From the NCBI GenBank assembly GCA_018711625.1, contig DVID01000014.1, positions 24,614-88,613 on the forward strand: a stretch of 64,000 nucleotides of DNA, read 5' to 3'. Of this stretch, positions 1-64,000 are shown one piece after another. The DNA is from Candidatus Limicola stercorigallinarum (lineage in GTDB: Bacteria > Actinomycetota > Coriobacteriia > Coriobacteriales > Coriobacteriaceae). Positions within the stretch are counted from its first letter, which is position 1; every line of letters starts with the position of its first letter. The notes beneath the pieces are model-generated. The model was not told the origin of the DNA. It did not search any database and saw nothing but the letters and a program-made list of their open reading frames with translations. The position numbers and the translations under genes are program-made.

Positions 1-1
1 G

Positions 2-802
2 ATGGGGCTTGCCGCCATCTGTATCGCGTTCCCGCCTTATCCCTTCCAGCCCATCCAGATGACGCTCATCAACTTTTTCTGCATCGGGTTTCCGGGCTTT
101 GTGCTCGGCCTTGAGGCCAATCGTGCACGTGTTGAAGGCAGTTTCCTCGTCAATGTTGTCAAACGGGCACTCCCTGCTTCCCTCGCCGTGTGCATCGCTG
201 CCTGCCTGAATATGCTGGGCGCCGGGTTGTTCTCCTTCACCACCCAGGAGCTTTCCACGATGTGTCTCATTACCACGAGTGTCATTGGTTGCTGCCTCAT
301 CTGGCGTATTTCGCAGCCGTTGACACCGGTGCGCGTGGCGCTCTTTGTTGCGATTATTGTGGGTCTGGCCACGGGTATCCTTGGCTTTGCTGACTTCTTC
401 TCCATTGCGCGTCCAACCGTTGGCATCCTCGCCTGGCTTACGTTGTCGCTTCTTATAGGATGCTTGGTGTTCTTCCTTACCGCTTCTATGTTTGAGCGCT
501 ATGAGCCGCGTTCGACCCGTTTGGCTACGGGTTTTGGCCGCGGCGTGAGTGTGCGCACCGGTAAGCGCGGCACCAAGAAGGTGGCCTCAACGGGGTCTGC
601 ACCGCGTCGGCTAGTTTATCGGTTGCGCGACGGTCTTAAATCGCGGCGTGAACGCGCCAAGGTTGCTCAAAGTGTCGAGCATGCCGAACGCGCGCTTGCC
701 TCAACCAAGCGTTCCCGTCGTAATCGTCCCTCTGTTACAAAATCCGCTCAGGGCATCAAAGTGTCTATGAAGTCTCGCAAACGCGATAGCATGCACTCGT
801 GA
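2..802 (+). CDS. C-terminal part of a cation-translocating P-type ATPase (5' end outside window)
   Basis: ORF open at window start; YPFQPIQMTLINFFCIGFPGFVLGLEANRARVEGSFL resembles the C-terminal membrane domain of P-type ATPases; basic cytosolic tail. Confidence 0.7.
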   Translation: MGLAAICIAFPPYPFQPIQMTLINFFCIGFPGFVLGLEANRARVEGSFLVNVVKRALPASLAVCIAACLNMLGAGLFSFTTQELSTMCLITTSVIGCCLIWRISQPLTPVRVALFVAIIVGLATGILGFADFFSIARPTVGILAWLTLSLLIGCLVFFLTASMFERYEPRSTRLATGFGRGVSVRTGKRGTKKVASTGSAPRRLVYRLRDGLKSRRERAKVAQSVEHAERALASTKRSRRNRPSVTKSAQGIKVSMKSRKRDSMHS

Positions 803-824
803 GCCTTTGAGCGAAGGGATGACC

Positions 825-3479
825 ATGACCAATCTTGACTGCGGGGCGCTCGAGCCAACAACACTCAACGTCTCAGGTTCCTCATACACGATTTTTCCCG
901 TCACGAGCATCCCAGGCGTTGAGCAGCTTCCCGTGAGTCTGCGCATCCTGCTTGAAAACGTATTGCGCCGCGTCAAAGATCCTGAGCGCAAGCGCATGTA
1001 CGTGGAGCGCATACTTACCGCGGGCCATGCTGGTACGGCAGGCGAAGAGATAGAGTTCATGCCTTCGCGCGTGCTCTTTCAGGATTTCACAGGCGTCCCG
1101 GTGTTTGTGGACTTTGCAGCCATGCGCGATGAAGCTATTCGGCGGAGTGGTGACCCGGCGTCCATCAATCCCCAGGTACCTTGTGTGCTGGTGGTTGACC
1201 ACTCGGTAACGGCCGACGTTGTTTCCTGCGAGCGTGCGGCGGCGGAGAACGCGCGCATTGAAGCGGAGCGCAACGCCGAGCGCTTTGCCTTCCTCAAGTG
1301 GTCGTCTGAGCACTTTGATAACGTGGAGATTGTTCCGCCGGGCGTGGGCATTTGCCACCAGCTCAATATTGAGCGCTTCTGCGACATTGTGGTTGAGCGT
1401 GAGGATGATGCTCATGGTTCTGTGCTCTGCTTTGACTCCCTCGTGGGAACCGATTCCCACACGCCCACGGCTAATGGCATGGGCGTGCTGGGCTGGGGTG
1501 TAGGCGGCATTGAGGCCGAGGCTGCTGCGCTGGGGCAGCCCGTTACCATGACGGTGCCACCAGTGGTGGGTATGCACATGGTGGGCAAGCCCGCGCCTGG
1601 CGTATATGCCATGGATATCGCCCTCACGTTTGCGCAAGTGCTTCGCGCCGAGGGCGTGGTGGGCTCGCTTGTGGAGTGCTTTGGCCCCGGTGTGGCTGAG
1701 CTCTCGGTCACCCAACGCTCGACCATTGCCAATATGTCGCCCGAATATGGCTGTACGGCAACACTGTTCCCGCCCGACGCGGAGGCGATCGCACAGCTCG
1801 ATGCGTTTGGGCGTCCGGCAAAAACGCGCCAACTTGCTGAGGCGTATCTCAAGGCACAGGGTTTGTTGGACGTGGATTCGCAGGCCATCACCTACGCGCG
1901 TGTTCTTGAGTTTGATCTGGGCGCGGTGAAGCCCTCGCTTGCCGGCCCTTCGCGCCCGCATGATCGCTTGAACGTGCATGAGCTTGGTGAGCGCTTCCGC
2001 GCCACGCTCAAAGAGCATGGGCGCGATGCAGACGAGACCTTTACCGTTACGCTTGATGACGAGACCTATAGCCTGTCGCATGGCACGATTGCCATTGCCG
2101 CTATCACAAGCTGCACCACTGCGACCGACCCCTCCATGATGCTTGCGGCAGGTCTGGTGGCTCAGCGTGCCTGCGAGCTCGGATGTCGCCCGCGTCCATG
2201 GGTGAAGCGCATCTTCGCGCCGGGTTCTCATGCCACCTCTTCGCTTCTCAAGGCGGCTAACCTGCTTGATCCGCTTGAGCAACTGGGCTTTTCCGTTTGT
2301 GGCTGGGGCTGCATGAGTTGCATTGGCAACTCGGGCCCTTTGCCGCCTGCGATGCATGACCTGGCTTCCTCCTGCGAGTTTGCGAGCGTGCTTTCGGGCA
2401 ACCGCAACTTCGAGGGGCGCATTTCGCCCGATGTGGCACAAAACTACCTCTGTGCGCCGGCCTTGGTGGTTGCGCTTTCGCTGGCGGGAACGGTTGATAT
2501 CGACCTTGAGCATGATCCCGTGTGCGAGGGAGTCGCGGGGCCGGTGTATCTTGCCGACCTTCTGCCTTCCCAGGACGAGGTTGACGCGACGCTCGCCCGG
2601 GTGGTTACGCGCGACGCCTATGTTCAGGCACGGAGCGAGGCCCCTAAGAGTGCCGCTTGGGATGCTCTGCCGGTTCAGGCGGGCGATGTCTTTCTCTGGG
2701 ACGATGCCTCCACCTATGTGCGCCGCCCCACCTTCTTGGAAGATGCCCGGGCAGGTGCCACGGTCAATATCCATGGGGCAAAGGCTCTGCTCAGCCTGGG
2801 TGACTTTATTACCACCGACCACATTTCTCCTGCAGGTTCCATCGCGCCCGATTCTCCCGCCGCCCGCTACCTCATCGAGCATGGTGTTCGTGAGGATGCA
2901 TTTAACTCGTATGGAGCTCGGCGTGGCAACCACGAGGTGATGATGCGGGGCACCTTTGGCAACATCCGCCTGCAGAATCTCTTGACGCCCGAGAAGCAGG
3001 GAGGTTGGACGGTTGACCCGGTGAGTGGGAAGACCACAACGGTCTATGAAGCTGCTTGCTCGGCGCGTAAAGCGCGGCTGCCTCTTATCGTGCTTGCCAA
3101 GAAGATGTATGGCTCAGGCTCCTCGCGCGACTGGGCAGCTAAGGGCCCTGCGCTTCTGGGTGTGCGCGCGGTTGTTGCGGAAAGCTTCGAGCGTATTCAT
3201 CGTTCCAACCTCATTGGCATGGGTATTGTGCCCTTGGAGTTCGAGGTGGGGGAGAGTGCGGAGTCGCTCGGGCTTACCGGGTTCGAGACTTACGATATTG
3301 AGCCCATCGATTTTTCAAAGGGTGTGCCTGTTCCTACTCATGCGCGCGTTTGCGCCCGTAACGCGGACGGTCATGAAATCCACTTCCGGGTGAAGGTGCG
3401 TGTGGACACGGCTACCGAGGGCGCGTACCTTGAGCATGGTGGTATCCTTAACTACGTTCTGGATGATCTTTTGTCATGA
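825..3479 (+). CDS. acnA: Aconitate hydratase (AcnA type)
   Basis: ORF 807..3479; VDHSVTADV, DSLVGTDSHTPTANGMGVLGWGVGGIEAEAA, AAITSCTT, CIGNSGP, GSSRDWAAKGP motifs; start at ATG 819 or 825 after GAAGGG. Confidence 0.95.
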   Translation: MTNLDCGALEPTTLNVSGSSYTIFPVTSIPGVEQLPVSLRILLENVLRRVKDPERKRMYVERILTAGHAGTAGEEIEFMPSRVLFQDFTGVPVFVDFAAMRDEAIRRSGDPASINPQVPCVLVVDHSVTADVVSCERAAAENARIEAERNAERFAFLKWSSEHFDNVEIVPPGVGICHQLNIERFCDIVVEREDDAHGSVLCFDSLVGTDSHTPTANGMGVLGWGVGGIEAEAAALGQPVTMTVPPVVGMHMVGKPAPGVYAMDIALTFAQVLRAEGVVGSLVECFGPGVAELSVTQRSTIANMSPEYGCTATLFPPDAEAIAQLDAFGRPAKTRQLAEAYLKAQGLLDVDSQAITYARVLEFDLGAVKPSLAGPSRPHDRLNVHELGERFRATLKEHGRDADETFTVTLDDETYSLSHGTIAIAAITSCTTATDPSMMLAAGLVAQRACELGCRPRPWVKRIFAPGSHATSSLLKAANLLDPLEQLGFSVCGWGCMSCIGNSGPLPPAMHDLASSCEFASVLSGNRNFEGRISPDVAQNYLCAPALVVALSLAGTVDIDLEHDPVCEGVAGPVYLADLLPSQDEVDATLARVVTRDAYVQARSEAPKSAAWDALPVQAGDVFLWDDASTYVRRPTFLEDARAGATVNIHGAKALLSLGDFITTDHISPAGSIAPDSPAARYLIEHGVREDAFNSYGARRGNHEVMMRGTFGNIRLQNLLTPEKQGGWTVDPVSGKTTTVYEAACSARKARLPLIVLAKKMYGSGSSRDWAAKGPALLGVRAVVAESFERIHRSNLIGMGIVPLEFEVGESAESLGLTGFETYDIEPIDFSKGVPVPTHARVCARNADGHEIHFRVKVRVDTATEGAYLEHGGILNYVLDDLLS

Positions 3480-3506
3480 TCGCGTGCTGCGCGGGAATGG
3501 AGCCCA

Positions 3507-4574
3507 GTGATCTGCCCACATTGCCTTGAGACAATCGACGACGGCAGCTATGTGTGTCCTAAATGCGGCGGCTACACCGGCGCAGGTTCACACTCAGATT
3601 TCATCTTTTGTGAGGGGTGCGGTGCGCGCCTCTCGCCGCACGACCGCACCTGCCCTAAGTGCGGGCGACCCGCTCCGGGCATTCTCTCCACGAGTGCGTC
3701 CGCGTCCGACCTTGCGGCAGGTAAAACGGCTAGTTTCCCTAAGCTGACCTCAGAGATGATCGAAACGGAGCGCGCCCAGGCATCCGCGCAGTCTGTGCTT
3801 TCCGATTCGCTCGACCCCAGCGCCACCAATATTCTCAACACGGGCACGGATCCTCAAGAAGACCCCTTCCACCGAAAGCGCAAAGTGCCTCGTGGCATTA
3901 TCGCCGCCGTGGTGACGGTGCTCGTTATTGGAGCTGCGGCGTTTTGCGTGGTGGAAGATCCCTTTGGCGTGATGCCAGGCTTCTATAGCTGGCTGCGCGA
4001 GGCGGCAAGCGAGGCGTTCCCCAGCCGTCAGATTGCTGAGTCTGCTCAGGACGACGAAGGAGACGCGAACGCTACCGACGAAGGCGCCGACACAACCGAG
4101 GGCGAGAGCGTGCTCTCTGATGCGGAGCTGAGCGACGATGAGGCCTTTACGCGTCTGAACGGGCTCTATGAACGCATTGTCGCGTTCACCGATGAAGATC
4201 AGCTGGGCATGGTGATCGACGATTTCAACGGAGCCTACCTGCTTGCTGATAAGAGCGTACGTGAGGATACGGCCCGTGGCGCATACGCGCTTCGCGACCG
4301 TGTGCAGGCGGTGATTGACGAGCTTGAAGGCCTTAAACTCACCTCTTCCTCGGTGTACGAGGAAGACCGGGAGCACCTCATCCAGCTTGCTACGTGGATG
4401 TATGAGCGCGTTGACGTGATTTGCCAGTCGTGGGATATCTCGCTCGCGGTGCCTGAAGGGGAGTCGATGACGGCGCATCAGACGGAGATTCTTCAACCGC
4501 TGCGTGAGGCAGGTTCCTCGGCGCGCGAATCGTTCGATGCCAATGTATCGTCGTGGAGGCCGCGTCAGAAGTAA
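3507..4574 (+). CDS. Zinc-ribbon protein with single TM segment and extracytoplasmic domain of unknown function
   Basis: CPHC..CPKC and CEGC..CPKC zinc ribbons, then hydrophobic GIIAAVVTVLVIGAAAFCVV. Confidence 0.7.
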   Translation: MICPHCLETIDDGSYVCPKCGGYTGAGSHSDFIFCEGCGARLSPHDRTCPKCGRPAPGILSTSASASDLAAGKTASFPKLTSEMIETERAQASAQSVLSDSLDPSATNILNTGTDPQEDPFHRKRKVPRGIIAAVVTVLVIGAAAFCVVEDPFGVMPGFYSWLREAASEAFPSRQIAESAQDDEGDANATDEGADTTEGESVLSDAELSDDEAFTRLNGLYERIVAFTDEDQLGMVIDDFNGAYLLADKSVREDTARGAYALRDRVQAVIDELEGLKLTSSSVYEEDREHLIQLATWMYERVDVICQSWDISLAVPEGESMTAHQTEILQPLREAGSSARESFDANVSSWRPRQK

Positions 4575-4622
4575 GCTCGTGCATGTGCTGTCCTAGCAAC
4601 GGGGCCATCATCGCATGTCAGC

Positions 4623-4651
4623 TTGGTGAGGTGGCATTTTCTTGCTAAACT
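4623..4651 (+). promoter_or_regulatory. Putative sigma70-type promoter for cyclophilin gene
   Basis: TTGGTG-N17-TAAACT upstream of AAAGGAGGG and ATG 4687. Confidence 0.5.
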
Positions 4652-4686
4652 TGATGCGATTGATTGTTCCCAAAGGAGGGATGAGC

Positions 4687-5232
4687 ATGTTCGGTTTGGG
4701 CAGAGAGCTCTACACGCCTACCTACACCGTTGTGGGCGATGAGGTTGCGCGCATTGAAACATCGAAGGGCACCATTGTGGTGAAGCTCGATGGTGCTGGG
4801 GCTCCCATTCACGTTGCCAACTTCTGTGAGCTTGCCGAGACAGAGTTTTACGACGGGACCAAGTTCCATCGCTATGTGCCGGGCTTTGTGATTCAGGGTG
4901 GCGATCCCAACACGCGCGACATGGATCCTGCGGACGTTGCTGCAGGCAAGCCCGGTCCGAACGGTCGCCCCGGTACGGGTGGTCCTGGTTACTGCATCAA
5001 GGCCGAGTTTGCCACCAATCCCAACAATAGCCATGTGGACGGCGCCCTTGCCATGGCCCGTTCGCAGCATCCCGATTCGGCTGGCTCGCAGTTCTATTTC
5101 TGCCTGGGCCCGCAGCATAATCTTGATTCGGGTTACACCGTTTTTGGTACCACCATCGAGGGTATGGACGTTATTAGCCAGCTGCGCGCTGGTGACGAGA
5201 TTGTGCACGTCACGATCGAACATGAGGCTTAA
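4687..5232 (+). CDS. Peptidyl-prolyl cis-trans isomerase, cyclophilin type
   Basis: ORF 4642..5232; FHRYVPGFVIQGGDP, ALAMARSQHPDSAGSQFYFCLG, YTVFGTTIEGMDV; start placed after AAAGGAGGG and downstream of the putative promoter. Confidence 0.9.
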   Translation: MFGLGRELYTPTYTVVGDEVARIETSKGTIVVKLDGAGAPIHVANFCELAETEFYDGTKFHRYVPGFVIQGGDPNTRDMDPADVAAGKPGPNGRPGTGGPGYCIKAEFATNPNNSHVDGALAMARSQHPDSAGSQFYFCLGPQHNLDSGYTVFGTTIEGMDVISQLRAGDEIVHVTIEHEA

Positions 5233-5249
5233 CCGTAGTAGGAGGTCAC

Positions 5250-6740
5250 GTGAACACGCAACTTATTGATCAGGCTCGTGCTGCCTACCGTGCGGGCGAT
5301 TTCTCTGCCGCGGCACAGATGTTTGCTGCCGCCAAGGATACCAGCGAGATTGCGGGCGAGGTTGACCACCTGCGCGGCAATGCGCTCATGCGCCTGGGCC
5401 TGTGGAACGATGCTGTTCAGGCATATTCGCTGGCGCTCCAGGATGCTTCGTATGGCAAGCGTGGCGCGCTCTGCACCAATATGGGCAAGGCGTATGCCGC
5501 GGCGGGTGACAACGCCTCGGCTGTTCAGAGCTTTAGCGAAGCGGTGAAAGACACCACCTATGCCACGCCGTACAAGGCCTATCTGGGCATGGGTTCGGCG
5601 CTTCTGGCGCAGGGCGATGTGGCTCAGGCGGGCACGGCATTTCGTCAGGCTGCCATCGACGGCGCCAACCCCGCTCCGGCAGGTGCCTTGGCGCAGCTGG
5701 CTGCTTGCTTCATCAAGCTCGACCGTCCGGGCGATGCCATTGAGTCGTATCGCACGGCGCTTGATTTCGCCACGCCGCGCGATGATACCCGTGCGATCCA
5801 GGCGGGGTTGGGCGAGGCCTATTGTGCGGCAAACCGTTGGACCGAGGCGGTAGACGCCTTTACCTCCGCTACGGCAGACGGCATCTACCAGCTTACCGAC
5901 GAGCAGCGGGAGGCCAACGCCAAAGCCCAGGATGCCCTCGACGCCATTTCTGCGCAGCGCGCTATGACGTCTACGGCTGCGACCTCTGCGACCAACCAGG
6001 CTCCGGTTGACCCCTTGGATCCCATGGGCAAGTCTGGCTCGCTCATGCCCGATCCCTCCGATACGGGCTTCTTCACGCTCACCGAGTCCGAGATGGTTCA
6101 GCAGGATAAGCGTGAGATGAAGGTGAGGCGCCGCCACCGTCACCTGGGCCTCAAGATTTTCCTCGTTATCTTCGTGTTGCTCCTCATTGCCGCTGGCGTG
6201 CTGGGCTTCTTCTACACGCGCGGTCTGGGCTTCCCCTCGCAGCAGGACACCATCACGGGTCTTTTCCAGGCGGTAACGAATGGTGAGGACACCGATCAGT
6301 ACTTTGCCTCCGCGCTTTCTCAGGATTCGAAGGACATCATTGTGTCTACCATCCCGGAAAATGCTACGCCCACGATTGAGGCTATGGATCAGTCGATGAC
6401 AGAGTCCACCGCCCAGGTTTCGGTCACGCTTTCCATGGGTGGTGAGCAAACCTATGAGGTTTCCTTCGTGCGTTCCGATAACCACATCGGTTGGGTGGTA
6501 AGCGGCCTTCAGATTGACTTTAATGCCGACGCTCCTACGGCCAATGATGCCGAGGCCACCTCGGGCACGAGCGGACTCTCCGCGGACGATGAAGGCACCG
6601 ACAGTACCCAGGACGATTCCGACATGACCGCCTCAGACGGCTCGCTCGATGAGGATTCGACCGATCTTTCGTCCACGGATGACAATTCCTCAAGCGCTAA
6701 CCAGGACGACGCCCCTGATTCTGCTGAGGATAACGCTTAG
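5250..6740 (+). CDS. TPR-repeat membrane protein with acidic Ser/Asp-rich C-terminal tail
   Basis: Helical repeats (YRAGDFSAAAQMFAAA, ALMRLGLWNDAVQAYSLAL), TM LGLKIFLVIFVLLLIAAGVLGFF, low-complexity tail; GTG start after AGGAGG. Confidence 0.75.
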   Translation: MNTQLIDQARAAYRAGDFSAAAQMFAAAKDTSEIAGEVDHLRGNALMRLGLWNDAVQAYSLALQDASYGKRGALCTNMGKAYAAAGDNASAVQSFSEAVKDTTYATPYKAYLGMGSALLAQGDVAQAGTAFRQAAIDGANPAPAGALAQLAACFIKLDRPGDAIESYRTALDFATPRDDTRAIQAGLGEAYCAANRWTEAVDAFTSATADGIYQLTDEQREANAKAQDALDAISAQRAMTSTAATSATNQAPVDPLDPMGKSGSLMPDPSDTGFFTLTESEMVQQDKREMKVRRRHRHLGLKIFLVIFVLLLIAAGVLGFFYTRGLGFPSQQDTITGLFQAVTNGEDTDQYFASALSQDSKDIIVSTIPENATPTIEAMDQSMTESTAQVSVTLSMGGEQTYEVSFVRSDNHIGWVVSGLQIDFNADAPTANDAEATSGTSGLSADDEGTDSTQDDSDMTASDGSLDEDSTDLSSTDDNSSSANQDDAPDSAEDNA

Positions 6741-6767
6741 CGCATATGTAATTTGCAGCAAGTACGT

Positions 6768-6798
6768 GATGAACAGGCGTGTGATGCGCCTGTTCATC
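6768..6798. terminator. Hairpin between TPR gene and mreB
   Basis: Perfect 12-bp stem GATGAACAGGCG-TGTGATG-CGCCTGTTCATC; no strong T-run, so a terminator role is only probable. Confidence 0.5.
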
Positions 6799-6852
6799 TA
6801 CACTTGTAGCAAAGATCACGACACGTGAGGTTACGACCACCTGGGAGCTACC

Positions 6853-7896
6853 TTGTTTTCTTTGATGGATATGCTGTTCGGCCAGTACGATGGCGACCTT
6901 GCCATCGACTTGGGCACAGCGAACACGCTTGTCTCGGTCCGCGGCAAGGGTATCGTTATCCGCGAGCCTTCCGTTGTTGCCATCGATAAAAACGATGAGC
7001 GCATTCTGGCTGTTGGTATTGAGGCTAAGCGCATGCTCGGACGTACGCCGGGCAACATCGTTGCGGTTCGCCCGCTCAAAGATGGCGTCATCGCTGACTT
7101 TGATGTTACCGAGGCCATGCTGCGTTACTTCATCGATAAGGCGTCTGAGAAGCGCTATCCTTGGACGCCGCGTCCGCGCGTGGTGGTGTGCGTACCCTCG
7201 GGCGTAACGTCGGTGGAGAAGCGTGCCGTCTTTGAGGCTACCATCCAGGCCGGCGCTCGCCAGGCATACCTCATTGAGGAGCCCATGGCGGCTGCCATCG
7301 GCGCAGACCTCCCGGTAGAGGAGCCCACGGGTTCCATGGTGATCGACATTGGTGGCGGCACCACCGAGGTTGCCGTTATTGCTATGGGCGGCATCGTGGT
7401 CTCGCGTTCCATCCGCGTCGCTGGTGATGAGTTTGACCAGGCGATTCTCTCGCACGTGCGTGATGCTTATAACCTTGCCATCGGCGAGCGCACGGCCGAG
7501 GACATCAAGATCAAGGTGGGCTCTGCGGTTCCGCTCAAAGATGAGCTTGATGTAGAGGTCAATGGTCGCGACGTTATCACGGGCCTGCCCAAGACGGTGC
7601 GTATCGAGAGCGAAGAGATTCGTCGCGCGCTGCAAAAGCCGCTTGACGAGATGACCAAGGCGGTCAAGGACGCGCTCGATGCCACGCCGCCCGATCTTGC
7701 TTCCGACCTCATGTACTACGGCATCCTGCTTACCGGCGGCGGTGCTCTGTTGCGCGGTCTAGACGTACGCTTGCGCGATGAAACGGGCGTCTCGGTTAAC
7801 GTGAGCCCCACGGCGCTTGATAACGTGGTCAATGGATGTGCGCGTGTGCTTGAGGCAAACGCTTTTGACGGTGGTTTTGTTCAGAGTAACGCGTAA
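6853..7896 (+). CDS. mreB: Rod shape-determining protein MreB
   Basis: DLAIDLGTANTLVSVRGKGIVIREPSVVAID, IDIGGGTTEVAVIAMGG, LTGGGALLRGLD; TTG start. Confidence 0.96.
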   Translation: MFSLMDMLFGQYDGDLAIDLGTANTLVSVRGKGIVIREPSVVAIDKNDERILAVGIEAKRMLGRTPGNIVAVRPLKDGVIADFDVTEAMLRYFIDKASEKRYPWTPRPRVVVCVPSGVTSVEKRAVFEATIQAGARQAYLIEEPMAAAIGADLPVEEPTGSMVIDIGGGTTEVAVIAMGGIVVSRSIRVAGDEFDQAILSHVRDAYNLAIGERTAEDIKIKVGSAVPLKDELDVEVNGRDVITGLPKTVRIESEEIRRALQKPLDEMTKAVKDALDATPPDLASDLMYYGILLTGGGALLRGLDVRLRDETGVSVNVSPTALDNVVNGCARVLEANAFDGGFVQSNA

Positions 7897-7913
7897 GGAG
7901 GGTCGAAGCCGTT

Positions 7914-8906
7914 TTGCCTCGCACCCAAAAGTATTCCTCAAAATACAACACGAAGACGCAATCAACGGGTTTCCGCCCGTTGATTGTTTTATCGATTGTC
8001 TCGGTGCTTTTGCTCACCTTTTACATTCGTGAGGGAGACACGGGACCCATCCATGCTGTGCGCGCGGGTGTTGCCACCATTACCTCGCCGGTGCGCTCGC
8101 TGGGTTCGGTTATCGCGTCGCCGTTCAATGGTCTTGGCAACATCTTTGCCAACCTCACGGCATCGCAGGAAACCCTCGATGAACTGCGTGAACAAAATAA
8201 GGAGCTCACGGCACAGGTGGCTGAGCTTAGCGAGGCGCAGGAAACCGCTACGCGGCTGGAAGGCCTTCTGGAGCTTAAGAGCACCTACAACCTGCAATCA
8301 ACAGCCGCGCGTATCGTGGGTTCATCTACCGATGCGTGGTCGCGTACGGTGACGATCGACAAGGGTTCGCTCGATGGCTTGGCGATCAACATGCCGGTTA
8401 CCGATTCGTCGGGCGTTATTGGCCAGATTATCGAGGTGGCTCCCACCTCCGCGGTGGTGCGCCTCATTACCGACGAGGCGTCCGGTGTTTCTGCCATGGT
8501 GCAGAGCACGCGTGCCCAGGGCATTTTGCAGGGCCAGCCTGATGGAACGCTGCGCCTGGAGTATGTCTCTGTTGATGCAGACGTGAAAGAGGGAGACATC
8601 ATTGTTACCTCGGGCATTGGCGGCATTTATCCCAAGGGCCTGCCCTTGGGCACGGTGGCATCGGTTGAACGTGAGCCTAACGCGCTCTACTACACCGTGG
8701 TGGTGAATGTGACCTCCACGACCGAGAACAACGAGGAGGTCCTTGTTATCACCTCGCTCACCGAGGAGCAGTCTGCCTCTGATGAGGAGGTGGCCTCTGC
8801 CAATAGCACTCCGCAGGGTGGCTCGCGCAATGAGTCGGGCGACGCTGATGGTTCTGATGACACCCAGGGGTCCGACACCGATGGCTCCACCGATACGGAA
8901 GCGTGA
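7914..8906 (+). CDS. mreC: Rod shape-determining protein MreC
   Basis: N-terminal TM, coiled coil, MPVTDSSGVIGQIIEVAPTSAVVRLITD, GIGGIYPKGLPLGTV; between mreB and mreD; TTG start. Confidence 0.92.
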   Translation: MPRTQKYSSKYNTKTQSTGFRPLIVLSIVSVLLLTFYIREGDTGPIHAVRAGVATITSPVRSLGSVIASPFNGLGNIFANLTASQETLDELREQNKELTAQVAELSEAQETATRLEGLLELKSTYNLQSTAARIVGSSTDAWSRTVTIDKGSLDGLAINMPVTDSSGVIGQIIEVAPTSAVVRLITDEASGVSAMVQSTRAQGILQGQPDGTLRLEYVSVDADVKEGDIIVTSGIGGIYPKGLPLGTVASVEREPNALYYTVVVNVTSTTENNEEVLVITSLTEEQSASDEEVASANSTPQGGSRNESGDADGSDDTQGSDTDGSTDTEA

Positions 8907-8916
8907 TAGGTTCTCC

Positions 8917-9465
8917 ATGGATCTTAGAGATGCAACACATTCCAATACCGCGCTTGTGGTGGTGACGGTCATTGCCGTTCTGCTCCACGTGGGCATTGGG
9001 CCACAGATCAGCATTTTTGGCGGGCGCATCAACTTTATGCTTGTCCTTGCCATTGTGTACGCGTTTAGCGGCAACACGCGCAGCGCCGTTATTGCTGGCT
9101 TTGCGTGTGGCCTGTTCTATGACCTTACGGCTTCGGTGCCCGTGGGGCTTATGTCGCTTCTGCTTACCATTGGTGGATTTGTGCTCTCCAACACGCCAAG
9201 CGCAAGAGTGGGCTCCAGCCTTGCTGATGCATCCCGTTTATCGTTTGTGTATGCCTTTGTTATCTGCATCGTTTATTCACTCTTGCTTCTTATCATGGGC
9301 GTTCGAAGTGATGTGATGGCAACGGTCTTTGGTCATGGGCTCACCTCTGCCATCATCACAGGGCTCGTCACCATTCCGGCCCTTATGTTCTCGGGTGTGC
9401 TTGACGGGCAGCACCATAGCTTCTCGTCGCGGGGTAAAGGATCGCGCTTCAAGGGGATTAAATAA
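8917..9465 (+). CDS. mreD: Rod shape-determining protein MreD
   Basis: Polytopic membrane protein after mreC; within ORF 8743..9465, ATG 8917. Confidence 0.85.
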   Translation: MDLRDATHSNTALVVVTVIAVLLHVGIGPQISIFGGRINFMLVLAIVYAFSGNTRSAVIAGFACGLFYDLTASVPVGLMSLLLTIGGFVLSNTPSARVGSSLADASRLSFVYAFVICIVYSLLLLIMGVRSDVMATVFGHGLTSAIITGLVTIPALMFSGVLDGQHHSFSSRGKGSRFKGIK

Positions 9466-9476
9466 GGGGGTACCTG

Positions 9477-11528
9477 GTGAACGCACAGCTTGTTGTTGTC
9501 ATCGCAGGTGCCATTCTTGTTGCGGCCATCTTGGGCTCCCTGCTCTTTTTGCGCGGCTATTCTAGTCGCTTTACCTTCGACACCAAAAATGGCACAAAGC
9601 CGCGCGCGGCAGAAGGGGAGGGCTCCACACCGGGCGTTGCCTTCAAAGGCCGCTTTACTCTTTTGACCGTCGGTATTGCCGCGATGTTCTCGGCGCTTGC
9701 GGCAAAGCTCTGGAGCATGCAGATGGTGAGTGCCGACTATTACGAAGATCTGGCGCAAACCAACCAAACGCGTACGGTTACCACGCCGGCGCCGCGCGGC
9801 CGCATTCTTGATCGCAACGGTACGCCGCTCGTCACCAATCGTGCTTCGCTTGCGGTTACCGCCTATCGCGACCTTGCTGACGATACGGTGCTCGTACGCC
9901 ATCTTTCCAACGTGCTCGGCATGCCCTATGTGGCGGTGCGCCGCAACATTCAAGACAATACCGAGGGCGCCCAGGCGCAGCACACCATTGCAACCGACGT
10001 GCGGCGCTCAACGGTGGCCTATATCCAAGAGCACGCGGGGGAGTTTCCGGGCGTCACCATCGATGAACGCTCGGAGCGCCAGTACCCCTACGGTACGCTT
10101 GCCTGCCACGTGCTGGGCTATACCGGCACCATCACGCAGGAGCAGCTCGATGCCCAAAGCGACGCCGACCCGTCTTCGGGCGATATCGTGTACCAGTCGG
10201 GCGATATTGTGGGCCAGGCCGGCGTAGAGATTCAGTACGAGCAGCTTCTGCAGGGTATTCGCGGCGAGCAAACGGTAACGGTAGACGCGCAGGGCAATGT
10301 GACGGGCCAGGCTGGTGCCGTGCCGCCGCGTGCGGGGTCCGATATCAAGCTCACACTTGACCTCAACATTCAGAAGGCCTGCGAAGATGGCCTGCAGCAT
10401 GCGATTGACCTTGCAAAGCAGGAGGGCTATGAAAACGCTGGCAACGGCGCCTGCATCTGCCTTGACTGCACCAATGGCGAGATTCTGGGTATGGCAAGTG
10501 CACCCACCTTCGATCCGTCGGTTTTTGTGGGCGGCATCTCTTCGGACGACTGGTCGGTTTTGAACAGCGAGGAGAGCGGACGGCCGCTTCTCAACCGTGC
10601 CGTTAGCGGCCAGTACATGTCCGCTTCCACCATCAAGGTGCTCTCCGCCCTTGCCGGTTTGGAATATGGCACCTATACCTCAACGCAAACAACGATTTGC
10701 ACTGGTTACTGGACGGGTAACGGCGAGGAGTGGGGCAAGCATTGCTGGCTGCATTCTGGTCACGGCACAATGAATCTACGCTCCGGTATTGCCAACTCCT
10801 GCGACCCGGTGTTTTACGACATCGGCAATGCGTTTTACTTCGATAAGGAAAACCCCGAAGGCCTGCAGGAGATGTTCCGCCGTTGGGGTCTTGGTAGCAA
10901 AACGGGCGTTGACCTGCCGAGCGAGGGCGAGGGCCGCGTGCCCGATGCCGAATGGAAAGAGAATTACTTCAAGGATTGGACAGACGCCGAGCGCTCTTGG
11001 AACCCGGGCGATATGACCAACATGGTCATTGGCCAGGGCGACCTGCTTGTGACGCCGCTCCAGATGGGCGTGGTCTACTGCGGCGTTGCCATGGGCGGCC
11101 TTGAGTACACGCCTCATATTCTGTACTCGGCTGTGGCACGTGATGGCGAGGGCGATGCCTGGCGCTATAACGAGTCGGGCAGCAAGGAGCGCCTTACGGC
11201 AAAGGTTCACTCAGACGCTGATCTGGCGTTGGTCAAAGGTGGTCTTCACGACATGATCTATTCCACCAGTGCTGATACCGCCTCGCATTTTGTGAACCTT
11301 CCCGTGGAAGTCGCGGGCAAGTCGGGCACGGGCGAGAAGTCGGGCGAAGATGAGTATTCCTGGTTCTGCGCATATGCGCCCGCCGATGATCCGAAGTATG
11401 TTGTGGTATCGCTGCTCGAACAGGGCGGCGGCGGTTCTGCCGTGGCCCTTCGCGCCGTGCGCGATGTGCTGGGCGTGATCTACAACAGTCCCGACGGCTC
11501 TACCGCCGTTGATAACAATACGCGCTAG
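9477..11528 (+). CDS. mrdA: Penicillin-binding protein 2 (elongasome transpeptidase)
   Basis: APRGRILDRNGTPLVTNR; SASTIKVL (SxxK), SCD (SxN-like position), KSGTGE (KTG); precedes rodA. Confidence 0.92.
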   Translation: MNAQLVVVIAGAILVAAILGSLLFLRGYSSRFTFDTKNGTKPRAAEGEGSTPGVAFKGRFTLLTVGIAAMFSALAAKLWSMQMVSADYYEDLAQTNQTRTVTTPAPRGRILDRNGTPLVTNRASLAVTAYRDLADDTVLVRHLSNVLGMPYVAVRRNIQDNTEGAQAQHTIATDVRRSTVAYIQEHAGEFPGVTIDERSERQYPYGTLACHVLGYTGTITQEQLDAQSDADPSSGDIVYQSGDIVGQAGVEIQYEQLLQGIRGEQTVTVDAQGNVTGQAGAVPPRAGSDIKLTLDLNIQKACEDGLQHAIDLAKQEGYENAGNGACICLDCTNGEILGMASAPTFDPSVFVGGISSDDWSVLNSEESGRPLLNRAVSGQYMSASTIKVLSALAGLEYGTYTSTQTTICTGYWTGNGEEWGKHCWLHSGHGTMNLRSGIANSCDPVFYDIGNAFYFDKENPEGLQEMFRRWGLGSKTGVDLPSEGEGRVPDAEWKENYFKDWTDAERSWNPGDMTNMVIGQGDLLVTPLQMGVVYCGVAMGGLEYTPHILYSAVARDGEGDAWRYNESGSKERLTAKVHSDADLALVKGGLHDMIYSTSADTASHFVNLPVEVAGKSGTGEKSGEDEYSWFCAYAPADDPKYVVVSLLEQGGGGSAVALRAVRDVLGVIYNSPDGSTAVDNNTR

Positions 11529-11538
11529 GGGAGAAGTT

Positions 11539-12747
11539 ATGGCACCATCTACCGCGCGCGCCGCTTCTGCCAAAAGCTTAAAGCGCGTCAACAAAAAGAT
11601 GACATCCTCGCAGGGTGGAATCAGGGATATGTTCCACCTGGGCGTGATGTTTGCCTGGATCGCCTTGTTGGCCTATGGCACCCTTATCATCTGGGCCGCC
11701 TCGCAGTCCATCGCGGATGCTTCGTTTTCGCGTCATCTTCTGGGCATTGGTATCGGCGTCGTCCTCATGGTCATCGCTTGGCGGTGCGACCTGCGCGAGC
11801 TTGCCAACATGTCCACCGCCCTTTTGGTGATTGACCTCGTGCTCATCTTTTTGCCTAATGTTCCCGGTCTTTCGGTTACGGCAAAAGGCATGACCGGCTG
11901 GATTCGCGTTCCCCTCATCGGGCTCAACTTTCAGCCCGTTGAACTGGTGAAACTGGTAACCATCTTCTTTATCTCGGCGCTCGGCGCGCAGTACAACGGT
12001 CGCATTGATACCGTGCGCGACTACATCAAACTCTGCGCCATGCTCGCCGTGCCGTTTCTTGCCGTAGTGGTTCAGGGCGACTTGGGCTCAGGCCTGGTGG
12101 TCTTCTTCTCGGGCGCGGTCATTATCATGATGAGCGGTGCGCGCAAGGAATGGGTGCTTTCCACCATCGCCATCATTATTGGATTGGTTTCGCTCATCCT
12201 GGCAACCGATTCGCTCATCGATAGTGTTCTGGGCGACGGCGCGTCCATCATCAAGAGCTACCAGATGAACCGCCTGCTTGTATTCATCGATCCCACATCG
12301 GATACGTCGGAGACGGGCTATCAGCTTCAGCAATCGCTCATTGCGGTGGGCTCGGGCGGCTTCTTTGGCAAGGGCATCGGTAACGCTACGCAGTCAACCT
12401 CGGGCTTTCTACCCGAGGCACATACCGACTTTGTGTTTGCCTTCGTGTCCGAGACCTTTGGCTTTGTTGGAGCTTTCTTGCTTCTGGTGCTTTTTGTGCT
12501 GCTCATGATTTCAACCGTGCGTGTTGCCATCAAACAAGACTCACTCTTTTTAAAGCTGGCGGCCGTGGGCATTGTTGGCATGTGGATGTTCCAGATTTTT
12601 GAGAATATCGGCATGTGCATTGGCATGATGCCGATTACCGGTATTCCGTTGCCGTTTATCAGTTTCGGATCGTCCTCAATGATCATCCAATGCTTGGCGA
12701 TTGGAATCGTGCAGTCCATTTGGTATCACCGAACAAAAGCGGCGTAA
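11539..12747 (+). CDS. rodA: Rod shape-determining protein RodA (SEDS family)
   Basis: GWIRVPLIGLNFQPVELVKLVTIFFISALGAQY, LPEAHTDFVFAFVSETFGFVGAF, PLPFISFGSSSM; ORF 11509..12747, start likely ATG 11539. Confidence 0.93.
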   Translation: MAPSTARAASAKSLKRVNKKMTSSQGGIRDMFHLGVMFAWIALLAYGTLIIWAASQSIADASFSRHLLGIGIGVVLMVIAWRCDLRELANMSTALLVIDLVLIFLPNVPGLSVTAKGMTGWIRVPLIGLNFQPVELVKLVTIFFISALGAQYNGRIDTVRDYIKLCAMLAVPFLAVVVQGDLGSGLVVFFSGAVIIMMSGARKEWVLSTIAIIIGLVSLILATDSLIDSVLGDGASIIKSYQMNRLLVFIDPTSDTSETGYQLQQSLIAVGSGGFFGKGIGNATQSTSGFLPEAHTDFVFAFVSETFGFVGAFLLLVLFVLLMISTVRVAIKQDSLFLKLAAVGIVGMWMFQIFENIGMCIGMMPITGIPLPFISFGSSSMIIQCLAIGIVQSIWYHRTKAA

Positions 12748-12766
12748 TTCAAAAGGAGGAACCTCC

Positions 12767-13648
12767 ATGCGTGTTCCCTTTGACATGTTGTTAGGGGCTC
12801 TTAAGCAGAGCGCTGGTGCACGGCGAGATGCCGCCGCTTCTATTCGCGTCGCCGTGTATGTTGATGCCGGTGCGTCATCCTTTTTGATTGAGACGGTGCG
12901 CGACGCGTTTGTTCCGCAAACCACCAACGGGCTGGTGCGTGTGGCACCGCTTGAGATGCGTCCCACGCAGCCAAAGGCAGATACCGACATTATCCTGGTG
13001 GTAACCTCGGGGTCCGACATTGTGCAAGCAGCCGTTCAGGAGCTTGTTATCTCGGGAGCGCCGGTGGTGGTGCTGGCCGAGTCGAGCGTGGAGGTACCAT
13101 TCATTGAGCGCGATACGCCCATGCTTGGCCTTATTTGCGCTACCGAGGCTGATCATCTTCTCGATTCGCTTGCGAGCTGGATTTTGAGCCGCACCGAGAA
13201 GGCCGATGCCTTTGCGGCCAACTTCACCTTTATGCGCTCGGCAGTGACGAACGAGATCGTGCGTTCTGCAGCGGTTACAAACGCCGTTACGGGCGCGTTT
13301 ATGTTTATCCCTGGAGCCAATTATCCCGTGATGACCGTTGCCCAAGCCGGCATGGCGCTGCGTTTGGCATCTATTCATGGCTATAAGATTGCGCCTGAGC
13401 GCGTCTACGAGGTGGCTGGCGTGGCTGTTGCCGGACTTGTGTTTCGTGGTGCGGCACGCGCTATGACGCAACGCCTTCCAAAGTGTGCGTTTCTCATCAG
13501 GGGTGGCGTTGGTGGCCTGGGAACGCTTGCCATGGGTGTTGCCTTGAACGCTGCTTACGAGCGCGGCATAGATTATGCGCCCCTCAATCAATGGGTGGGG
13601 TCAGTGGCCAGTAAGCTAAAAGGTGCTACCGCTGCGTCTGCGCAGTAG
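12767..13648 (+). CDS. DUF697/YcjF-like protein of unknown function
   Basis: C-terminal Gly/Ala-rich hydrophobic region PGANYPVMTVAQAGMALRLASIHGYKI...GGVGGLGTLAMGVALNAAYERGIDY; AAAAGGAGGA before ATG 12767. Confidence 0.6.
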   Translation: MRVPFDMLLGALKQSAGARRDAAASIRVAVYVDAGASSFLIETVRDAFVPQTTNGLVRVAPLEMRPTQPKADTDIILVVTSGSDIVQAAVQELVISGAPVVVLAESSVEVPFIERDTPMLGLICATEADHLLDSLASWILSRTEKADAFAANFTFMRSAVTNEIVRSAAVTNAVTGAFMFIPGANYPVMTVAQAGMALRLASIHGYKIAPERVYEVAGVAVAGLVFRGAARAMTQRLPKCAFLIRGGVGGLGTLAMGVALNAAYERGIDYAPLNQWVGSVASKLKGATAASAQ

Positions 13649-13673
13649 GAATAGAACGTATAAAGGAGACTAC

Positions 13674-15551
13674 GTGCGAACTATCTACCAGAATCGTTTT
13701 TCTGAGCTTGAGCCTTTGCTCGAGCAGGTAGAGAAGCCAAGCCGCTATCTCAACCACGAGTGGGGCGCCTGCCATAAGCCCGACGCCGCCTACCATGTGT
13801 GCCTCATTTATCCAGATGTGTATGAGGTGGGCCTGCCCAACCAAGGCATTGCTATTTTGTACGCTGCCCTCAATAAGGTCGAGGGTATTGCGTGCGAGCG
13901 CTCGTACGTGCCCTGGGTCGATATGGCTGATGCCATGCGTACACACAAGGTGCCCTTGCTGTCTCTTGAGGGGGCGGCCCCCGTCTCGTCTTTTGATATC
14001 GTGGGTATCCATATTCCTCACGAGATGGCTTGTACCAACTATCTTGAGGCGCTCGACCTCGCCGGTATTCCGCTCTTGGCGGCGGACCGTGACGAAGATG
14101 ATCCCATCGTTATCGGCGGTGGCCCTTCGGTCTATAACCCTGAGCCGTTCTGCGAGTTCTTTGATGCCCTGCTCATTGGCGAGGGCGAGGAGCATATTGT
14201 AGAGGTGTGCGAGGAGCATCGCCGCCTGCGCGATGCCGGCGCCACCCGCGCACAGATTCTCGAGGCGCTTTCTCGCATTCCGGGTACCTATGTTCCCTCG
14301 TACTACAAGGTCTCCTTCGATGAGTCCTGCACCGTCCATGGTTACACCACGCCGAAGGCGGGACGCGACGTTCCTGCTGTTGTAAACAAGCGCGTGGTTG
14401 AGCACTTCGGAGATACGGACCCGCTCACGCAGACCATTGTGCCTTTTGCCCAGCTCGTGCACGACCGTCTCTCCATTGAGGTGCTCCGCGGGTGCGCCCG
14501 CGGGTGCCGGTTCTGCCAGGCGGGCATCACGTATCGACCGGTGCGTGAGCGCACGCCCGACCAGGTGGTCTCGGCCGTCATGCGTGGTCTTGAGCGTACG
14601 GGATACGACGAGGTCTCGCTAACCTCACTTTCTACCACCGACCACTCCTGCTGCGGCTCTATTCTCACGCGGCTCAATCGGCGTCTTGAAGATACCGGTA
14701 TCTCGGTGTCCATCCCTTCTCAGCGTCTTGATTCCTTTGGTGTTGATATGGCGCTTGAGGTGGCGGGGGAGAAAAAGGGTGGTCTTACCTTCGCTCCCGA
14801 GGCGGGCAGCCAGCGCCTGCGCGACGTGATTAATAAAAACGTCACGGAGGATGATCTTGACCGTGCGGCTCGTGCAGCTTTTGCCGCCGGTTGGCGACGC
14901 ATGAAGCTCTACTTTATGATGGGCCTTCCTACCGAGACGGACGAGGATATTGTGGCCATTGCACGCCTGGCCGACCACGTGGTTGCTTTAGGCCAGGAGA
15001 TTGTGCCCAAATCTCAGCGCGGCTCGGTCTCGGTCTCTATTTCGGTTTCGGTGTTCATCCCCAAGGCACACACCCCGTTCCAGTGGTGTGGCCAGCTTCC
15101 CGATGATGAGGTTCGCCGTCGTCAGCAGTTGCTTATCCACAGCGTCACCTCGCGTCAGGTTCGCGTGCACTATCATGATGCATCCACCTCGCTCATTGAG
15201 GCCGTGCTTTCGCGCGGAGGGCGCGACCTTATGCCCGTTATCTTGGGGGCATGGCAGCGCGGGGCACGCTTTGATGCGTGGACGGAGCAGTTTGACCTTA
15301 AGCGCTGGGAGGATGCTGCTGAGGAGGCGGGCATCGACCTTCGTGCGGTTGCTCAAGAGATTTTTGATGTTGATGAACATCTTCCCTGGGAGCATGTAAG
15401 TCCTGGCGTGACGCCCGGTTTTCTTAAGCGCGAGTGGCGCCGTGCCTTGGAGGGCGTTACCACGAGTGACTGTACGCGCACGTCGTGCACCGGCTGCGGT
15501 ATTTGCCCCACGCTGGGTGTCGAGAATGAATTGGTAGGTGAGCGTGCATGA
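13674..15551 (+). CDS. TIGR03960-family B12-binding-domain/radical SAM protein
   Basis: ORF 13623..15551; YPDVYEVGLPNQGIAILY, EVLRGCARGCRFCQAGITYRPVRER (CxxxCxxC), GLTFAPEAGSQRLRDVINKNV; GTG 13674. Confidence 0.88.
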   Translation: MRTIYQNRFSELEPLLEQVEKPSRYLNHEWGACHKPDAAYHVCLIYPDVYEVGLPNQGIAILYAALNKVEGIACERSYVPWVDMADAMRTHKVPLLSLEGAAPVSSFDIVGIHIPHEMACTNYLEALDLAGIPLLAADRDEDDPIVIGGGPSVYNPEPFCEFFDALLIGEGEEHIVEVCEEHRRLRDAGATRAQILEALSRIPGTYVPSYYKVSFDESCTVHGYTTPKAGRDVPAVVNKRVVEHFGDTDPLTQTIVPFAQLVHDRLSIEVLRGCARGCRFCQAGITYRPVRERTPDQVVSAVMRGLERTGYDEVSLTSLSTTDHSCCGSILTRLNRRLEDTGISVSIPSQRLDSFGVDMALEVAGEKKGGLTFAPEAGSQRLRDVINKNVTEDDLDRAARAAFAAGWRRMKLYFMMGLPTETDEDIVAIARLADHVVALGQEIVPKSQRGSVSVSISVSVFIPKAHTPFQWCGQLPDDEVRRRQQLLIHSVTSRQVRVHYHDASTSLIEAVLSRGGRDLMPVILGAWQRGARFDAWTEQFDLKRWEDAAEEAGIDLRAVAQEIFDVDEHLPWEHVSPGVTPGFLKREWRRALEGVTTSDCTRTSCTGCGICPTLGVENELVGERA

Positions 15552-16297
15552 TCGAGCCTCAGCTGTTCAAGCTGCGCGTGCGCTATGTAAAAGAGGGGCG
15601 TCTGCGCTACCTGGCCCATCTTGAAGTGTTGCGCACGGTGGAGCGCATCGTACGTCGTGCGGGTTTGCCGTATGCGGTGACGCAGGGCTTCTCTCCCCAT
15701 ATGCGTGCTGGTTTTTCCTCCGCGCTTCCCGTGGGAACGGGTTCTACCTGCGAATGGTTTGACCTGGTGCTTACCGATTACATACCTGCAGACCGCGCAC
15801 TTGCTGCACTTGCCGATGCAGCGCCTGCCGACCTGAAGCCGGTGGAGGCAGGATATATAGACATGCGCTCGGACGCGCTTACTGCCGCCATCACGCGCGT
15901 GGCGTATGAACTCGCCATGCAACCTACAGGTGCGTGCACACGTGAGGAACTCCAGGCTTCAATGGATAAGGTGATCCGGCAAGGATCGTTGAGCTATCGG
16001 CGTGGAGCGAAGACAAAAACGCTTGATATCGCGGGGACGCTCGTCTCGTACACGCTTTCTGAGGCAGACGGCTCGTGGTTGCTTGCGCTTGACACGCGTA
16101 TTAGCAACGAGGGCGCTATGCGGCCGGAGCTTTTGCTTGCTGCGGCCGATGCGTTGTGCGCACAGCCTGGGCAGGAGCCTGAGCTTGCCATTGGACCTCA
16201 GCACTATACGTGCGTTGCGCAGGTACGCATTTGTCGTGTGGCGCAATGGTGTGAGCTCAAAGACGGTACGCTTGTGTCTCCACTTGCGCGGGCCTAG
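15548..16297 (+). CDS. TIGR03936-family radical SAM-associated protein (DUF2344)
   Basis: KLRVRYVKEGRLRYLAHLEVLRTVERIVRRAGLPYAVTQGFSPHMRAGFSSALPVG; overlaps upstream stop. Confidence 0.85.
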   Translation: MIEPQLFKLRVRYVKEGRLRYLAHLEVLRTVERIVRRAGLPYAVTQGFSPHMRAGFSSALPVGTGSTCEWFDLVLTDYIPADRALAALADAAPADLKPVEAGYIDMRSDALTAAITRVAYELAMQPTGACTREELQASMDKVIRQGSLSYRRGAKTKTLDIAGTLVSYTLSEADGSWLLALDTRISNEGAMRPELLLAAADALCAQPGQEPELAIGPQHYTCVAQVRICRVAQWCELKDGTLVSPLARA

Positions 16298-16405
16298 AGT
16301 CCACGCGTGGGTGCGGACGCATCCAAGGAGGCTCCACGGTACGCCTCCACAGACTCGGTATGTTATGAACTTGTGGATGTGACCTGCACGTTAGGATTCT
16401 TTTCA

Positions 16406-16434
16406 TTGACGTGCCAGATTCAGCCTGCTACTAT
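16406..16434 (+). promoter_or_regulatory. Putative sigma70-type promoter of rplU-rpmA
   Basis: TTGACG-N17-TACTAT. Confidence 0.65.
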
Positions 16435-16474
16435 ATTCGGCTGTTGCACTACCATATGCATGAAGGGTTACAGA

Positions 16475-16846
16475 ATGTACGCAATCGTTTCCACAGGCGG
16501 CAAGCAGTATAAAGTCGCCGCCGACGACGTGATCAACGTCGAGAAGATCGAGGGCGAGATCGGCGATAAGGTCGAGCTTCCCGTTATCTTCCTCAATGAT
16601 GGCAAGAAGATCATCACCGATGCCGCTAAGCTTGCTAAGGCCAAGGTTACGGCTGAGATTGTTGATCAGTTCAAGGGCGAGAAGCAGCTTGTCTTCAAGT
16701 TCAAGAAGCGTAAGCGCTATCGTCGCCTCAAGGGTCATCGTCAGCAGCTCACGCGCCTGAAGATCACCAAGGTGCAGGCTACGTCGCGTGCTGCCAAGAA
16801 GACCGCCACCGATGCTGAGGCTGCGGCCCCGGCTGCCACCGAGTAG
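16475..16846 (+). CDS. rplU: 50S ribosomal protein L21
   Basis: MYAIVSTGGKQYKVAADDVINVEKI...KFKKRKRYRRLKGHRQQLTRLKI. Confidence 0.97.
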   Translation: MYAIVSTGGKQYKVAADDVINVEKIEGEIGDKVELPVIFLNDGKKIITDAAKLAKAKVTAEIVDQFKGEKQLVFKFKKRKRYRRLKGHRQQLTRLKITKVQATSRAAKKTATDAEAAAPAATE

Positions 16847-16881
16847 CGACCATACGCGACACGAAAGAGCAGGTATAAGAC

Positions 16882-17139
16882 ATGGCACACAAAAAAGGAC
16901 TCGGTTCCTCCCGTAATGGTCGCGACTCCCGCGGCCAGCGCCTGGGCTGCAAGCGCTTCGCCGGCCAGACCGTGACGACGGGCACCATTCTCGTTCGTCA
17001 GCACGGCACGCACATCCACCCCGGCGTAAACGTGGGCCGCGGCAAGGATGATACGCTGTTCGCCCTTGTTGATGGCACCGTTGAGTATACGCGTGGCATC
17101 AAGCATAGGGTCAACGTCCGTCCCTTCGCGAACGCGTAA
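16882..17139 (+). CDS. rpmA: 50S ribosomal protein L27
   Basis: [31 protein letters not shown]. Confidence 0.98.
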
Positions 17140-17165
17140 CGCAACCCTTCATAGAGCGTATATTC

Positions 17166-17199
17166 GGGAGGCTCTCACACCGTGAGGGTCTCCCTTTTT
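17166..17199 (+). terminator. Intrinsic terminator between rpmA and obgE
   Basis: 13-bp stem GGGAGGCTCTCAC-ACC-GTGAGGGTCTCCC (some G-U pairs) followed by TTTTT. Confidence 0.85.
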
Positions 17200-17201
17200 A
17201 G

Positions 17202-18653
<1,452 letters not shown>

Positions 18654-18656
18654 GAG

Positions 18657-19331
18657 GTGAGCAATATGGATGGGAACGAGCGGCAGAGCCTGCCCACAAT
18701 TGAAGCTCGCGCGGGGAAACCTCGCCGCCTGGGCATCATGGGCGGCACCTTCGATCCCATCCATTACGGTCATCTGGTCACGGCCGAGCAGGCTCGCGAG
18801 GCGCTCGACCTCGACCTCGTACTCTTTATGCCGTCGGGCAATCCCGCCTTTAAGCAAGATCAGGAGGTTTCAAGTCCTGAGGATCGTTATGCCATGACGG
18901 TGCTTGCTACGGCGGCAAATCCTGCCTTCTATGCGAGTCGCTTTGAGATCGATCGCCCGGGCATCACCTATACCGTAGATACGCTGCGCGCCTTGCGTGC
19001 TGCCTATGACGACGATGTGGAGCTCTATTTCATCACGGGTGCCGATGCCATCATGGATATCCTCACCTGGCACAACGCCCAGGAGATGGCGTCTCTTGCC
19101 ACCTTTATTGCGGCAACGCGCCCGGGGTATGACATCAACAAGGCCTGCCTGCGCATCGAGAGCTCGGGATATCCCTTCGACGTGCGCTATATCGAGATTC
19201 CTGCGCTTGCCATCTCGTCCACCAACATTCGCACACGTGTGGCTGAGGGCAAGAGCGTTCGCTATCTTACGAGCGAGTCGGTCATTGGCTACATCAATAA
19301 AAACGACCTGTACACTCACGCCAACGCGTGA
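18657..19331 (+). CDS. nadD: Nicotinate-nucleotide adenylyltransferase
   Basis: GIMGGTFDPIHYGHLVTAEQAREAL; ISSTNIRTRVAEGKSVRYL. Confidence 0.95.
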   Translation: MSNMDGNERQSLPTIEARAGKPRRLGIMGGTFDPIHYGHLVTAEQAREALDLDLVLFMPSGNPAFKQDQEVSSPEDRYAMTVLATAANPAFYASRFEIDRPGITYTVDTLRALRAAYDDDVELYFITGADAIMDILTWHNAQEMASLATFIAATRPGYDINKACLRIESSGYPFDVRYIEIPALAISSTNIRTRVAEGKSVRYLTSESVIGYINKNDLYTHANA

Positions 19332-20002
19332 TGCGGGGAGGGGATTGCATGGGTTTTGGTAAGGTTCGTCCAGTCTCTGAGCTTGAGGTGTTTTCCGCCG
19401 AGGAGCGCGAGCGCTTGAGCGATGTTGAGGCTAAGCTCGCCGTGCGCATGAAGGAAGCTAAGAAGCGCCATGTGCATACGCTTGGCGTTGCCGCCTGTGC
19501 TACCGAGATGGCCAAGGTCTACGGGGTGGATCAGTACGAGGCGGCACTTGCTGGCCTTTTGCACGACTGGGACAAGGTCATCCCTGACGATGAGCTGGTG
19601 GCTCGCGCCTTGCATTATGGGGTGCCCATTGTGGGCGCACCCGCTCTCGCCGCGCCGCTTCTGCATGGGCCGGTTGCCGCCTATGAGTTGCCACAGCTCC
19701 TCCCAGATCTTCCTCAGACGGTTCTTCAGGCTATCTCCCGGCATACGGTGGGTGCGTGTGACATGACTCCTCTCGATATGGTGGTTTTTGTTGCCGATGC
19801 CATAGAGCCTGGCCGTCGGGGCGACTATGCCGATCGCCTGCGTGAGCAGGTGGGTACCATTACCCTAGACGAGCTCTTCTTCCAGTGCTTTGCACAAGGG
19901 CTCGTGTACGTTATCAACACCGGGCGCTACCTTTATCCCACTGCGCTCGACATTTATAATCATTACGCCTGTTTGCGCGACAACAAGAAAGGTCTTGCAT
20001 GA
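19328..20002 (+). CDS. yqeK: HD-domain protein, YqeK family
   Basis: KKRHVHTLGVAACATEMAKVYGVD..AALAGLLHDWDK; nadD-yqeK-rsfS order; start may be ATG 19349. Confidence 0.88.
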   Translation: MMRGGDCMGFGKVRPVSELEVFSAEERERLSDVEAKLAVRMKEAKKRHVHTLGVAACATEMAKVYGVDQYEAALAGLLHDWDKVIPDDELVARALHYGVPIVGAPALAAPLLHGPVAAYELPQLLPDLPQTVLQAISRHTVGACDMTPLDMVVFVADAIEPGRRGDYADRLREQVGTITLDELFFQCFAQGLVYVINTGRYLYPTALDIYNHYACLRDNKKGLA

Positions 20003-20496
20003 CAACAGAACCCATCGATTCCGAGATTATCGCCAACGACATGGTTGACGAGGCTATCGTTGCCGAAGACGAGCTTGATGAGGCTCGCAACAAAAGCTTT
20101 GCCACGCGTGACGACCGCCAGGCGGCTTCGCTTTCCACCTCGGGCGTGGCGGCCGAGACGGTGGCCCGCGCTGCCGCCCAGGCTGCATACGATAAGAAGG
20201 CCGAGGACATTTGCGTTCTTGACCTGACGCAGCTCTCCGACGTCTGCGATTACTTTGTAATTGCGACGGGTGCCAACGCCCGCCTTGCCGACACTATTGT
20301 GGACGAGGTGGAGGAGAAGGTTGCCAAGAGTTGCGGCGAGCATCCGTTCTCCATTGAGGGGCGCGACGAACGCTCTTGGATCCTTATGGACTACGGCTCG
20401 GTGATTGTGCACGTATTCAAACCCGAGGCGCGCGATTACTACCGCCTCGAGAAGCTCTGGGGCGACGCCCCCAAGCTTGACCTTGAGCTTGTGTAA
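19999..20496 (+). CDS. rsfS: Ribosome silencing factor RsfS
   Basis: KKAEDICVLDLTQLSDVCDYFVIATGANARLADTIVDEVEEK...SWILMDYGSVIVHVF. Confidence 0.93.
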   Translation: MTTEPIDSEIIANDMVDEAIVAEDELDEARNKSFATRDDRQAASLSTSGVAAETVARAAAQAAYDKKAEDICVLDLTQLSDVCDYFVIATGANARLADTIVDEVEEKVAKSCGEHPFSIEGRDERSWILMDYGSVIVHVFKPEARDYYRLEKLWGDAPKLDLELV

Positions 20497-20508
20497 TACG
20501 GCGTTTTC

Positions 20509-20546
20509 ACGATCCGTCTGCTCTTAGGAGCCGGCGGATCGTTTGT
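20509..20546 (+). terminator. Terminator after rsfS
   Basis: ACGATCCG...CGGATCGT outer stem with inner GCTC/GAGC, then TTTGTT. Confidence 0.7.
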
Positions 20547-20663
20547 TATCTTCGGGGTGTTCTTCAGGAGTCGGTGTTCTTGTCGGGAGAAGGCTGGTGA
20601 CAAGGATGAAGAAACTTCTTGATAATCCCTTGGTACCGCTCATGCAGCCATAGCTGTCGAAGG

Positions 20664-20696
20664 GATGCCCGCCTGCTCGTTATAGCGGCGGGCATC
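20664..20696 (-). terminator. Hairpin abutting the dinB stop codon
   Basis: GATGCCCGC...GCGGGCATC perfect inverted repeat next to TAA of dinB; no clear T-run. Confidence 0.5.
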
Positions 20697-22013
20697 TTAC
20701 TCGCGTGGCTTGTTCTGGTTGAGGAACTTGTCCGGTCGCACAAGGGCGCCACCAAAGCGTGCAGCGCGGCCAAACGTGACCGCCTCGGCGCCAAAGCGTT
20801 CGCGCACGTTGTCCACCGCCACTGAAAGCTCGCGGCGGTCGCTTGCCATAGCGCCCCGCTCATCTACCTCACAGAAGAGGTCGGTTTGAATGCCGCCGGC
20901 TGTATCGAAGTCGCTCACGCCAATGCCGAGAAGCCGCGCGTGCATACCGGGGCTCCAGAGGGAAGTAAGTAGACTTTGCGCCACAGGTACGAAGAGGTTT
21001 TCGTCGTCGGTGGGGTGGGGGAGCTTGCGCTGCATGGTTTTACCCGAGCCATAGGCAAACTTGATTTTGATGGTTACGGTACGACCCACAAGGCCTTTGC
21101 GCCTCAGACGCCGTCCCACCGATTCGCCCAAAAGCGCAAGGGCCGCAAGCGCATCATCGAGCTCAACGATGTCTTCGGCAAAGGTGCGCTCGTTGCTCAC
21201 CGATTTAACGTCATCGGGTGCGTCAAAGGGTTTCACCACCGATTGCTCGCGTCCGGCAGCGCGGAGTTTTACCGCTTCTGCATTAACTCCAAAGATGGTT
21301 GTCAGACGGGCAAGCGGGGCCTGTGCCAACTGACCCAGTGTATGGATGCCGGCATGCTTGAGGGCGCGCTCGGCAGAAGCGCCAATGCCCGACATGGCCC
21401 GCACCGGCAGAGGAGCCAAGAAGCGCTCCTCGCATCCAGGAAAGACCACCGTGAGGCCCCGCGGTTTGTCACGCTCGCTGGCGATTTTTGCAACCGTTTT
21501 GTTGCAGCCGAGGCCAATGGAACAGGTAACTCCCAGAGCAGCCACCCGTTCCTGGATGCGGCGTGCGATGGTTACGGGGTCTTCCGACGAGTAGCGGCCC
21601 GGTGTGACGTCAAAGAACGCCTCGTCGATAGAGACGCGATCAACAAAGGGTGTCTCAGATTCAAGGATAGCCATGACCTCTGCGCTCACGGCGCGGTACC
21701 TATCAAAGTGGCCACGCGTCCAAATGGCGTGAGGACAGAGACGATGCGCCTGTGCGGATGACATGGCGGAATGCACGCCATAGGGACGCGCTTCATAAGA
21801 GGCAGTGGAGACCACCCCGCGCTCTTCGGGAAGGCCGCCTACAATCACCGGCTTGCCGCGCCATTCGGGATGGTCAAGCTGCTCCACGCTTGCGAAGAAC
21901 GCATCAAGATCCATAAGCCCAATGGCAGGACCCTCCCAATGCGTAAAATCTGCAAAGGAAGGCATACCGCCTGCGTCAGGCACCTGATGGTCTGTGTGCG
22001 TCAGTTCGTTCAT
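20697..22013 (-). CDS. dinB: DNA polymerase IV (Y-family)
   Basis: GLMDLDAFFASVEQLDHPEWRGKPVIVGG, YEARPYGVHSAMSSAQAHRLCP, DRVSIDEAFFDVT, SIGLGCNKTVAKIASERDKPRG. Confidence 0.95.
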   Translation of the reverse strand: MNELTHTDHQVPDAGGMPSFADFTHWEGPAIGLMDLDAFFASVEQLDHPEWRGKPVIVGGLPEERGVVSTASYEARPYGVHSAMSSAQAHRLCPHAIWTRGHFDRYRAVSAEVMAILESETPFVDRVSIDEAFFDVTPGRYSSEDPVTIARRIQERVAALGVTCSIGLGCNKTVAKIASERDKPRGLTVVFPGCEERFLAPLPVRAMSGIGASAERALKHAGIHTLGQLAQAPLARLTTIFGVNAEAVKLRAAGREQSVVKPFDAPDDVKSVSNERTFAEDIVELDDALAALALLGESVGRRLRRKGLVGRTVTIKIKFAYGSGKTMQRKLPHPTDDENLFVPVAQSLLTSLWSPGMHARLLGIGVSDFDTAGGIQTDLFCEVDERGAMASDRRELSVAVDNVRERFGAEAVTFGRAARFGGALVRPDKFLNQNKPRE

Positions 22014-22257
22014 AAAACAAGTATAGCGGGGATAGAACGCATGAGCGATGCATTGCTAGGGGAGCTTTGATCAAAGCGTTGACGAGGATGGATGGGGTGA
22101 AATGAACCCACTCCTATCCACCCTCATCCGACTAATCAATACTTTGTGATTTAGTGCAGTTTGTGTCTTGCCCTTAATCACACCGAGGTGGCAAAGTGCA
22201 CCGGCCTTCCTTCTAGTTTCGTGCGAAGGTCGGTCCACTCGGAGGCCACCGTCTGAA

Positions 22258-22401
22258 AAAAAGTACGCCATTTCAGAACGCGATTCGCGTTTGGCCGAGT
22301 ACACCGCCGCCCGCGCTTGGCAAAACCCCAGTTGGCGAGCCTCTCCAAGTCACGTCTTCCAGCAATAATTTGAAGTACGTTCTGAAATGGCGTACTTTTT
22401 T
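22258..22401. repeat. Long inverted-repeat element A (24-bp arms, 96-nt loop)
   Basis: Arms 22258-22281 AAAAAAGTACGCCATTTCAGAACG and 22378-22401 CGTTCTGAAATGGCGTACTTTTTT are perfectly complementary; flank and loop motifs shared with 45843-45985. Confidence 0.85.
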
Positions 22402-22678
22402 CTGGAGGCGGGTGTGGACGGGGCCGTTCCATCCCGTCAAGCCGCAATTAATCGCAATCTTTTACTTTGTTCAGCGTTTTGCTGGCGCCCGTGTACCTCC
22501 CATGAAGAGCAACAAGCCATTTGCATTTTATTCATTCGTGCGTAAAATATGTTTTCGCCTGCGAATATACCGAAGAAGTGGCGTTTACGCACTTCACCTG
22601 CTCCATTCGTTGGCGTATCATAATCAATCGTTTGTTTGTAGTTGCAGCTGTCATGCTGCTTGGTTGGAGGAGTTTTCA

Positions 22679-23023
22679 TTGGCAGTCAAGATTCGCCTTG
22701 CTCGTCACGGTTCGCACAAGCGCCCGTACTATCGCGTTGTTGTCGCTAATTCCCGTTCGCCCCGCGATGGTCGCTTCATCGAGGAGGTCGGCCGCTACAA
22801 CCCGCTGACCAACCCCAAGACGATCAACCTCGACCTTGAGAAGATCGCCGACTGGCAGGCTAAGGGCGCTCAGCCCACCGACGCCGTGCTCGCTCTGATC
22901 AAGGCCGCCCAGGAGGGCCCGAAGGCCGATACCCAGGTGAAGAAGTCCAAGAAGCAGCTCGCCAAAGAGGCTGAGGCCGCTAAGGCCGCCGCTGAGGCTG
23001 AGGCCGCTGGCGCTGAGGAGTAA
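22679..23023 (+). CDS. rpsP: 30S ribosomal protein S16
   Basis: [44 protein letters not shown] 22679 after GGAGGAG. Confidence 0.96.
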
Positions 23024-23026
23024 CTC

Positions 23027-23311
23027 GTGCCCGAGGAGCTCACGGAGTCGTTCGAAGACGAAGCTATGCTCTCCGACAAGATTGCTGATCTTGTCGAATA
23101 TCTCGTCGTGAATCTTGTGGATGACCCGGATGCTGTGAGCCTTCAAGTCATTGATGGTGCCGACGCTTCCACTATTGAGGTTTCGGTAGCCGAGGGCGAC
23201 GTGGCGAAAGTCATTGGTCGTCGTGGGCGCACCATCAAGGCCATCCGCACACTTGCTCGTGCCCTTGCGGCACGCCTCGACACGTCCGTCGAGGTTGAGG
23301 TGTTGGGCTAG
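23027..23311 (+). CDS. khpA: KH-domain RNA-binding protein KhpA
   Basis: VAEGDVAKVIGRRGRTIKAIRTLARALA; between rpsP and rimM. Confidence 0.9.
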   Translation: MPEELTESFEDEAMLSDKIADLVEYLVVNLVDDPDAVSLQVIDGADASTIEVSVAEGDVAKVIGRRGRTIKAIRTLARALAARLDTSVEVEVLG

Positions 23312-23317
23312 GACGCC

Positions 23318-23842
23318 TTGACGAACGAATATCGCAACATAGCCCGTGTGGTTCGTCCACACGGAAAGAAAGGGGAGGTCGCCGTGGAAGCACTGCGGGG
23401 CCTTCCTTTTCTTGTGCGTGAAGGCATGCGGGTGGCGCTTACGCCCCCTGCGCGTTCGCGCGATCGTTTCATGTTGGTTGAGGAAGTTTCGGGTACAGGC
23501 GATACGAGGATTGTGCGTCTCTCGGGGCTTACGTCTATGACGGACGCCGAGGAGGCCGTGTCCTGCTATCTGCTGGTGCGCGAGGATGACCTTGACCTCG
23601 ATCCCTTGGTTGACTCGTTTGAGCATCTTGAAGGTCGTCTGGTGGTGGACGATCGCTTTGGTGAGCTGGGAACCATTCAAGACATCATGCTCAACCCGGC
23701 AAACGATGTGTGGGTGGTCGATGGCGCTTCCTATGGCGAGGTGCTGATTCCTGTTATTGAACAGGTAGTGCAGGCCATTCCTCATGATGGTCCCATTCCC
23801 GTGCACATCATGGATGGACTCATAGCTTCGCAGGAGGAATAG
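23318..23842 (+). CDS. rimM: Ribosome maturation factor RimM
   Basis: IARVVRPHGKKGEVAVEAL; PRC-barrel-like YGEVLIPVIEQVV; TTG start. Confidence 0.9.
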   Translation: MTNEYRNIARVVRPHGKKGEVAVEALRGLPFLVREGMRVALTPPARSRDRFMLVEEVSGTGDTRIVRLSGLTSMTDAEEAVSCYLLVREDDLDLDPLVDSFEHLEGRLVVDDRFGELGTIQDIMLNPANDVWVVDGASYGEVLIPVIEQVVQAIPHDGPIPVHIMDGLIASQEE

Positions 23843-23843
23843 C

Positions 23844-24599
23844 GTGATGCTAAGCATCGAGGCGCTGACGGTGTTTCCTGAGATGTTTGAACCCGTCATG
23901 TCAACTTCTATCTTGGGGCGGGCCCGGAAAGCGGGCCTGTTCACGTTCCAGGCGCATAACTTGCGCGATTGGACGCACGACCGGCATCGCACGGTAGACG
24001 ATGAACCCTACGGTGGTGGCCAGGGCATGCTGATGAAGGTTGAGCCCATTTTTGAGGCGGTTGAAGACCTCGTTCAGCGCGGACCAAAGCCCCATATTGT
24101 CTTTTTTACGCCGTGCGGACGACGTTTTGACCAGGCCTGCGCTGAACGGCTTGCCAGCTGTGAGCGCATCCTCTTTGTGTGTGGTCGCTATGAGGGTATG
24201 GACGAGCGTGCCTATACGCTCGCCGACGAATGCCTCTCCATCGGTGACTATGTGCTTACCGGAGGAGAACTTCCGGCCATGGTGATCTCGGACGCGGTGA
24301 TTCGCCTTTTGCCTGGTGCGCTGGGTGACGAGATGAGCAATAAGGATGAATCCTTTGGCGCAGGTGGGGGCCTGCTTGAGTATGAGCAGTACACGCGCCC
24401 TGCCTCATTCCGCTCGCTCGATGTACCCGAGGTTTTGCTCTCGGGCGATCACGCCAAGGTAGATGCGTGGCGGCGGCGCAATGCCCTTGAACGCACCTGT
24501 CGTTGGCGCCCGGATCTTATTGAGACGGCAAACCTTGACGATTCTGAGCGCGAGCAGGCGCAGGAGCTTATCGCGCGGTATCATGAATCGGTTGGGTGA
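23844..24599 (+). CDS. trmD: tRNA (guanine-N1)-methyltransferase TrmD
   Basis: LTVFPEMFEPVMSTSILGRA, VDDEPYGGGQGMLMKVEP, CGRYEGMDERAYTLADECLSIGDYVLTGGELPAMVI. Confidence 0.96.
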   Translation: MMLSIEALTVFPEMFEPVMSTSILGRARKAGLFTFQAHNLRDWTHDRHRTVDDEPYGGGQGMLMKVEPIFEAVEDLVQRGPKPHIVFFTPCGRRFDQACAERLASCERILFVCGRYEGMDERAYTLADECLSIGDYVLTGGELPAMVISDAVIRLLPGALGDEMSNKDESFGAGGGLLEYEQYTRPASFRSLDVPEVLLSGDHAKVDAWRRRNALERTCRWRPDLIETANLDDSEREQAQELIARYHESVG

Positions 24600-24617
24600 A
24601 CATAGAAGGGAGCTACC

Positions 24618-25172
24618 GTGCAACAGCACTCTCCGCTACGCGGCATCATGGAATGGGTGTTCACCTTCATCATCGTCTTTGCTGCCTTTATGTTGGTACG
24701 GACGTTTGTGATGGAGCCCTATGTTGTTCCCACCGGTTCCATGGAGTCCACGATTGAGGTGGGCGACCAGATTTTTGGCCAGAAGGTCACGCTTGAACTG
24801 GGGATGGATGTTGCTCCGGGCGATATCGTCATCTTCCACAATCCCGATCCCCAGAGCGAGAACGACATCCTCGTGAAGCGCGTGATTGCCACCGCTGGCC
24901 AGACGGTTGATTTGGTGGACGGCGCTGTCGTGGTTGATGGCGAGCCGCTTGACGAATCGTATACCCAAGGCGAGTCTTGGCCGCTTGCGCAGCAAGCCGA
25001 GGGCGTGTCGCTTTCGTACCCCTATACGGTTCCCGAAGGGTGTATTTGGGTGATGGGCGATAACCGCGAGCATTCGGCCGATTCCCGTTACTTTGGTGCT
25101 GTCCCTCGCGAAGATCTTATTGCGGTTGGCTTCTTCCGCTACTGGCCTATCACCCGTATTGGAGCCCTGTAG
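24618..25172 (+). CDS. lepB: Signal peptidase I
   Basis: VVPTGSMESTIEVGDQI, DILVKRVIATAGQTV, GDNREHSADSRYFGAV. Confidence 0.95.
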   Translation: MQQHSPLRGIMEWVFTFIIVFAAFMLVRTFVMEPYVVPTGSMESTIEVGDQIFGQKVTLELGMDVAPGDIVIFHNPDPQSENDILVKRVIATAGQTVDLVDGAVVVDGEPLDESYTQGESWPLAQQAEGVSLSYPYTVPEGCIWVMGDNREHSADSRYFGAVPREDLIAVGFFRYWPITRIGAL

Positions 25173-25240
25173 AACCTGCGCGCTCAGCATTGAACGTGCA
25201 TTGAATCTGTCCCATCGAACACGAGAAGGGGGATGCGAGC

Positions 25241-26146
25241 ATGAATAGTCAGGCTCTCACCTTCCAGGAGATTATTCTTGAGCTCCAGCGCTACTGGGGA
25301 GCTCAGGGATGCGTCATCATGCAGCCCTATGACTCTGAGGTTGGCGCCGGCACCTTTCATACGGCGACCACCCTGCGCTCGCTTGGCCCAAAGGCGTGGC
25401 GCACGTGCTATGCGCAGCCCTGCCGCCGTCCTGCCGACGGCCGTTATGGCGAGAACCCCAACCGCATGCAGCACTACTATCAGTTCCAGGTGCTCATCAA
25501 GCCCTCACCGGTGAACTCCCAGGATCTGTATCTCGATTCGCTCAAGGCCATTGGCATTGACCCGGCCGATCATGACATTCGCTTTGTTGAGGATGACTGG
25601 GAAAGCCCGACCCTGGGCGCCTGGGGGCTTGGCTGGGAGGTCTGGCTGAACGGCATGGAGGTTACGCAGTTCACCTACTTCCAGCAGGTAGGCGGCATTG
25701 AGGTTAATCCCGTTCCGGTAGAGATCACCTATGGTCTGGAGCGCCTTGCCATGTATGTTCAGGGTGTGGACTCGGTCTACGACCTTGTGTGGGCAAAGCT
25801 TCCCGATGGCTCTTGCGTCACCTATGGTGACGTGTTCCTGGAGAACGAGCGCGAATTCTCGGCATATAACTTTGAGGTTGCCAATGTGGAGATGATGCGC
25901 GAGAAGTTTGACGACTACGAGCGCGAATGCCACTCCTGCCTTGAGGCAAAGTTGCCGCTTCCGGCGTACGACTGCGTGATGAAGTGCAGCCATGCGTTCA
26001 ATATTCTTGACGCGCGCGGTGCCCTTTCGGCCGTGGAGCGCGCCAACTACATTCTTCGTGTCCGTACGGTAGCAAAGGCGTGCTGCGAGGCCTATCTTGC
26101 CGAGGTTGCCGCACACGATGCTGCTCAGAATGAGGAGGTCGCCTAA
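25241..26146 (+). CDS. glyQ: Glycyl-tRNA synthetase alpha subunit
   Basis: [43 protein letters not shown]. Confidence 0.97.
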
Positions 26147-26147
26147 G

Positions 26148-28241
26148 ATGACCGAATCCCGCACGTTTTTGTTTGAGATCGGCAGCGAGGAGATGCCCTC
26201 GGCGCCGCTTAATAATGCCGTCAAGCAGCTTCCGAAGCTTGTGGGTAACGCCCTGGACGCTTCGGGTCTTGCCCATGGTGAGCTTCGCGTAATCTCTTCG
26301 CCGCGTCGCCTTGCCGTGCTCGTGGAGAGCGTGAGTGAGGCCACCGAGGCTATCCACGAGGTCAAGCGCGGCCCTGCCGCAACTATTGCCTTTGATGCCG
26401 ATGGCAACCCCACCAAGGCTGCTGAGGGCTTTGCTCGCAAGTGCGGCGTGAGCGCCCAGGAGCTCATCCGTCGCGAGGATACCGACGGCCGCGAGTACGT
26501 GTTTGCCGAGAAGAACATCCCTTCGGCTCCGGCGCTGCCGCTGCTCTCGAAGCTTTGTAAGGACACCATTACCCACCTTGAATGGCCCAACTATCGCAGC
26601 CAGCGCTGGGGATCCACGCGCGAGACGTTTGTGCGCCCCATTCGTTGGCTCTGCGTGCTGTTTGGCAGCGAGGTTGTACCTGTTGAGTACGCAGACGTCA
26701 CTTCGAGCAACTTCACGCGCGGCCACCGTATTTTGGGGCCGGGCAACCATGTGGTTCCTGAGGCTGGTGCCTATGAGGAGGTGCTGGAGTCCATCGGTGT
26801 TCTCTCCGAGGAGCGGCGACGTGCTGTGATTACCGAGGGTATTCGAGCAATCGAGGCCGAACGCGGTGGTGCTCATGTTGATACGCCCAAGGGTGTTATG
26901 GATGAGGTTGTGAACCTCTGCGAGTATCCTACGGTGCTTGTGGGCAAGTTCGACGAAGAGTTCCTGGCTGTTCCGCACGAGATTATCTGCGAGTCCATGC
27001 TCTCTAACCAGCGGTATTTCCCCATCTACGACGCTGATGGCGCGCTTACGCGTGAGTTTGTGGTGGTGGGCAACGGCCGCCCCGAGTGCTCCGCGACTAT
27101 CATCGACGGTAATGAGCGCGTTGTTCGCGCGCGCCTCTACGACGCCAAGTTCTTCTACGACGAAGACCTTAAGGTGCCGCTCGAGACCTTCCGTGAGCGC
27201 TTGGCTCAGGTAGCCTTCCAGGAGAAGCTTGGTTCGGTCCTGCAGAAGTCCGAGCGCATCGAGGATCTTGCGCTTGCTATTGCCAGCGAGGCGCGCGTGG
27301 GTGCCGAGGCTGCTTCGGATGCGCAGCGTGCGGCCCATTTTGCAAAGGCAGACCTCGTCTCTTCCGCTGTTGTTGAGTTTACGAGCCAGCAGGGTGTGAT
27401 GGGCGGCTACTATGCTCTTGCCGCTGGGGAGACGCCTGAGGTGGCTGCCGCCATCCGCGATCACTATCGTCCGCGCTTTGCAGGCGACGACCTGCCCGAA
27501 GGTACGGCGGGCTGCATTGTTGCCGTGGCCGATAAGCTCGACACCATCTGTGGCATGTTTGCCATCAATGAGCCGCCTACGGGTTCCAAGGATCCGTTCG
27601 CGCTGCGTCGTTCTGCCATTGGCGTGTTGAATATCCTGCGCCATCGCTTGGGTTGCGGATACGAGGCGCTCGTAGATGCTGCGCTCGACGCATATGCCGA
27701 GCAGGGGCTTGTCTTTGATAAGGCTGAAGTTGCCAGCGCTGTGTGCGCGTTCATCAAGGGACGCCTTGAGCAGATGGCTCGCGACGAGGGAATCTCAGCA
27801 GATACGGTTGCGGCTGTTTCTGCGGGCAGCGTTTCGAAGCCTGTTGACTACCTTGCGCTTGCGCATGCGCTTGAGGATGCTCGCGATGACGATCCGGCGG
27901 CGTTTGAGAACCTTGCCACCGCCTACGCCCGTGCGGCGCACCTTGCCGATGCTTCCCTTGGCATCCAGGTGAACGAGGAGCTTATGGGCGAGGCCGAGCA
28001 TAATCTTTTGCTTGCCACCGATGCTGCCCGTGATGTGGTTGAGCTCGCGCTTGGCAAAAAGGACTTCACGGCCCTGATTGCTGCGCTTGCTGCGTTGCGT
28101 GAGCCCATCGACCAGTTCTTTGAGGACGTTATGGTCATGGATGAGGATCAGGCCCTTCGTGAGAATCGCCTGCGCCTGCTCAATCGCTTCGAGGCTGTGT
28201 TTGCTGGCGTTGCAAACATTGGGGCGCTTGCGAAGAAGTAG
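26148..28241 (+). CDS. glyS: Glycyl-tRNA synthetase beta subunit
   Basis: FLFEIGSEEMPSAPLNNAVKQLPKL; SVLQKSERIEDLA; ADKLDTICGMFAI; ATG 26148 within ORF 26097..28241. Confidence 0.96.
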   Translation: MTESRTFLFEIGSEEMPSAPLNNAVKQLPKLVGNALDASGLAHGELRVISSPRRLAVLVESVSEATEAIHEVKRGPAATIAFDADGNPTKAAEGFARKCGVSAQELIRREDTDGREYVFAEKNIPSAPALPLLSKLCKDTITHLEWPNYRSQRWGSTRETFVRPIRWLCVLFGSEVVPVEYADVTSSNFTRGHRILGPGNHVVPEAGAYEEVLESIGVLSEERRRAVITEGIRAIEAERGGAHVDTPKGVMDEVVNLCEYPTVLVGKFDEEFLAVPHEIICESMLSNQRYFPIYDADGALTREFVVVGNGRPECSATIIDGNERVVRARLYDAKFFYDEDLKVPLETFRERLAQVAFQEKLGSVLQKSERIEDLALAIASEARVGAEAASDAQRAAHFAKADLVSSAVVEFTSQQGVMGGYYALAAGETPEVAAAIRDHYRPRFAGDDLPEGTAGCIVAVADKLDTICGMFAINEPPTGSKDPFALRRSAIGVLNILRHRLGCGYEALVDAALDAYAEQGLVFDKAEVASAVCAFIKGRLEQMARDEGISADTVAAVSAGSVSKPVDYLALAHALEDARDDDPAAFENLATAYARAAHLADASLGIQVNEELMGEAEHNLLLATDAARDVVELALGKKDFTALIAALAALREPIDQFFEDVMVMDEDQALRENRLRLLNRFEAVFAGVANIGALAKK

Positions 28242-28306
28242 TGTGACCTGCAGCTGGAGAGATGCGCGGAGGTGCCGTGCAGGCGGCATCTCCCCGAAAT
28301 CTCTAC

Positions 28307-28334
28307 TTGCACCACCAGTGCAATTGCGTATACT
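28307..28334 (+). promoter_or_regulatory. Putative rplS promoter
   Basis: TTGCAC-N16-TATACT. Confidence 0.6.
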
Positions 28335-28402
28335 GATTACCGTTTGTCAACCTACGTGTCGGCTTACGAGTGCGGCACCTCTAGAACAGTGAGGAACGAA
28401 AC

Positions 28403-28744
28403 ATGGATTACATCCGCGCTATTGAGCGTCAGCAGATCCGCGAGGATATCCCGCAGGTTCGCGTTGGCGACAACGTCAAGGTGCACTATCGCATCAAGGA
28501 AGGCGACCGCGAGCGTATTCAGGTCTTTCAGGGCGACGTTATCCGCATGAGCGGTGCCGGTGCTCGCGAGACCTTCACCGTCCGCAAGATCTCCTTCGGC
28601 GTTGGCGTTGAGCGTACCTTCCCGCTTCACAGCCCCAAGATTGGTAAGCTCGAGGTTGTGCGTCACGGCCGTGTTCGTCGCGCCAAGCTCTACTACCTGC
28701 GCGACAAGGTGGGCAAGGCTGCTCGCATCCCCGAGAAGCGCTAA
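28403..28744 (+). CDS. rplS: 50S ribosomal protein L19
   Basis: [29 protein letters not shown]...[15 protein letters not shown]. Confidence 0.97.
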
Positions 28745-28759
28745 GTTGGCGAATGTTTG

Positions 28760-28785
28760 GGCCACCCGCAAGGGTGGCCTTTTTT
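28760..28785 (+). terminator. Intrinsic terminator after rplS
   Basis: GGCCACCC-GCAA-GGGTGGCC + TTTTTT. Confidence 0.9.
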
Positions 28786-28798
28786 CTAAGGTGGTTCC

Positions 28799-29587
28799 AT
28801 GGCAAATATGACGAGCTCGGCGCCTGCGGCGGCCATAGCTGCAGAGCTCACCTCGGCTTCTCTTGAAGAGATCGCTGCGTTGGTTGAGCGCTATCAAGAA
28901 GATCCGCGCGTCCAGGTGCAAAAGGCTCGTGAACGGGCGCTTCGCAGGCTCGAGCGCGAGCAAATGGAGCGTGATCGCGTGAGCGCCATGTATGCCACCA
29001 TGCATGAGCTTGGGGGAGACGGGATTGTTCTGGGTGTTGATGAGGTTGGCCGTGGTTCTATTGCCGGGCCCCTCACGGTGTGTGCCGTGGCTCTGCCAGA
29101 CGATCCTATTATTTGGGGCATTGATGACTCTAAGCGTCTGACCCCGGCGCGTCGCGAGACGCTTGCTGCGCAGATTGCCGATGTAGCGCTGGCAATTGGT
29201 ATCTGCCATATTCCACCCGCGGTAATTGATGAGCGGGGGATGGCTACGGCGCTTCGCCTGGCTGTACAGGGCGCTGTGCGCGATACCGGCCTGGAACCTA
29301 CCTGCGTGCTTATGGATGGCAATCCGCTTGGTGCGGTGCCCGAAGAGCGCAATGTGGTACATGGCGACGCGCGTGTTGCTTGCATCGCGGCCGCCTCGAT
29401 TGTGGCTAAAGTCACCCGTGATGAGCTCATGGTAGAGCTCGATGCCGATTATCCTAACTACCCCTTTGCCGCTTCTAAGGGGTATGCCTCGCCCGACCAT
29501 ATCGCTGCTATTCGAGAGCATGGCCTGTGTGACCAACATCGCGTAAGCTTCTGTGGAAACTTTTTAGAGACGGCCCGTCTCTTTTAA
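28799..29587 (+). CDS. rnhB: Ribonuclease HII
   Basis: VLGVDEVGRGSIAGPLTVCAVALPD, DDSKRLTPARRE, ASIVAKVTRDELM. Confidence 0.95.
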   Translation: MANMTSSAPAAAIAAELTSASLEEIAALVERYQEDPRVQVQKARERALRRLEREQMERDRVSAMYATMHELGGDGIVLGVDEVGRGSIAGPLTVCAVALPDDPIIWGIDDSKRLTPARRETLAAQIADVALAIGICHIPPAVIDERGMATALRLAVQGAVRDTGLEPTCVLMDGNPLGAVPEERNVVHGDARVACIAAASIVAKVTRDELMVELDADYPNYPFAASKGYASPDHIAAIREHGLCDQHRVSFCGNFLETARLF

Positions 29588-29750
29588 CCCTCATACGCAT
29601 CGTCGCCTGATGACCTGAGCGCTTGAGCTTCCCTAACGCCCGATCAATCTTTGCACGGTATGGTTTTGGGAAGCTTCGTGGAACAAAGCGCGAACAAAAC
29701 GCGAAATGCGCCCCTTGATGATGAGCTTAACTCATATGAAAGGGGATGCT

Positions 29751-30233
29751 ATGACAAGTGTTTCTACAGCCGGCGTGTGTGACGAGGCCCGCCATAACGA
29801 GCAGATCGACAGGGAATATCAAACGACGATTCCAGATCCTGCGGAGGTACGCAATCTGTCGGCCCATGAGCTCGGCAAGATGGGGGAGCTCATTGCTGCA
29901 TCGTATTTGGATGAGCGCGGCTATGACATTTTGGAACACAGCTACCGCTGTCCTGAGGGTGAGGCGGATTTAATTGCCTATGACCCCGTTGAGGAATGTG
30001 TTGTCCTTGTTGAGGTGAAATCCCGGAGAGTTGCCGATGGGTCGGTTCTCCCCGAGGAAGCGGTGGACGCAAAGAAGCGCAAGCGGTATCGACGTATTGC
30101 CGCATGCTACATCATGGATCGTTTCCCGGTGATGGCTATTCGTTTTGATGTGATTGCCATTACGTTTATGGATGGTGAGCTTGCGCACCTGGAACACATC
30201 TATGAGGCCTTCGATTGGGAGGTCGACCGATGA
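29751..30233 (+). CDS. yraN: YraN/UPF0102 endonuclease-like protein
   Basis: GKMGELIAASYLDERGYDILEHSYRCPEGEADLIAYD..VLVEVKSR; ATG 29751. Confidence 0.9.
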   Translation: MTSVSTAGVCDEARHNEQIDREYQTTIPDPAEVRNLSAHELGKMGELIAASYLDERGYDILEHSYRCPEGEADLIAYDPVEECVVLVEVKSRRVADGSVLPEEAVDAKKRKRYRRIAACYIMDRFPVMAIRFDVIAITFMDGELAHLEHIYEAFDWEVDR

Positions 30234-31741
30234 CCAGGCAGGCTTTTGCCGTTCATGCTGCGTGCATTCGCGGCGTTGAGGCAGAGCCGGTAACGGTGGA
30301 GGTCTCCCTCTCGGGCGGTATTCCTGGTATTACGCTTGTGGGTATGGCGGACAACGCGGTGATGGAAGCTCGGCTGCGCATTCGGTGCGCCTTGCGCGCC
30401 GCTGGTTTCGACGTGCCTCGCGCGAGTATTACGGTTAACCTCGCGCCGGGTGATATGCGCAAAACAGGCTCGGGGTTCGACCTTCCTATTGCTGTGGCCA
30501 TACTCGCGGCAACAGGTCAGATTCCCTTGAATCATCTTGATGATTGCCTCTTTGTGGGCGAGCTTGCGCTGGATGGAGCTGTGTGCCCCGTGCGCGGTGA
30601 GGTGGCATATCAAATCCTTGCACGTGCTTCGCACCTTATATTGGTGAGTGCACACGCAGGCAACCATGTGCCACTTGCAGAAGTCGATCATCGCGGTGTG
30701 GATACGATGCGGCGTCTTGCGCATGGAGTTAGTACGCTGCCTCCCGTTACCTCGGCCGTCTCCTATACGGAAGTCGAGCAGACCGAGCGGCTTGATTTTA
30801 GCGATGTGGTGGGCCAAGAGTCCATCAAACGTGGCCTTGCTGTTGCCGCAGTGGGCGATCTGGGGTGCTTGATGATTGGTGCGCCCGGATCAGGTAAGAC
30901 GATGCTAGCGCGGCGCCTGCCGACCATTCTGCCGCCGCTGTCCACCGATGAGCTGCAAGAGGCGCTTTGCGTACATTCGGTTGCGGGTGAGCCCATAGAT
31001 GCGCTCCTCCAGGGCGAGGTGCCCTTCCGGCGGCCGCATCATAGCATCTCGGCTGCCGGCTTGGTGGGTGGAGGACGACCCGTGCGCCCCGGCGAGATTA
31101 GCCTGGCGCACGGTGGCGTACTTTTTCTCGACGAGCTTGCTGAGTTCTCTTCGCACGTGTTGCAGATGCTTCGTCAGCCTATGGAGGATCATGAAGTGCG
31201 TATTGTACGCGCCGACGGCGTCTATCGGTTTCCTGCGGCGTTTCGCTTACTTGCGGCCAGCAACCCGTGCCCCTGTGGCTATTTGGGTGATCGTGAGGTT
31301 CCCTGCACCTGTGCTCCTGCGGCAGTTGAACGGTATCGCGCAAAACTTGCAGGCCCGCTCATAGACCGCATAGACCTTGTGCTCGACGTGCATAGGCCAG
31401 ACCCTGATGTCATCGTGAAGGGCGAGTCTGGTTTGGATTCTGCCACCCTCCGGGCAATGGTCGAGGCGGGGCGAGCATTCCGGAGCGACCGCGTAGCGCA
31501 TGAACGATGCTCGTTTAATGCTGATTCGAAGGCGGAGTCGATGGCGGATCGCTTCTCTATGACCTCAGACGCTGAAGAAGCGTTGCTTGCGCTTGCCCAT
31601 AAACAGCATCTCACTGGCCGCGGCATGCAGCGCCTGGGCAGGATCGCACGCGCTGTGGCAGATCTTGCCCAAGAGGCGCTCGTTTCTGCCACGCATGTGA
31701 TGGAAGCAGCGTTGTATCAAGGCAGGAGGGGAGACCAATGA
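30230..31741 (+). CDS. comM: YifB/ComM family Mg-chelatase-like AAA ATPase
   Basis: GIPGITLVGMADNAVMEARLRIRCAL, GAPGSGKTMLARRLPTILPPL, FRRPHHSISAAGLVGGGRPVRPGEISLAHGGVLFLDELAEF. Confidence 0.94.
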   Translation: MTRQAFAVHAACIRGVEAEPVTVEVSLSGGIPGITLVGMADNAVMEARLRIRCALRAAGFDVPRASITVNLAPGDMRKTGSGFDLPIAVAILAATGQIPLNHLDDCLFVGELALDGAVCPVRGEVAYQILARASHLILVSAHAGNHVPLAEVDHRGVDTMRRLAHGVSTLPPVTSAVSYTEVEQTERLDFSDVVGQESIKRGLAVAAVGDLGCLMIGAPGSGKTMLARRLPTILPPLSTDELQEALCVHSVAGEPIDALLQGEVPFRRPHHSISAAGLVGGGRPVRPGEISLAHGGVLFLDELAEFSSHVLQMLRQPMEDHEVRIVRADGVYRFPAAFRLLAASNPCPCGYLGDREVPCTCAPAAVERYRAKLAGPLIDRIDLVLDVHRPDPDVIVKGESGLDSATLRAMVEAGRAFRSDRVAHERCSFNADSKAESMADRFSMTSDAEEALLALAHKQHLTGRGMQRLGRIARAVADLAQEALVSATHVMEAALYQGRRGDQ

Positions 31742-32670
31742 CGACGTTAGGAGCGTACCCTCGTATGGAGCTTGCACCTCATGAGGCGGGATATCCTGAA
31801 CGTATATACGATCTTCCCGAAGCGCCGCCGCGCCTCTATGTGATGGGCTCGCTTGAAGCGTTTGCCACTCCGCTTTTGGCCATCATCGGAGCACGGCGTC
31901 CTACGCCCTATGGAATAGCCGCTAGCGAGCTGGCAGCGCGGATTGCGGCGAGCCAGGGTCTGGGTGTTGTATCGGGCGGCGCCATGGGATGCGATCGCGC
32001 CGGGGGCAACGAGGCACTGGCCTGTGGAGCTGTGCACGTTATTGTGCTGGGCTGCGGTGCCGATGTGGTGTATCCCCGATCGAGCGCGCGGCTTATCAAC
32101 GACACACTAGCTGCGGGAGGAGCAGTTGTCTCGCTCGACCCCTGGGGGACTCCGCCACGGCGGTATGCCTTTCCTCGTAGAAACCGTATCATCGCTGCCC
32201 TGAGCCATGCGGTCTTCATAGGGGAGGCGGGACTGCCTTCTGGAACCTTTTCAACAGCAGAGGCGGCACTTGAGCTTAACCGCGAAATTCTCGCAGCCCC
32301 CGGCTCTATCTTTTCTCCCACATCACGAGGGACAAACCAGCTGATTGCCGACGGAGCATGTTGCATCGTGGACGAAGAGTCTATAGAGGTGGCCCTCTCG
32401 CGCATCTTTGGCACGCTCCGGAGTTCTGGGCAAGCCGCACATACGCTCCCTGTCCATAATGAACGTGAGGTGCATGTACTCCGTGCACTTACCGCAACAG
32501 CCCTTTCAACCGACGAGGTGGCACGTCTTTTGTCTTGCGATGTGGTTGGTGCGATGACGCTTATGGGCGACCTTCTCATACGCGGGCTGGTGGAACAGTT
32601 GCCCGATGGGCGGTATGGGGCTTCGAAGACCACTCTTCACGCGCAAACATCCTTCGGTCACAATGGGTGA
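31738..32670 (+). CDS. dprA: DNA processing protein DprA
   Basis: YPERIYDLPEAPPRLYVMGSL, GARRPTPYG, GGAMGCDRAGGNEAL, FPRRNRIIAALS, SRGTNQLIADGA. Confidence 0.88.
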   Translation: MTTLGAYPRMELAPHEAGYPERIYDLPEAPPRLYVMGSLEAFATPLLAIIGARRPTPYGIAASELAARIAASQGLGVVSGGAMGCDRAGGNEALACGAVHVIVLGCGADVVYPRSSARLINDTLAAGGAVVSLDPWGTPPRRYAFPRRNRIIAALSHAVFIGEAGLPSGTFSTAEAALELNREILAAPGSIFSPTSRGTNQLIADGACCIVDEESIEVALSRIFGTLRSSGQAAHTLPVHNEREVHVLRALTATALSTDEVARLLSCDVVGAMTLMGDLLIRGLVEQLPDGRYGASKTTLHAQTSFGHNG

Positions 32671-32698
32671 GACTGTTGTTGAGGCTAGGAGCACACAC

Positions 32699-34018
32699 AT
32701 GGCACAGGTGACCGTAATCGGCGGTGGATTGGCTGGATCTGAATGCGCGCTGCAGCTGGCACGCAGGGGCATCTCCGTTACCCTCATGGAGATGCGGCCT
32801 CAGACTATGACTCCGGCTCACCATACGGCTTCATTTGCCGAGCTCGTGTGCTCAAACTCATTCAAGGCAACCCGTCATGATTCTGCAGCAGGTCTTCTTA
32901 AAGAGGAGCTTCGTCTTATGGGCTCTGAGCTCATAACTTGCGCCGCTGCAGCTGCTGTGCCGGCAGGCGGTGCCTTGGCGGTTGACCGCGAACGCTTCTC
33001 GGCCGAGGTGGAGGCGCGCATCGCGGCTCAGCCCAATATCACCGTGGAGCGTACCGAGGCTACAACAATCCCTGAAGGCCATGTGGTTATTGCGGCGGGC
33101 CCGCTTTGTTCTCCCGCTCTTGCCGAAGAGGTTTTGAAGCTTGTGGGCGGAACGGCCTTATCGTTTTTTGATGCTGCTGCCCCCATCGTTGATGCCACCA
33201 CCCTTAATCGGGATGCCATCTTCACGCAATCTCGCTATGGCGAGGCGGGGGAGGGCGACTACCTTAACTGCCCGCTTAATCGTGAAGAGTACGACGCATT
33301 TATCGATGCGCTGGTGGGTGCTGAGCGCGTGGTGCTCAAAGATTTTGAACGGACAGACCTGTTCCAGGCGTGTCAGCCTGCTGAGGAGGTTGCACGAACT
33401 GGCCACGACGCACTGCGGTTTGGTGCCATGAAGCCCGTGGGGCTCATTGACCCGCGTACGGGCCATCGCCCCTGGGCAGCCATTCAGTTGCGTGCCGAAA
33501 ACCGCGAGCGCACTGCCTACAACCTTGTGGGATTCCAAACCAATCTCACCTTCCCCGAGCAGCGCCGCGTGTTCCGCATGGTGCCTGGCCTGGAAGATGC
33601 GGAGTTCTTCCGCTATGGCGTGATGCATCGCAACACCTTTGTTGACGCACCCCACGTGCTCGATGGCACGTTTGCTGTTCCGGGCACCATGGTGCGTCTG
33701 GCCGGTCAGATTACTGGTACGGAAGGCTATATGGAGGCTGTGGCGTCTGGTTTGCTTGCTGCGCTCAATACCGTGGCAGACCTCACGGGCGCCCCTTCGG
33801 TTCAGCTGCCAGAAACGGGAGCTTTGGGTGCGCTCGTGCACTATGCCACCAACCCTGCTACCGAGGCCTACCAGCCCATGCATGTAAACTTTGGCCTGGT
33901 TCCACCCCTTGCAGATGGTAAGCGTCGCTCAAAGCGCGACCGCTACGCCGCGTACGCCGACCGCGCGCTGGCCGACCTTAAACAGTACCTTGCAACGCGA
34001 GGCGATCTTTTTGCCTAG
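32699..34018 (+). CDS. trmFO: Methylenetetrahydrofolate-tRNA-(uracil-5-)-methyltransferase TrmFO
   Basis: VTVIGGGLAGSECALQLARRGISVTLMEMRP, FAELVCSNSFKA, MKPVGLIDPRTG, PMHVNFGLVPPL; ATG 32699. Confidence 0.96.
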   Translation: MAQVTVIGGGLAGSECALQLARRGISVTLMEMRPQTMTPAHHTASFAELVCSNSFKATRHDSAAGLLKEELRLMGSELITCAAAAAVPAGGALAVDRERFSAEVEARIAAQPNITVERTEATTIPEGHVVIAAGPLCSPALAEEVLKLVGGTALSFFDAAAPIVDATTLNRDAIFTQSRYGEAGEGDYLNCPLNREEYDAFIDALVGAERVVLKDFERTDLFQACQPAEEVARTGHDALRFGAMKPVGLIDPRTGHRPWAAIQLRAENRERTAYNLVGFQTNLTFPEQRRVFRMVPGLEDAEFFRYGVMHRNTFVDAPHVLDGTFAVPGTMVRLAGQITGTEGYMEAVASGLLAALNTVADLTGAPSVQLPETGALGALVHYATNPATEAYQPMHVNFGLVPPLADGKRRSKRDRYAAYADRALADLKQYLATRGDLFA

Positions 34019-34961
34019 CGAATCGCCCGCAGCAAGCGCCTCTGATTCGAACGCCTCCTTCCTTCAACTTTGCGATCGCTTCTTGGCTACGCTTGAGCAG
34101 GTTGAAGGGATGTCGCCCGAGACAGTCCGTGCCTATCGAAGCCATCTTGAAGCCTATGGTCGCTGGGCTGAGCGCAATGGGGTCGATCCGGTGGAGGCGG
34201 ATATTGCTGCCCTCAGGCGCTATCTTGCAGACATGCGTCGTGCTCGCTATGCGCCGCGCACCATATCGGCGCACCTTTCAGCGCTGCGGAGTTTTTTTCG
34301 CTGGGCTGCGCTGGAGGGTCTGGCAAGCGAGGGCGCGGTCTCGGCGCTCATTACGCCTAAGACTCCGCGTACCCTGCCCGCAACGGTGGGCCACGAGCAA
34401 ATGGAACGCCTTCTTGCCGCTCCAGACCGCACACAGCCGAGCGGTCTTCGCGATGCGGCGCAGCTCGAGCTCATGTACGCCACGGGCGCGCGTATCTCTG
34501 AGCTGTCCCGCCTCAACGTGTCATCCATCAATATGCATGAACGTACGGCAACACTTTTTGGTAAGGGTTCAAAAGAGCGCATTGTGCCCGTGTATCGGCG
34601 TGCGCTTGCAGCCCTTGAGGAGTATCTTGCGCAAGGAAGGGGAGCGCTTCTTGCGTGTTCAAAGGCACCCTCCGATGATGCGAATTCGGCGCTTTTTATA
34701 TCTACGCGGGGGAACCGTATGTCTGCCGCTGCCCTGCGTCGTCGCTTTGAGCTTCTAGCGTGCTCGGCGGGAATACCGCGTGACGTAACGCCTCACGCCA
34801 TGCGGCACACCTTTGCAACGGATCTTCTTGAAGGTGGCGCCGATCTAAGAAGCGTGCAAGAACTCTTGGGCCACGCCAGTCTTTCCACCACGCAGATCTA
34901 CACCCATCTCACGCCCGAGCGGCTTAAAGCTGCTGTGACGCAGGCGCATCCACGAGGCTAG
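34011..34961 (+). CDS. xerC: Tyrosine recombinase XerC/XerD type
   Basis: ELMYATGARISELSRL (R), TPHAMRHTFATDLLEGGADLRSVQELLGHASLSTTQIYTHLT (HxxR, H, Y); TTG 34011 overlaps trmFO stop. Confidence 0.9.
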   Translation: MPSESPAASASDSNASFLQLCDRFLATLEQVEGMSPETVRAYRSHLEAYGRWAERNGVDPVEADIAALRRYLADMRRARYAPRTISAHLSALRSFFRWAALEGLASEGAVSALITPKTPRTLPATVGHEQMERLLAAPDRTQPSGLRDAAQLELMYATGARISELSRLNVSSINMHERTATLFGKGSKERIVPVYRRALAALEEYLAQGRGALLACSKAPSDDANSALFISTRGNRMSAAALRRRFELLACSAGIPRDVTPHAMRHTFATDLLEGGADLRSVQELLGHASLSTTQIYTHLTPERLKAAVTQAHPRG

Positions 34962-35025
34962 ATCCGTGATATTCATGGAGACAAGGTGAGCCGAGGCCTA
35001 ACTTGTTCCATCCTGCACAGAATGC

Positions 35026-35054
35026 TTGGATTCATCGGGCATTGCTGATATTAT
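35026..35054 (+). promoter_or_regulatory. Putative rpsB promoter
   Basis: TTGGAT-N17-TATTAT. Confidence 0.55.
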
Positions 35055-35192
35055 TCTCCAGGTTGCCGCATAAGCGGCATCGTCCATCACACACGCGCGG
35101 CTACTCCCACGTCGTGGTGCTCGCATCATGGTAGAGATGCGGGTGTTCGCGGGAGGCCGACCCCGCGCGGAGGCAAACCACAGGAGGTTTAC

Positions 35193-35951
35193 ATGGCTAC
35201 CAAGATTAACATTCGCACTCTGCTCGAGGCTGGTTGCCACTTCGGTCACCAGACCCGTCGTTGGAACCCCAAGATGAAGCCGTTCATCTTTGGTGAGCGC
35301 AACGGCATCTACATCCTCGACCTCAAGCAGACCATCATCAACGCTGACGCTGCTTACTCCTTCCTGCGCAACGCCGCTAAGTCCGGCAAGGTGCTCTTCG
35401 TTGGTACCAAGAAGCAGGCCCAGGAGCCCGTCAAGCTCGCTGCTGAGCGTGCTGGCATGCCCTACATCAACCAGCGCTGGCTCGGCGGTATGCTCACCAA
35501 CTTCGTCACCATCCGCTCCCGCATCAACCGCATGGAGGAGCTTGAGACCATGGTTGAGGATGGCCGCATGGCTGTTCTGCCCAAGAAGGAGCAGGCTGTG
35601 CTCGGCAAGGAGCTCGCTAAGCTCCAGACCAACCTCGGTGGCGCTCGCGACCTCAAGGGTCTGCCTGCCGCTATCTTCGTCATCGATACCAAGCGCGAGG
35701 AGAACGCCATCAAGGAGGCTCGTCGCCTGAACATCCCGGTGGTTGCCCTCATCGACACCAACTCTGATCCGGACGAGGTCACCTACGGCATCCCCTGCAA
35801 CGACGACGCTATCTCCGCTGTCACCCTTATGTGCGAGCTCATGGCCGACGCTTGCCTTGCGGGTGCTGGCAAGGAGCAGATCTCTGAGGCCGAGATGGCT
35901 GGCACCGCTCCTGCTGAGGAGGCCGCTGCTACCACTGAGGCTGCTGAGTAA
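35193..35951 (+). CDS. rpsB: 30S ribosomal protein S2
   Basis: [44 protein letters not shown] before ATG. Confidence 0.98.
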
Positions 35952-35996
35952 ATCGTATTCACCATTACTTTCGGTTCAACTTTGAAAGGAGCCATG

Positions 35997-36872
35997 ATGG
36001 CCCAGATCACCGCCGCTATGGTCAAGCAGCTTCGCGAGATGACCGATTCCCCCATGATGGAGTGCAAGAAGGCTCTCGTTGAGGCCGACGGCGACATGGA
36101 TCTTGCCGTTGACGTGCTGCGCAAGAACGGTCTTGCTGCTGCCGCCAAGAAGGCTGGCCGTGCCACCAACGAGGGCGCCATGGGTGCCTACGTTTCCGAC
36201 GACGCTCGCGTGGGCGCTATCGTAGAGGTTGCCTGCGAGACCGACTTTGTGGGTTCCAACCCCAAGTTCACCGGCTTCGCTGCTCGTGTTGCTCAGCAGA
36301 TTGCCGAGACTGACCCGGCCGACGTTGAGGCCCTGCTTGCCTCCGACATGGATGGCGAGACCGTTGAGGCTGCCCTCACCGAGCTCATCCACGTCATTGG
36401 CGAGAACATGAAGATCACCCGCTTCGCTTCTCGTAAGCCTGCTGCTGGTGCCGTTTCCAGCTACATCCACATGGGCGGCAAGATTGGCGTTCTCGTGGAG
36501 TTCTCCTTCGAGAAGCCCGAGACTGCTGCCACCGACGCCTTCAAGGCCTTCGCTCATGACGTTGCCATGCAGGTTGCGGCTACCGCTCCTATCTGCGCTG
36601 TGCGTGAGGATGTCCCGGCTGAGGTTGTCGAGCACGAGAAGAGCATCTACAAGGCTCAGGCCGCCGAGTCCGGCAAGCCCGAGGCTATCCAGGAGAAGAT
36701 GGCCATTGGTCGTCTCGAGAAGTTCTACAAGGGCTGCGTGCTGAACGAGCAGGAGTTCATCAAGGATTCCAGCCTCACCATCAGCCAGTACGCTGCTCAG
36801 GTTTCCAAGGAGGTCGGTGACACCATCACCGTGTGCGGCTTCGATCGTCTCGAGCGCGGCGAGGACAAGTAA
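35997..36872 (+). CDS. tsf: Translation elongation factor Ts
   Basis: MVKQLREMTDSPMMECKKALVEADGDMDLAVDVLRKNG, ACETDFVGSN. Confidence 0.97.
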   Translation: MAQITAAMVKQLREMTDSPMMECKKALVEADGDMDLAVDVLRKNGLAAAAKKAGRATNEGAMGAYVSDDARVGAIVEVACETDFVGSNPKFTGFAARVAQQIAETDPADVEALLASDMDGETVEAALTELIHVIGENMKITRFASRKPAAGAVSSYIHMGGKIGVLVEFSFEKPETAATDAFKAFAHDVAMQVAATAPICAVREDVPAEVVEHEKSIYKAQAAESGKPEAIQEKMAIGRLEKFYKGCVLNEQEFIKDSSLTISQYAAQVSKEVGDTITVCGFDRLERGEDK

Positions 36873-36896
36873 ACCCTCGTTTTTGATGTGTTTGGA

Positions 36897-36931
36897 GCAG
36901 GCTATGGGTTTCAGCCCGTAGCCTGCTTTTG
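36897..36931 (+). terminator. Intrinsic terminator after tsf
   Basis: GCAGGCTA-TGGG-TTTCA-GCCC-G-TAGCCTGC + TTTT. Confidence 0.88.
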
Positions 36932-36995
36932 TATGGGTTGTGTAAAAACATCTTTGCTATGATGGATGAAGCTTTTCTCGTTCAAAGGAGGACCC

Positions 36996-37718
36996 TTGTC
37001 CAACTACCTCTATAAACGCGTTCTGCTTAAACTGTCCGGAGAAGCGCTCATGGGAGAAGGTGGCTACGGAATTGACCCCACGGTAACCGAGCGCCTTGCC
37101 ACGCAAGTTAAAGCGCTTGTGGACGATGGCATCCAGGTTGGTGTTGTGGTTGGCGGAGGAAATATCTTCCGTGGCATGGCTGGTGCAGCGAAAGGTATGG
37201 ATCGCGCACAGGCCGACTACATGGGCATGCTTGCCACCATTATGAACGCGCTGGCCCTTCAGGATGCCTTTGAGCGTAAGGATTGCGCCTGCCGCGTTAT
37301 GAGCGCTATCCAGATGAACGAGGTTTGCGAGCCCTACATTCGCCGCCGCGCCATTCATCATCTTGAGAAGGGTGACGTGGTAATTTTCGCCGCTGGCTCG
37401 GGCAACCCGTACTTCACCACTGATACCGCTGCTGCGCTTCGCGCATGCGAGATTGGTGCCGAATGCCTGCTGAAGGCGACGAAGGTGGATGGTATCTACG
37501 ACAAGGATCCTGTTACCCACCCCGACGCCAAGCGTTTTGATCGCATCACCTACCATGAGGTGCTCGTGCGCGGGCTTCAGGTTATGGATTCCACCGCTGC
37601 CGCTCTTTGCCAAGATAACAAGATGCCTATCATCGTGCTCAACATTGAGGGTACTGACCATATTAAACGTGCACTTGCGGGTGAGCCCGTTGGCACCGTC
37701 GTTGTTCAGGAGGATTAG
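36996..37718 (+). CDS. pyrH: Uridylate kinase
   Basis: [66 protein letters not shown] start. Confidence 0.97.
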
Positions 37719-37720
37719 CC

Positions 37721-38254
37721 ATGCCCGACATCACTGCCCATATGGACAAGACGCTTGAGGCGCTCAAGCATCAGTTTTCGAAGGTGCGCACGGGTCGCGC
37801 CAATGCCAACATCCTGTCCGACATCACGGTTGACTACTACGGTGTTGCCACGCCCATCACACAGGTTGCGGCCGTTAAGGTTCCTGAGGCTCATATGCTT
37901 ATGATCGAGCCGTGGGATAAGGCGCTCGTTAACGCTATTGTGAAGGCTGTCAGTGCTTCTGACCTTGGTATTACCCCTAACTCCGACGGCAACGTGGTTC
38001 GTCTGCCGTTCCCGGCGCCCACCGAGGAGCGTCGTCGTGAGCTCGTGAAGGAATGCCGTGAGCTTGCCGAGCAGGCCCGTGTCTCCATCCGCAACATCCG
38101 TCGCGATTTCAACAACCGTCTTGAGCGCGACGAGGAGCTTTCCGAGGACGAGGTGCGCCGCGAGCAGGCTAAGGTTCAGAAGCACACCGATTCCTACGTG
38201 GCAAAGATTGACGAAATGCTCAAGGCTAAAGAAGCCGAGGTCATGGAGATCTAG
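37721..38254 (+). CDS. frr: Ribosome recycling factor
   Basis: MDKTLEALKHQFSKVRTGRANANILSDITVDYYGVATPITQVAAV. Confidence 0.97.
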   Translation: MPDITAHMDKTLEALKHQFSKVRTGRANANILSDITVDYYGVATPITQVAAVKVPEAHMLMIEPWDKALVNAIVKAVSASDLGITPNSDGNVVRLPFPAPTEERRRELVKECRELAEQARVSIRNIRRDFNNRLERDEELSEDEVRREQAKVQKHTDSYVAKIDEMLKAKEAEVMEI

Positions 38255-38255
38255 A

Positions 38256-39053
38256 TTGAACTTCGACGAGTCCGCTTTCGAAACGTACTTCGCAGATGCG
38301 CCCGATTCGATCGACCTATCTCAGCTCGATCGCGGGCGCATTCCGCGCCATATCTCGTGCATCATGGATGGTAATGGCAGGTGGGCTACCTCCCGCGGAC
38401 TTTCCCGTGGTGAAGGCCATCGTGCTGGCATTACGTCGCTACGCGAGATTATCACCTCCTGCGTTCGCTTGGGCGTAGAGGTGCTTTCGGCCTATGCCTT
38501 TTCTACCGAGAACTGGTCGCGTCCTAAGGCCGAGGTAGACCTCCTCATGCATCTTTTTGCGCAGACCTTCATCAAGGAGCTTCCACTTCTTGAGCGTGAG
38601 CAGGTCCGCGTGGTTTTTCTGGGCGACATCAGTGCCCTGCCTGCTAAAACGCGCGATGTATTTATGTATGGCCTTGAGCAAACAAAGCACCATACGGGTA
38701 TGGTGCTTGCCCTCGCCGTAAATTATGGTGGCCGTGCCGAGATTGCTCGTGCTGCGCGCCTGCTTGCGCAGGATGTGCAGGAAGGTCACTTATCTCCTGA
38801 AGATATTGATGAGACGGCCGTTGCCAAAAAGCTATATACGGCGGATCTTCCCGATCCAGAATTGGTCATTCGCACTTCGGGCGAGCTTCGGCTTTCCAAT
38901 TATCTGCTGTGGCAGGTAGCATACGCTGAGTTCTATATCACTACTACCTATTGGCCCGATTTTGACCGTTGGGGCCTGATTGAAGCCATCCTTGCGTATC
39001 AGCATCGCGATCGTAGGTTTGGCGGTCTTTCGGCTAAGGGGGCCGCTCAATGA
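38256..39053 (+). CDS. uppS: Isoprenyl transferase (undecaprenyl diphosphate synthase)
   Basis: PRHISCIMDGNGRWATSRGLSRGEGHRAG, AYAFSTENWSRP, LVIRTSGELRLSNYLLWQVAYAEFYIT; TTG 38256. Confidence 0.96.
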   Translation: MNFDESAFETYFADAPDSIDLSQLDRGRIPRHISCIMDGNGRWATSRGLSRGEGHRAGITSLREIITSCVRLGVEVLSAYAFSTENWSRPKAEVDLLMHLFAQTFIKELPLLEREQVRVVFLGDISALPAKTRDVFMYGLEQTKHHTGMVLALAVNYGGRAEIARAARLLAQDVQEGHLSPEDIDETAVAKKLYTADLPDPELVIRTSGELRLSNYLLWQVAYAEFYITTTYWPDFDRWGLIEAILAYQHRDRRFGGLSAKGAAQ

Positions 39054-39922
39054 GTGACAATAAGGAGCAAACAGGTTCAACGAGCGCTTCGTCTACCACG
39101 AAACCCTCGAGCTCGGGACTTTCTGGATTGCTCGTGCGGGCAGCGTCCGGCTTAATTTACGCCGGCATTTTCATCATGTGCCTCATCATCCATCCTGTCA
39201 CCACAGCGTTCTGTCTTGCGGTTATCAGCATGATCTCATGTCGCGAGTTTTTTGGCATGATGCGCCGTGATGGAAAAATGCCCCATGTCATTATTGGCTC
39301 GTGTGTGGCGGCACTCTTTCCCATTGCAGCCCTCGGTGGGTCGCTTTATATCACCGCTACGATGTTTGCGCTGGTACTTGCAGTAGGGCTTTGGTATGTT
39401 TGGTCGCCGCGCACGCGCATCATGGATGTGTCGGTAACACTCATGGGACCCATTTACACAGGCTTTATGCTTTCGGCAATCGTGTTGCTGCGCGACCTGT
39501 TGCCTGGAGTTCCCGGAGCTTTGCTTGCGGTGGGTGCCTGCGCCTCCTTGTGGGTGTCTGATTCTTTTGCCTATTTGGTGGGTAGCCGCTTTGGTAAGCA
39601 CAAGATGGTTCCTAAGATTTCGCCCAACAAAAGCTGGGAAGGGTTTGCCGGTGGTGTTGTGGGCTCCATCCTTATCTGGCTCATCCTTTTTGCTACGGGG
39701 CTTTTCATCTTTTCATGGCAGTTTGCCGTTGTATGTGGAGCTGTCGTATCGGTTTTGGGTGTCTTCGGTGACTTAATAGAATCTCGCATCAAGCGCGGTG
39801 CGGGCGTTAAGGATTCGGGTAACCTCATTCCAGGGCATGGTGGCATGCTCGACCGTAACGACTCTCTTATCTTCGGCGGAATTACCGCCCTCTTGATGCT
39901 TATGTTCGGAGGAATTCTATGA
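39050..39922 (+). CDS. cdsA: Phosphatidate cytidylyltransferase
   Basis: SDSFAYLVGSRFGKHKMVPKISPNKSWEGFAGGVVGS, DLIESRIKRGAGVKDSGNLIPGHGGMLDRNDSL. Confidence 0.96.
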   Translation: MSDNKEQTGSTSASSTTKPSSSGLSGLLVRAASGLIYAGIFIMCLIIHPVTTAFCLAVISMISCREFFGMMRRDGKMPHVIIGSCVAALFPIAALGGSLYITATMFALVLAVGLWYVWSPRTRIMDVSVTLMGPIYTGFMLSAIVLLRDLLPGVPGALLAVGACASLWVSDSFAYLVGSRFGKHKMVPKISPNKSWEGFAGGVVGSILIWLILFATGLFIFSWQFAVVCGAVVSVLGVFGDLIESRIKRGAGVKDSGNLIPGHGGMLDRNDSLIFGGITALLMLMFGGIL

Positions 39923-41085
39923 CCTTTGGCACCCGCAAGCGTGTTGCGATTCTCGGGTGCACCGGCTCTGTTGGTACACAAGCTCTTGATGTTTGCCGGC
40001 AACATGCCGATGCCTTGGAGGTTGTAGCCCTCTCGGCGCACACCGATACGGCTCGTTTGGTTGAGGCGGCGCGCACCTTTAAGGTGCACGCCGTTTGTGT
40101 GAGCGCGCCGGAGCATGCGCAAGACCCGCAGCTGCAAGAGCTTCCTCAGGGTTGCGAACGCTATGCTGGTCTTAGCGGTATGACCGACTTGGTCACGCGC
40201 GACGACATTGATATTGTGCTCGTGGCTATAGTAGGCGCCGCTGGCCTAATGCCAAGTCTTGCAGCTCTTAAGGCGGGGAAGAGGCTCGCCCTTGCAAATA
40301 AAGAGGCCCTCGTCATTGGCGGCGACCTTCTCATGCCGCTTGCCGCCGACGGTATGCTCCTTCCCGTCGATTCGGAGCACTCCGCGCTGCTGCAGTGCCT
40401 GGCTTCGGGACGTCGTGACGAGGTTCATGCGCTCTGGCTTACCTGCTCGGGTGGTCCCTTCTTTGGTGCGAACGCGCAAGACCTTGCTCACGTCACGCCG
40501 GAGCAAGCGCTCGCGCACCCCACGTGGAGCATGGGGTCAAAGATTAGCATCGACTCGGCAACGTTGATGAACAAGGGGCTTGAGCGCATAGAAGCCATGC
40601 ATCTTTTCTCGTGCTCTGTTGACGATGTGCGCGTGCTTATTCAGCGTCAGTCGAAGATTCACTCTATGGTGGAATACATCGACGGTTCGGTCATTGCCCA
40701 TTTGGGCGCCTCCGACATGCGCATTCCCATTCAGTATGCGTTGTCGTATCCGGAGCGTTGGGATACGCCGGTTGCGCGCGTTGATTTCAGAACGCTCGGC
40801 AGCCTCGATTTTGCGGCGCCCGACATGCAAACATTCCGTTGCTTGGCCCTTGCCGAAGAGGCGGCACGCGCGGGCGGCACGGCACCCTGTGTGCTTAACG
40901 CTGCCAACGAGGTTGCCGTACAGGCGTTTCTTGATCACGCGTGCACGTTTTTGGATATTGCGACCATCACCGAGCGCTGCCTTGAGGAGCACGAGGTGGA
41001 GACGGTTGCATCTCCTGAGCAACTTGAGTCCGTTGACGCCTGGGCGCGTTCCCGTGCTTCCTTCCACCTGTCTCAGCTTTCCTAA
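39919..41085 (+). CDS. dxr: 1-deoxy-D-xylulose 5-phosphate reductoisomerase
   Basis: VAILGCTGSVGTQALDVCRQH, LANKEALVIGG, PVDSEHSALLQCL, ASDMRIPIQYALSYP. Confidence 0.96.
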   Translation: MTFGTRKRVAILGCTGSVGTQALDVCRQHADALEVVALSAHTDTARLVEAARTFKVHAVCVSAPEHAQDPQLQELPQGCERYAGLSGMTDLVTRDDIDIVLVAIVGAAGLMPSLAALKAGKRLALANKEALVIGGDLLMPLAADGMLLPVDSEHSALLQCLASGRRDEVHALWLTCSGGPFFGANAQDLAHVTPEQALAHPTWSMGSKISIDSATLMNKGLERIEAMHLFSCSVDDVRVLIQRQSKIHSMVEYIDGSVIAHLGASDMRIPIQYALSYPERWDTPVARVDFRTLGSLDFAAPDMQTFRCLALAEEAARAGGTAPCVLNAANEVAVQAFLDHACTFLDIATITERCLEEHEVETVASPEQLESVDAWARSRASFHLSQLS

Positions 41086-41103
41086 ACCTGCTAAGGATCT
41101 TCT

Positions 41104-42471
41104 ATGGACATGCTTATCAGCGTTCTCAGCAGCATCTTCTGGGGTTTGGTCGTCCTCTCGGTTTTGGTCGGCATCCACGAAGGCGGGCACTTTCTCGCCT
41201 CACGCGCATGCGGCGTGCGCGTAACTGAGTTCTTCCTCGGGCTGCCTTGTCGTTTCAACCTGCATCACGTGTCCCGACGCATCGGCACTAAATTTGGGGT
41301 CACACCGATTTTGCTGGGCGGCTATGCCATGGTCTGTGGCATGGATCCCGAGGACAACACCCATGCGGCATCGGTGCTCGGGCTCATTCATGCCGAGGGT
41401 GTGCTCTCCGTTGAAGATATTGCGCAAAAGCTCAACATCTCTGAAGACGATGCCATGGAGTCATGCATTCAGCTGATGGGCTGGGGCTCCATCGCTCCCG
41501 TGTACGACGAGGCGAAAGGTGAGAAGCCATCGGGTTCAACCTATCCCACCACATACGCATCGATGCCGCGCGACCACGAGGGCAACACCATCTATGACGG
41601 GCGCGCCTTCAAGCGCGATGAGGCCACGAAGCAAGGCGAGGGGTGGCGCAGCGCGCTCAGCGACGAGCAGTTTCTTGAGCGAGAGCGTACGAAAACGTAC
41701 GCGGGCCTGGGCTGGCTCAAGCGCGTGTTTATTCTGATCGCCGGCATCGGCGTCAACATCATCGCTGGTTTCTTGCTCCTTATGAGTATCTACATGGTGG
41801 TGGGTGTGCCCGTGGCGGTCAACTCCAATGTGGTGGGCTCGGTCACCGCGGCGTCCCCCGCAGCCGATGCCGGCATCCAGGAGGGCGACACCATCCTCTC
41901 CTTCAACGGCATGGAAACAACCGATTGGTCATCCATAGAAGACGCTGCCGCCCTCACAACCCCCGGCGAACCTTTTGATATCACCTATGAGCATGAGGGC
42001 GTCGAGCATACCAGCACGCTTATAGTTGAAGAGGGGGAGAACATCGGCATCTCCGCCCAGACGACCACCTACCGCCTGGGCCCCATCGAGGCGGCACGCG
42101 TCTCGTTTGCGTATGTTGCCATGACTGGACAGACTATCGCACAGCTCGTCAACCCCGCCCACACGCTTGACGTGCTCAATAACTCGACGTCCATCGTTGG
42201 TATCTCGGTCATTTCTGCTCAAGCGGCGGCCGAGGGCCCTGCGACGCTTTTGCGATTCGCGGCCCTTATATCGTTCTCGCTCGGATTCATGAATTTGCTG
42301 CCTATCCCGCCGCTTGATGGTGGAAAGATCCTCATCGAGACAATACAGGCTATCATTCGCCGCCCCCTTTCGGTACGCGTGCAAAACGCGGTGTCTATCG
42401 CGGGGATCGCGCTCTTTGGGTTCCTGTTCCTCTATCTTTTGCGCGGCGATATCCTGCGATTCATTCTGTAG
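41104..42471 (+). CDS. rseP: M50 site-2 metalloprotease (RseP/RasP-like) with cytosolic insertion and PDZ domain
   Basis: GIHEGGHFLASRACGVRVTEFFLG, GVTPILLGGY, PDZ AASPAADAGIQEGDTILSFNG, LPIPPLDGGKI. Confidence 0.92.
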   Translation: MDMLISVLSSIFWGLVVLSVLVGIHEGGHFLASRACGVRVTEFFLGLPCRFNLHHVSRRIGTKFGVTPILLGGYAMVCGMDPEDNTHAASVLGLIHAEGVLSVEDIAQKLNISEDDAMESCIQLMGWGSIAPVYDEAKGEKPSGSTYPTTYASMPRDHEGNTIYDGRAFKRDEATKQGEGWRSALSDEQFLERERTKTYAGLGWLKRVFILIAGIGVNIIAGFLLLMSIYMVVGVPVAVNSNVVGSVTAASPAADAGIQEGDTILSFNGMETTDWSSIEDAAALTTPGEPFDITYEHEGVEHTSTLIVEEGENIGISAQTTTYRLGPIEAARVSFAYVAMTGQTIAQLVNPAHTLDVLNNSTSIVGISVISAQAAAEGPATLLRFAALISFSLGFMNLLPIPPLDGGKILIETIQAIIRRPLSVRVQNAVSIAGIALFGFLFLYLLRGDILRFIL

Positions 42472-42482
42472 GTGGTGCAAGC

Positions 42483-43547
42483 ATGATGAGTGATTGCCCT
42501 CGTGCACATACGCGCCCGGTTACCGTGGGAGACATTGTGATCGGTGGTGGTGCTCCTGTCGTCGTTCAGTCGATGACAAGCACCGATACCGCTGATGCCA
42601 CAGCCACCCTGCAGCAGGTTCGCACCCTGGCGGAGCTTGGCTGCGACCTGGTGCGCGTAACGCTGCCGCATGTCGATGCCATTGATGCGTTCCATCAGGT
42701 TTGTGCGGAAAGCCCGGTGCCCATCATCGCCGACATTCATTTTGACTACAAGCTCGCGCTTGCGGCCATCACGGCTGGCGCCGCGAAGCTTCGCATCAAC
42801 CCAGGGAACATTGGCAGCTGGGATCGCGTGGATGCCGTTGTGGATGCAGCGGGGGAGGCGGGTGTAGCTCTCCGTATTGGCGTCAACGCCGGCTCGCTTG
42901 AGCGCACTGTGGCAGAGCGCGATGACCTCACCCTGCCCGAGAAGCTCGTTGCCTCCTCGTTGCAATTTGTGGAGCATATCGAGGGTAGAGGATTCACGCA
43001 GACGGTGCTTTCGGCCAAGGCGCACGATGTGACGACCACCATAGAGACATATCGCGCGCTTTCGTGCGCCTTGCCCCAGATCCCTCTCCATCTTGGCGTT
43101 ACTGAGGCAGGTACCCGTTTCCAGGGAACCATCAAGAGTTGCGTGGGGCTAGGTGCGCTCCTGGCGGACGGCATCGGTGACACCTTGCGCGTTTCGCTCA
43201 CCGCCGACCCCGCCGAAGAGGTTCCCGTGGCCTGGGGCATTTTAGAGAGCCTGGGGCTTCGTCGCCGGGGACCGGAGCTCATATCTTGCCCCACCTGCGG
43301 TCGTACGCAGGTGGACTTGATCCCTATCGCCGAGGCAGTCGAGATGCGTCTTCGCTCCGTTGCAAAGCCTATTACGGTTGCGGTGATGGGTTGCGTGGTG
43401 AACGGGCCCGGTGAGGCGGCAGGTGCCGATGTGGGTGTAGCCTGCGGGCGCGGCTCAGCTCTCCTCTTCAAACATGGCAAAGTGCTGCGTAAAGTATCCG
43501 AGGATGCTATCATCGATGAATTGTTCCAAGAGATCGAGTCGCTGTAA
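42483..43547 (+). CDS. ispG: 4-hydroxy-3-methylbut-2-enyl-diphosphate synthase
   Basis: VVQSMTSTDTADATATLQQV, PIIADIHFDYKLAL, KLRINPGNIG, CPTCGRTQVDL, VMGCVVNGPGEA. Confidence 0.96.
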   Translation: MMSDCPRAHTRPVTVGDIVIGGGAPVVVQSMTSTDTADATATLQQVRTLAELGCDLVRVTLPHVDAIDAFHQVCAESPVPIIADIHFDYKLALAAITAGAAKLRINPGNIGSWDRVDAVVDAAGEAGVALRIGVNAGSLERTVAERDDLTLPEKLVASSLQFVEHIEGRGFTQTVLSAKAHDVTTTIETYRALSCALPQIPLHLGVTEAGTRFQGTIKSCVGLGALLADGIGDTLRVSLTADPAEEVPVAWGILESLGLRRRGPELISCPTCGRTQVDLIPIAEAVEMRLRSVAKPITVAVMGCVVNGPGEAAGADVGVACGRGSALLFKHGKVLRKVSEDAIIDELFQEIESL

Positions 43548-43588
43548 TATCGCTCGACATTTCCAATAGTGCCTACTAAGGAGCCATC

Positions 43589-45304
43589 ATGTCTCGAGTC
43601 ATGAAGATGTCCCGGCTGTATGCCCCGACCCTCAAAGAGGATCCCGCTGAGGCCGAACTCGCCAGCCATCGCTTGCTGCTGCGTGCTGGTATGATCCGTA
43701 AGCAGGCTGCCGGCCTGTATTCCTATTTGCCGCTGGCGTGGCGTTCGCTCAAAAAAATCGAGGCCATCGTGCGCGACGAGATGGACGCCGCGGGCGCCCA
43801 GGAGCTTCTTATGCCCATCCTCACCGATGCGGAGCTCTGGCGCGAGAGCGGCCGCTGGTCGGCCTACGGTCCTGAGCTCATGCGCCTGCATGATCGCCAT
43901 GACCGCGAGTTCGCCCTCGGCCCCACGCACGAGGAGACGGTAACCGACCTTATCACCAACGAACTTCGCAGCTATAAGCAGCTCCCAGTGAACCTCTATC
44001 AGATTCAGGATAAGTTCCGCGACGAGATGCGTCCTCGCTTTGGGCTTATGCGTGGTCGTGAGTTCATCATGAAAGATGGTTACTCGTTCAACGCCACGCA
44101 GGAGAGCCTGCAGGAGACGTATGATGCCATGAAGCAGGCGTATGCCAATATCTGCGAGCGCTGCGGGCTCAAGGCTCTGCCGGTTGTGGCTGACTCTGGC
44201 CAGATTGGCGGCGACACCTCCGTTGAGTTCATGGCGCTTGCCGATGCAGGCGAGGCTGCGCTTGTGTATTGCGATGACTGTGGTTTTGCGGCCGACGAAG
44301 AGGCGGCAACCACCACCGTTGCCGTTACCGAAGGCCCGGGCGACGGCACGCTTCAGAAGGTGCACACGCCTGGTCTTGGCACCATTGAGGCCGTGGCCAA
44401 GTTCTTTGGGTTCCCCGAGAATGGCACGCGCAAGTCTCTTGCTCTCATTGCCGAAGACGGTACGCCAGTTGTCGCCATTGTCCCGGGTGACCATGAGCTC
44501 AACGATTGCAAGGCCGAGCACCTCTTTGGTGCCTATCACCTCATGACCGATGAGGAGCTTACGCAGTGGGGACTCCACAAGGGCTTTATTGGGCCGGTCA
44601 ACCTGCCGGAGGGCATTCGCCTCGTCGTGGACGAGACGCTGCGCGCCTCCAAGCAGTGGGCCTGCGGCGCCAACGAGGTGGACTATCACTTCACCGGTGC
44701 TTGCCCCGGGCGTGACTTCACGGTGGATGAGTGGGCCGACCTCATTACCGTTCACGCGGGAGATCCCTGCCCGCACTGCGGTGCTCCCCTTAAGGGTGCG
44801 CGCGGCATTGAGGTGTCTCAGGTGTTCCAGTTGGGTACCAAGTACTCCGAGGCCATGGGAGCCACCTTTGCCGATGAGAATGGCAAGGAGCGCCCCTTCC
44901 TCATGGGTTGCTATGGTGTGGGCGTCTCGCGCACGCTTGCGGCAGTTGTGGAGCAGCACAACGACGAGCAGGGCATTATCTGGCCTGTCTCCATTGCGCC
45001 CTATGAGGTCTCGGTCATCGCGCTCGACAAGAAGGGTGAGGCATTTGAGCGTGCCGAGGAGCTTGCGAACGAGCTTGCTGCCTGCGGCCTCGACGTTGTC
45101 TTTGACGACCGCGGCGAGCGTCCGGGTGTTAAGTTTGCCGATAACGACCTCATGGGCTTCCCGTTCCAGGTGATTGTTGGTAAGCGTGGCCTTGCGAACG
45201 GCACTGTTGAGGTTAAGTGTCGTGCAACCGGCGAGCGTACGGACGTTGCGGTGGATGCTGTTGTTGAGCAGATTCACGACCTCGTTGTTGCGGAGCGCCG
45301 CTAA
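43589..45304 (+). CDS. proS: Prolyl-tRNA synthetase
   Basis: LKEDPAEAELASHRLLLRAGMIRKQAAGLYSYLPLAWRSLKKIE, LGPTHEETVTDLI, editing INS domain, MGCYGVGVSRTLAA. Confidence 0.97.
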   Translation: MSRVMKMSRLYAPTLKEDPAEAELASHRLLLRAGMIRKQAAGLYSYLPLAWRSLKKIEAIVRDEMDAAGAQELLMPILTDAELWRESGRWSAYGPELMRLHDRHDREFALGPTHEETVTDLITNELRSYKQLPVNLYQIQDKFRDEMRPRFGLMRGREFIMKDGYSFNATQESLQETYDAMKQAYANICERCGLKALPVVADSGQIGGDTSVEFMALADAGEAALVYCDDCGFAADEEAATTTVAVTEGPGDGTLQKVHTPGLGTIEAVAKFFGFPENGTRKSLALIAEDGTPVVAIVPGDHELNDCKAEHLFGAYHLMTDEELTQWGLHKGFIGPVNLPEGIRLVVDETLRASKQWACGANEVDYHFTGACPGRDFTVDEWADLITVHAGDPCPHCGAPLKGARGIEVSQVFQLGTKYSEAMGATFADENGKERPFLMGCYGVGVSRTLAAVVEQHNDEQGIIWPVSIAPYEVSVIALDKKGEAFERAEELANELAACGLDVVFDDRGERPGVKFADNDLMGFPFQVIVGKRGLANGTVEVKCRATGERTDVAVDAVVEQIHDLVVAERR

Positions 45305-45383
45305 GAATCTCTGGGCAGGGGCAGATGTGAGCTCATCAGAGTGTGCCTTCAAAGCGCTTTGGTGAAAAACTTACAATTTGCCC

Positions 45384-45412
45384 TTGCAAAGGTGGAGCGG
45401 TTACCGTATATT
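45384..45412 (+). promoter_or_regulatory. Putative promoter of tRNA-Ala (+ copy)
   Basis: TTGCAA-N17-TATATT. Confidence 0.6.
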
Positions 45413-45428
45413 ATCCCTCGCACCACTT

Positions 45429-45504
45429 GGGGGCGTAGCTCAGCTGGGAGAGCGCTTGACTGGCAGTCAAGAGGTCAGGGGTTCGATCCCCCTCGTCTCC
45501 ACCA
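45429..45504 (+). tRNA. tRNA-Ala (anticodon GGC), 3' CCA encoded
   Basis: 76-nt cloverleaf GGGGGCG..CTGGCAG loop..GGTTCGATCC..CGTCTCCACCA. Confidence 0.95.
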
Positions 45505-45514
45505 TAGAATGCTT

Positions 45515-45547
45515 ACGGGTTCAGATTTGTCTGGACCCGTTTTTTTG
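45515..45547 (+). terminator. Terminator after tRNA-Ala (+ copy)
   Basis: ACGGGTTCAGA-TTTG-TCTGGACCCGT followed by TTTTTT. Confidence 0.85.
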
Positions 45548-45842
45548 TATTCATCGCTCTTGGAACGTCCATTCAAGTCAGGGGCAAAAGGCCTTCGTTG
45601 CTCAATCAATGCGTCTCACTCAATAGTGCTGTCGTTATATCCCTTTCATGTCGTCTCGACATTGAGAATCTCCGGTACGGAGCGATTGGGTCAAACAGCA
45701 AAGTAGCGCATCTAACCCGTTGCGTCACGCGCTCTATCCTCAATGAGCCCAATCCGCGAAGCGACGGCGCGGGAACGAAGCATGCTCTCCCTTTATGGCA
45801 ATCTAGCGGGATGAAACAGGCTCGTCCCCACCGGCTCAACCA

Positions 45843-45985
45843 AAAACTTTTCGATTTGTTGCAGTTTGAGGCTGGCTCGCGAAGTACTCGGCTGAATCCC
45901 GACGCTGTGACCTGCGCTTTTGGTCCACATAAAGGCCGGTCTATTCGGAGGGTGCAGTCCAAACCGCAACAAATCGAAAAGTTTT
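45843..45985. repeat. Long inverted-repeat element B (26-bp arms, 91-nt loop)
   Basis: Arms 45843-45868 AAAACTTTTCGATTTGTTGCAGTTTG and 45960-45985 CAAACCGCAACAAATCGAAAAGTTTT, 25/26 complementary; shares flank and loop motifs with 22258-22401. Confidence 0.85.
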
Positions 45986-46123
45986 GTCCTGGGCTGCCGG
46001 GCGCGACGGGCGCCTTTTGTCGATGCCCCTGAAACGGACACACGTTTCGTCCTTTAACCCCGCATTGACTGGCAAACGTGTTGATAGGGGAGTCAAGTCC
46101 GAGTGTCAGAAATCATGGAATGC

Positions 46124-46153
46124 AAAACGGCTCCCGGTATCAACCGAGAGCCG
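46124..46153 (-). terminator. Terminator downstream of tRNA(CAU)
   Basis: Minus strand CGGCTCTCGG-TTGATA-CCGGGAGCCG-TTTT. Confidence 0.8.
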
Positions 46154-46166
46154 TGGATGAGTCGGG

Positions 46167-46239
46167 TGGGCCCAGCAGGATTCGAACCTGCAACCCAGGG
46201 ATTATGAGTCCCCTGCGCTAACCGTTGCGCCATGAGCCC
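46167..46239 (-). tRNA. tRNA with CAU anticodon (tRNA-Ile2 or elongator tRNA-Met); CCA not encoded
   Basis: Minus strand GGGCTCATGGCGCAACGGTTAGCGC..GGGACTCATAATCCC..GCAGGTTCGAATCCTGC..TGGGCCCA. Confidence 0.9.
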
Positions 46240-46245
46240 GATACT

Positions 46246-46275
46246 AAAACAGCCCCTGAGAAACCTCAGAGGCTG
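46246..46275 (-). terminator. Hairpin with T-run between tRNA-Ala (- copy) and tRNA(CAU)
   Basis: Minus strand CAGCCTCTGAG-GTTT-CTCAGGGGCTG-TTTT. Confidence 0.7.
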
Positions 46276-46285
46276 CGAATGTACG

Positions 46286-46361
46286 TGGTGGAGACGAGGG
46301 GGATCGAACCCCTGACCTCTTGACTGCCAGTCAAGCGCTCTCCCAGCTGAGCTACGCCCCC
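46286..46361 (-). tRNA. tRNA-Ala (GGC), identical to 45429..45504 but inverted; CCA encoded
   Basis: Reverse complement is base-for-base identical to the + copy over 76 nt. Confidence 0.95.
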
Positions 46362-46376
46362 AAGCAACGATGATTT

Positions 46377-46405
46377 ACTATAGTCAACGTTGCCAGAAGA
46401 TGCAA
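46377..46405 (-). promoter_or_regulatory. Putative promoter of tRNA-Ala (- copy)
   Basis: Minus strand TTGCAT-N17-TATAGT. Confidence 0.7.
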
Positions 46406-46533
46406 GTACATTTTTCTAAATCATTGTGCACCGCCCAAGCGGTGCGCATAATGCGCATATTGCTGCCACACGTGTACCAAGCGGGGCCTTAACCACTCGC
46501 GTCATCGATTTCTCACAAACTGGAAAATGGTAC

Positions 46534-46563
46534 TTGCATTGGGTTGATGGCCTAGGGTATAGT
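46534..46563 (+). promoter_or_regulatory. Putative promoter of tRNA-Val
   Basis: TTGCAT-N18-TATAGT. Confidence 0.65.
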
Positions 46564-46584
46564 ATTCCTCGCTGAAAAGCACAC

Positions 46585-46659
46585 GGGCGTTTGGCTCAGG
46601 GGTAGAGCACATCCTTCACACGGATGGGGTCACAAGTTCAAATCTTGTAACGCCCACCA
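46585..46659 (+). tRNA. tRNA-Val (anticodon CAC), CCA encoded
   Basis: GGGCGTTTGGCTCAGGGGTAGAGC..CATCC-TTCACAC-GGATG..AAGTTCAAATCTT..AACGCCCACCA. Confidence 0.93.
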
Positions 46660-46669
46660 GCACAGAACA

Positions 46670-46700
46670 GGGACTCGGGGCAATCTCCGGGTCCCTTTTT
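46670..46700 (+). terminator. Terminator after tRNA-Val
   Basis: GGGACTCGGGG-CAAT-CTCCGGGTCCC + TTTTT. Confidence 0.85.
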
Positions 46701-46770
46701 CCTATCCATGCTATGTGCGGTGCGCCATGCTCAGCACCGCACCGAGTAGTTTTGTACGAGGACGGTAGCC

Positions 46771-48807
46771 ATGATCTTATCGGTGGAGAAGATCGAGAAG
46801 AGCTTTGGAGCACGCACGCTGTTTAGCGGAGCCTCGTTTCAGGTTAACCCGGGGGATCGTTTTGCTCTCGTCGGTCCCAACGGCGCCGGCAAAACCACCC
46901 TGCTTAAAATCATCATGGGCCTCGATAACCCCGATGCGGGAAACGTTACCTTCGCCAAAGACGTTAACGTGGGCTATTTAGAGCAGGAGACCAAGCTCGC
47001 TAGCGATCGCTCGGTTATTGATGAGGTCATGGCATCTGCGCATGAGATTCAAGCACTCGGCCAGCGTGCGGAAGAGCTCCAGCACGAGATTGCCACAGCG
47101 GGGGAGACAGGTTCGGTGCCCGATTCGCTCCTAAAGGAGTATGGCCAGGTACAGGATCGCTTTGAGCGCCTAGGCGGCTACGAGCTAGAAAGCAACGCGC
47201 GTCAGATTCTTGCTGGACTGGGTTTCCCTGTTGATGAGTTCCAAAAGCCTTGCGCTGAGTTCTCGGGCGGCTGGCAGATGCGTATCGCGCTGGCGAAGCT
47301 CTTCTTGCGCCACCCAGACCTGTTGCTCCTCGACGAGCCTACCAACCATCTCGACCTTGAAAGCGTGCAGTGGCTGCGCGGCTTTATCGCCTCGTATGAG
47401 GGCGCTGTGCTTATTGTCTCTCACGACCGCGCCTTTATGGACGCGTGTGTAGACCACGTGGCGGCACTCGAAAACCGCCGCATCACGGTCTACACGGGCA
47501 ACTACAGCTCTTACCTCAAGCAGCGCGAAGACAATCTTGAGCAGATGCGCGCCAAGCGCGCGGCCCAGGAGCGCGAGATTGCCCACATGCAGGTGTTCGT
47601 CGATAAGTTTCGCTATAAGCCCACCAAGGCAGCTCAGGCCCAGGAGCGTATCCGTCGCATCGAGCAAATCAAAAGTGAGCTTGTGATTCTTCCTGAGGGC
47701 CATAAGCACGTGGACTTCAAGTTTCCCGATCCGCCGCGCTCGGGCGATATGGTGGCCAAGCTTGAGGGCGTATCAAAATCCTATGCCGATAAGCACGTGT
47801 ACGATGGCATTAACCTCACGCTGTACCGCGGCGACCATATAGCCCTTGTGGGCCCCAACGGCGCGGGTAAGTCCACGCTCATGAAGATGATCGCGGGCAT
47901 TGAACCTCCGTCTACAGGCACGCGCGAGCTCGGCGTGAATGTGGGCGTTGCGTACTATGCGCAGCACCAACTTGAGGGTCTCAACGAATCAAACACGGTC
48001 CTTCAAGAGATCGATTCTGTTGCCCCTACCTGGACGGTTCCCCAGCAGCGGTCGCTGCTGGGAGCCTTCCTGTTCTCCGGCGACGATATCGATAAGCGTG
48101 TGGGCGTGCTTTCGGGTGGAGAGCGAGCCCGTCTGGCGCTAGCGAAGATGCTGGTTTCACCCGAAGCGCTCCTGTGCCTCGACGAGCCCACCAATCACCT
48201 CGATATCGACTCGGTCGACATGCTTGAGAATGCGCTTAAACGCTTCCCGGGAACCATCGTCCTCATCAGCCACGACGAGCACCTGGTGCGCGCGGTGGCA
48301 AACCGCGTTGTAGACATCCGCGATGGCAAGATGACCGTCATCGATGGCGATTACGACTATTACCTCTTCAAACGCGAGGATCTGGCTGCGCGTGCTGCAG
48401 CAGAGGCCGGTGCAGCTCATACAGGAAGCGTGGCGTCTTCTTCTGAAGCGAAGCCAGCTGCGGCATCGGCTCAGGCCTCTAAGCCCGCCGACGCTCAGCC
48501 GCGTGAGGGCAAAAAAACCAAGGAGCAACGTCGCGCTGAGGCCGAGGCACGAGCTGAGCTTAACCGCCGCCTTAAGACAACGCGCGATCGCCTGAAGAAG
48601 GTAGACGCCCAGCTGCAGACCTCGCGCGCACGGTACGACGAGCTCATGGCGCTCATGGCTTCCGAGGAGCTCTACGCCGATCAATCGCGCTTTAACGAAG
48701 CGCTCTCTGAGTACAACGACCTTAAGCGTTCTATCCCCAAGCTAGAGGATGAGTGGCTTGAGCTTTCTGAAACCATTGAAGAGGAGCAGGCTCGTGGACG
48801 TTCGTAA
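46771..48807 (+). CDS. ABC-F family ATP-binding protein
   Basis: Two ABC domains (GPNGAGKTTLLKI / GPNGAGKSTLMKM; LSGGERARLALAKML), linker between domains, C-terminal coiled coil, no TM. Confidence 0.93.
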   Translation: MILSVEKIEKSFGARTLFSGASFQVNPGDRFALVGPNGAGKTTLLKIIMGLDNPDAGNVTFAKDVNVGYLEQETKLASDRSVIDEVMASAHEIQALGQRAEELQHEIATAGETGSVPDSLLKEYGQVQDRFERLGGYELESNARQILAGLGFPVDEFQKPCAEFSGGWQMRIALAKLFLRHPDLLLLDEPTNHLDLESVQWLRGFIASYEGAVLIVSHDRAFMDACVDHVAALENRRITVYTGNYSSYLKQREDNLEQMRAKRAAQEREIAHMQVFVDKFRYKPTKAAQAQERIRRIEQIKSELVILPEGHKHVDFKFPDPPRSGDMVAKLEGVSKSYADKHVYDGINLTLYRGDHIALVGPNGAGKSTLMKMIAGIEPPSTGTRELGVNVGVAYYAQHQLEGLNESNTVLQEIDSVAPTWTVPQQRSLLGAFLFSGDDIDKRVGVLSGGERARLALAKMLVSPEALLCLDEPTNHLDIDSVDMLENALKRFPGTIVLISHDEHLVRAVANRVVDIRDGKMTVIDGDYDYYLFKREDLAARAAAEAGAAHTGSVASSSEAKPAAASAQASKPADAQPREGKKTKEQRRAEAEARAELNRRLKTTRDRLKKVDAQLQTSRARYDELMALMASEELYADQSRFNEALSEYNDLKRSIPKLEDEWLELSETIEEEQARGRS

Positions 48808-49090
48808 AGCCGGCGCGGTTGCCCTCAAGGTGCTCGCCTACGCGCTGCGCCTGATGGCGCTAGCGCTCTGCGCCCTCGTGGTGCTCCTCTGCTTCTCTGG
48901 CCTTTCCGCACGCTTGGGGATAGTGGGCTTTGTGACCGATCTTTCTCGCGCCATCCCGTCCGTTATCTCGGGTTATGGCGTGGTGTCGTCACCTTTTGGG
49001 GGCGTGTTCCGTCTTGATTTTGCCCTGGTGGCCGTCGTCCTCTTTGTACTTGACTACCTCTGCTGCCGCGCATCAGCGGCTCTTCGTTAG
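48794..49090 (+). CDS. Small membrane protein of unknown function
   Basis: GTG 48794 overlaps abcF stop; three hydrophobic segments in 98 aa; within ORF 48749..49090. Confidence 0.55.
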   Translation: MDVRKAGAVALKVLAYALRLMALALCALVVLLCFSGLSARLGIVGFVTDLSRAIPSVISGYGVVSSPFGGVFRLDFALVAVVLFVLDYLCCRASAALR

Positions 49091-49097
49091 GAGCATC

Positions 49098-49781
49098 ATG
49101 CAAGAGATCACTTCGTTGCTTATCACGGCGCTGGCTGTGATTGTAGGCATCGTTGTTCATGAGACGGCACATGCGCTTGTTGCCTACGCCTTAGGGGATG
49201 CCACCGCTCGCAGCAGGGGACGCGTGTCGCTCAATCCGCTTAACCATATCGATCCTTTCGGTACGGTGCTCCTGCCACTTCTTATGATGCTTGCCGGTGG
49301 CCCCGTCTTTGCGTTTGCGAAGCCCGTGCCCGTATATCTCAACAACCTCAAGCATCCCAAGCGTGATGAGGTGCTGGTGGCGCTCGCTGGCCCGGCTTCC
49401 AATATCATTCTCGCCGCACTTGCCGCCGGACTCTGGCGGCTCATTCCCGCTGATGGCGGGGCACTAGCTCCCATACTTGCAACTTCGTTTGGCTACCACC
49501 TTGTCAACTTTGTCTTCACCTTTATCTCGGTGAACCTTTCACTTGCATTCTTCAACCTCATTCCGCTGCCTCCGCTCGATGGTTCGTCTGTACTCGTGCT
49601 CTTCCTCAAGGGTCGGGCGCTTCGCACCTATTACGAGATTCAGCGCTACAGCATGCCGATCCTCATTATCGTGCTCTACCTGCTACCTATGGTCTTTCAC
49701 ATCGACCTCATTGACATCTATTTCTCGTTTACGCTGTATCCTGTGGCCGAGATGCTCTTCGCCTTCGCCATGGGCCTGTAG
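49098..49781 (+). CDS. M50 family site-2 protease-like membrane metalloprotease
   Basis: VVHETAHALVAYALGD (HExxH), FNLIPLPPLDGSSVL; ATG 49098 after TTAGGAG; precedes scpA. Confidence 0.9.
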   Translation: MQEITSLLITALAVIVGIVVHETAHALVAYALGDATARSRGRVSLNPLNHIDPFGTVLLPLLMMLAGGPVFAFAKPVPVYLNNLKHPKRDEVLVALAGPASNIILAALAAGLWRLIPADGGALAPILATSFGYHLVNFVFTFISVNLSLAFFNLIPLPPLDGSSVLVLFLKGRALRTYYEIQRYSMPILIIVLYLLPMVFHIDLIDIYFSFTLYPVAEMLFAFAMGL

Positions 49782-49832
49782 TGCGCTACACTTCTTGCGA
49801 CGGATTATGATGCAGCCAAGGGAGGGGAGACC

Positions 49833-50639
49833 ATGTCGTATCGTGTGACGACGCAGGCCTATTCTGGCCCCTTTGATCTCTTGCTCCAACTCGTTTCCCG
49901 TCAAAAAGTTGATATTGGTGCTATTTCTATCGCTGAGGTTGCCGAGCAGTATCTTGAAGAGGTGCACCGACTTGAGGCACTCGACCTTGATGTTGCAAGC
50001 GATTTCTTGCTGGTGGCGGCAACGCTTCTCGATATCAAAGCTGCGGCACTCGTGCCTGCCGAGGAGCAGCCTACCACTGCGTCGGATGACGACGATCTTT
50101 ATGCCGACCTCGCCGATCTTGATGGCGATACCATGCGTGAAGTGCTCATTCAGCGGCTTATTGCCTATAAGCAGTTTAAGGGCGCGGCGGCAGCGCTTGG
50201 AGCACGCATGGAGGCAGAACGTCGCATGCATCCTCGTGTTGCTGGCCCCGATCCGGAATTCTTACAGCTCATGCCCGACTATCTGGCAGGCATAACACTC
50301 CGTGGTCTTGCGGTTATCTGCGCCGATCTGGATAGCCGTCGCGAAACCTTCTTGCTTGAAGCTGAGCATGTCGCACCCAAGCGCGTTCCTCTTGAGCTTA
50401 CCGTTGCCTCAGTTGACCGCATCACCACATCGCGTGGGCATATGACGTTTCGCGACCTCGTTGATGAGGGCTCAGACGTTCCTCAGATTGTGGTCACCTT
50501 CCTGGCCGTGTTGGAACTGGCCAAGCGCGGCTCCATCACCCTCAAGCAAGACGAGCTCTTTGGCACGATTGAGATTGACCGCGTTGAGGGTGCTCAGGAA
50601 TACCGGCCTGGCGAAGCGCTCTTTATGGATGAGGAGTAA
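49833..50639 (+). CDS. scpA: Segregation and condensation protein A
   Basis: YSGPFDLLLQLVSRQKVDIGAISIAEVAEQYLEEV. Confidence 0.94.
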   Translation: MSYRVTTQAYSGPFDLLLQLVSRQKVDIGAISIAEVAEQYLEEVHRLEALDLDVASDFLLVAATLLDIKAAALVPAEEQPTTASDDDDLYADLADLDGDTMREVLIQRLIAYKQFKGAAAALGARMEAERRMHPRVAGPDPEFLQLMPDYLAGITLRGLAVICADLDSRRETFLLEAEHVAPKRVPLELTVASVDRITTSRGHMTFRDLVDEGSDVPQIVVTFLAVLELAKRGSITLKQDELFGTIEIDRVEGAQEYRPGEALFMDEE

Positions 50640-50641
50640 CT

Positions 50642-51355
50642 ATGAACGATCTAGAACAGCTTGCTCCCCAGGACAATAAGGCAGCCCTTGAGGCACTACT
50701 GCTTGTTTCAAGCGATCCGGTGAGCGCAAGCTCCCTTGCGCAAGCGCTTTCGCTTACGCCTGGTGAGACGGCGTCGCTTCTGGCTGAGCTCAGCGCCGAA
50801 TATGCCGATGCCAACCGAGGGTTTCAGCTGCGTGAAGTTGCCGGTGGCTGGCGACTGTTCACCCATCCAGCGTTTCACGATGTTGTTGAATCCTTCGTGC
50901 TTTCATGGGATACCCAGAAGCTTTCGCAGGCAGCGCTTGAAACGTTGGCCGTTGTGGCCTATCATCAGCCGGTTACGCGTGAGGTGGTGCGCGGCATTCG
51001 CGGCGTTAACTCCGACGGCGTGATCTCTTCGCTGGTAGATAAGGGTCTTATCCGCGAAATGGGGCGTGACCCCGCACATGGCCAGGCGATTCTCTATGGC
51101 ACCACCAATGCCTTCTTAGAGAAGTTTGGTTTGCGGTCTACCCGCGATCTGCCCGATCTTGAACAGTTTGCACCCGACGAGCAATCGCGGCAGTTCATTC
51201 GCGAACGCCTCTCGGGACGCTCAATCCAGTCCACACTCGAAGAAACCAACGACGACCTCGAAGAAGAGCGTGCGCTCATCTCGGATGAGTATGAGGACGA
51301 TGATGACCTCATCCTGGTGGGCAACGCAACGGATGATGATTTTGATAATGCATAA
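50642..51355 (+). CDS. scpB: Segregation and condensation protein B
   Basis: LSQAALETLAVVAYHQPVTREVVRGIRGVNSDGVISSLVDKGLI. Confidence 0.95.
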   Translation: MNDLEQLAPQDNKAALEALLLVSSDPVSASSLAQALSLTPGETASLLAELSAEYADANRGFQLREVAGGWRLFTHPAFHDVVESFVLSWDTQKLSQAALETLAVVAYHQPVTREVVRGIRGVNSDGVISSLVDKGLIREMGRDPAHGQAILYGTTNAFLEKFGLRSTRDLPDLEQFAPDEQSRQFIRERLSGRSIQSTLEETNDDLEEERALISDEYEDDDDLILVGNATDDDFDNA

Positions 51356-52193
51356 CAACGATACCCCCACCCCAAACATTCCTCACACCATGCGCCTCCA
51401 GCGCTTTTTAGCGCGTGCAGGCGTTGCCAGTCGTCGAGGTTCTGAGGACCTCATGACGGCAGGCCGCGTTACGGTGAATGGTGTTGTGGCAACCGAGCTG
51501 GGTACCAAGGTGGATACCGACCATGACCACGTGGAGGTGGACGGCATCCCTGTTTCACTTGCCGATTCACCGGTGTATCTGATGCTCAATAAGCCCGCCG
51601 GCTATGTGACTACTATGAGCGACCCCCAGGGGCGTGCCTGCGTGGCAGACCTTATCCCCCGCGCAGAGTACCCGGGCATCTTCCCGGTGGGCCGGCTTGA
51701 CCGTGACACCACGGGGCTTTTGCTCTTCACCACCGATGGCGACCTTTCGAACACGCTGCTCCATCCCTCGGGGCATGTAGAGAAAACCTATATCGCCCAG
51801 GTGGATGGACGCGTGCGCGACCGAGATCTTGAGCCGCTTCGAACAGGCATTATGCTTGATGACGGCCCTTGCATCCCAGCGCGTGCGCGCCTGCTGCGCG
51901 AAGATGTTGCACGCCGCGTGTTCGGTGGGCCTCAATCTGCACGCACATCTTGCGTAGAAGTTATCATTCGTGAGGGCCGCAAAAACCAGGTGAAGCGCAT
52001 GCTGGGCGCCATAGGCCACCCGGTGCTGCGTCTCCATCGGCCTCAGTTTGGTCCGCTTGAGCTTGGCAACCTTGCCGAGGGCTCTTGGCGCATGTTGAGT
52101 GAATCCGAGGTGCAGGCACTCAAAGCAACTCCCGCTACACGGGCAACTGGTATAGCGGCCCCCGCTCATTCAAAGAAGGGATCTCACGCATGA
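51348..52193 (+). CDS. rluB: Pseudouridine synthase (RluB/RsuA family)
   Basis: MRLQRFLARAGVASRRGSEDLM (S4), GRLDRDTTGLLLFTTDGDL, EGRKNQVKRMLGAIGHPVLRL; start uncertain. Confidence 0.92.
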   Translation: MHNNDTPTPNIPHTMRLQRFLARAGVASRRGSEDLMTAGRVTVNGVVATELGTKVDTDHDHVEVDGIPVSLADSPVYLMLNKPAGYVTTMSDPQGRACVADLIPRAEYPGIFPVGRLDRDTTGLLLFTTDGDLSNTLLHPSGHVEKTYIAQVDGRVRDRDLEPLRTGIMLDDGPCIPARARLLREDVARRVFGGPQSARTSCVEVIIREGRKNQVKRMLGAIGHPVLRLHRPQFGPLELGNLAEGSWRMLSESEVQALKATPATRATGIAAPAHSKKGSHA

Positions 52194-52873
52194 TCGTCGC
52201 TATCGACGGCCCGGCAGGCTCCGGGAAATCTACCATTGCGCGTGAAATAGCGCGCAAGCTGGGCTTTCAGCAGCTTGATACCGGCGCTATGTATCGCGCC
52301 GTCACCTACTCCGCGCTTGAGCGCTCGGTTGACCTTGACGATGAGGAGGCCGTGGTAGATGTTGCCCAGGCTATCCACATCACCTTCTCCTCGCATGCGG
52401 GAGAATCAACCCGCATCATGGTTGATGGACACGATGTAAGTGCGCAGATCCGCACGCCTGAGGTGGACGCGTGCGTTTCTAAAGTATCTGCCTATCCCGG
52501 TGTTCGTGAGGCCATGGTGGTGCTCCAGCGCACATGTGCCGATGCCCAAGATATTGTTGCCGAGGGTCGCGATATTGGCACCGTCGTCTTTCCCCATGCA
52601 GAGGTGAAGATTTTCCTTACCGCCGATCCGCACGAACGTGCGCGCCGCCGCGTTGCTCAACGCCATGCAGGCGAGCATGTTGACGAGGCAACGCTAGAGC
52701 GCGAGGTGGAACAAACTCTCAGTGCCCTTGAAGAACGCGACCGTTTGGATGCGTCCCGCGCGGTGGCACCCCTTACCGCCGCCCCCGATGCTCAGCATAT
52801 TGACTCCACGCGCTTCACCATTGATGAAGTTGTAGATCAAGTTGCTGCCGCCGTTAATGCAAGGAGAGCCTGA
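52190..52873 (+). CDS. cmk: Cytidylate kinase
   Basis: VAIDGPAGSGKSTIAREIARKLGFQQLDTGAMYRAVT; VAEGRDIGTVVFPHA. Confidence 0.96.
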   Translation: MIVAIDGPAGSGKSTIAREIARKLGFQQLDTGAMYRAVTYSALERSVDLDDEEAVVDVAQAIHITFSSHAGESTRIMVDGHDVSAQIRTPEVDACVSKVSAYPGVREAMVVLQRTCADAQDIVAEGRDIGTVVFPHAEVKIFLTADPHERARRRVAQRHAGEHVDEATLEREVEQTLSALEERDRLDASRAVAPLTAAPDAQHIDSTRFTIDEVVDQVAAAVNARRA

Positions 52874-53598
52874 TGAAAGCATTTCGCTCTACGGCCGATG
52901 ATTACTACGACAACCCCATGGATGACTACCCACTTCCCACGCGTATCTTCTACGACGTGGTGATTTGGGTGCTCTTCCTATTCTCAAAGGCCATGTGGCG
53001 CTGGAAGATGGAGCACCCCGAGCCGCTTCAGCGCACGGGCGAGAAGGGTTCGGTTGTTATCAGCAATCACACCTCGATGGCCGAGGTGATCACCATCGTG
53101 TGCCATATTAGGCGCACGGGTGGCCGCGTACGACCCATCATGAAATCTGAATTCAATAAAAACGCCCTGGTGAAGTGGTTCTTTGCACGCGTGGGCGGCA
53201 TTCCCGTTGAGCGCGGCACAGCCGATATGACGGCATTGCGCCGAGCTCAGCACGCCCTTCAGCGCGGCGAGCATGTACTCATCTTCCCTGAGGGCACCCG
53301 CATCCGCACCGACGATCAGCCCGTTACCGTTCATGGCGGCTTTGCCATCATCGCTCAGATGGCGAAGGCTGACATTATACCCATGGCAGTGTGCGGGTTT
53401 AGGGATATCACCAAAAACGGGAGCCATCTCATGCGGCCCGTCAAAACCTGGATGCGCTGCGGCGACCCGCTCTTTCTAACCGATGCCCCGGCAGATCTCA
53501 AGCGCAAAGAGCGACTGCAATGGGTGGAAGACGAAGCGTTGCGCCGCATGTATGCCATCCGAGATGCTATGCGAGCAGAACACCCCGGTAGGCGATAG
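52873..53598 (+). CDS. plsC: 1-acyl-sn-glycerol-3-phosphate acyltransferase
   Basis: VISNHTSMAEVI, GIPVERGTADMTALRRA, LIFPEGTRI. Confidence 0.9.
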   Translation: MKAFRSTADDYYDNPMDDYPLPTRIFYDVVIWVLFLFSKAMWRWKMEHPEPLQRTGEKGSVVISNHTSMAEVITIVCHIRRTGGRVRPIMKSEFNKNALVKWFFARVGGIPVERGTADMTALRRAQHALQRGEHVLIFPEGTRIRTDDQPVTVHGGFAIIAQMAKADIIPMAVCGFRDITKNGSHLMRPVKTWMRCGDPLFLTDAPADLKRKERLQWVEDEALRRMYAIRDAMRAEHPGRR

Positions 53599-53600
53599 AC

Positions 53601-54446
53601 GTGACACGTATTGTTGTTGCCGACCATGCAGGTGCCTGCTATGGCGTAGAACGTGCTATTACGCTTGTGCGCGATGCTGCGCGCGAACAGCAGCCTTTGG
53701 CAACCCTTGGGCCCCTCATCCACAACCCGCTCGTTGTTCATGACCTAGAAGAGCAGGGCGTTCGCGTGGTGGGCGAGCCCGAAGAGCTTGAGCAGGGCAC
53801 CTTGGTGCTCCGCACCCATGGTGTGGTTCCCGCGGTTATTGACCGCGCTCGCGCCAAGGGGCTTTCTGTCATAGATGCCACCTGCCCATATGTGAAAAAG
53901 GTCCACCACGCTGCGCATCGGCTGGTGGAAGCTGGCTACCAGCTGCTTGTGGTGGGGGAGAGTGGCCACCCCGAGGTGGAAGGAATTCTCGGCCATGCGC
54001 AGGGACCAGCCACCGTTGTGTCCTCGGTGAAGGAGGTTCAGGCGCTTGAGCTTGCTCCCAAGGTGGGCATCGTAGTGCAAACCACCCAAACGGCCGCTTT
54101 GCTCAGCGCCATTGTGGCGGAGATTGCTCCGCGCGTGAACGAACTGCGCGTGATGAACACTATTTGCGCCGCCACGGCGGAGCGTCAACAAGCCGCAGCG
54201 ACGTTGGCGCAATCTGTGCCCTGCATGATTGTTATTGGGGGCAAGAATTCTGGTAACACGCGGCGCCTCGTAGAGCTCTGCCGCTCCTGCTGCCCCAACA
54301 CGCATCATATTGAGGCACCCGATGAAATTGAACCTGCGTGGCTCGCCGGCGCTGACGTGATAGGTGTCACCGCCGGAGCCTCAACACCCGCCTCCCACAT
54401 CACCGCCACGCGCGACCATCTTGAAAGGATGCTTGCAGCACTATGA
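53601..54446 (+). CDS. ispH: 4-hydroxy-3-methylbut-2-enyl diphosphate reductase
   Basis: VVADHAGACYGVERAITLV, GPLIHNPLVV, RTHGVVP, DATCPYVKKVHHAA, GGKNSGNTRRL. Confidence 0.96.
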   Translation: MTRIVVADHAGACYGVERAITLVRDAAREQQPLATLGPLIHNPLVVHDLEEQGVRVVGEPEELEQGTLVLRTHGVVPAVIDRARAKGLSVIDATCPYVKKVHHAAHRLVEAGYQLLVVGESGHPEVEGILGHAQGPATVVSSVKEVQALELAPKVGIVVQTTQTAALLSAIVAEIAPRVNELRVMNTICAATAERQQAAATLAQSVPCMIVIGGKNSGNTRRLVELCRSCCPNTHHIEAPDEIEPAWLAGADVIGVTAGASTPASHITATRDHLERMLAAL

Positions 54447-55867
54447 CCAAGCCTGCTGTTCCCGCTTACGCCCTATCCCGCAGCGATTATGCGCGTACCC
54501 ACGATACGCCCCGTGCCGCTGCCACGGTGACGGCTGTGCGCGAGGATTCTCCTGCCTTTGACGTAGGCATTGAACCAGGCATGCAAGTGTTGCGTGTGGG
54601 CGGCCGCGCCCTCACCGATATGACCGTCTGGTTTTGGGAGGCAGACGGTGATGAGGTGGAGCTTGAGGTGTATGACCCCACCGACGACAGTGTCACCCCG
54701 TGCACCCTGGAGCGCTTCCCCGGAGAAGACTGGGGCCTTACCTTTGATGGCGACGTGTTTGATGGCATGCGCACCTGTGTAAACGCCTGCGTCTTTTGCT
54801 TTATGACCATGCTGCCCAAGCACATGCGCGATACGCTCTACATCCGCGACGACGACTATCGCTTGAGCTTTCTTCAGGGCAATTTCGTCACCCTCACCAA
54901 CATGAGTGATGCCGATGTTGCCGATGTGATTGAGCACCGGCTAAGCCCCATGAATGTCTCGCTTCACGCAATCTCGTCCGACGTACGTCGCACTCTTATG
55001 GGACGCAATGCCGCTCGGGGCATTGAGGTGCTTGAGGCGTTGATGGACGCGGGTATTGAAATCCACGCGCAGATTGTGCTTTGCCCCAACCTCAACGACG
55101 GCGAGGAGCTCATGCGCACGCTTACGTATTGCGAGGCGCATCCGGCAATCACGAGCCTGGGTATTGTGCCCCTCGGCTACACGCGGTTCCAAAAACGGTT
55201 TACTGGCTCATATTCTGATGACCCGGCCCGTGCTCGCGCGGTCATTGAGGCCGTTCGGCCATTTCAAGAGCGTGCACGTGCCACGTGGGGAAGAACAACC
55301 TTCCAGCTTGCCGATGAGTTCTTCCTCGATGCCGACGTCCCCGTGCCCGATGCAGAGCACTATGACGGCTACCCGCAGTACTATGACGGCATTGGCATGA
55401 TCCGCTCATACCTTGATGAAGCGACAGAGGTGCTTGACCACGAGCACGCCCGTGTGGCACAGGTGGCGAAGGAGCTCCGTGCGCGAAAGCAACGCATGCT
55501 TGTAGTCTCGGGTGCCGCAGCTCGTGAGACAGTTGCCACTCTAGTTGAGGATCCTCTTATAGGTGGTGACGTGGTTGCCATCCAAAACAACTACTTCGGC
55601 GGCAACGTTGATGTGACGGGCCTTATCTGTGGTGTGGACCTTCTGGACCAGCTGCCGGAGAACCTCGCACAGGTTATGCTCTTTGTGCCAGACGTGATGT
55701 TCAACTCTGACGGGCTGACCTTGGACGGTTATCATCAAAAGCGCCTTGTTGACGACCTCACCCAGCGGGGTGCAGAAGTATACATCACGTCAACAATGCC
55801 GCGCGATCTCCTGCTTGCGTGGGAGCGCGCGCTTGATATCGAACCAAATGAAGCTCACACCGACTAG
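54443..55867 (+). CDS. DUF512 family radical SAM-like Fe-S protein (PDZ-like N-terminus)
   Basis: CVNACVFCFMTMLPKHMRDTLYIRDDDYRLSFLQGNFVTLTN, HAQIVLCPNLNDG; directly upstream of der. Confidence 0.88.
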   Translation: MTKPAVPAYALSRSDYARTHDTPRAAATVTAVREDSPAFDVGIEPGMQVLRVGGRALTDMTVWFWEADGDEVELEVYDPTDDSVTPCTLERFPGEDWGLTFDGDVFDGMRTCVNACVFCFMTMLPKHMRDTLYIRDDDYRLSFLQGNFVTLTNMSDADVADVIEHRLSPMNVSLHAISSDVRRTLMGRNAARGIEVLEALMDAGIEIHAQIVLCPNLNDGEELMRTLTYCEAHPAITSLGIVPLGYTRFQKRFTGSYSDDPARARAVIEAVRPFQERARATWGRTTFQLADEFFLDADVPVPDAEHYDGYPQYYDGIGMIRSYLDEATEVLDHEHARVAQVAKELRARKQRMLVVSGAAARETVATLVEDPLIGGDVVAIQNNYFGGNVDVTGLICGVDLLDQLPENLAQVMLFVPDVMFNSDGLTLDGYHQKRLVDDLTQRGAEVYITSTMPRDLLLAWERALDIEPNEAHTD

Positions 55868-55875
55868 GAGCCTGC

Positions 55876-57210
55876 ATGAAACCTATTGTCGCCGTCGTCG
55901 GTCGGCCCAACGTGGGAAAATCGACCCTCGTCAATCGACTCGCCCAAACATCCGATGCCATTGTGCACGAAAGCCGTGGCGTCACGCGCGACCGGTCATA
56001 CCATGATGCGGACTGGAATGGCTGCGATTTCATCCTTGTTGATACAGGCGGCATCGAGCCCTTCAAGAGCGAGGATGTGTTCTCTGCCTCCATCCGTGAC
56101 CAGGCACTTGCCGCAGCCGAAGAGGCCGATGTCATCCTGTTTGTTGTGGATGGCTCGGTGGGTGTAACCGAGGAAGACGAAACGGTCGCCCGCCTGCTCA
56201 AGCGTGTGGATAAGCCTGTCTTCCTCTTGGTGAACAAGCTCGACAATCCCGACCGCGAAGACGAACGCCTCTGGGAGTTCTATTCGCTGGGTATTGGTGA
56301 GCCGCTTCCGCTCTCTGCGCATCATGGACACGGCACCGGCGACCTGCTCGATCGTGTGGTCGAACTCCTTCCTGAGAAAACGCCCGACGAGGATCCTTAT
56401 CCCGAGGCGCTTGGCGTGGCCATCATCGGCCGCCCCAACGCCGGCAAGTCCTCGCTCTTCAACCGCATTATCGGCAGCGATCGCTCCATCGTCTCCGACG
56501 TGGCGGGCACCACGCGCGACGCCATTGATACCATCGTTGAGCACGATGGGCGTGCGTACCGTATGGTTGATACCGCGGGCATCCGCAAGAAGAGCACGGT
56601 CTACGAGAACATCGAGTACTACTCCATGGTCCGTGGTCTGCGCGCCATCGATCGCGCCGATGTGGCGCTGCTCGTGGTAGATGCAAGCGTGGGCGTTACC
56701 GAGCAGGATCAAAAGGTTGCCGGTCTCGCCATTGAGCGCGGCTGCGCCCTTGTGGTGCTTCTCAACAAGTGGGACCTTCTTAAAGAGGAGCGCGACCGCC
56801 AGCGCGTGCTTGAGTCGGTTGAGCGTCGCCTCACCTTTGCCACCTGGGCGCCAACGCTTCGCATCTCTGCGCTTACCGGTCGCTCGATCGAAAAGATTTG
56901 GAAGCTCATTGATGACGCTGCAGCTAAGCGTGAACAGAAAGTCTCGACCTCGCGACTCAATCAGTTCCTGACTGACATCCGCGAGTTCGGCCATACCGTC
57001 GTGGACGGCAAGCGCCGCCTGCGCATGCATTATGTCACGCAAACGGGCACCAAGCCTCCCTCGTTCACCTTCTTTGTGAACCATGCAGACATGGTGAACG
57101 AGACGTACCGCCGCTACCTTGAGAATCGCCTGCGTTCGGCGTTTGACTTTACGGGCACGCCGATTCGTCTGCGCTTCCGCAATAAGTCGAACAAAGAGCC
57201 TAAGGAGTAA
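55876..57210 (+). CDS. der: Ribosome biogenesis GTPase Der (two G domains)
   Basis: GRPNVGKSTLVNRL and GRPNAGKSSLFNRI; DTGGI, DTAGIRKK; KH-like C-terminus. Confidence 0.97.
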   Translation: MKPIVAVVGRPNVGKSTLVNRLAQTSDAIVHESRGVTRDRSYHDADWNGCDFILVDTGGIEPFKSEDVFSASIRDQALAAAEEADVILFVVDGSVGVTEEDETVARLLKRVDKPVFLLVNKLDNPDREDERLWEFYSLGIGEPLPLSAHHGHGTGDLLDRVVELLPEKTPDEDPYPEALGVAIIGRPNAGKSSLFNRIIGSDRSIVSDVAGTTRDAIDTIVEHDGRAYRMVDTAGIRKKSTVYENIEYYSMVRGLRAIDRADVALLVVDASVGVTEQDQKVAGLAIERGCALVVLLNKWDLLKEERDRQRVLESVERRLTFATWAPTLRISALTGRSIEKIWKLIDDAAAKREQKVSTSRLNQFLTDIREFGHTVVDGKRRLRMHYVTQTGTKPPSFTFFVNHADMVNETYRRYLENRLRSAFDFTGTPIRLRFRNKSNKEPKE

Positions 57211-57215
57211 CGGGT

Positions 57216-57893
57216 ATGGAAGCGTTTAAGCTCATCTCCCCGGTACCGGTAGTCCTCTGCATCGTTGTCACCTTTCTCATCTGCGGCATTCCCTTTGGTG
57301 TGATCATCGGGGAGCTCTTTGGCAAAGGCGACATTCGCAAATCGGGTTCTGGCAACATTGGCACCACGAACGCCCTGCGTGTTGGCGGCGCTAAGGTAGG
57401 CGCGCTCACACTCCTGTGCGACGTTCTCAAGGGTTTCGTCTGCGTGATGGCGTCTCACGCCATCCTTGCGCAGTTCTGCGACCCTTCGCCCACATTGCTT
57501 CTTCCGGGCAATAATCTCGACTGGGTGCTTTCCCTCGTCTCGTTTGCGGGGCTTGCTGGCCATATGTTCTCGCCCTACCTGCACTTTAAGGGCGGCAAGG
57601 GTATTGCCGTGGGCTTCGGCGTATGCATGGGGTGGATCTGGCCTGTTGGCCTCTCCCTCTGGATTCCGTTCCTCGTGGGTGTTGTGCTTACCCGCTACGT
57701 TTCCGTGGGTTCCATTGCAGCTGCCATTTCACTGCCCGTATGGCTCTTGATCTATTACCCCCAGAGCACACTTGCCATGAAGGTCATCTTTGCCATCATG
57801 GCACTGCTGGTGGTGTGGGCACATCGTTCTAATATTAAGAAGCTCATGCAGGGCACCGAATCCAAGCTCTCGCTCGGCAAAAAGAAGGAGTAA
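57216..57893 (+). CDS. plsY: Acyl-phosphate glycerol-3-phosphate acyltransferase
   Basis: SGNIGTTNALRVGGAKVGALTLLCDVLKG, FKGGKGIAVGFG, RSNIKKLMQGTESKL. Confidence 0.95.
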   Translation: MEAFKLISPVPVVLCIVVTFLICGIPFGVIIGELFGKGDIRKSGSGNIGTTNALRVGGAKVGALTLLCDVLKGFVCVMASHAILAQFCDPSPTLLLPGNNLDWVLSLVSFAGLAGHMFSPYLHFKGGKGIAVGFGVCMGWIWPVGLSLWIPFLVGVVLTRYVSVGSIAAAISLPVWLLIYYPQSTLAMKVIFAIMALLVVWAHRSNIKKLMQGTESKLSLGKKKE

Positions 57894-57898
57894 GTCGC

Positions 57899-58906
57899 AT
57901 GCGTATTGCTGTTATCGGCGCCGGTTCGTGGGGAACCGCCATCTCGGGCGTTGCTGCTGCAAAGGCCGACTCCGTCATTGTATGGTCGCACGATGTTGAG
58001 TCCACCGAAGGCATCAATGAGCGCCACATCAACCCTTTGTATCTGAGTGATTACGAGCTGCCGCACAATGTTGAGGCCACCTGTGATTACCAAGAGGCGT
58101 TGAGTGGCGTTGACGGTGCCATTGTGGTGGTACCCTCGCCCTTCATTCGTTCGACCATCCATGCTGCCGCACCTTTTATTGCTCCTGACCTGCCCATCCT
58201 CTGCCTTACCAAGGGCATTGAGGAGCACACCGGCAAGCTCATGAGCGATGTGGTGGCCGAAGAGGTGGGTAACCCCTCTCGCGTGGCGGCGCTCTCGGGC
58301 CCTAATCATGCTGAGGAGATCTGCAAAGGCTCGCTCTCCGCTGCGGTCATCGCCTCCCCTGAACCCTCGGTTGCCGAGTTTTTCCGCAATCTCCTCATCT
58401 CACCGGAGTTCCGTATCTACACCACCGTTGATTTGGTGGGTATCGAGACCTGCGCAGCCGTCAAAAACGTTATAGCCATCGTATGTGGCATTGCTGCCGG
58501 CGCTGGATACGGCGACAACACGCTCGCCCTTATCATGACGCGTGGCCTGGCCGAGATCAGCCGTCTCGTCTCCGCCCGTGGGGGAGACCCGCTCACCTGC
58601 ATGGGCCTTGCAGGCATGGGCGATCTGGTGGCTACCTGCACCTCGCCCCATTCCCGCAACCGCTCCTTTGGCGTTGCGTTTGCCCATGGTGAGAGCCTTG
58701 AGGCGTACCAGGCACGCACGCACATGGTAGTGGAGGGTGCTGCCGCTGCTCGCAGCACCGCCCAGCTTGCACGCACCCTTGGTGTTGATGCGCCCATCAC
58801 CTTTGCCCTTGAAGCCACGCTCTACAACGGCATGAACCTCAATGAGGCACTGAATGTTCTCATTGAGCGCATCCCTACGGAAGAGTTTTACGGACTGAAT
58901 CGATAG
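57899..58906 (+). CDS. gpsA: Glycerol-3-phosphate dehydrogenase [NAD(P)+]
   Basis: IAVIGAGSWGTAIS, ALSGPNHAEEI, KNVIAIVCGIAAGAGYGDNTLALIMTRGLAEISRL. Confidence 0.96.
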   Translation: MRIAVIGAGSWGTAISGVAAAKADSVIVWSHDVESTEGINERHINPLYLSDYELPHNVEATCDYQEALSGVDGAIVVVPSPFIRSTIHAAAPFIAPDLPILCLTKGIEEHTGKLMSDVVAEEVGNPSRVAALSGPNHAEEICKGSLSAAVIASPEPSVAEFFRNLLISPEFRIYTTVDLVGIETCAAVKNVIAIVCGIAAGAGYGDNTLALIMTRGLAEISRLVSARGGDPLTCMGLAGMGDLVATCTSPHSRNRSFGVAFAHGESLEAYQARTHMVVEGAAAARSTAQLARTLGVDAPITFALEATLYNGMNLNEALNVLIERIPTEEFYGLNR

Positions 58907-58913
58907 GAGACCC

Positions 58914-59594
58914 ATGGAAGCCACCGTTAAGATTTCGCCCTCCATCCTTTCGGCCGACCTGCTTCATCTCGGTCGTAGCCTTGATGCCATTGCGGGTGCT
59001 GACTTTATCCATGTGGACGTGATGGACGGTCACTTCACCAGCAACCTCACCTACGGCGTGGACGTGGTGCGTGCCTGCAAGCGCGGCAGCGCTGTCCCCG
59101 TTGATGTGCACATGATGGTGACCAACCCCGACGCAACGGTTGATTGGTACATCGAAGCCGGCGCCGACATGATCACCGTTCATTACGAGGCGGCTCGCCA
59201 CCTGCATCGCGTTATTGCTCACATCAAGGACCGTGGCTGCCAGGCGGGCGTTGTGCTTAATCCTGCGACTCCGGTCTGTGTGCTTGAAAGCATCATCGAA
59301 GACGTTGATATGGTGCTTTTGATGAGTGTTGACCCTGGCTTTGGTGGTCAATCGTTCATTCCCTCCACCCTCCAGAAGCTGCGCGACCTACGTGCGCTCA
59401 TGCGCAAGTACAACGTAGCGCCTTTGGTTGAGATTGATGGAGGCGTCTCTGCTGCCAATGTGGCCGAGGTAGTCGCAGCTGGTGCCAACGTGATTGTGGC
59501 CGGCTCTGCTGTCTTTGGCGCTGACGACCCTGCGCACGCGGTGGAAGAGCTGCGCAACCTGGGCAACGCTACACTTCATATTCGGGAGGCATAA
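58914..59594 (+). CDS. rpe: Ribulose-phosphate 3-epimerase
   Basis: ISPSILSADLLHLGRSLDAI, HVDVMDGHFTSNLTYG, VDPGFGGQSFIP. Confidence 0.95.
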   Translation: MEATVKISPSILSADLLHLGRSLDAIAGADFIHVDVMDGHFTSNLTYGVDVVRACKRGSAVPVDVHMMVTNPDATVDWYIEAGADMITVHYEAARHLHRVIAHIKDRGCQAGVVLNPATPVCVLESIIEDVDMVLLMSVDPGFGGQSFIPSTLQKLRDLRALMRKYNVAPLVEIDGGVSAANVAEVVAAGANVIVAGSAVFGADDPAHAVEELRNLGNATLHIREA

Positions 59595-59598
59595 GGGC

Positions 59599-60771
59599 AT
59601 GGCACCCGCCCCTTCCCATATGGTGAATCTTGATTATGCTGCCTCCACGCCAATGCGCGCGGAGGCTCTTGCTGCTCAGGCCCGCTATGACGACTCTGCC
59701 ATCGCGGGCGCAAACCCCAACTCGCTGCACAGCCTGGGCCGACAGGCAGCTGCTGCCCTCGAAGACGCACGGCGTACCTTAGCGCGGACGCTCGGCCCTC
59801 GTGTGCGCACAAGTGAAATTATTCTCACCGGAGGCGGAACGGAATCTGATCAGCTTGCTTTGCTGGGGATTGCTGAAGGTGCGCGCGAACATGACCGGAC
59901 GCGTACCCGCGTCATAGTTTCTGCGCTCGAGCATGACGCCATCCTCGACAATCTTCCACTTCTGAGGGCTGCTGGGTTTACGGTGGACATTGTTCAACCC
60001 TGTCGCAACGGCTATGTGGAGCCCGCTTCGCTAGAAGCGATGCTCGAACGCGACGTCGCACTGGTCTCTATCATGTATGCCAACAACGAGACCGGCGTGG
60101 TGCAGCCACTTGCCGAGCTTGCACAAGCTACCCATCACGTGGGAGCGTACTTCCATACCGATGCCATCCAAGGCTACCTTCATGCACCCTTTACGGTGGA
60201 GGGACTTGGCGTCGACGCACTTTCTGCTGCTGGCCACAAAATCGGCGGACCTGTTGCGTCGGGCTTCTTATATCTCAAGTCGCGCACGCCGCTCCGTCCA
60301 CGCATCTTTGGCGGGGGGCAGGAAGCCGGGCGCCGCGCCGGCACGCAAGATGTGCGTGCGGCCGTAGCGTTTGCCGCCGCTGCCGCCGCTGTGCATGAGC
60401 ATCTTGATGCTGACTACGCGCGCGTGATGGAACTTTCATCCAAGCTTTATCGCACACTTCTTGTGCATCCGAAAATCCATGCGAGCGTTGAGGATCCAGA
60501 ATCGGTGAAGCGTCTTCCGGGCATTGTTTCTATCATGGTGGATGACCATGACTCCGAAGAACTTATCTTGCAGCTCGACCAAGCGGGCTTTGCTGTGTCG
60601 GCCGGATCGGCGTGCTCCTCGGGTTCGCTTTCCGCAAGCCATGTGCTCACTGCTATGGGCATTCCCTCAAATCAGGCCTTTGGTGCCTTGCGCATCTCCT
60701 TTGATGATCGGGTGGACCCACGTGACCTTGACGCCTTTGCCGAAGCCCTTATCGCGTGCGTGGAAAGGTAA
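59599..60771 (+). CDS. Cysteine desulfurase (NifS/IscS-like)
   Basis: NLDYAASTPMR, MYANNETGVVQPLAEL, SAAGHKIGGPVASGFLYL, SAGSACSSGSLSASHVL; ATG 59599. Confidence 0.92.
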   Translation: MAPAPSHMVNLDYAASTPMRAEALAAQARYDDSAIAGANPNSLHSLGRQAAAALEDARRTLARTLGPRVRTSEIILTGGGTESDQLALLGIAEGAREHDRTRTRVIVSALEHDAILDNLPLLRAAGFTVDIVQPCRNGYVEPASLEAMLERDVALVSIMYANNETGVVQPLAELAQATHHVGAYFHTDAIQGYLHAPFTVEGLGVDALSAAGHKIGGPVASGFLYLKSRTPLRPRIFGGGQEAGRRAGTQDVRAAVAFAAAAAAVHEHLDADYARVMELSSKLYRTLLVHPKIHASVEDPESVKRLPGIVSIMVDDHDSEELILQLDQAGFAVSAGSACSSGSLSASHVLTAMGIPSNQAFGALRISFDDRVDPRDLDAFAEALIACVER

Positions 60772-60774
60772 GCC

Positions 60775-61584
60775 ATGAATGTTGCGAGCTTAGAAGAGTA
60801 TCTCTTTGGGCTGTTTCCGCGCAGCACCGCAGAACCATGGGACCACGTAGGCCTTTCCGTGGGTGATCCAGCCTCTGAGATTTCACGCGTTGCGGTGGCC
60901 CTTGACGCAACACCCGCTACCGTTAATGAAGCCGCATCGCAGGGTGCCAACGTGCTTCTCACGCATCATCCGGTCTATATCAAAGCGCCGGATGCTTTTG
61001 TTCCTGAGCCGGGTACCTATCCACAGGCTTCCGCAACCATCTATCGTGCGGCGCAGGCAGGCGTTTCCATCATTTCCATGCACACCAACCTCGATCGCGC
61101 ACCTGCTGCGCGAGAGCGCATGGCTGAGGCATTGGGCCTCACCTGCACTGGTTCGCTTGAAGCGCCTTGTGACAACACGGCACCGGGGCTTGGCGGCATT
61201 GCCAATACCACTACCCCAGAGCCGCTTTCCATCTGGGCAGAACGCGCAGCCAAAGCCTTCGCAACCGAGCCGCGCGTGTGGGGCCACCCCGCCCATATGG
61301 TTTCGCGCGTGGCGCTTCTGGGTGGATCGCTCAGTGACTTAGGAGAGCTTGCGTTTCAGCAAGGGGCCGATGTGATCGTTTGTGGAGAAGCAGGCTATCA
61401 CGTCTGTCAGGATCTTACGGCGCGCGGCTGCTCCGTTGTACTGCTGGGTCATGATGCTTCTGAATATCCGTTCGTGGATATCTTGGTGAAGGTCGCTCAA
61501 GATGCCGGTGTTGCTGCGCAAGATATCGTTACAATGAATCATTCGCGCCAATGGTGGACCGCTCGAGAAGGGATTAGGGGATGA
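60775..61584 (+). CDS. Nif3-like dinuclear metal centre hexameric protein
   Basis: AEPWDHVGLSVGDPASEISRVAVALDATPATVNEA, LLTHHPVYIK, ISMHTNLD. Confidence 0.9.
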   Translation: MNVASLEEYLFGLFPRSTAEPWDHVGLSVGDPASEISRVAVALDATPATVNEAASQGANVLLTHHPVYIKAPDAFVPEPGTYPQASATIYRAAQAGVSIISMHTNLDRAPAARERMAEALGLTCTGSLEAPCDNTAPGLGGIANTTTPEPLSIWAERAAKAFATEPRVWGHPAHMVSRVALLGGSLSDLGELAFQQGADVIVCGEAGYHVCQDLTARGCSVVLLGHDASEYPFVDILVKVAQDAGVAAQDIVTMNHSRQWWTAREGIRG

Positions 61585-62294
61585 GTGTCGGTACAAACCT
61601 GCTGGAGCTGCAAGCGATTGATCTTGACCTCGTGCGTGAGCGCACAGAGCTCTCGCAGATGCCGGAGCTCAAAACGCTCGCTCAAAAACGGAAGACCTAT
61701 GCCAAGCTTAAAGACGAGCTTCTGAAATTGGTGGGTCGCCGCAAGGACCTCGAAACAGAAGTTAACGAGCTCAATGAAGAGGAGCAGGCTTGCCAGCAAG
61801 CGGTGACTGATGCACAAACCGGAGGCGTCGATCCTTCCGACTATCGCTTGGTGCAGGAGCTTGAGCTTGAGCTTACCGACCTCGCCAAGCAGCTCGATCG
61901 TATCGACCACATCCGCACCGAGCGCTTGAAAGCACTTGCCGACGCGCGTGACCGTGAGGCGTATGCGCAGGAGTACATCGCTAAATTTGAGAACGCCGTG
62001 CGTGATGAGGCGCTTGATGCCCGCAAAAAGGCCGAAGACATCAAAGCGCGCATTTCCGAGGGTGAAAAGAAGCGTGCAGCAGTGAGCGCGCGGATTCCTG
62101 CCGACACCCTTGCACAATACGAGGCCGACTTGAAGCGTTTTGGGGGCCTGGCTGTTGAGCAGCTGGTGGGGTCTGTTCCCTCCATCTGCCGCATGGCGCT
62201 TACCGAATCTTCGCTTTCTGATCTTTCCCGCGAGGAAGGGATTACCCGCTGCCCCTACTGCCACCGCATGCTTGTGCTCACCGAGGGGGAGTAA
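61581..62294 (+). CDS. Zinc-ribbon coiled-coil protein, C4-type
   Basis: Long coiled coil plus C-terminal zinc-ribbon remnant TRCPYCHRMLVL; follows nif3-like gene. Confidence 0.8.
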   Translation: MSVGTNLLELQAIDLDLVRERTELSQMPELKTLAQKRKTYAKLKDELLKLVGRRKDLETEVNELNEEEQACQQAVTDAQTGGVDPSDYRLVQELELELTDLAKQLDRIDHIRTERLKALADARDREAYAQEYIAKFENAVRDEALDARKKAEDIKARISEGEKKRAAVSARIPADTLAQYEADLKRFGGLAVEQLVGSVPSICRMALTESSLSDLSREEGITRCPYCHRMLVLTEGE

Positions 62295-62297
62295 CGT

Positions 62298-63545
62298 ATG
62301 CCCTCAACTGATGTCGCTCAACCGTGTGTGTTGCTCTGCGTTACGGGCTGCATCGCGGCCTATAAGGCCTGCGAGGTGCTGCGCGACCTTCAACGGGCCG
62401 GCTGCCGCGTTAAGGTGCTCATGAGCGAGCACGCCACGCACTTTGTAGGACCCACAACGTTCCGAGCGCTCACGCACGAAAAGGTAGCGGTTGGGCTCTT
62501 TGACGACCCTGAGGACCCCATTCATCACATCTCGCTTGCTCAAGAAGCGGATGTGGTGCTTGTAGCGCCCGCTACCGCCAACGTCATGGCCAAGATGGCG
62601 TGTGGCATTGCCGATGACCTGCTTTCGACCACCTTGCTTGCCACCCCTGCTCCCATCGTAGTGGCTCCTGCCATGAACGTTGGCATGTGGGACGCTGCGG
62701 CTACGCAAGAAAACATTGCCACCCTCAAGCGGCGCGGTGTTGCCTTTGTTGAGCCAGGTGAAGGCTACCTTGCTTGCGGCGACGTGGCCAAGGGCCGCCT
62801 GGCTGATCCGAGCGATATCGCTGCATACACACTTCAGGTACTGAACAGCCAGAATACCGCTCGTCATAGTGCTGCGATAGATACCTCTGAAGACCAGACG
62901 CTTCTGGCGGGGGAGCACGTGCTCATCACGGCTGGCCCTACACATGAGCCCATCGACCCTGTGCGTTACATCTCTAACCGCTCTTCGGGAAAGATGGGGA
63001 TTGCTCTTGCCCAAGCAGCGAAGGGCATGGGCGCTGAGGTAACGCTCGTGTTGGGCCCTACAGAGCTCTCAGCACCTGAGGGTGTGTCCTGCATTCCTGT
63101 AGAGACGGCAGCTGAGATGCATGATGCCGCCCTTGCCGCTTTTGATGAGGCGACCATGGCGATTTGTGCTGCAGCCGTCGCCGACTACACGCCGCTACAC
63201 CCAGCTGATCATAAGCTCAAGAAGGACCATGAGCATCTCGAGCGTATTGAGCTTGTTGAGACAAAAGACATCCTCGCGGAGCTTTCGGCCACGAAGGGTG
63301 ATCGCGTCGTGGTGGGCTTTGCGGCCGAAACGGATGACCTCATAGCGCATGCCGCCGCCAAGCGGGAGCGCAAGGGTTGTGATGCCATCGTTGCCAACGA
63401 CGTCTCCTGCGCTGATTCTACGTTTGGAAGCGACACCGATCATGTGTTTTGGATCACCCAAGATGGTGTTGAGGAGCTGCCGCTCATGACGAAGCCCGAC
63501 GTTGCCCGCGCCATCCTGTCGCGTGCAGCCCGCCTGCACGAGTAG
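62298..63545 (+). CDS. coaBC: Bifunctional phosphopantothenoylcysteine decarboxylase/phosphopantothenate-cysteine ligase
   Basis: LLCVTGCIAAYKACEVLRDLQRAG, APAMNVGMWD, EHVLITAGPTHEPIDPVRYISNRSSGKMGIALAQAA. Confidence 0.96.
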   Translation: MPSTDVAQPCVLLCVTGCIAAYKACEVLRDLQRAGCRVKVLMSEHATHFVGPTTFRALTHEKVAVGLFDDPEDPIHHISLAQEADVVLVAPATANVMAKMACGIADDLLSTTLLATPAPIVVAPAMNVGMWDAAATQENIATLKRRGVAFVEPGEGYLACGDVAKGRLADPSDIAAYTLQVLNSQNTARHSAAIDTSEDQTLLAGEHVLITAGPTHEPIDPVRYISNRSSGKMGIALAQAAKGMGAEVTLVLGPTELSAPEGVSCIPVETAAEMHDAALAAFDEATMAICAAAVADYTPLHPADHKLKKDHEHLERIELVETKDILAELSATKGDRVVVGFAAETDDLIAHAAAKRERKGCDAIVANDVSCADSTFGSDTDHVFWITQDGVEELPLMTKPDVARAILSRAARLHE

Positions 63546-63638
63546 GTGGCGCTATAAACGACGCCAGCGTTGTAAGAGGTCGCACCGTATCAAAAGCCAT
63601 TGGTAACGGCTTATTTGCAAGATATCTCAAATTCTTAC

Positions 63639-63667
63639 TTGCATTGCTTGGGCATGTTGAGTAAAGT
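63639..63667 (+). promoter_or_regulatory. Putative promoter of tRNA-Pro
   Basis: TTGCAT-N17-TAAAGT. Confidence 0.6.
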
Positions 63668-63691
63668 ATCTTTTGCTGTTGGTCAGCACAT

Positions 63692-63768
<77 letters not shown>

Positions 63769-63811
63769 GATTATGACGTCGTTTATGGATATCGCATAGC
63801 GGCGAGGAATT

Positions 63812-63853
63812 ATAGGACACCTCTGTAAATAACGGGGGGTGTCCTATTTTTTG
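63812..63853 (+). terminator. Terminator after tRNA-Pro
   Basis: ATAGGACACC..GGTGTCCTAT + TTTTTT. Confidence 0.85.
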
Positions 63854-64000
63854 TGGTTGTTTTGGATTGCTGAAGGTATGGTGCCAGCCAAAAAGGGCCT
63901 TTCGCCAAGACACGCGGTATCACTTTTTCAGCCGTCTTTTTAACTTCCGATAACGATAGGCAAAAGACGCAACTGCCCATACGTAAACTGAGAGCAGGAT

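Follow-up and report, generated by a model that had tools for sequence, protein, structure and literature searches.

What are the two long inverted repeats that lie between genes in a 64,000-nucleotide stretch of the Candidatus Limicola stercorigallinarum genome (the window), and what, if anything, recognizes their arms? Element A occupies 145 bp with its arms included (22257-22401, minus strand as oriented by its CAACTGGGGTTTTG motif). Its perfect 24-nt arms lie at 22257-22280 (AAAAAAGTACGCCATTTCAGAACG, dialect A of this genome, common to 14 complete copies) and, as the inverted copy, at 22378-22401, and are separated by 97 nt. Two perfect 24-bp arms as close as a few hundred bases do not arise by chance in 64 kb. 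An earlier note made from the sequence had described this repeat, and its 24-bp perfect arms are borne out, with the start moved by one to 22257 and the loop set at 97. Its placement between divergent dinB (Pfam IMS) and rpsP (Ribosomal_S16) was also correct. Two core motifs are found on the minus strand, CCAACTGGGGTTTTG (22321-22335), the counterpart of ACCTGCGGTTTTG, and GTGTACTCGG (22295-22304), the counterpart of GTCTACTCGG.

The companion repeat, element B, is real as well, measuring ~145 bp with arms (45842-45986, plus strand) and situated between two tRNA genes (45429-45501, plus strand; 46167-46239, minus strand). Its 25-nt arms, AAAACTTTTCGATTTGTTGCAGTTT at 45843-45867 (dialect B of this genome) and an inverted copy with one mismatch at 45961-45985, enclose the plus-strand core motifs ACCTGCGCTTTTG (45910-45922) and GTCTATTCGG (45939-45948). 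A coding role was rejected for A, which shows neither a frame bias nor a frame that stays open across all copies, and is probably also absent for B, where 10 of 15 copies keep a frame across 45842-45986 (KLFDLLQFEADPQNTRLKPDAVTCAFVPRKGRSTRR...) open and the third-position excess is slight at most.

Copies and nesting in the host genome

Searching the host assembly (1.96 Mb, 49 contigs) with A returned 16 places including A itself, at 74-100% identity and with three at or near contig ends, to which an arm-pattern search added the diverged copy L128, giving about 17 copies. The corresponding search with B gave 14 further places, or 15 copies, which are dispersed, since their flanks are mostly unrelated. 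Where the earlier note had envisaged a family of two, and had named a lack of further copies as what would refute it, there are thus many copies each of A and B. Measured between the ends of the arm pattern, the 14 complete A copies and the 15 B copies are without exception 143 bp long.

Many A copies sit inside a second, B-type arm pair, the members of which are 285 bp apart instead of 118. In the window, alignment to the B consensus places an older, diverged B-type copy around A, with its left part (arm and core) at 22138-22246 and its right arm at 22437-22463, beyond A and a flank motif (both plus strand). From this arrangement, A seems to have been inserted near the right end of a B-type copy that was older and in reverse orientation. 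Copy L128 combines A-like arms with a B-like loop, and a joint A/B alignment spans the full length; judged from sequence, A and B are one family. When L128, as the intermediate, is aligned with many other copies, the loop segment that is truly shared reads CTGSGSTTTTG ... GGTSTAYTCGG, whereas the loop words previously put forward as shared, GAGGCTSGC and GTACTCGGC, do not occupy homologous positions. The proposal that the element is palindromic, mobile or duplicated, and able to swap its arms came close, with A and B as arm dialects of one dispersed and nested family.

The flank motif GGATGGAACGGCCCCGTCC, which had been reported as shared by the two elements, is indeed present beside A (22416-22434, minus strand) and, as a cousin, beside B (45809-45827), but it is no part of either. 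It is a separate dispersed repeat, given its 41 sites in the host genome at up to two mismatches (0 in a reversed control), most of them away from A and B copies. By eye, it resembles RAYT-linked repeats. Other features adjoin individual copies: an inverted pair of approximately CTCATGCCGGAAAACGGTGCAAGAG on the right side of two A copies (L018 and L019), which may be a third arm dialect; a T-box leader match below threshold beside an A copy (L019:761-1054); and strong GC-rich hairpins (AAAACCGCCGCGAGGGAGC...) on both sides of the element at L158-L160.

Distribution across Coriobacteriales

A covariance model of A and B together, as the earlier note had advised, contained zero common pairs and became a sequence-only model from the joint alignment. 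Applied to 397 genomes of the order at an E limit of 0.01, it matched 103 genomes, including 57 of the 67 in the host family (Coriobacteriaceae); at this limit, some of the weak matches outside the family are due to chance. A pattern of two core motifs, run over ~85,000 species genomes, occurred at 12 places, all in Coriobacteriales (Collinsella provencensis, C. tanakaei, Collinsella sp. An2, Enorma massiliensis and one Eggerthellaceae assembly). One of the 12 has exactly the sequence of an element in G002, a genome of the same genus, and G002 is thereby identified as Collinsella sp. An2.

Overall, 55 of 58 copies fell outside genes predicted by a simple gene caller. Neighboring genes were in tandem at 29 copies, convergent at 18 and divergent at 6, counts that are descriptive only, as the set includes some orthologous or duplicate loci and the gene pairs of the window are too few for a baseline. 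A shared neighboring gene was rejected as the source of the elements: the largest recurring family, ABC transporters, is expected for an abundant family. A single query each against phage and plasmid records gave no match. Viral contigs yielded two coincidences in apparent coding sequence and none afterwards, and a 25-nt match to the A loop in G028 looks like a coding coincidence. Rfam gave nothing credible for the copies tested at curated and permissive thresholds (E up to 5), a description of the family was absent from Rfam and the literature searched, and we found no literature on such repeats in Coriobacteriia.

Arms are specific to each genome and strictly spaced

Across genomes, the elements follow one layout, consisting of an arm (22-30 bp), approximately GAGTAGAC, a variable stretch, ACCTGCGGTTTTG or CAACTGGGGTTTTG, a second variable stretch, GTCTACTC and the inverted arm. 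Element size is ~140-145 bp and varies hardly at all among the copies of an arm family, apart from an alternative class that is 11 bp longer. For example, an arm search of Collinsella sp. An2 found 30 forward and 30 reverse sites, which pair at 116, 117 or 127 bp and never further apart; the 127-bp class has the same arms around a 105-nt core of a different type. The 11-bp step between length classes may correspond to one helical turn. In C. provencensis the arms are quite different in sequence and also pair at 116 bp, with one pair at 115.

We compared arms and cores across seven arm families. Within genomes, mean pairwise identity was 0.85-0.94 for arms and 0.58-0.80 for cores, while between families it was mostly 0.4-0.6 for arms and 0.50-0.59 for cores, the higher arm values representing related dialects (G002/G001a, 0.84; G000B/G318, 0.71). 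Because the copies had been collected partly through their arm pattern, those found without it were checked for dialect: arms of the own genome were present in all 21 copies from the model search (G001, G002 and G318) and in 7 of 9 from the core-only pattern, the other two having different arms. Two dialects occur in one genome in the host (A and B) and in G001. The arms of A and B, earlier described as unrelated, are not wholly so, in that arms across genomes appear by eye to drift from a rough common pattern, AAAACTY..TTCG.TTT..TGCAGTTTT. Single copies in C. provencensis (L163) and Collinsella sp. An2 (L170) have intact core motifs and arms foreign to the main dialect, and these arms are possibly older or incoming dialects.

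If the stem itself were selected, changes in one arm would be expected to be compensated in the other. Both-sided changes numbered 7 cells in A (3.0 when shuffled) and 10 in B (2.4 when shuffled), and kinship of the copies alone can produce such compensated changes in both. Other changes remain unpaired. Column pair 19/151 of A is unpaired in 8 of 14 copies, and the commonest polymorphism of the Collinsella sp. An2 arms, at position 10, is near-independent between arms (TT 9, TG 10, GG 9, GT 3), with the remaining changes in that genome being mostly one-sided. In C. provencensis the two arm consensuses consistently differ (GC versus AT). The compensatory divergence suggested earlier is weakly supported, in that both-sided changes exist but several mismatches are fixed or near-independent. 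On the basis of these uncompensated mismatches together with the strict length, we interpret the arms as a pair of inverted DNA sites recognized by sequence, in what would be a non-autonomous dispersed element, and not as a selected RNA stem.

Dispersed elements or stationary sites

At the locus of A, dinB and rpsP are 668 bp apart in the host versus 269 bp in Collinsella sp. An2, a difference of ~400 bp. A comparable inverted repeat was not found upstream of rpsP in ten relatives, several of which have a divergent ORF there that is not clearly dinB. There are also recent sub-families, reaching 93.6% identity over 218 bp between two sites of Collinsella sp. An2. Nesting, recent sub-families and the extra ~400 bp at dinB-rpsP all support spread. 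In one sub-family of that genome (L338, L328, L330 and L323), likeness extends beyond the arms into a unit of ~250-330 bp with flanks such as AACAGTGGGTTAC.

At three sites of G001, the genes on both flanks are those found beside element-bearing G002 sites, and further sites agree on one flank; the three fit old, stationary sites as well. Core similarity could not establish shared descent at such sites: at six of those common to G001 and G002, the cores resemble each other no more than random pairs do, so that shared descent and repeated insertion are indistinguishable there. Cores in both genomes are too diverged for a recent whole-element spread of most copies. By eye, no target-site duplication was seen in the flanks, where the ends are uncertain amid A/T runs and nested repeats, and no arm pair at kilobase spacing, as expected of a parent insertion sequence, was present in G000, G001, G002 or C. 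provencensis at up to three mismatches, although draft assemblies could miss one.

Weighing these results, we consider it somewhat better than even (a probability of roughly 55%) that A and B belong to a non-autonomous family of dispersed palindromes in Coriobacteriales, hosted by Collinsella, Enorma and some Eggerthellaceae, whose arms are read by a DNA-binding enzyme acting in trans. Each copy would be a DNA site made of two inverted arms of 22-30 bp at a fixed distance around a core with GAGTAGAC, ACCTGCGGTTTTG and GTCTACTC. A sequence-specific enzyme, for which a recombinase or transposase is the likeliest candidate, would read both arms and spread the element, and enzyme and arms would change together between lineages, giving rise to the dialects. 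Complementarity of the stem would then follow mainly from the fit of both arms to one and the same reader. Counting in favor are the copies with unrelated flanks, A nested in reversed B-type copies, the dinB-rpsP spacing, arm versus core identity, the dialect in copies found without the arm pattern, strict arm spacing and fixed mismatches. Counting against are the target duplication and parent element that were not seen (the latter in four genomes), the diverged G001 and G002 cores, the three sites these genomes share and some compensated arm changes. More tentatively, the family may be a paired-site DNA element, serving recombination or architecture, that is neither derived from insertion sequences nor driven by RAYT proteins, in which a putative fast-evolving protein imposes a genome-private arm on all copies, whatever their age, and lengths are quantized by one helical turn.

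Alternative explanations

A doubtful alternative is that the copies stay in place and serve as sites for a DNA-binding protein of the host, architectural or regulatory and specific to the lineage, and that they are kept by selection and co-evolve with it. Arms conserved while cores diverge, a spacing that hardly varies apart from a class longer by one helical turn, and the G001/G002 sites common on both flanks, or more often on one, would all be accommodated by this explanation. However, it does not readily account for nested copies, recent sub-families at new sites, the absence from dinB-rpsP in relatives or two dialects side by side within one genome, and the shared sites lend it no support by descent, their cores being like random pairs.

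Less probable still is that the elements are classical MITEs, that is, deletion derivatives of an insertion sequence whose transposase recognizes the arms as terminal inverted repeats. They are short and non-coding, end in inverted repeats, occur in many dispersed and mostly intergenic copies, and nest. In this they resemble MITEs of the Correia/ERIC type (PMC10969869), which are non-coding, intergenic, dispersed and hairpin-forming, 100-200 bp long and have terminal inverted repeats of ~25 bp. By description, the present family differs from these in its genome-private end sequences, its core motifs common across genera, the lack of any parent element or target duplication found, and its restriction in our scan to Coriobacteriales. 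Since no kilobase-spaced arm pair turned up in the four genomes, no insertion sequence with these ends is known; target duplication was not seen, and core motifs conserved across genera would be unusual for deletion derivatives.

We regard as improbable a structured RNA, whether a cis-acting hairpin, a terminator or a processed double-stranded RNA, with selection on the stem. Single-strand folding is far stronger than in shuffled sequences (z = -4.95 for the A region and -3.63 for the B region), some arm pairs are compensated, and convergent neighbors (18) outnumber divergent ones (6). Against this, arm mismatches are fixed or independent, the arms are conserved as sequence within a genome, the diverged loop keeps a near-invariant length, Rfam gave no match, and A itself lies between divergent genes. 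No intrinsic terminator (GC-rich stem, short loop and T run) was found at A or inside B, and two terminators near B are both outside the element. The Collinsella-1 RNA motif (RF01700, PMC2864571) has only its host group in common with the family and gave no credible covariance-model match.

Movement of REPIN-like elements by RAYT proteins (HUH transposases) was tested and largely refuted. Genes for Y1_Tnp proteins, many of them RAYT-like, are present in 55 of 67 Coriobacteriaceae genomes, and RAYT-like members of ~250-300 amino acids occur in most genomes of the family (L289-L303, for example G000:C44:50047-50376). REPINs (PMC3116915, PMC8266576) also share with these elements a genome-specific inverted pair, a more variable center and the behavior of a within-genome population. 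Their involvement is nevertheless very unlikely, as these elements are missing from all 15 Y1_Tnp regions inspected (in their place, several have inverted repeats of the GGGGACG type), six genomes have copies without a Y1_Tnp match (G057, which is C. provencensis, G011, G015, G023, G061 and G078), and the 22-30-bp arms are not themselves palindromic and, by reading, have no GTAG/CGTC tag at a constant place.

Implications

This element family is widespread in common gut bacteria, namely Collinsella and its relatives. Arms that are uniform within each genome and differ between genomes, while the core drifts, would constitute a natural experiment on the joint change of a DNA-binding enzyme and its dozens of sites, and the arm of a given species would offer a direct handle for finding the putative enzyme that binds it.
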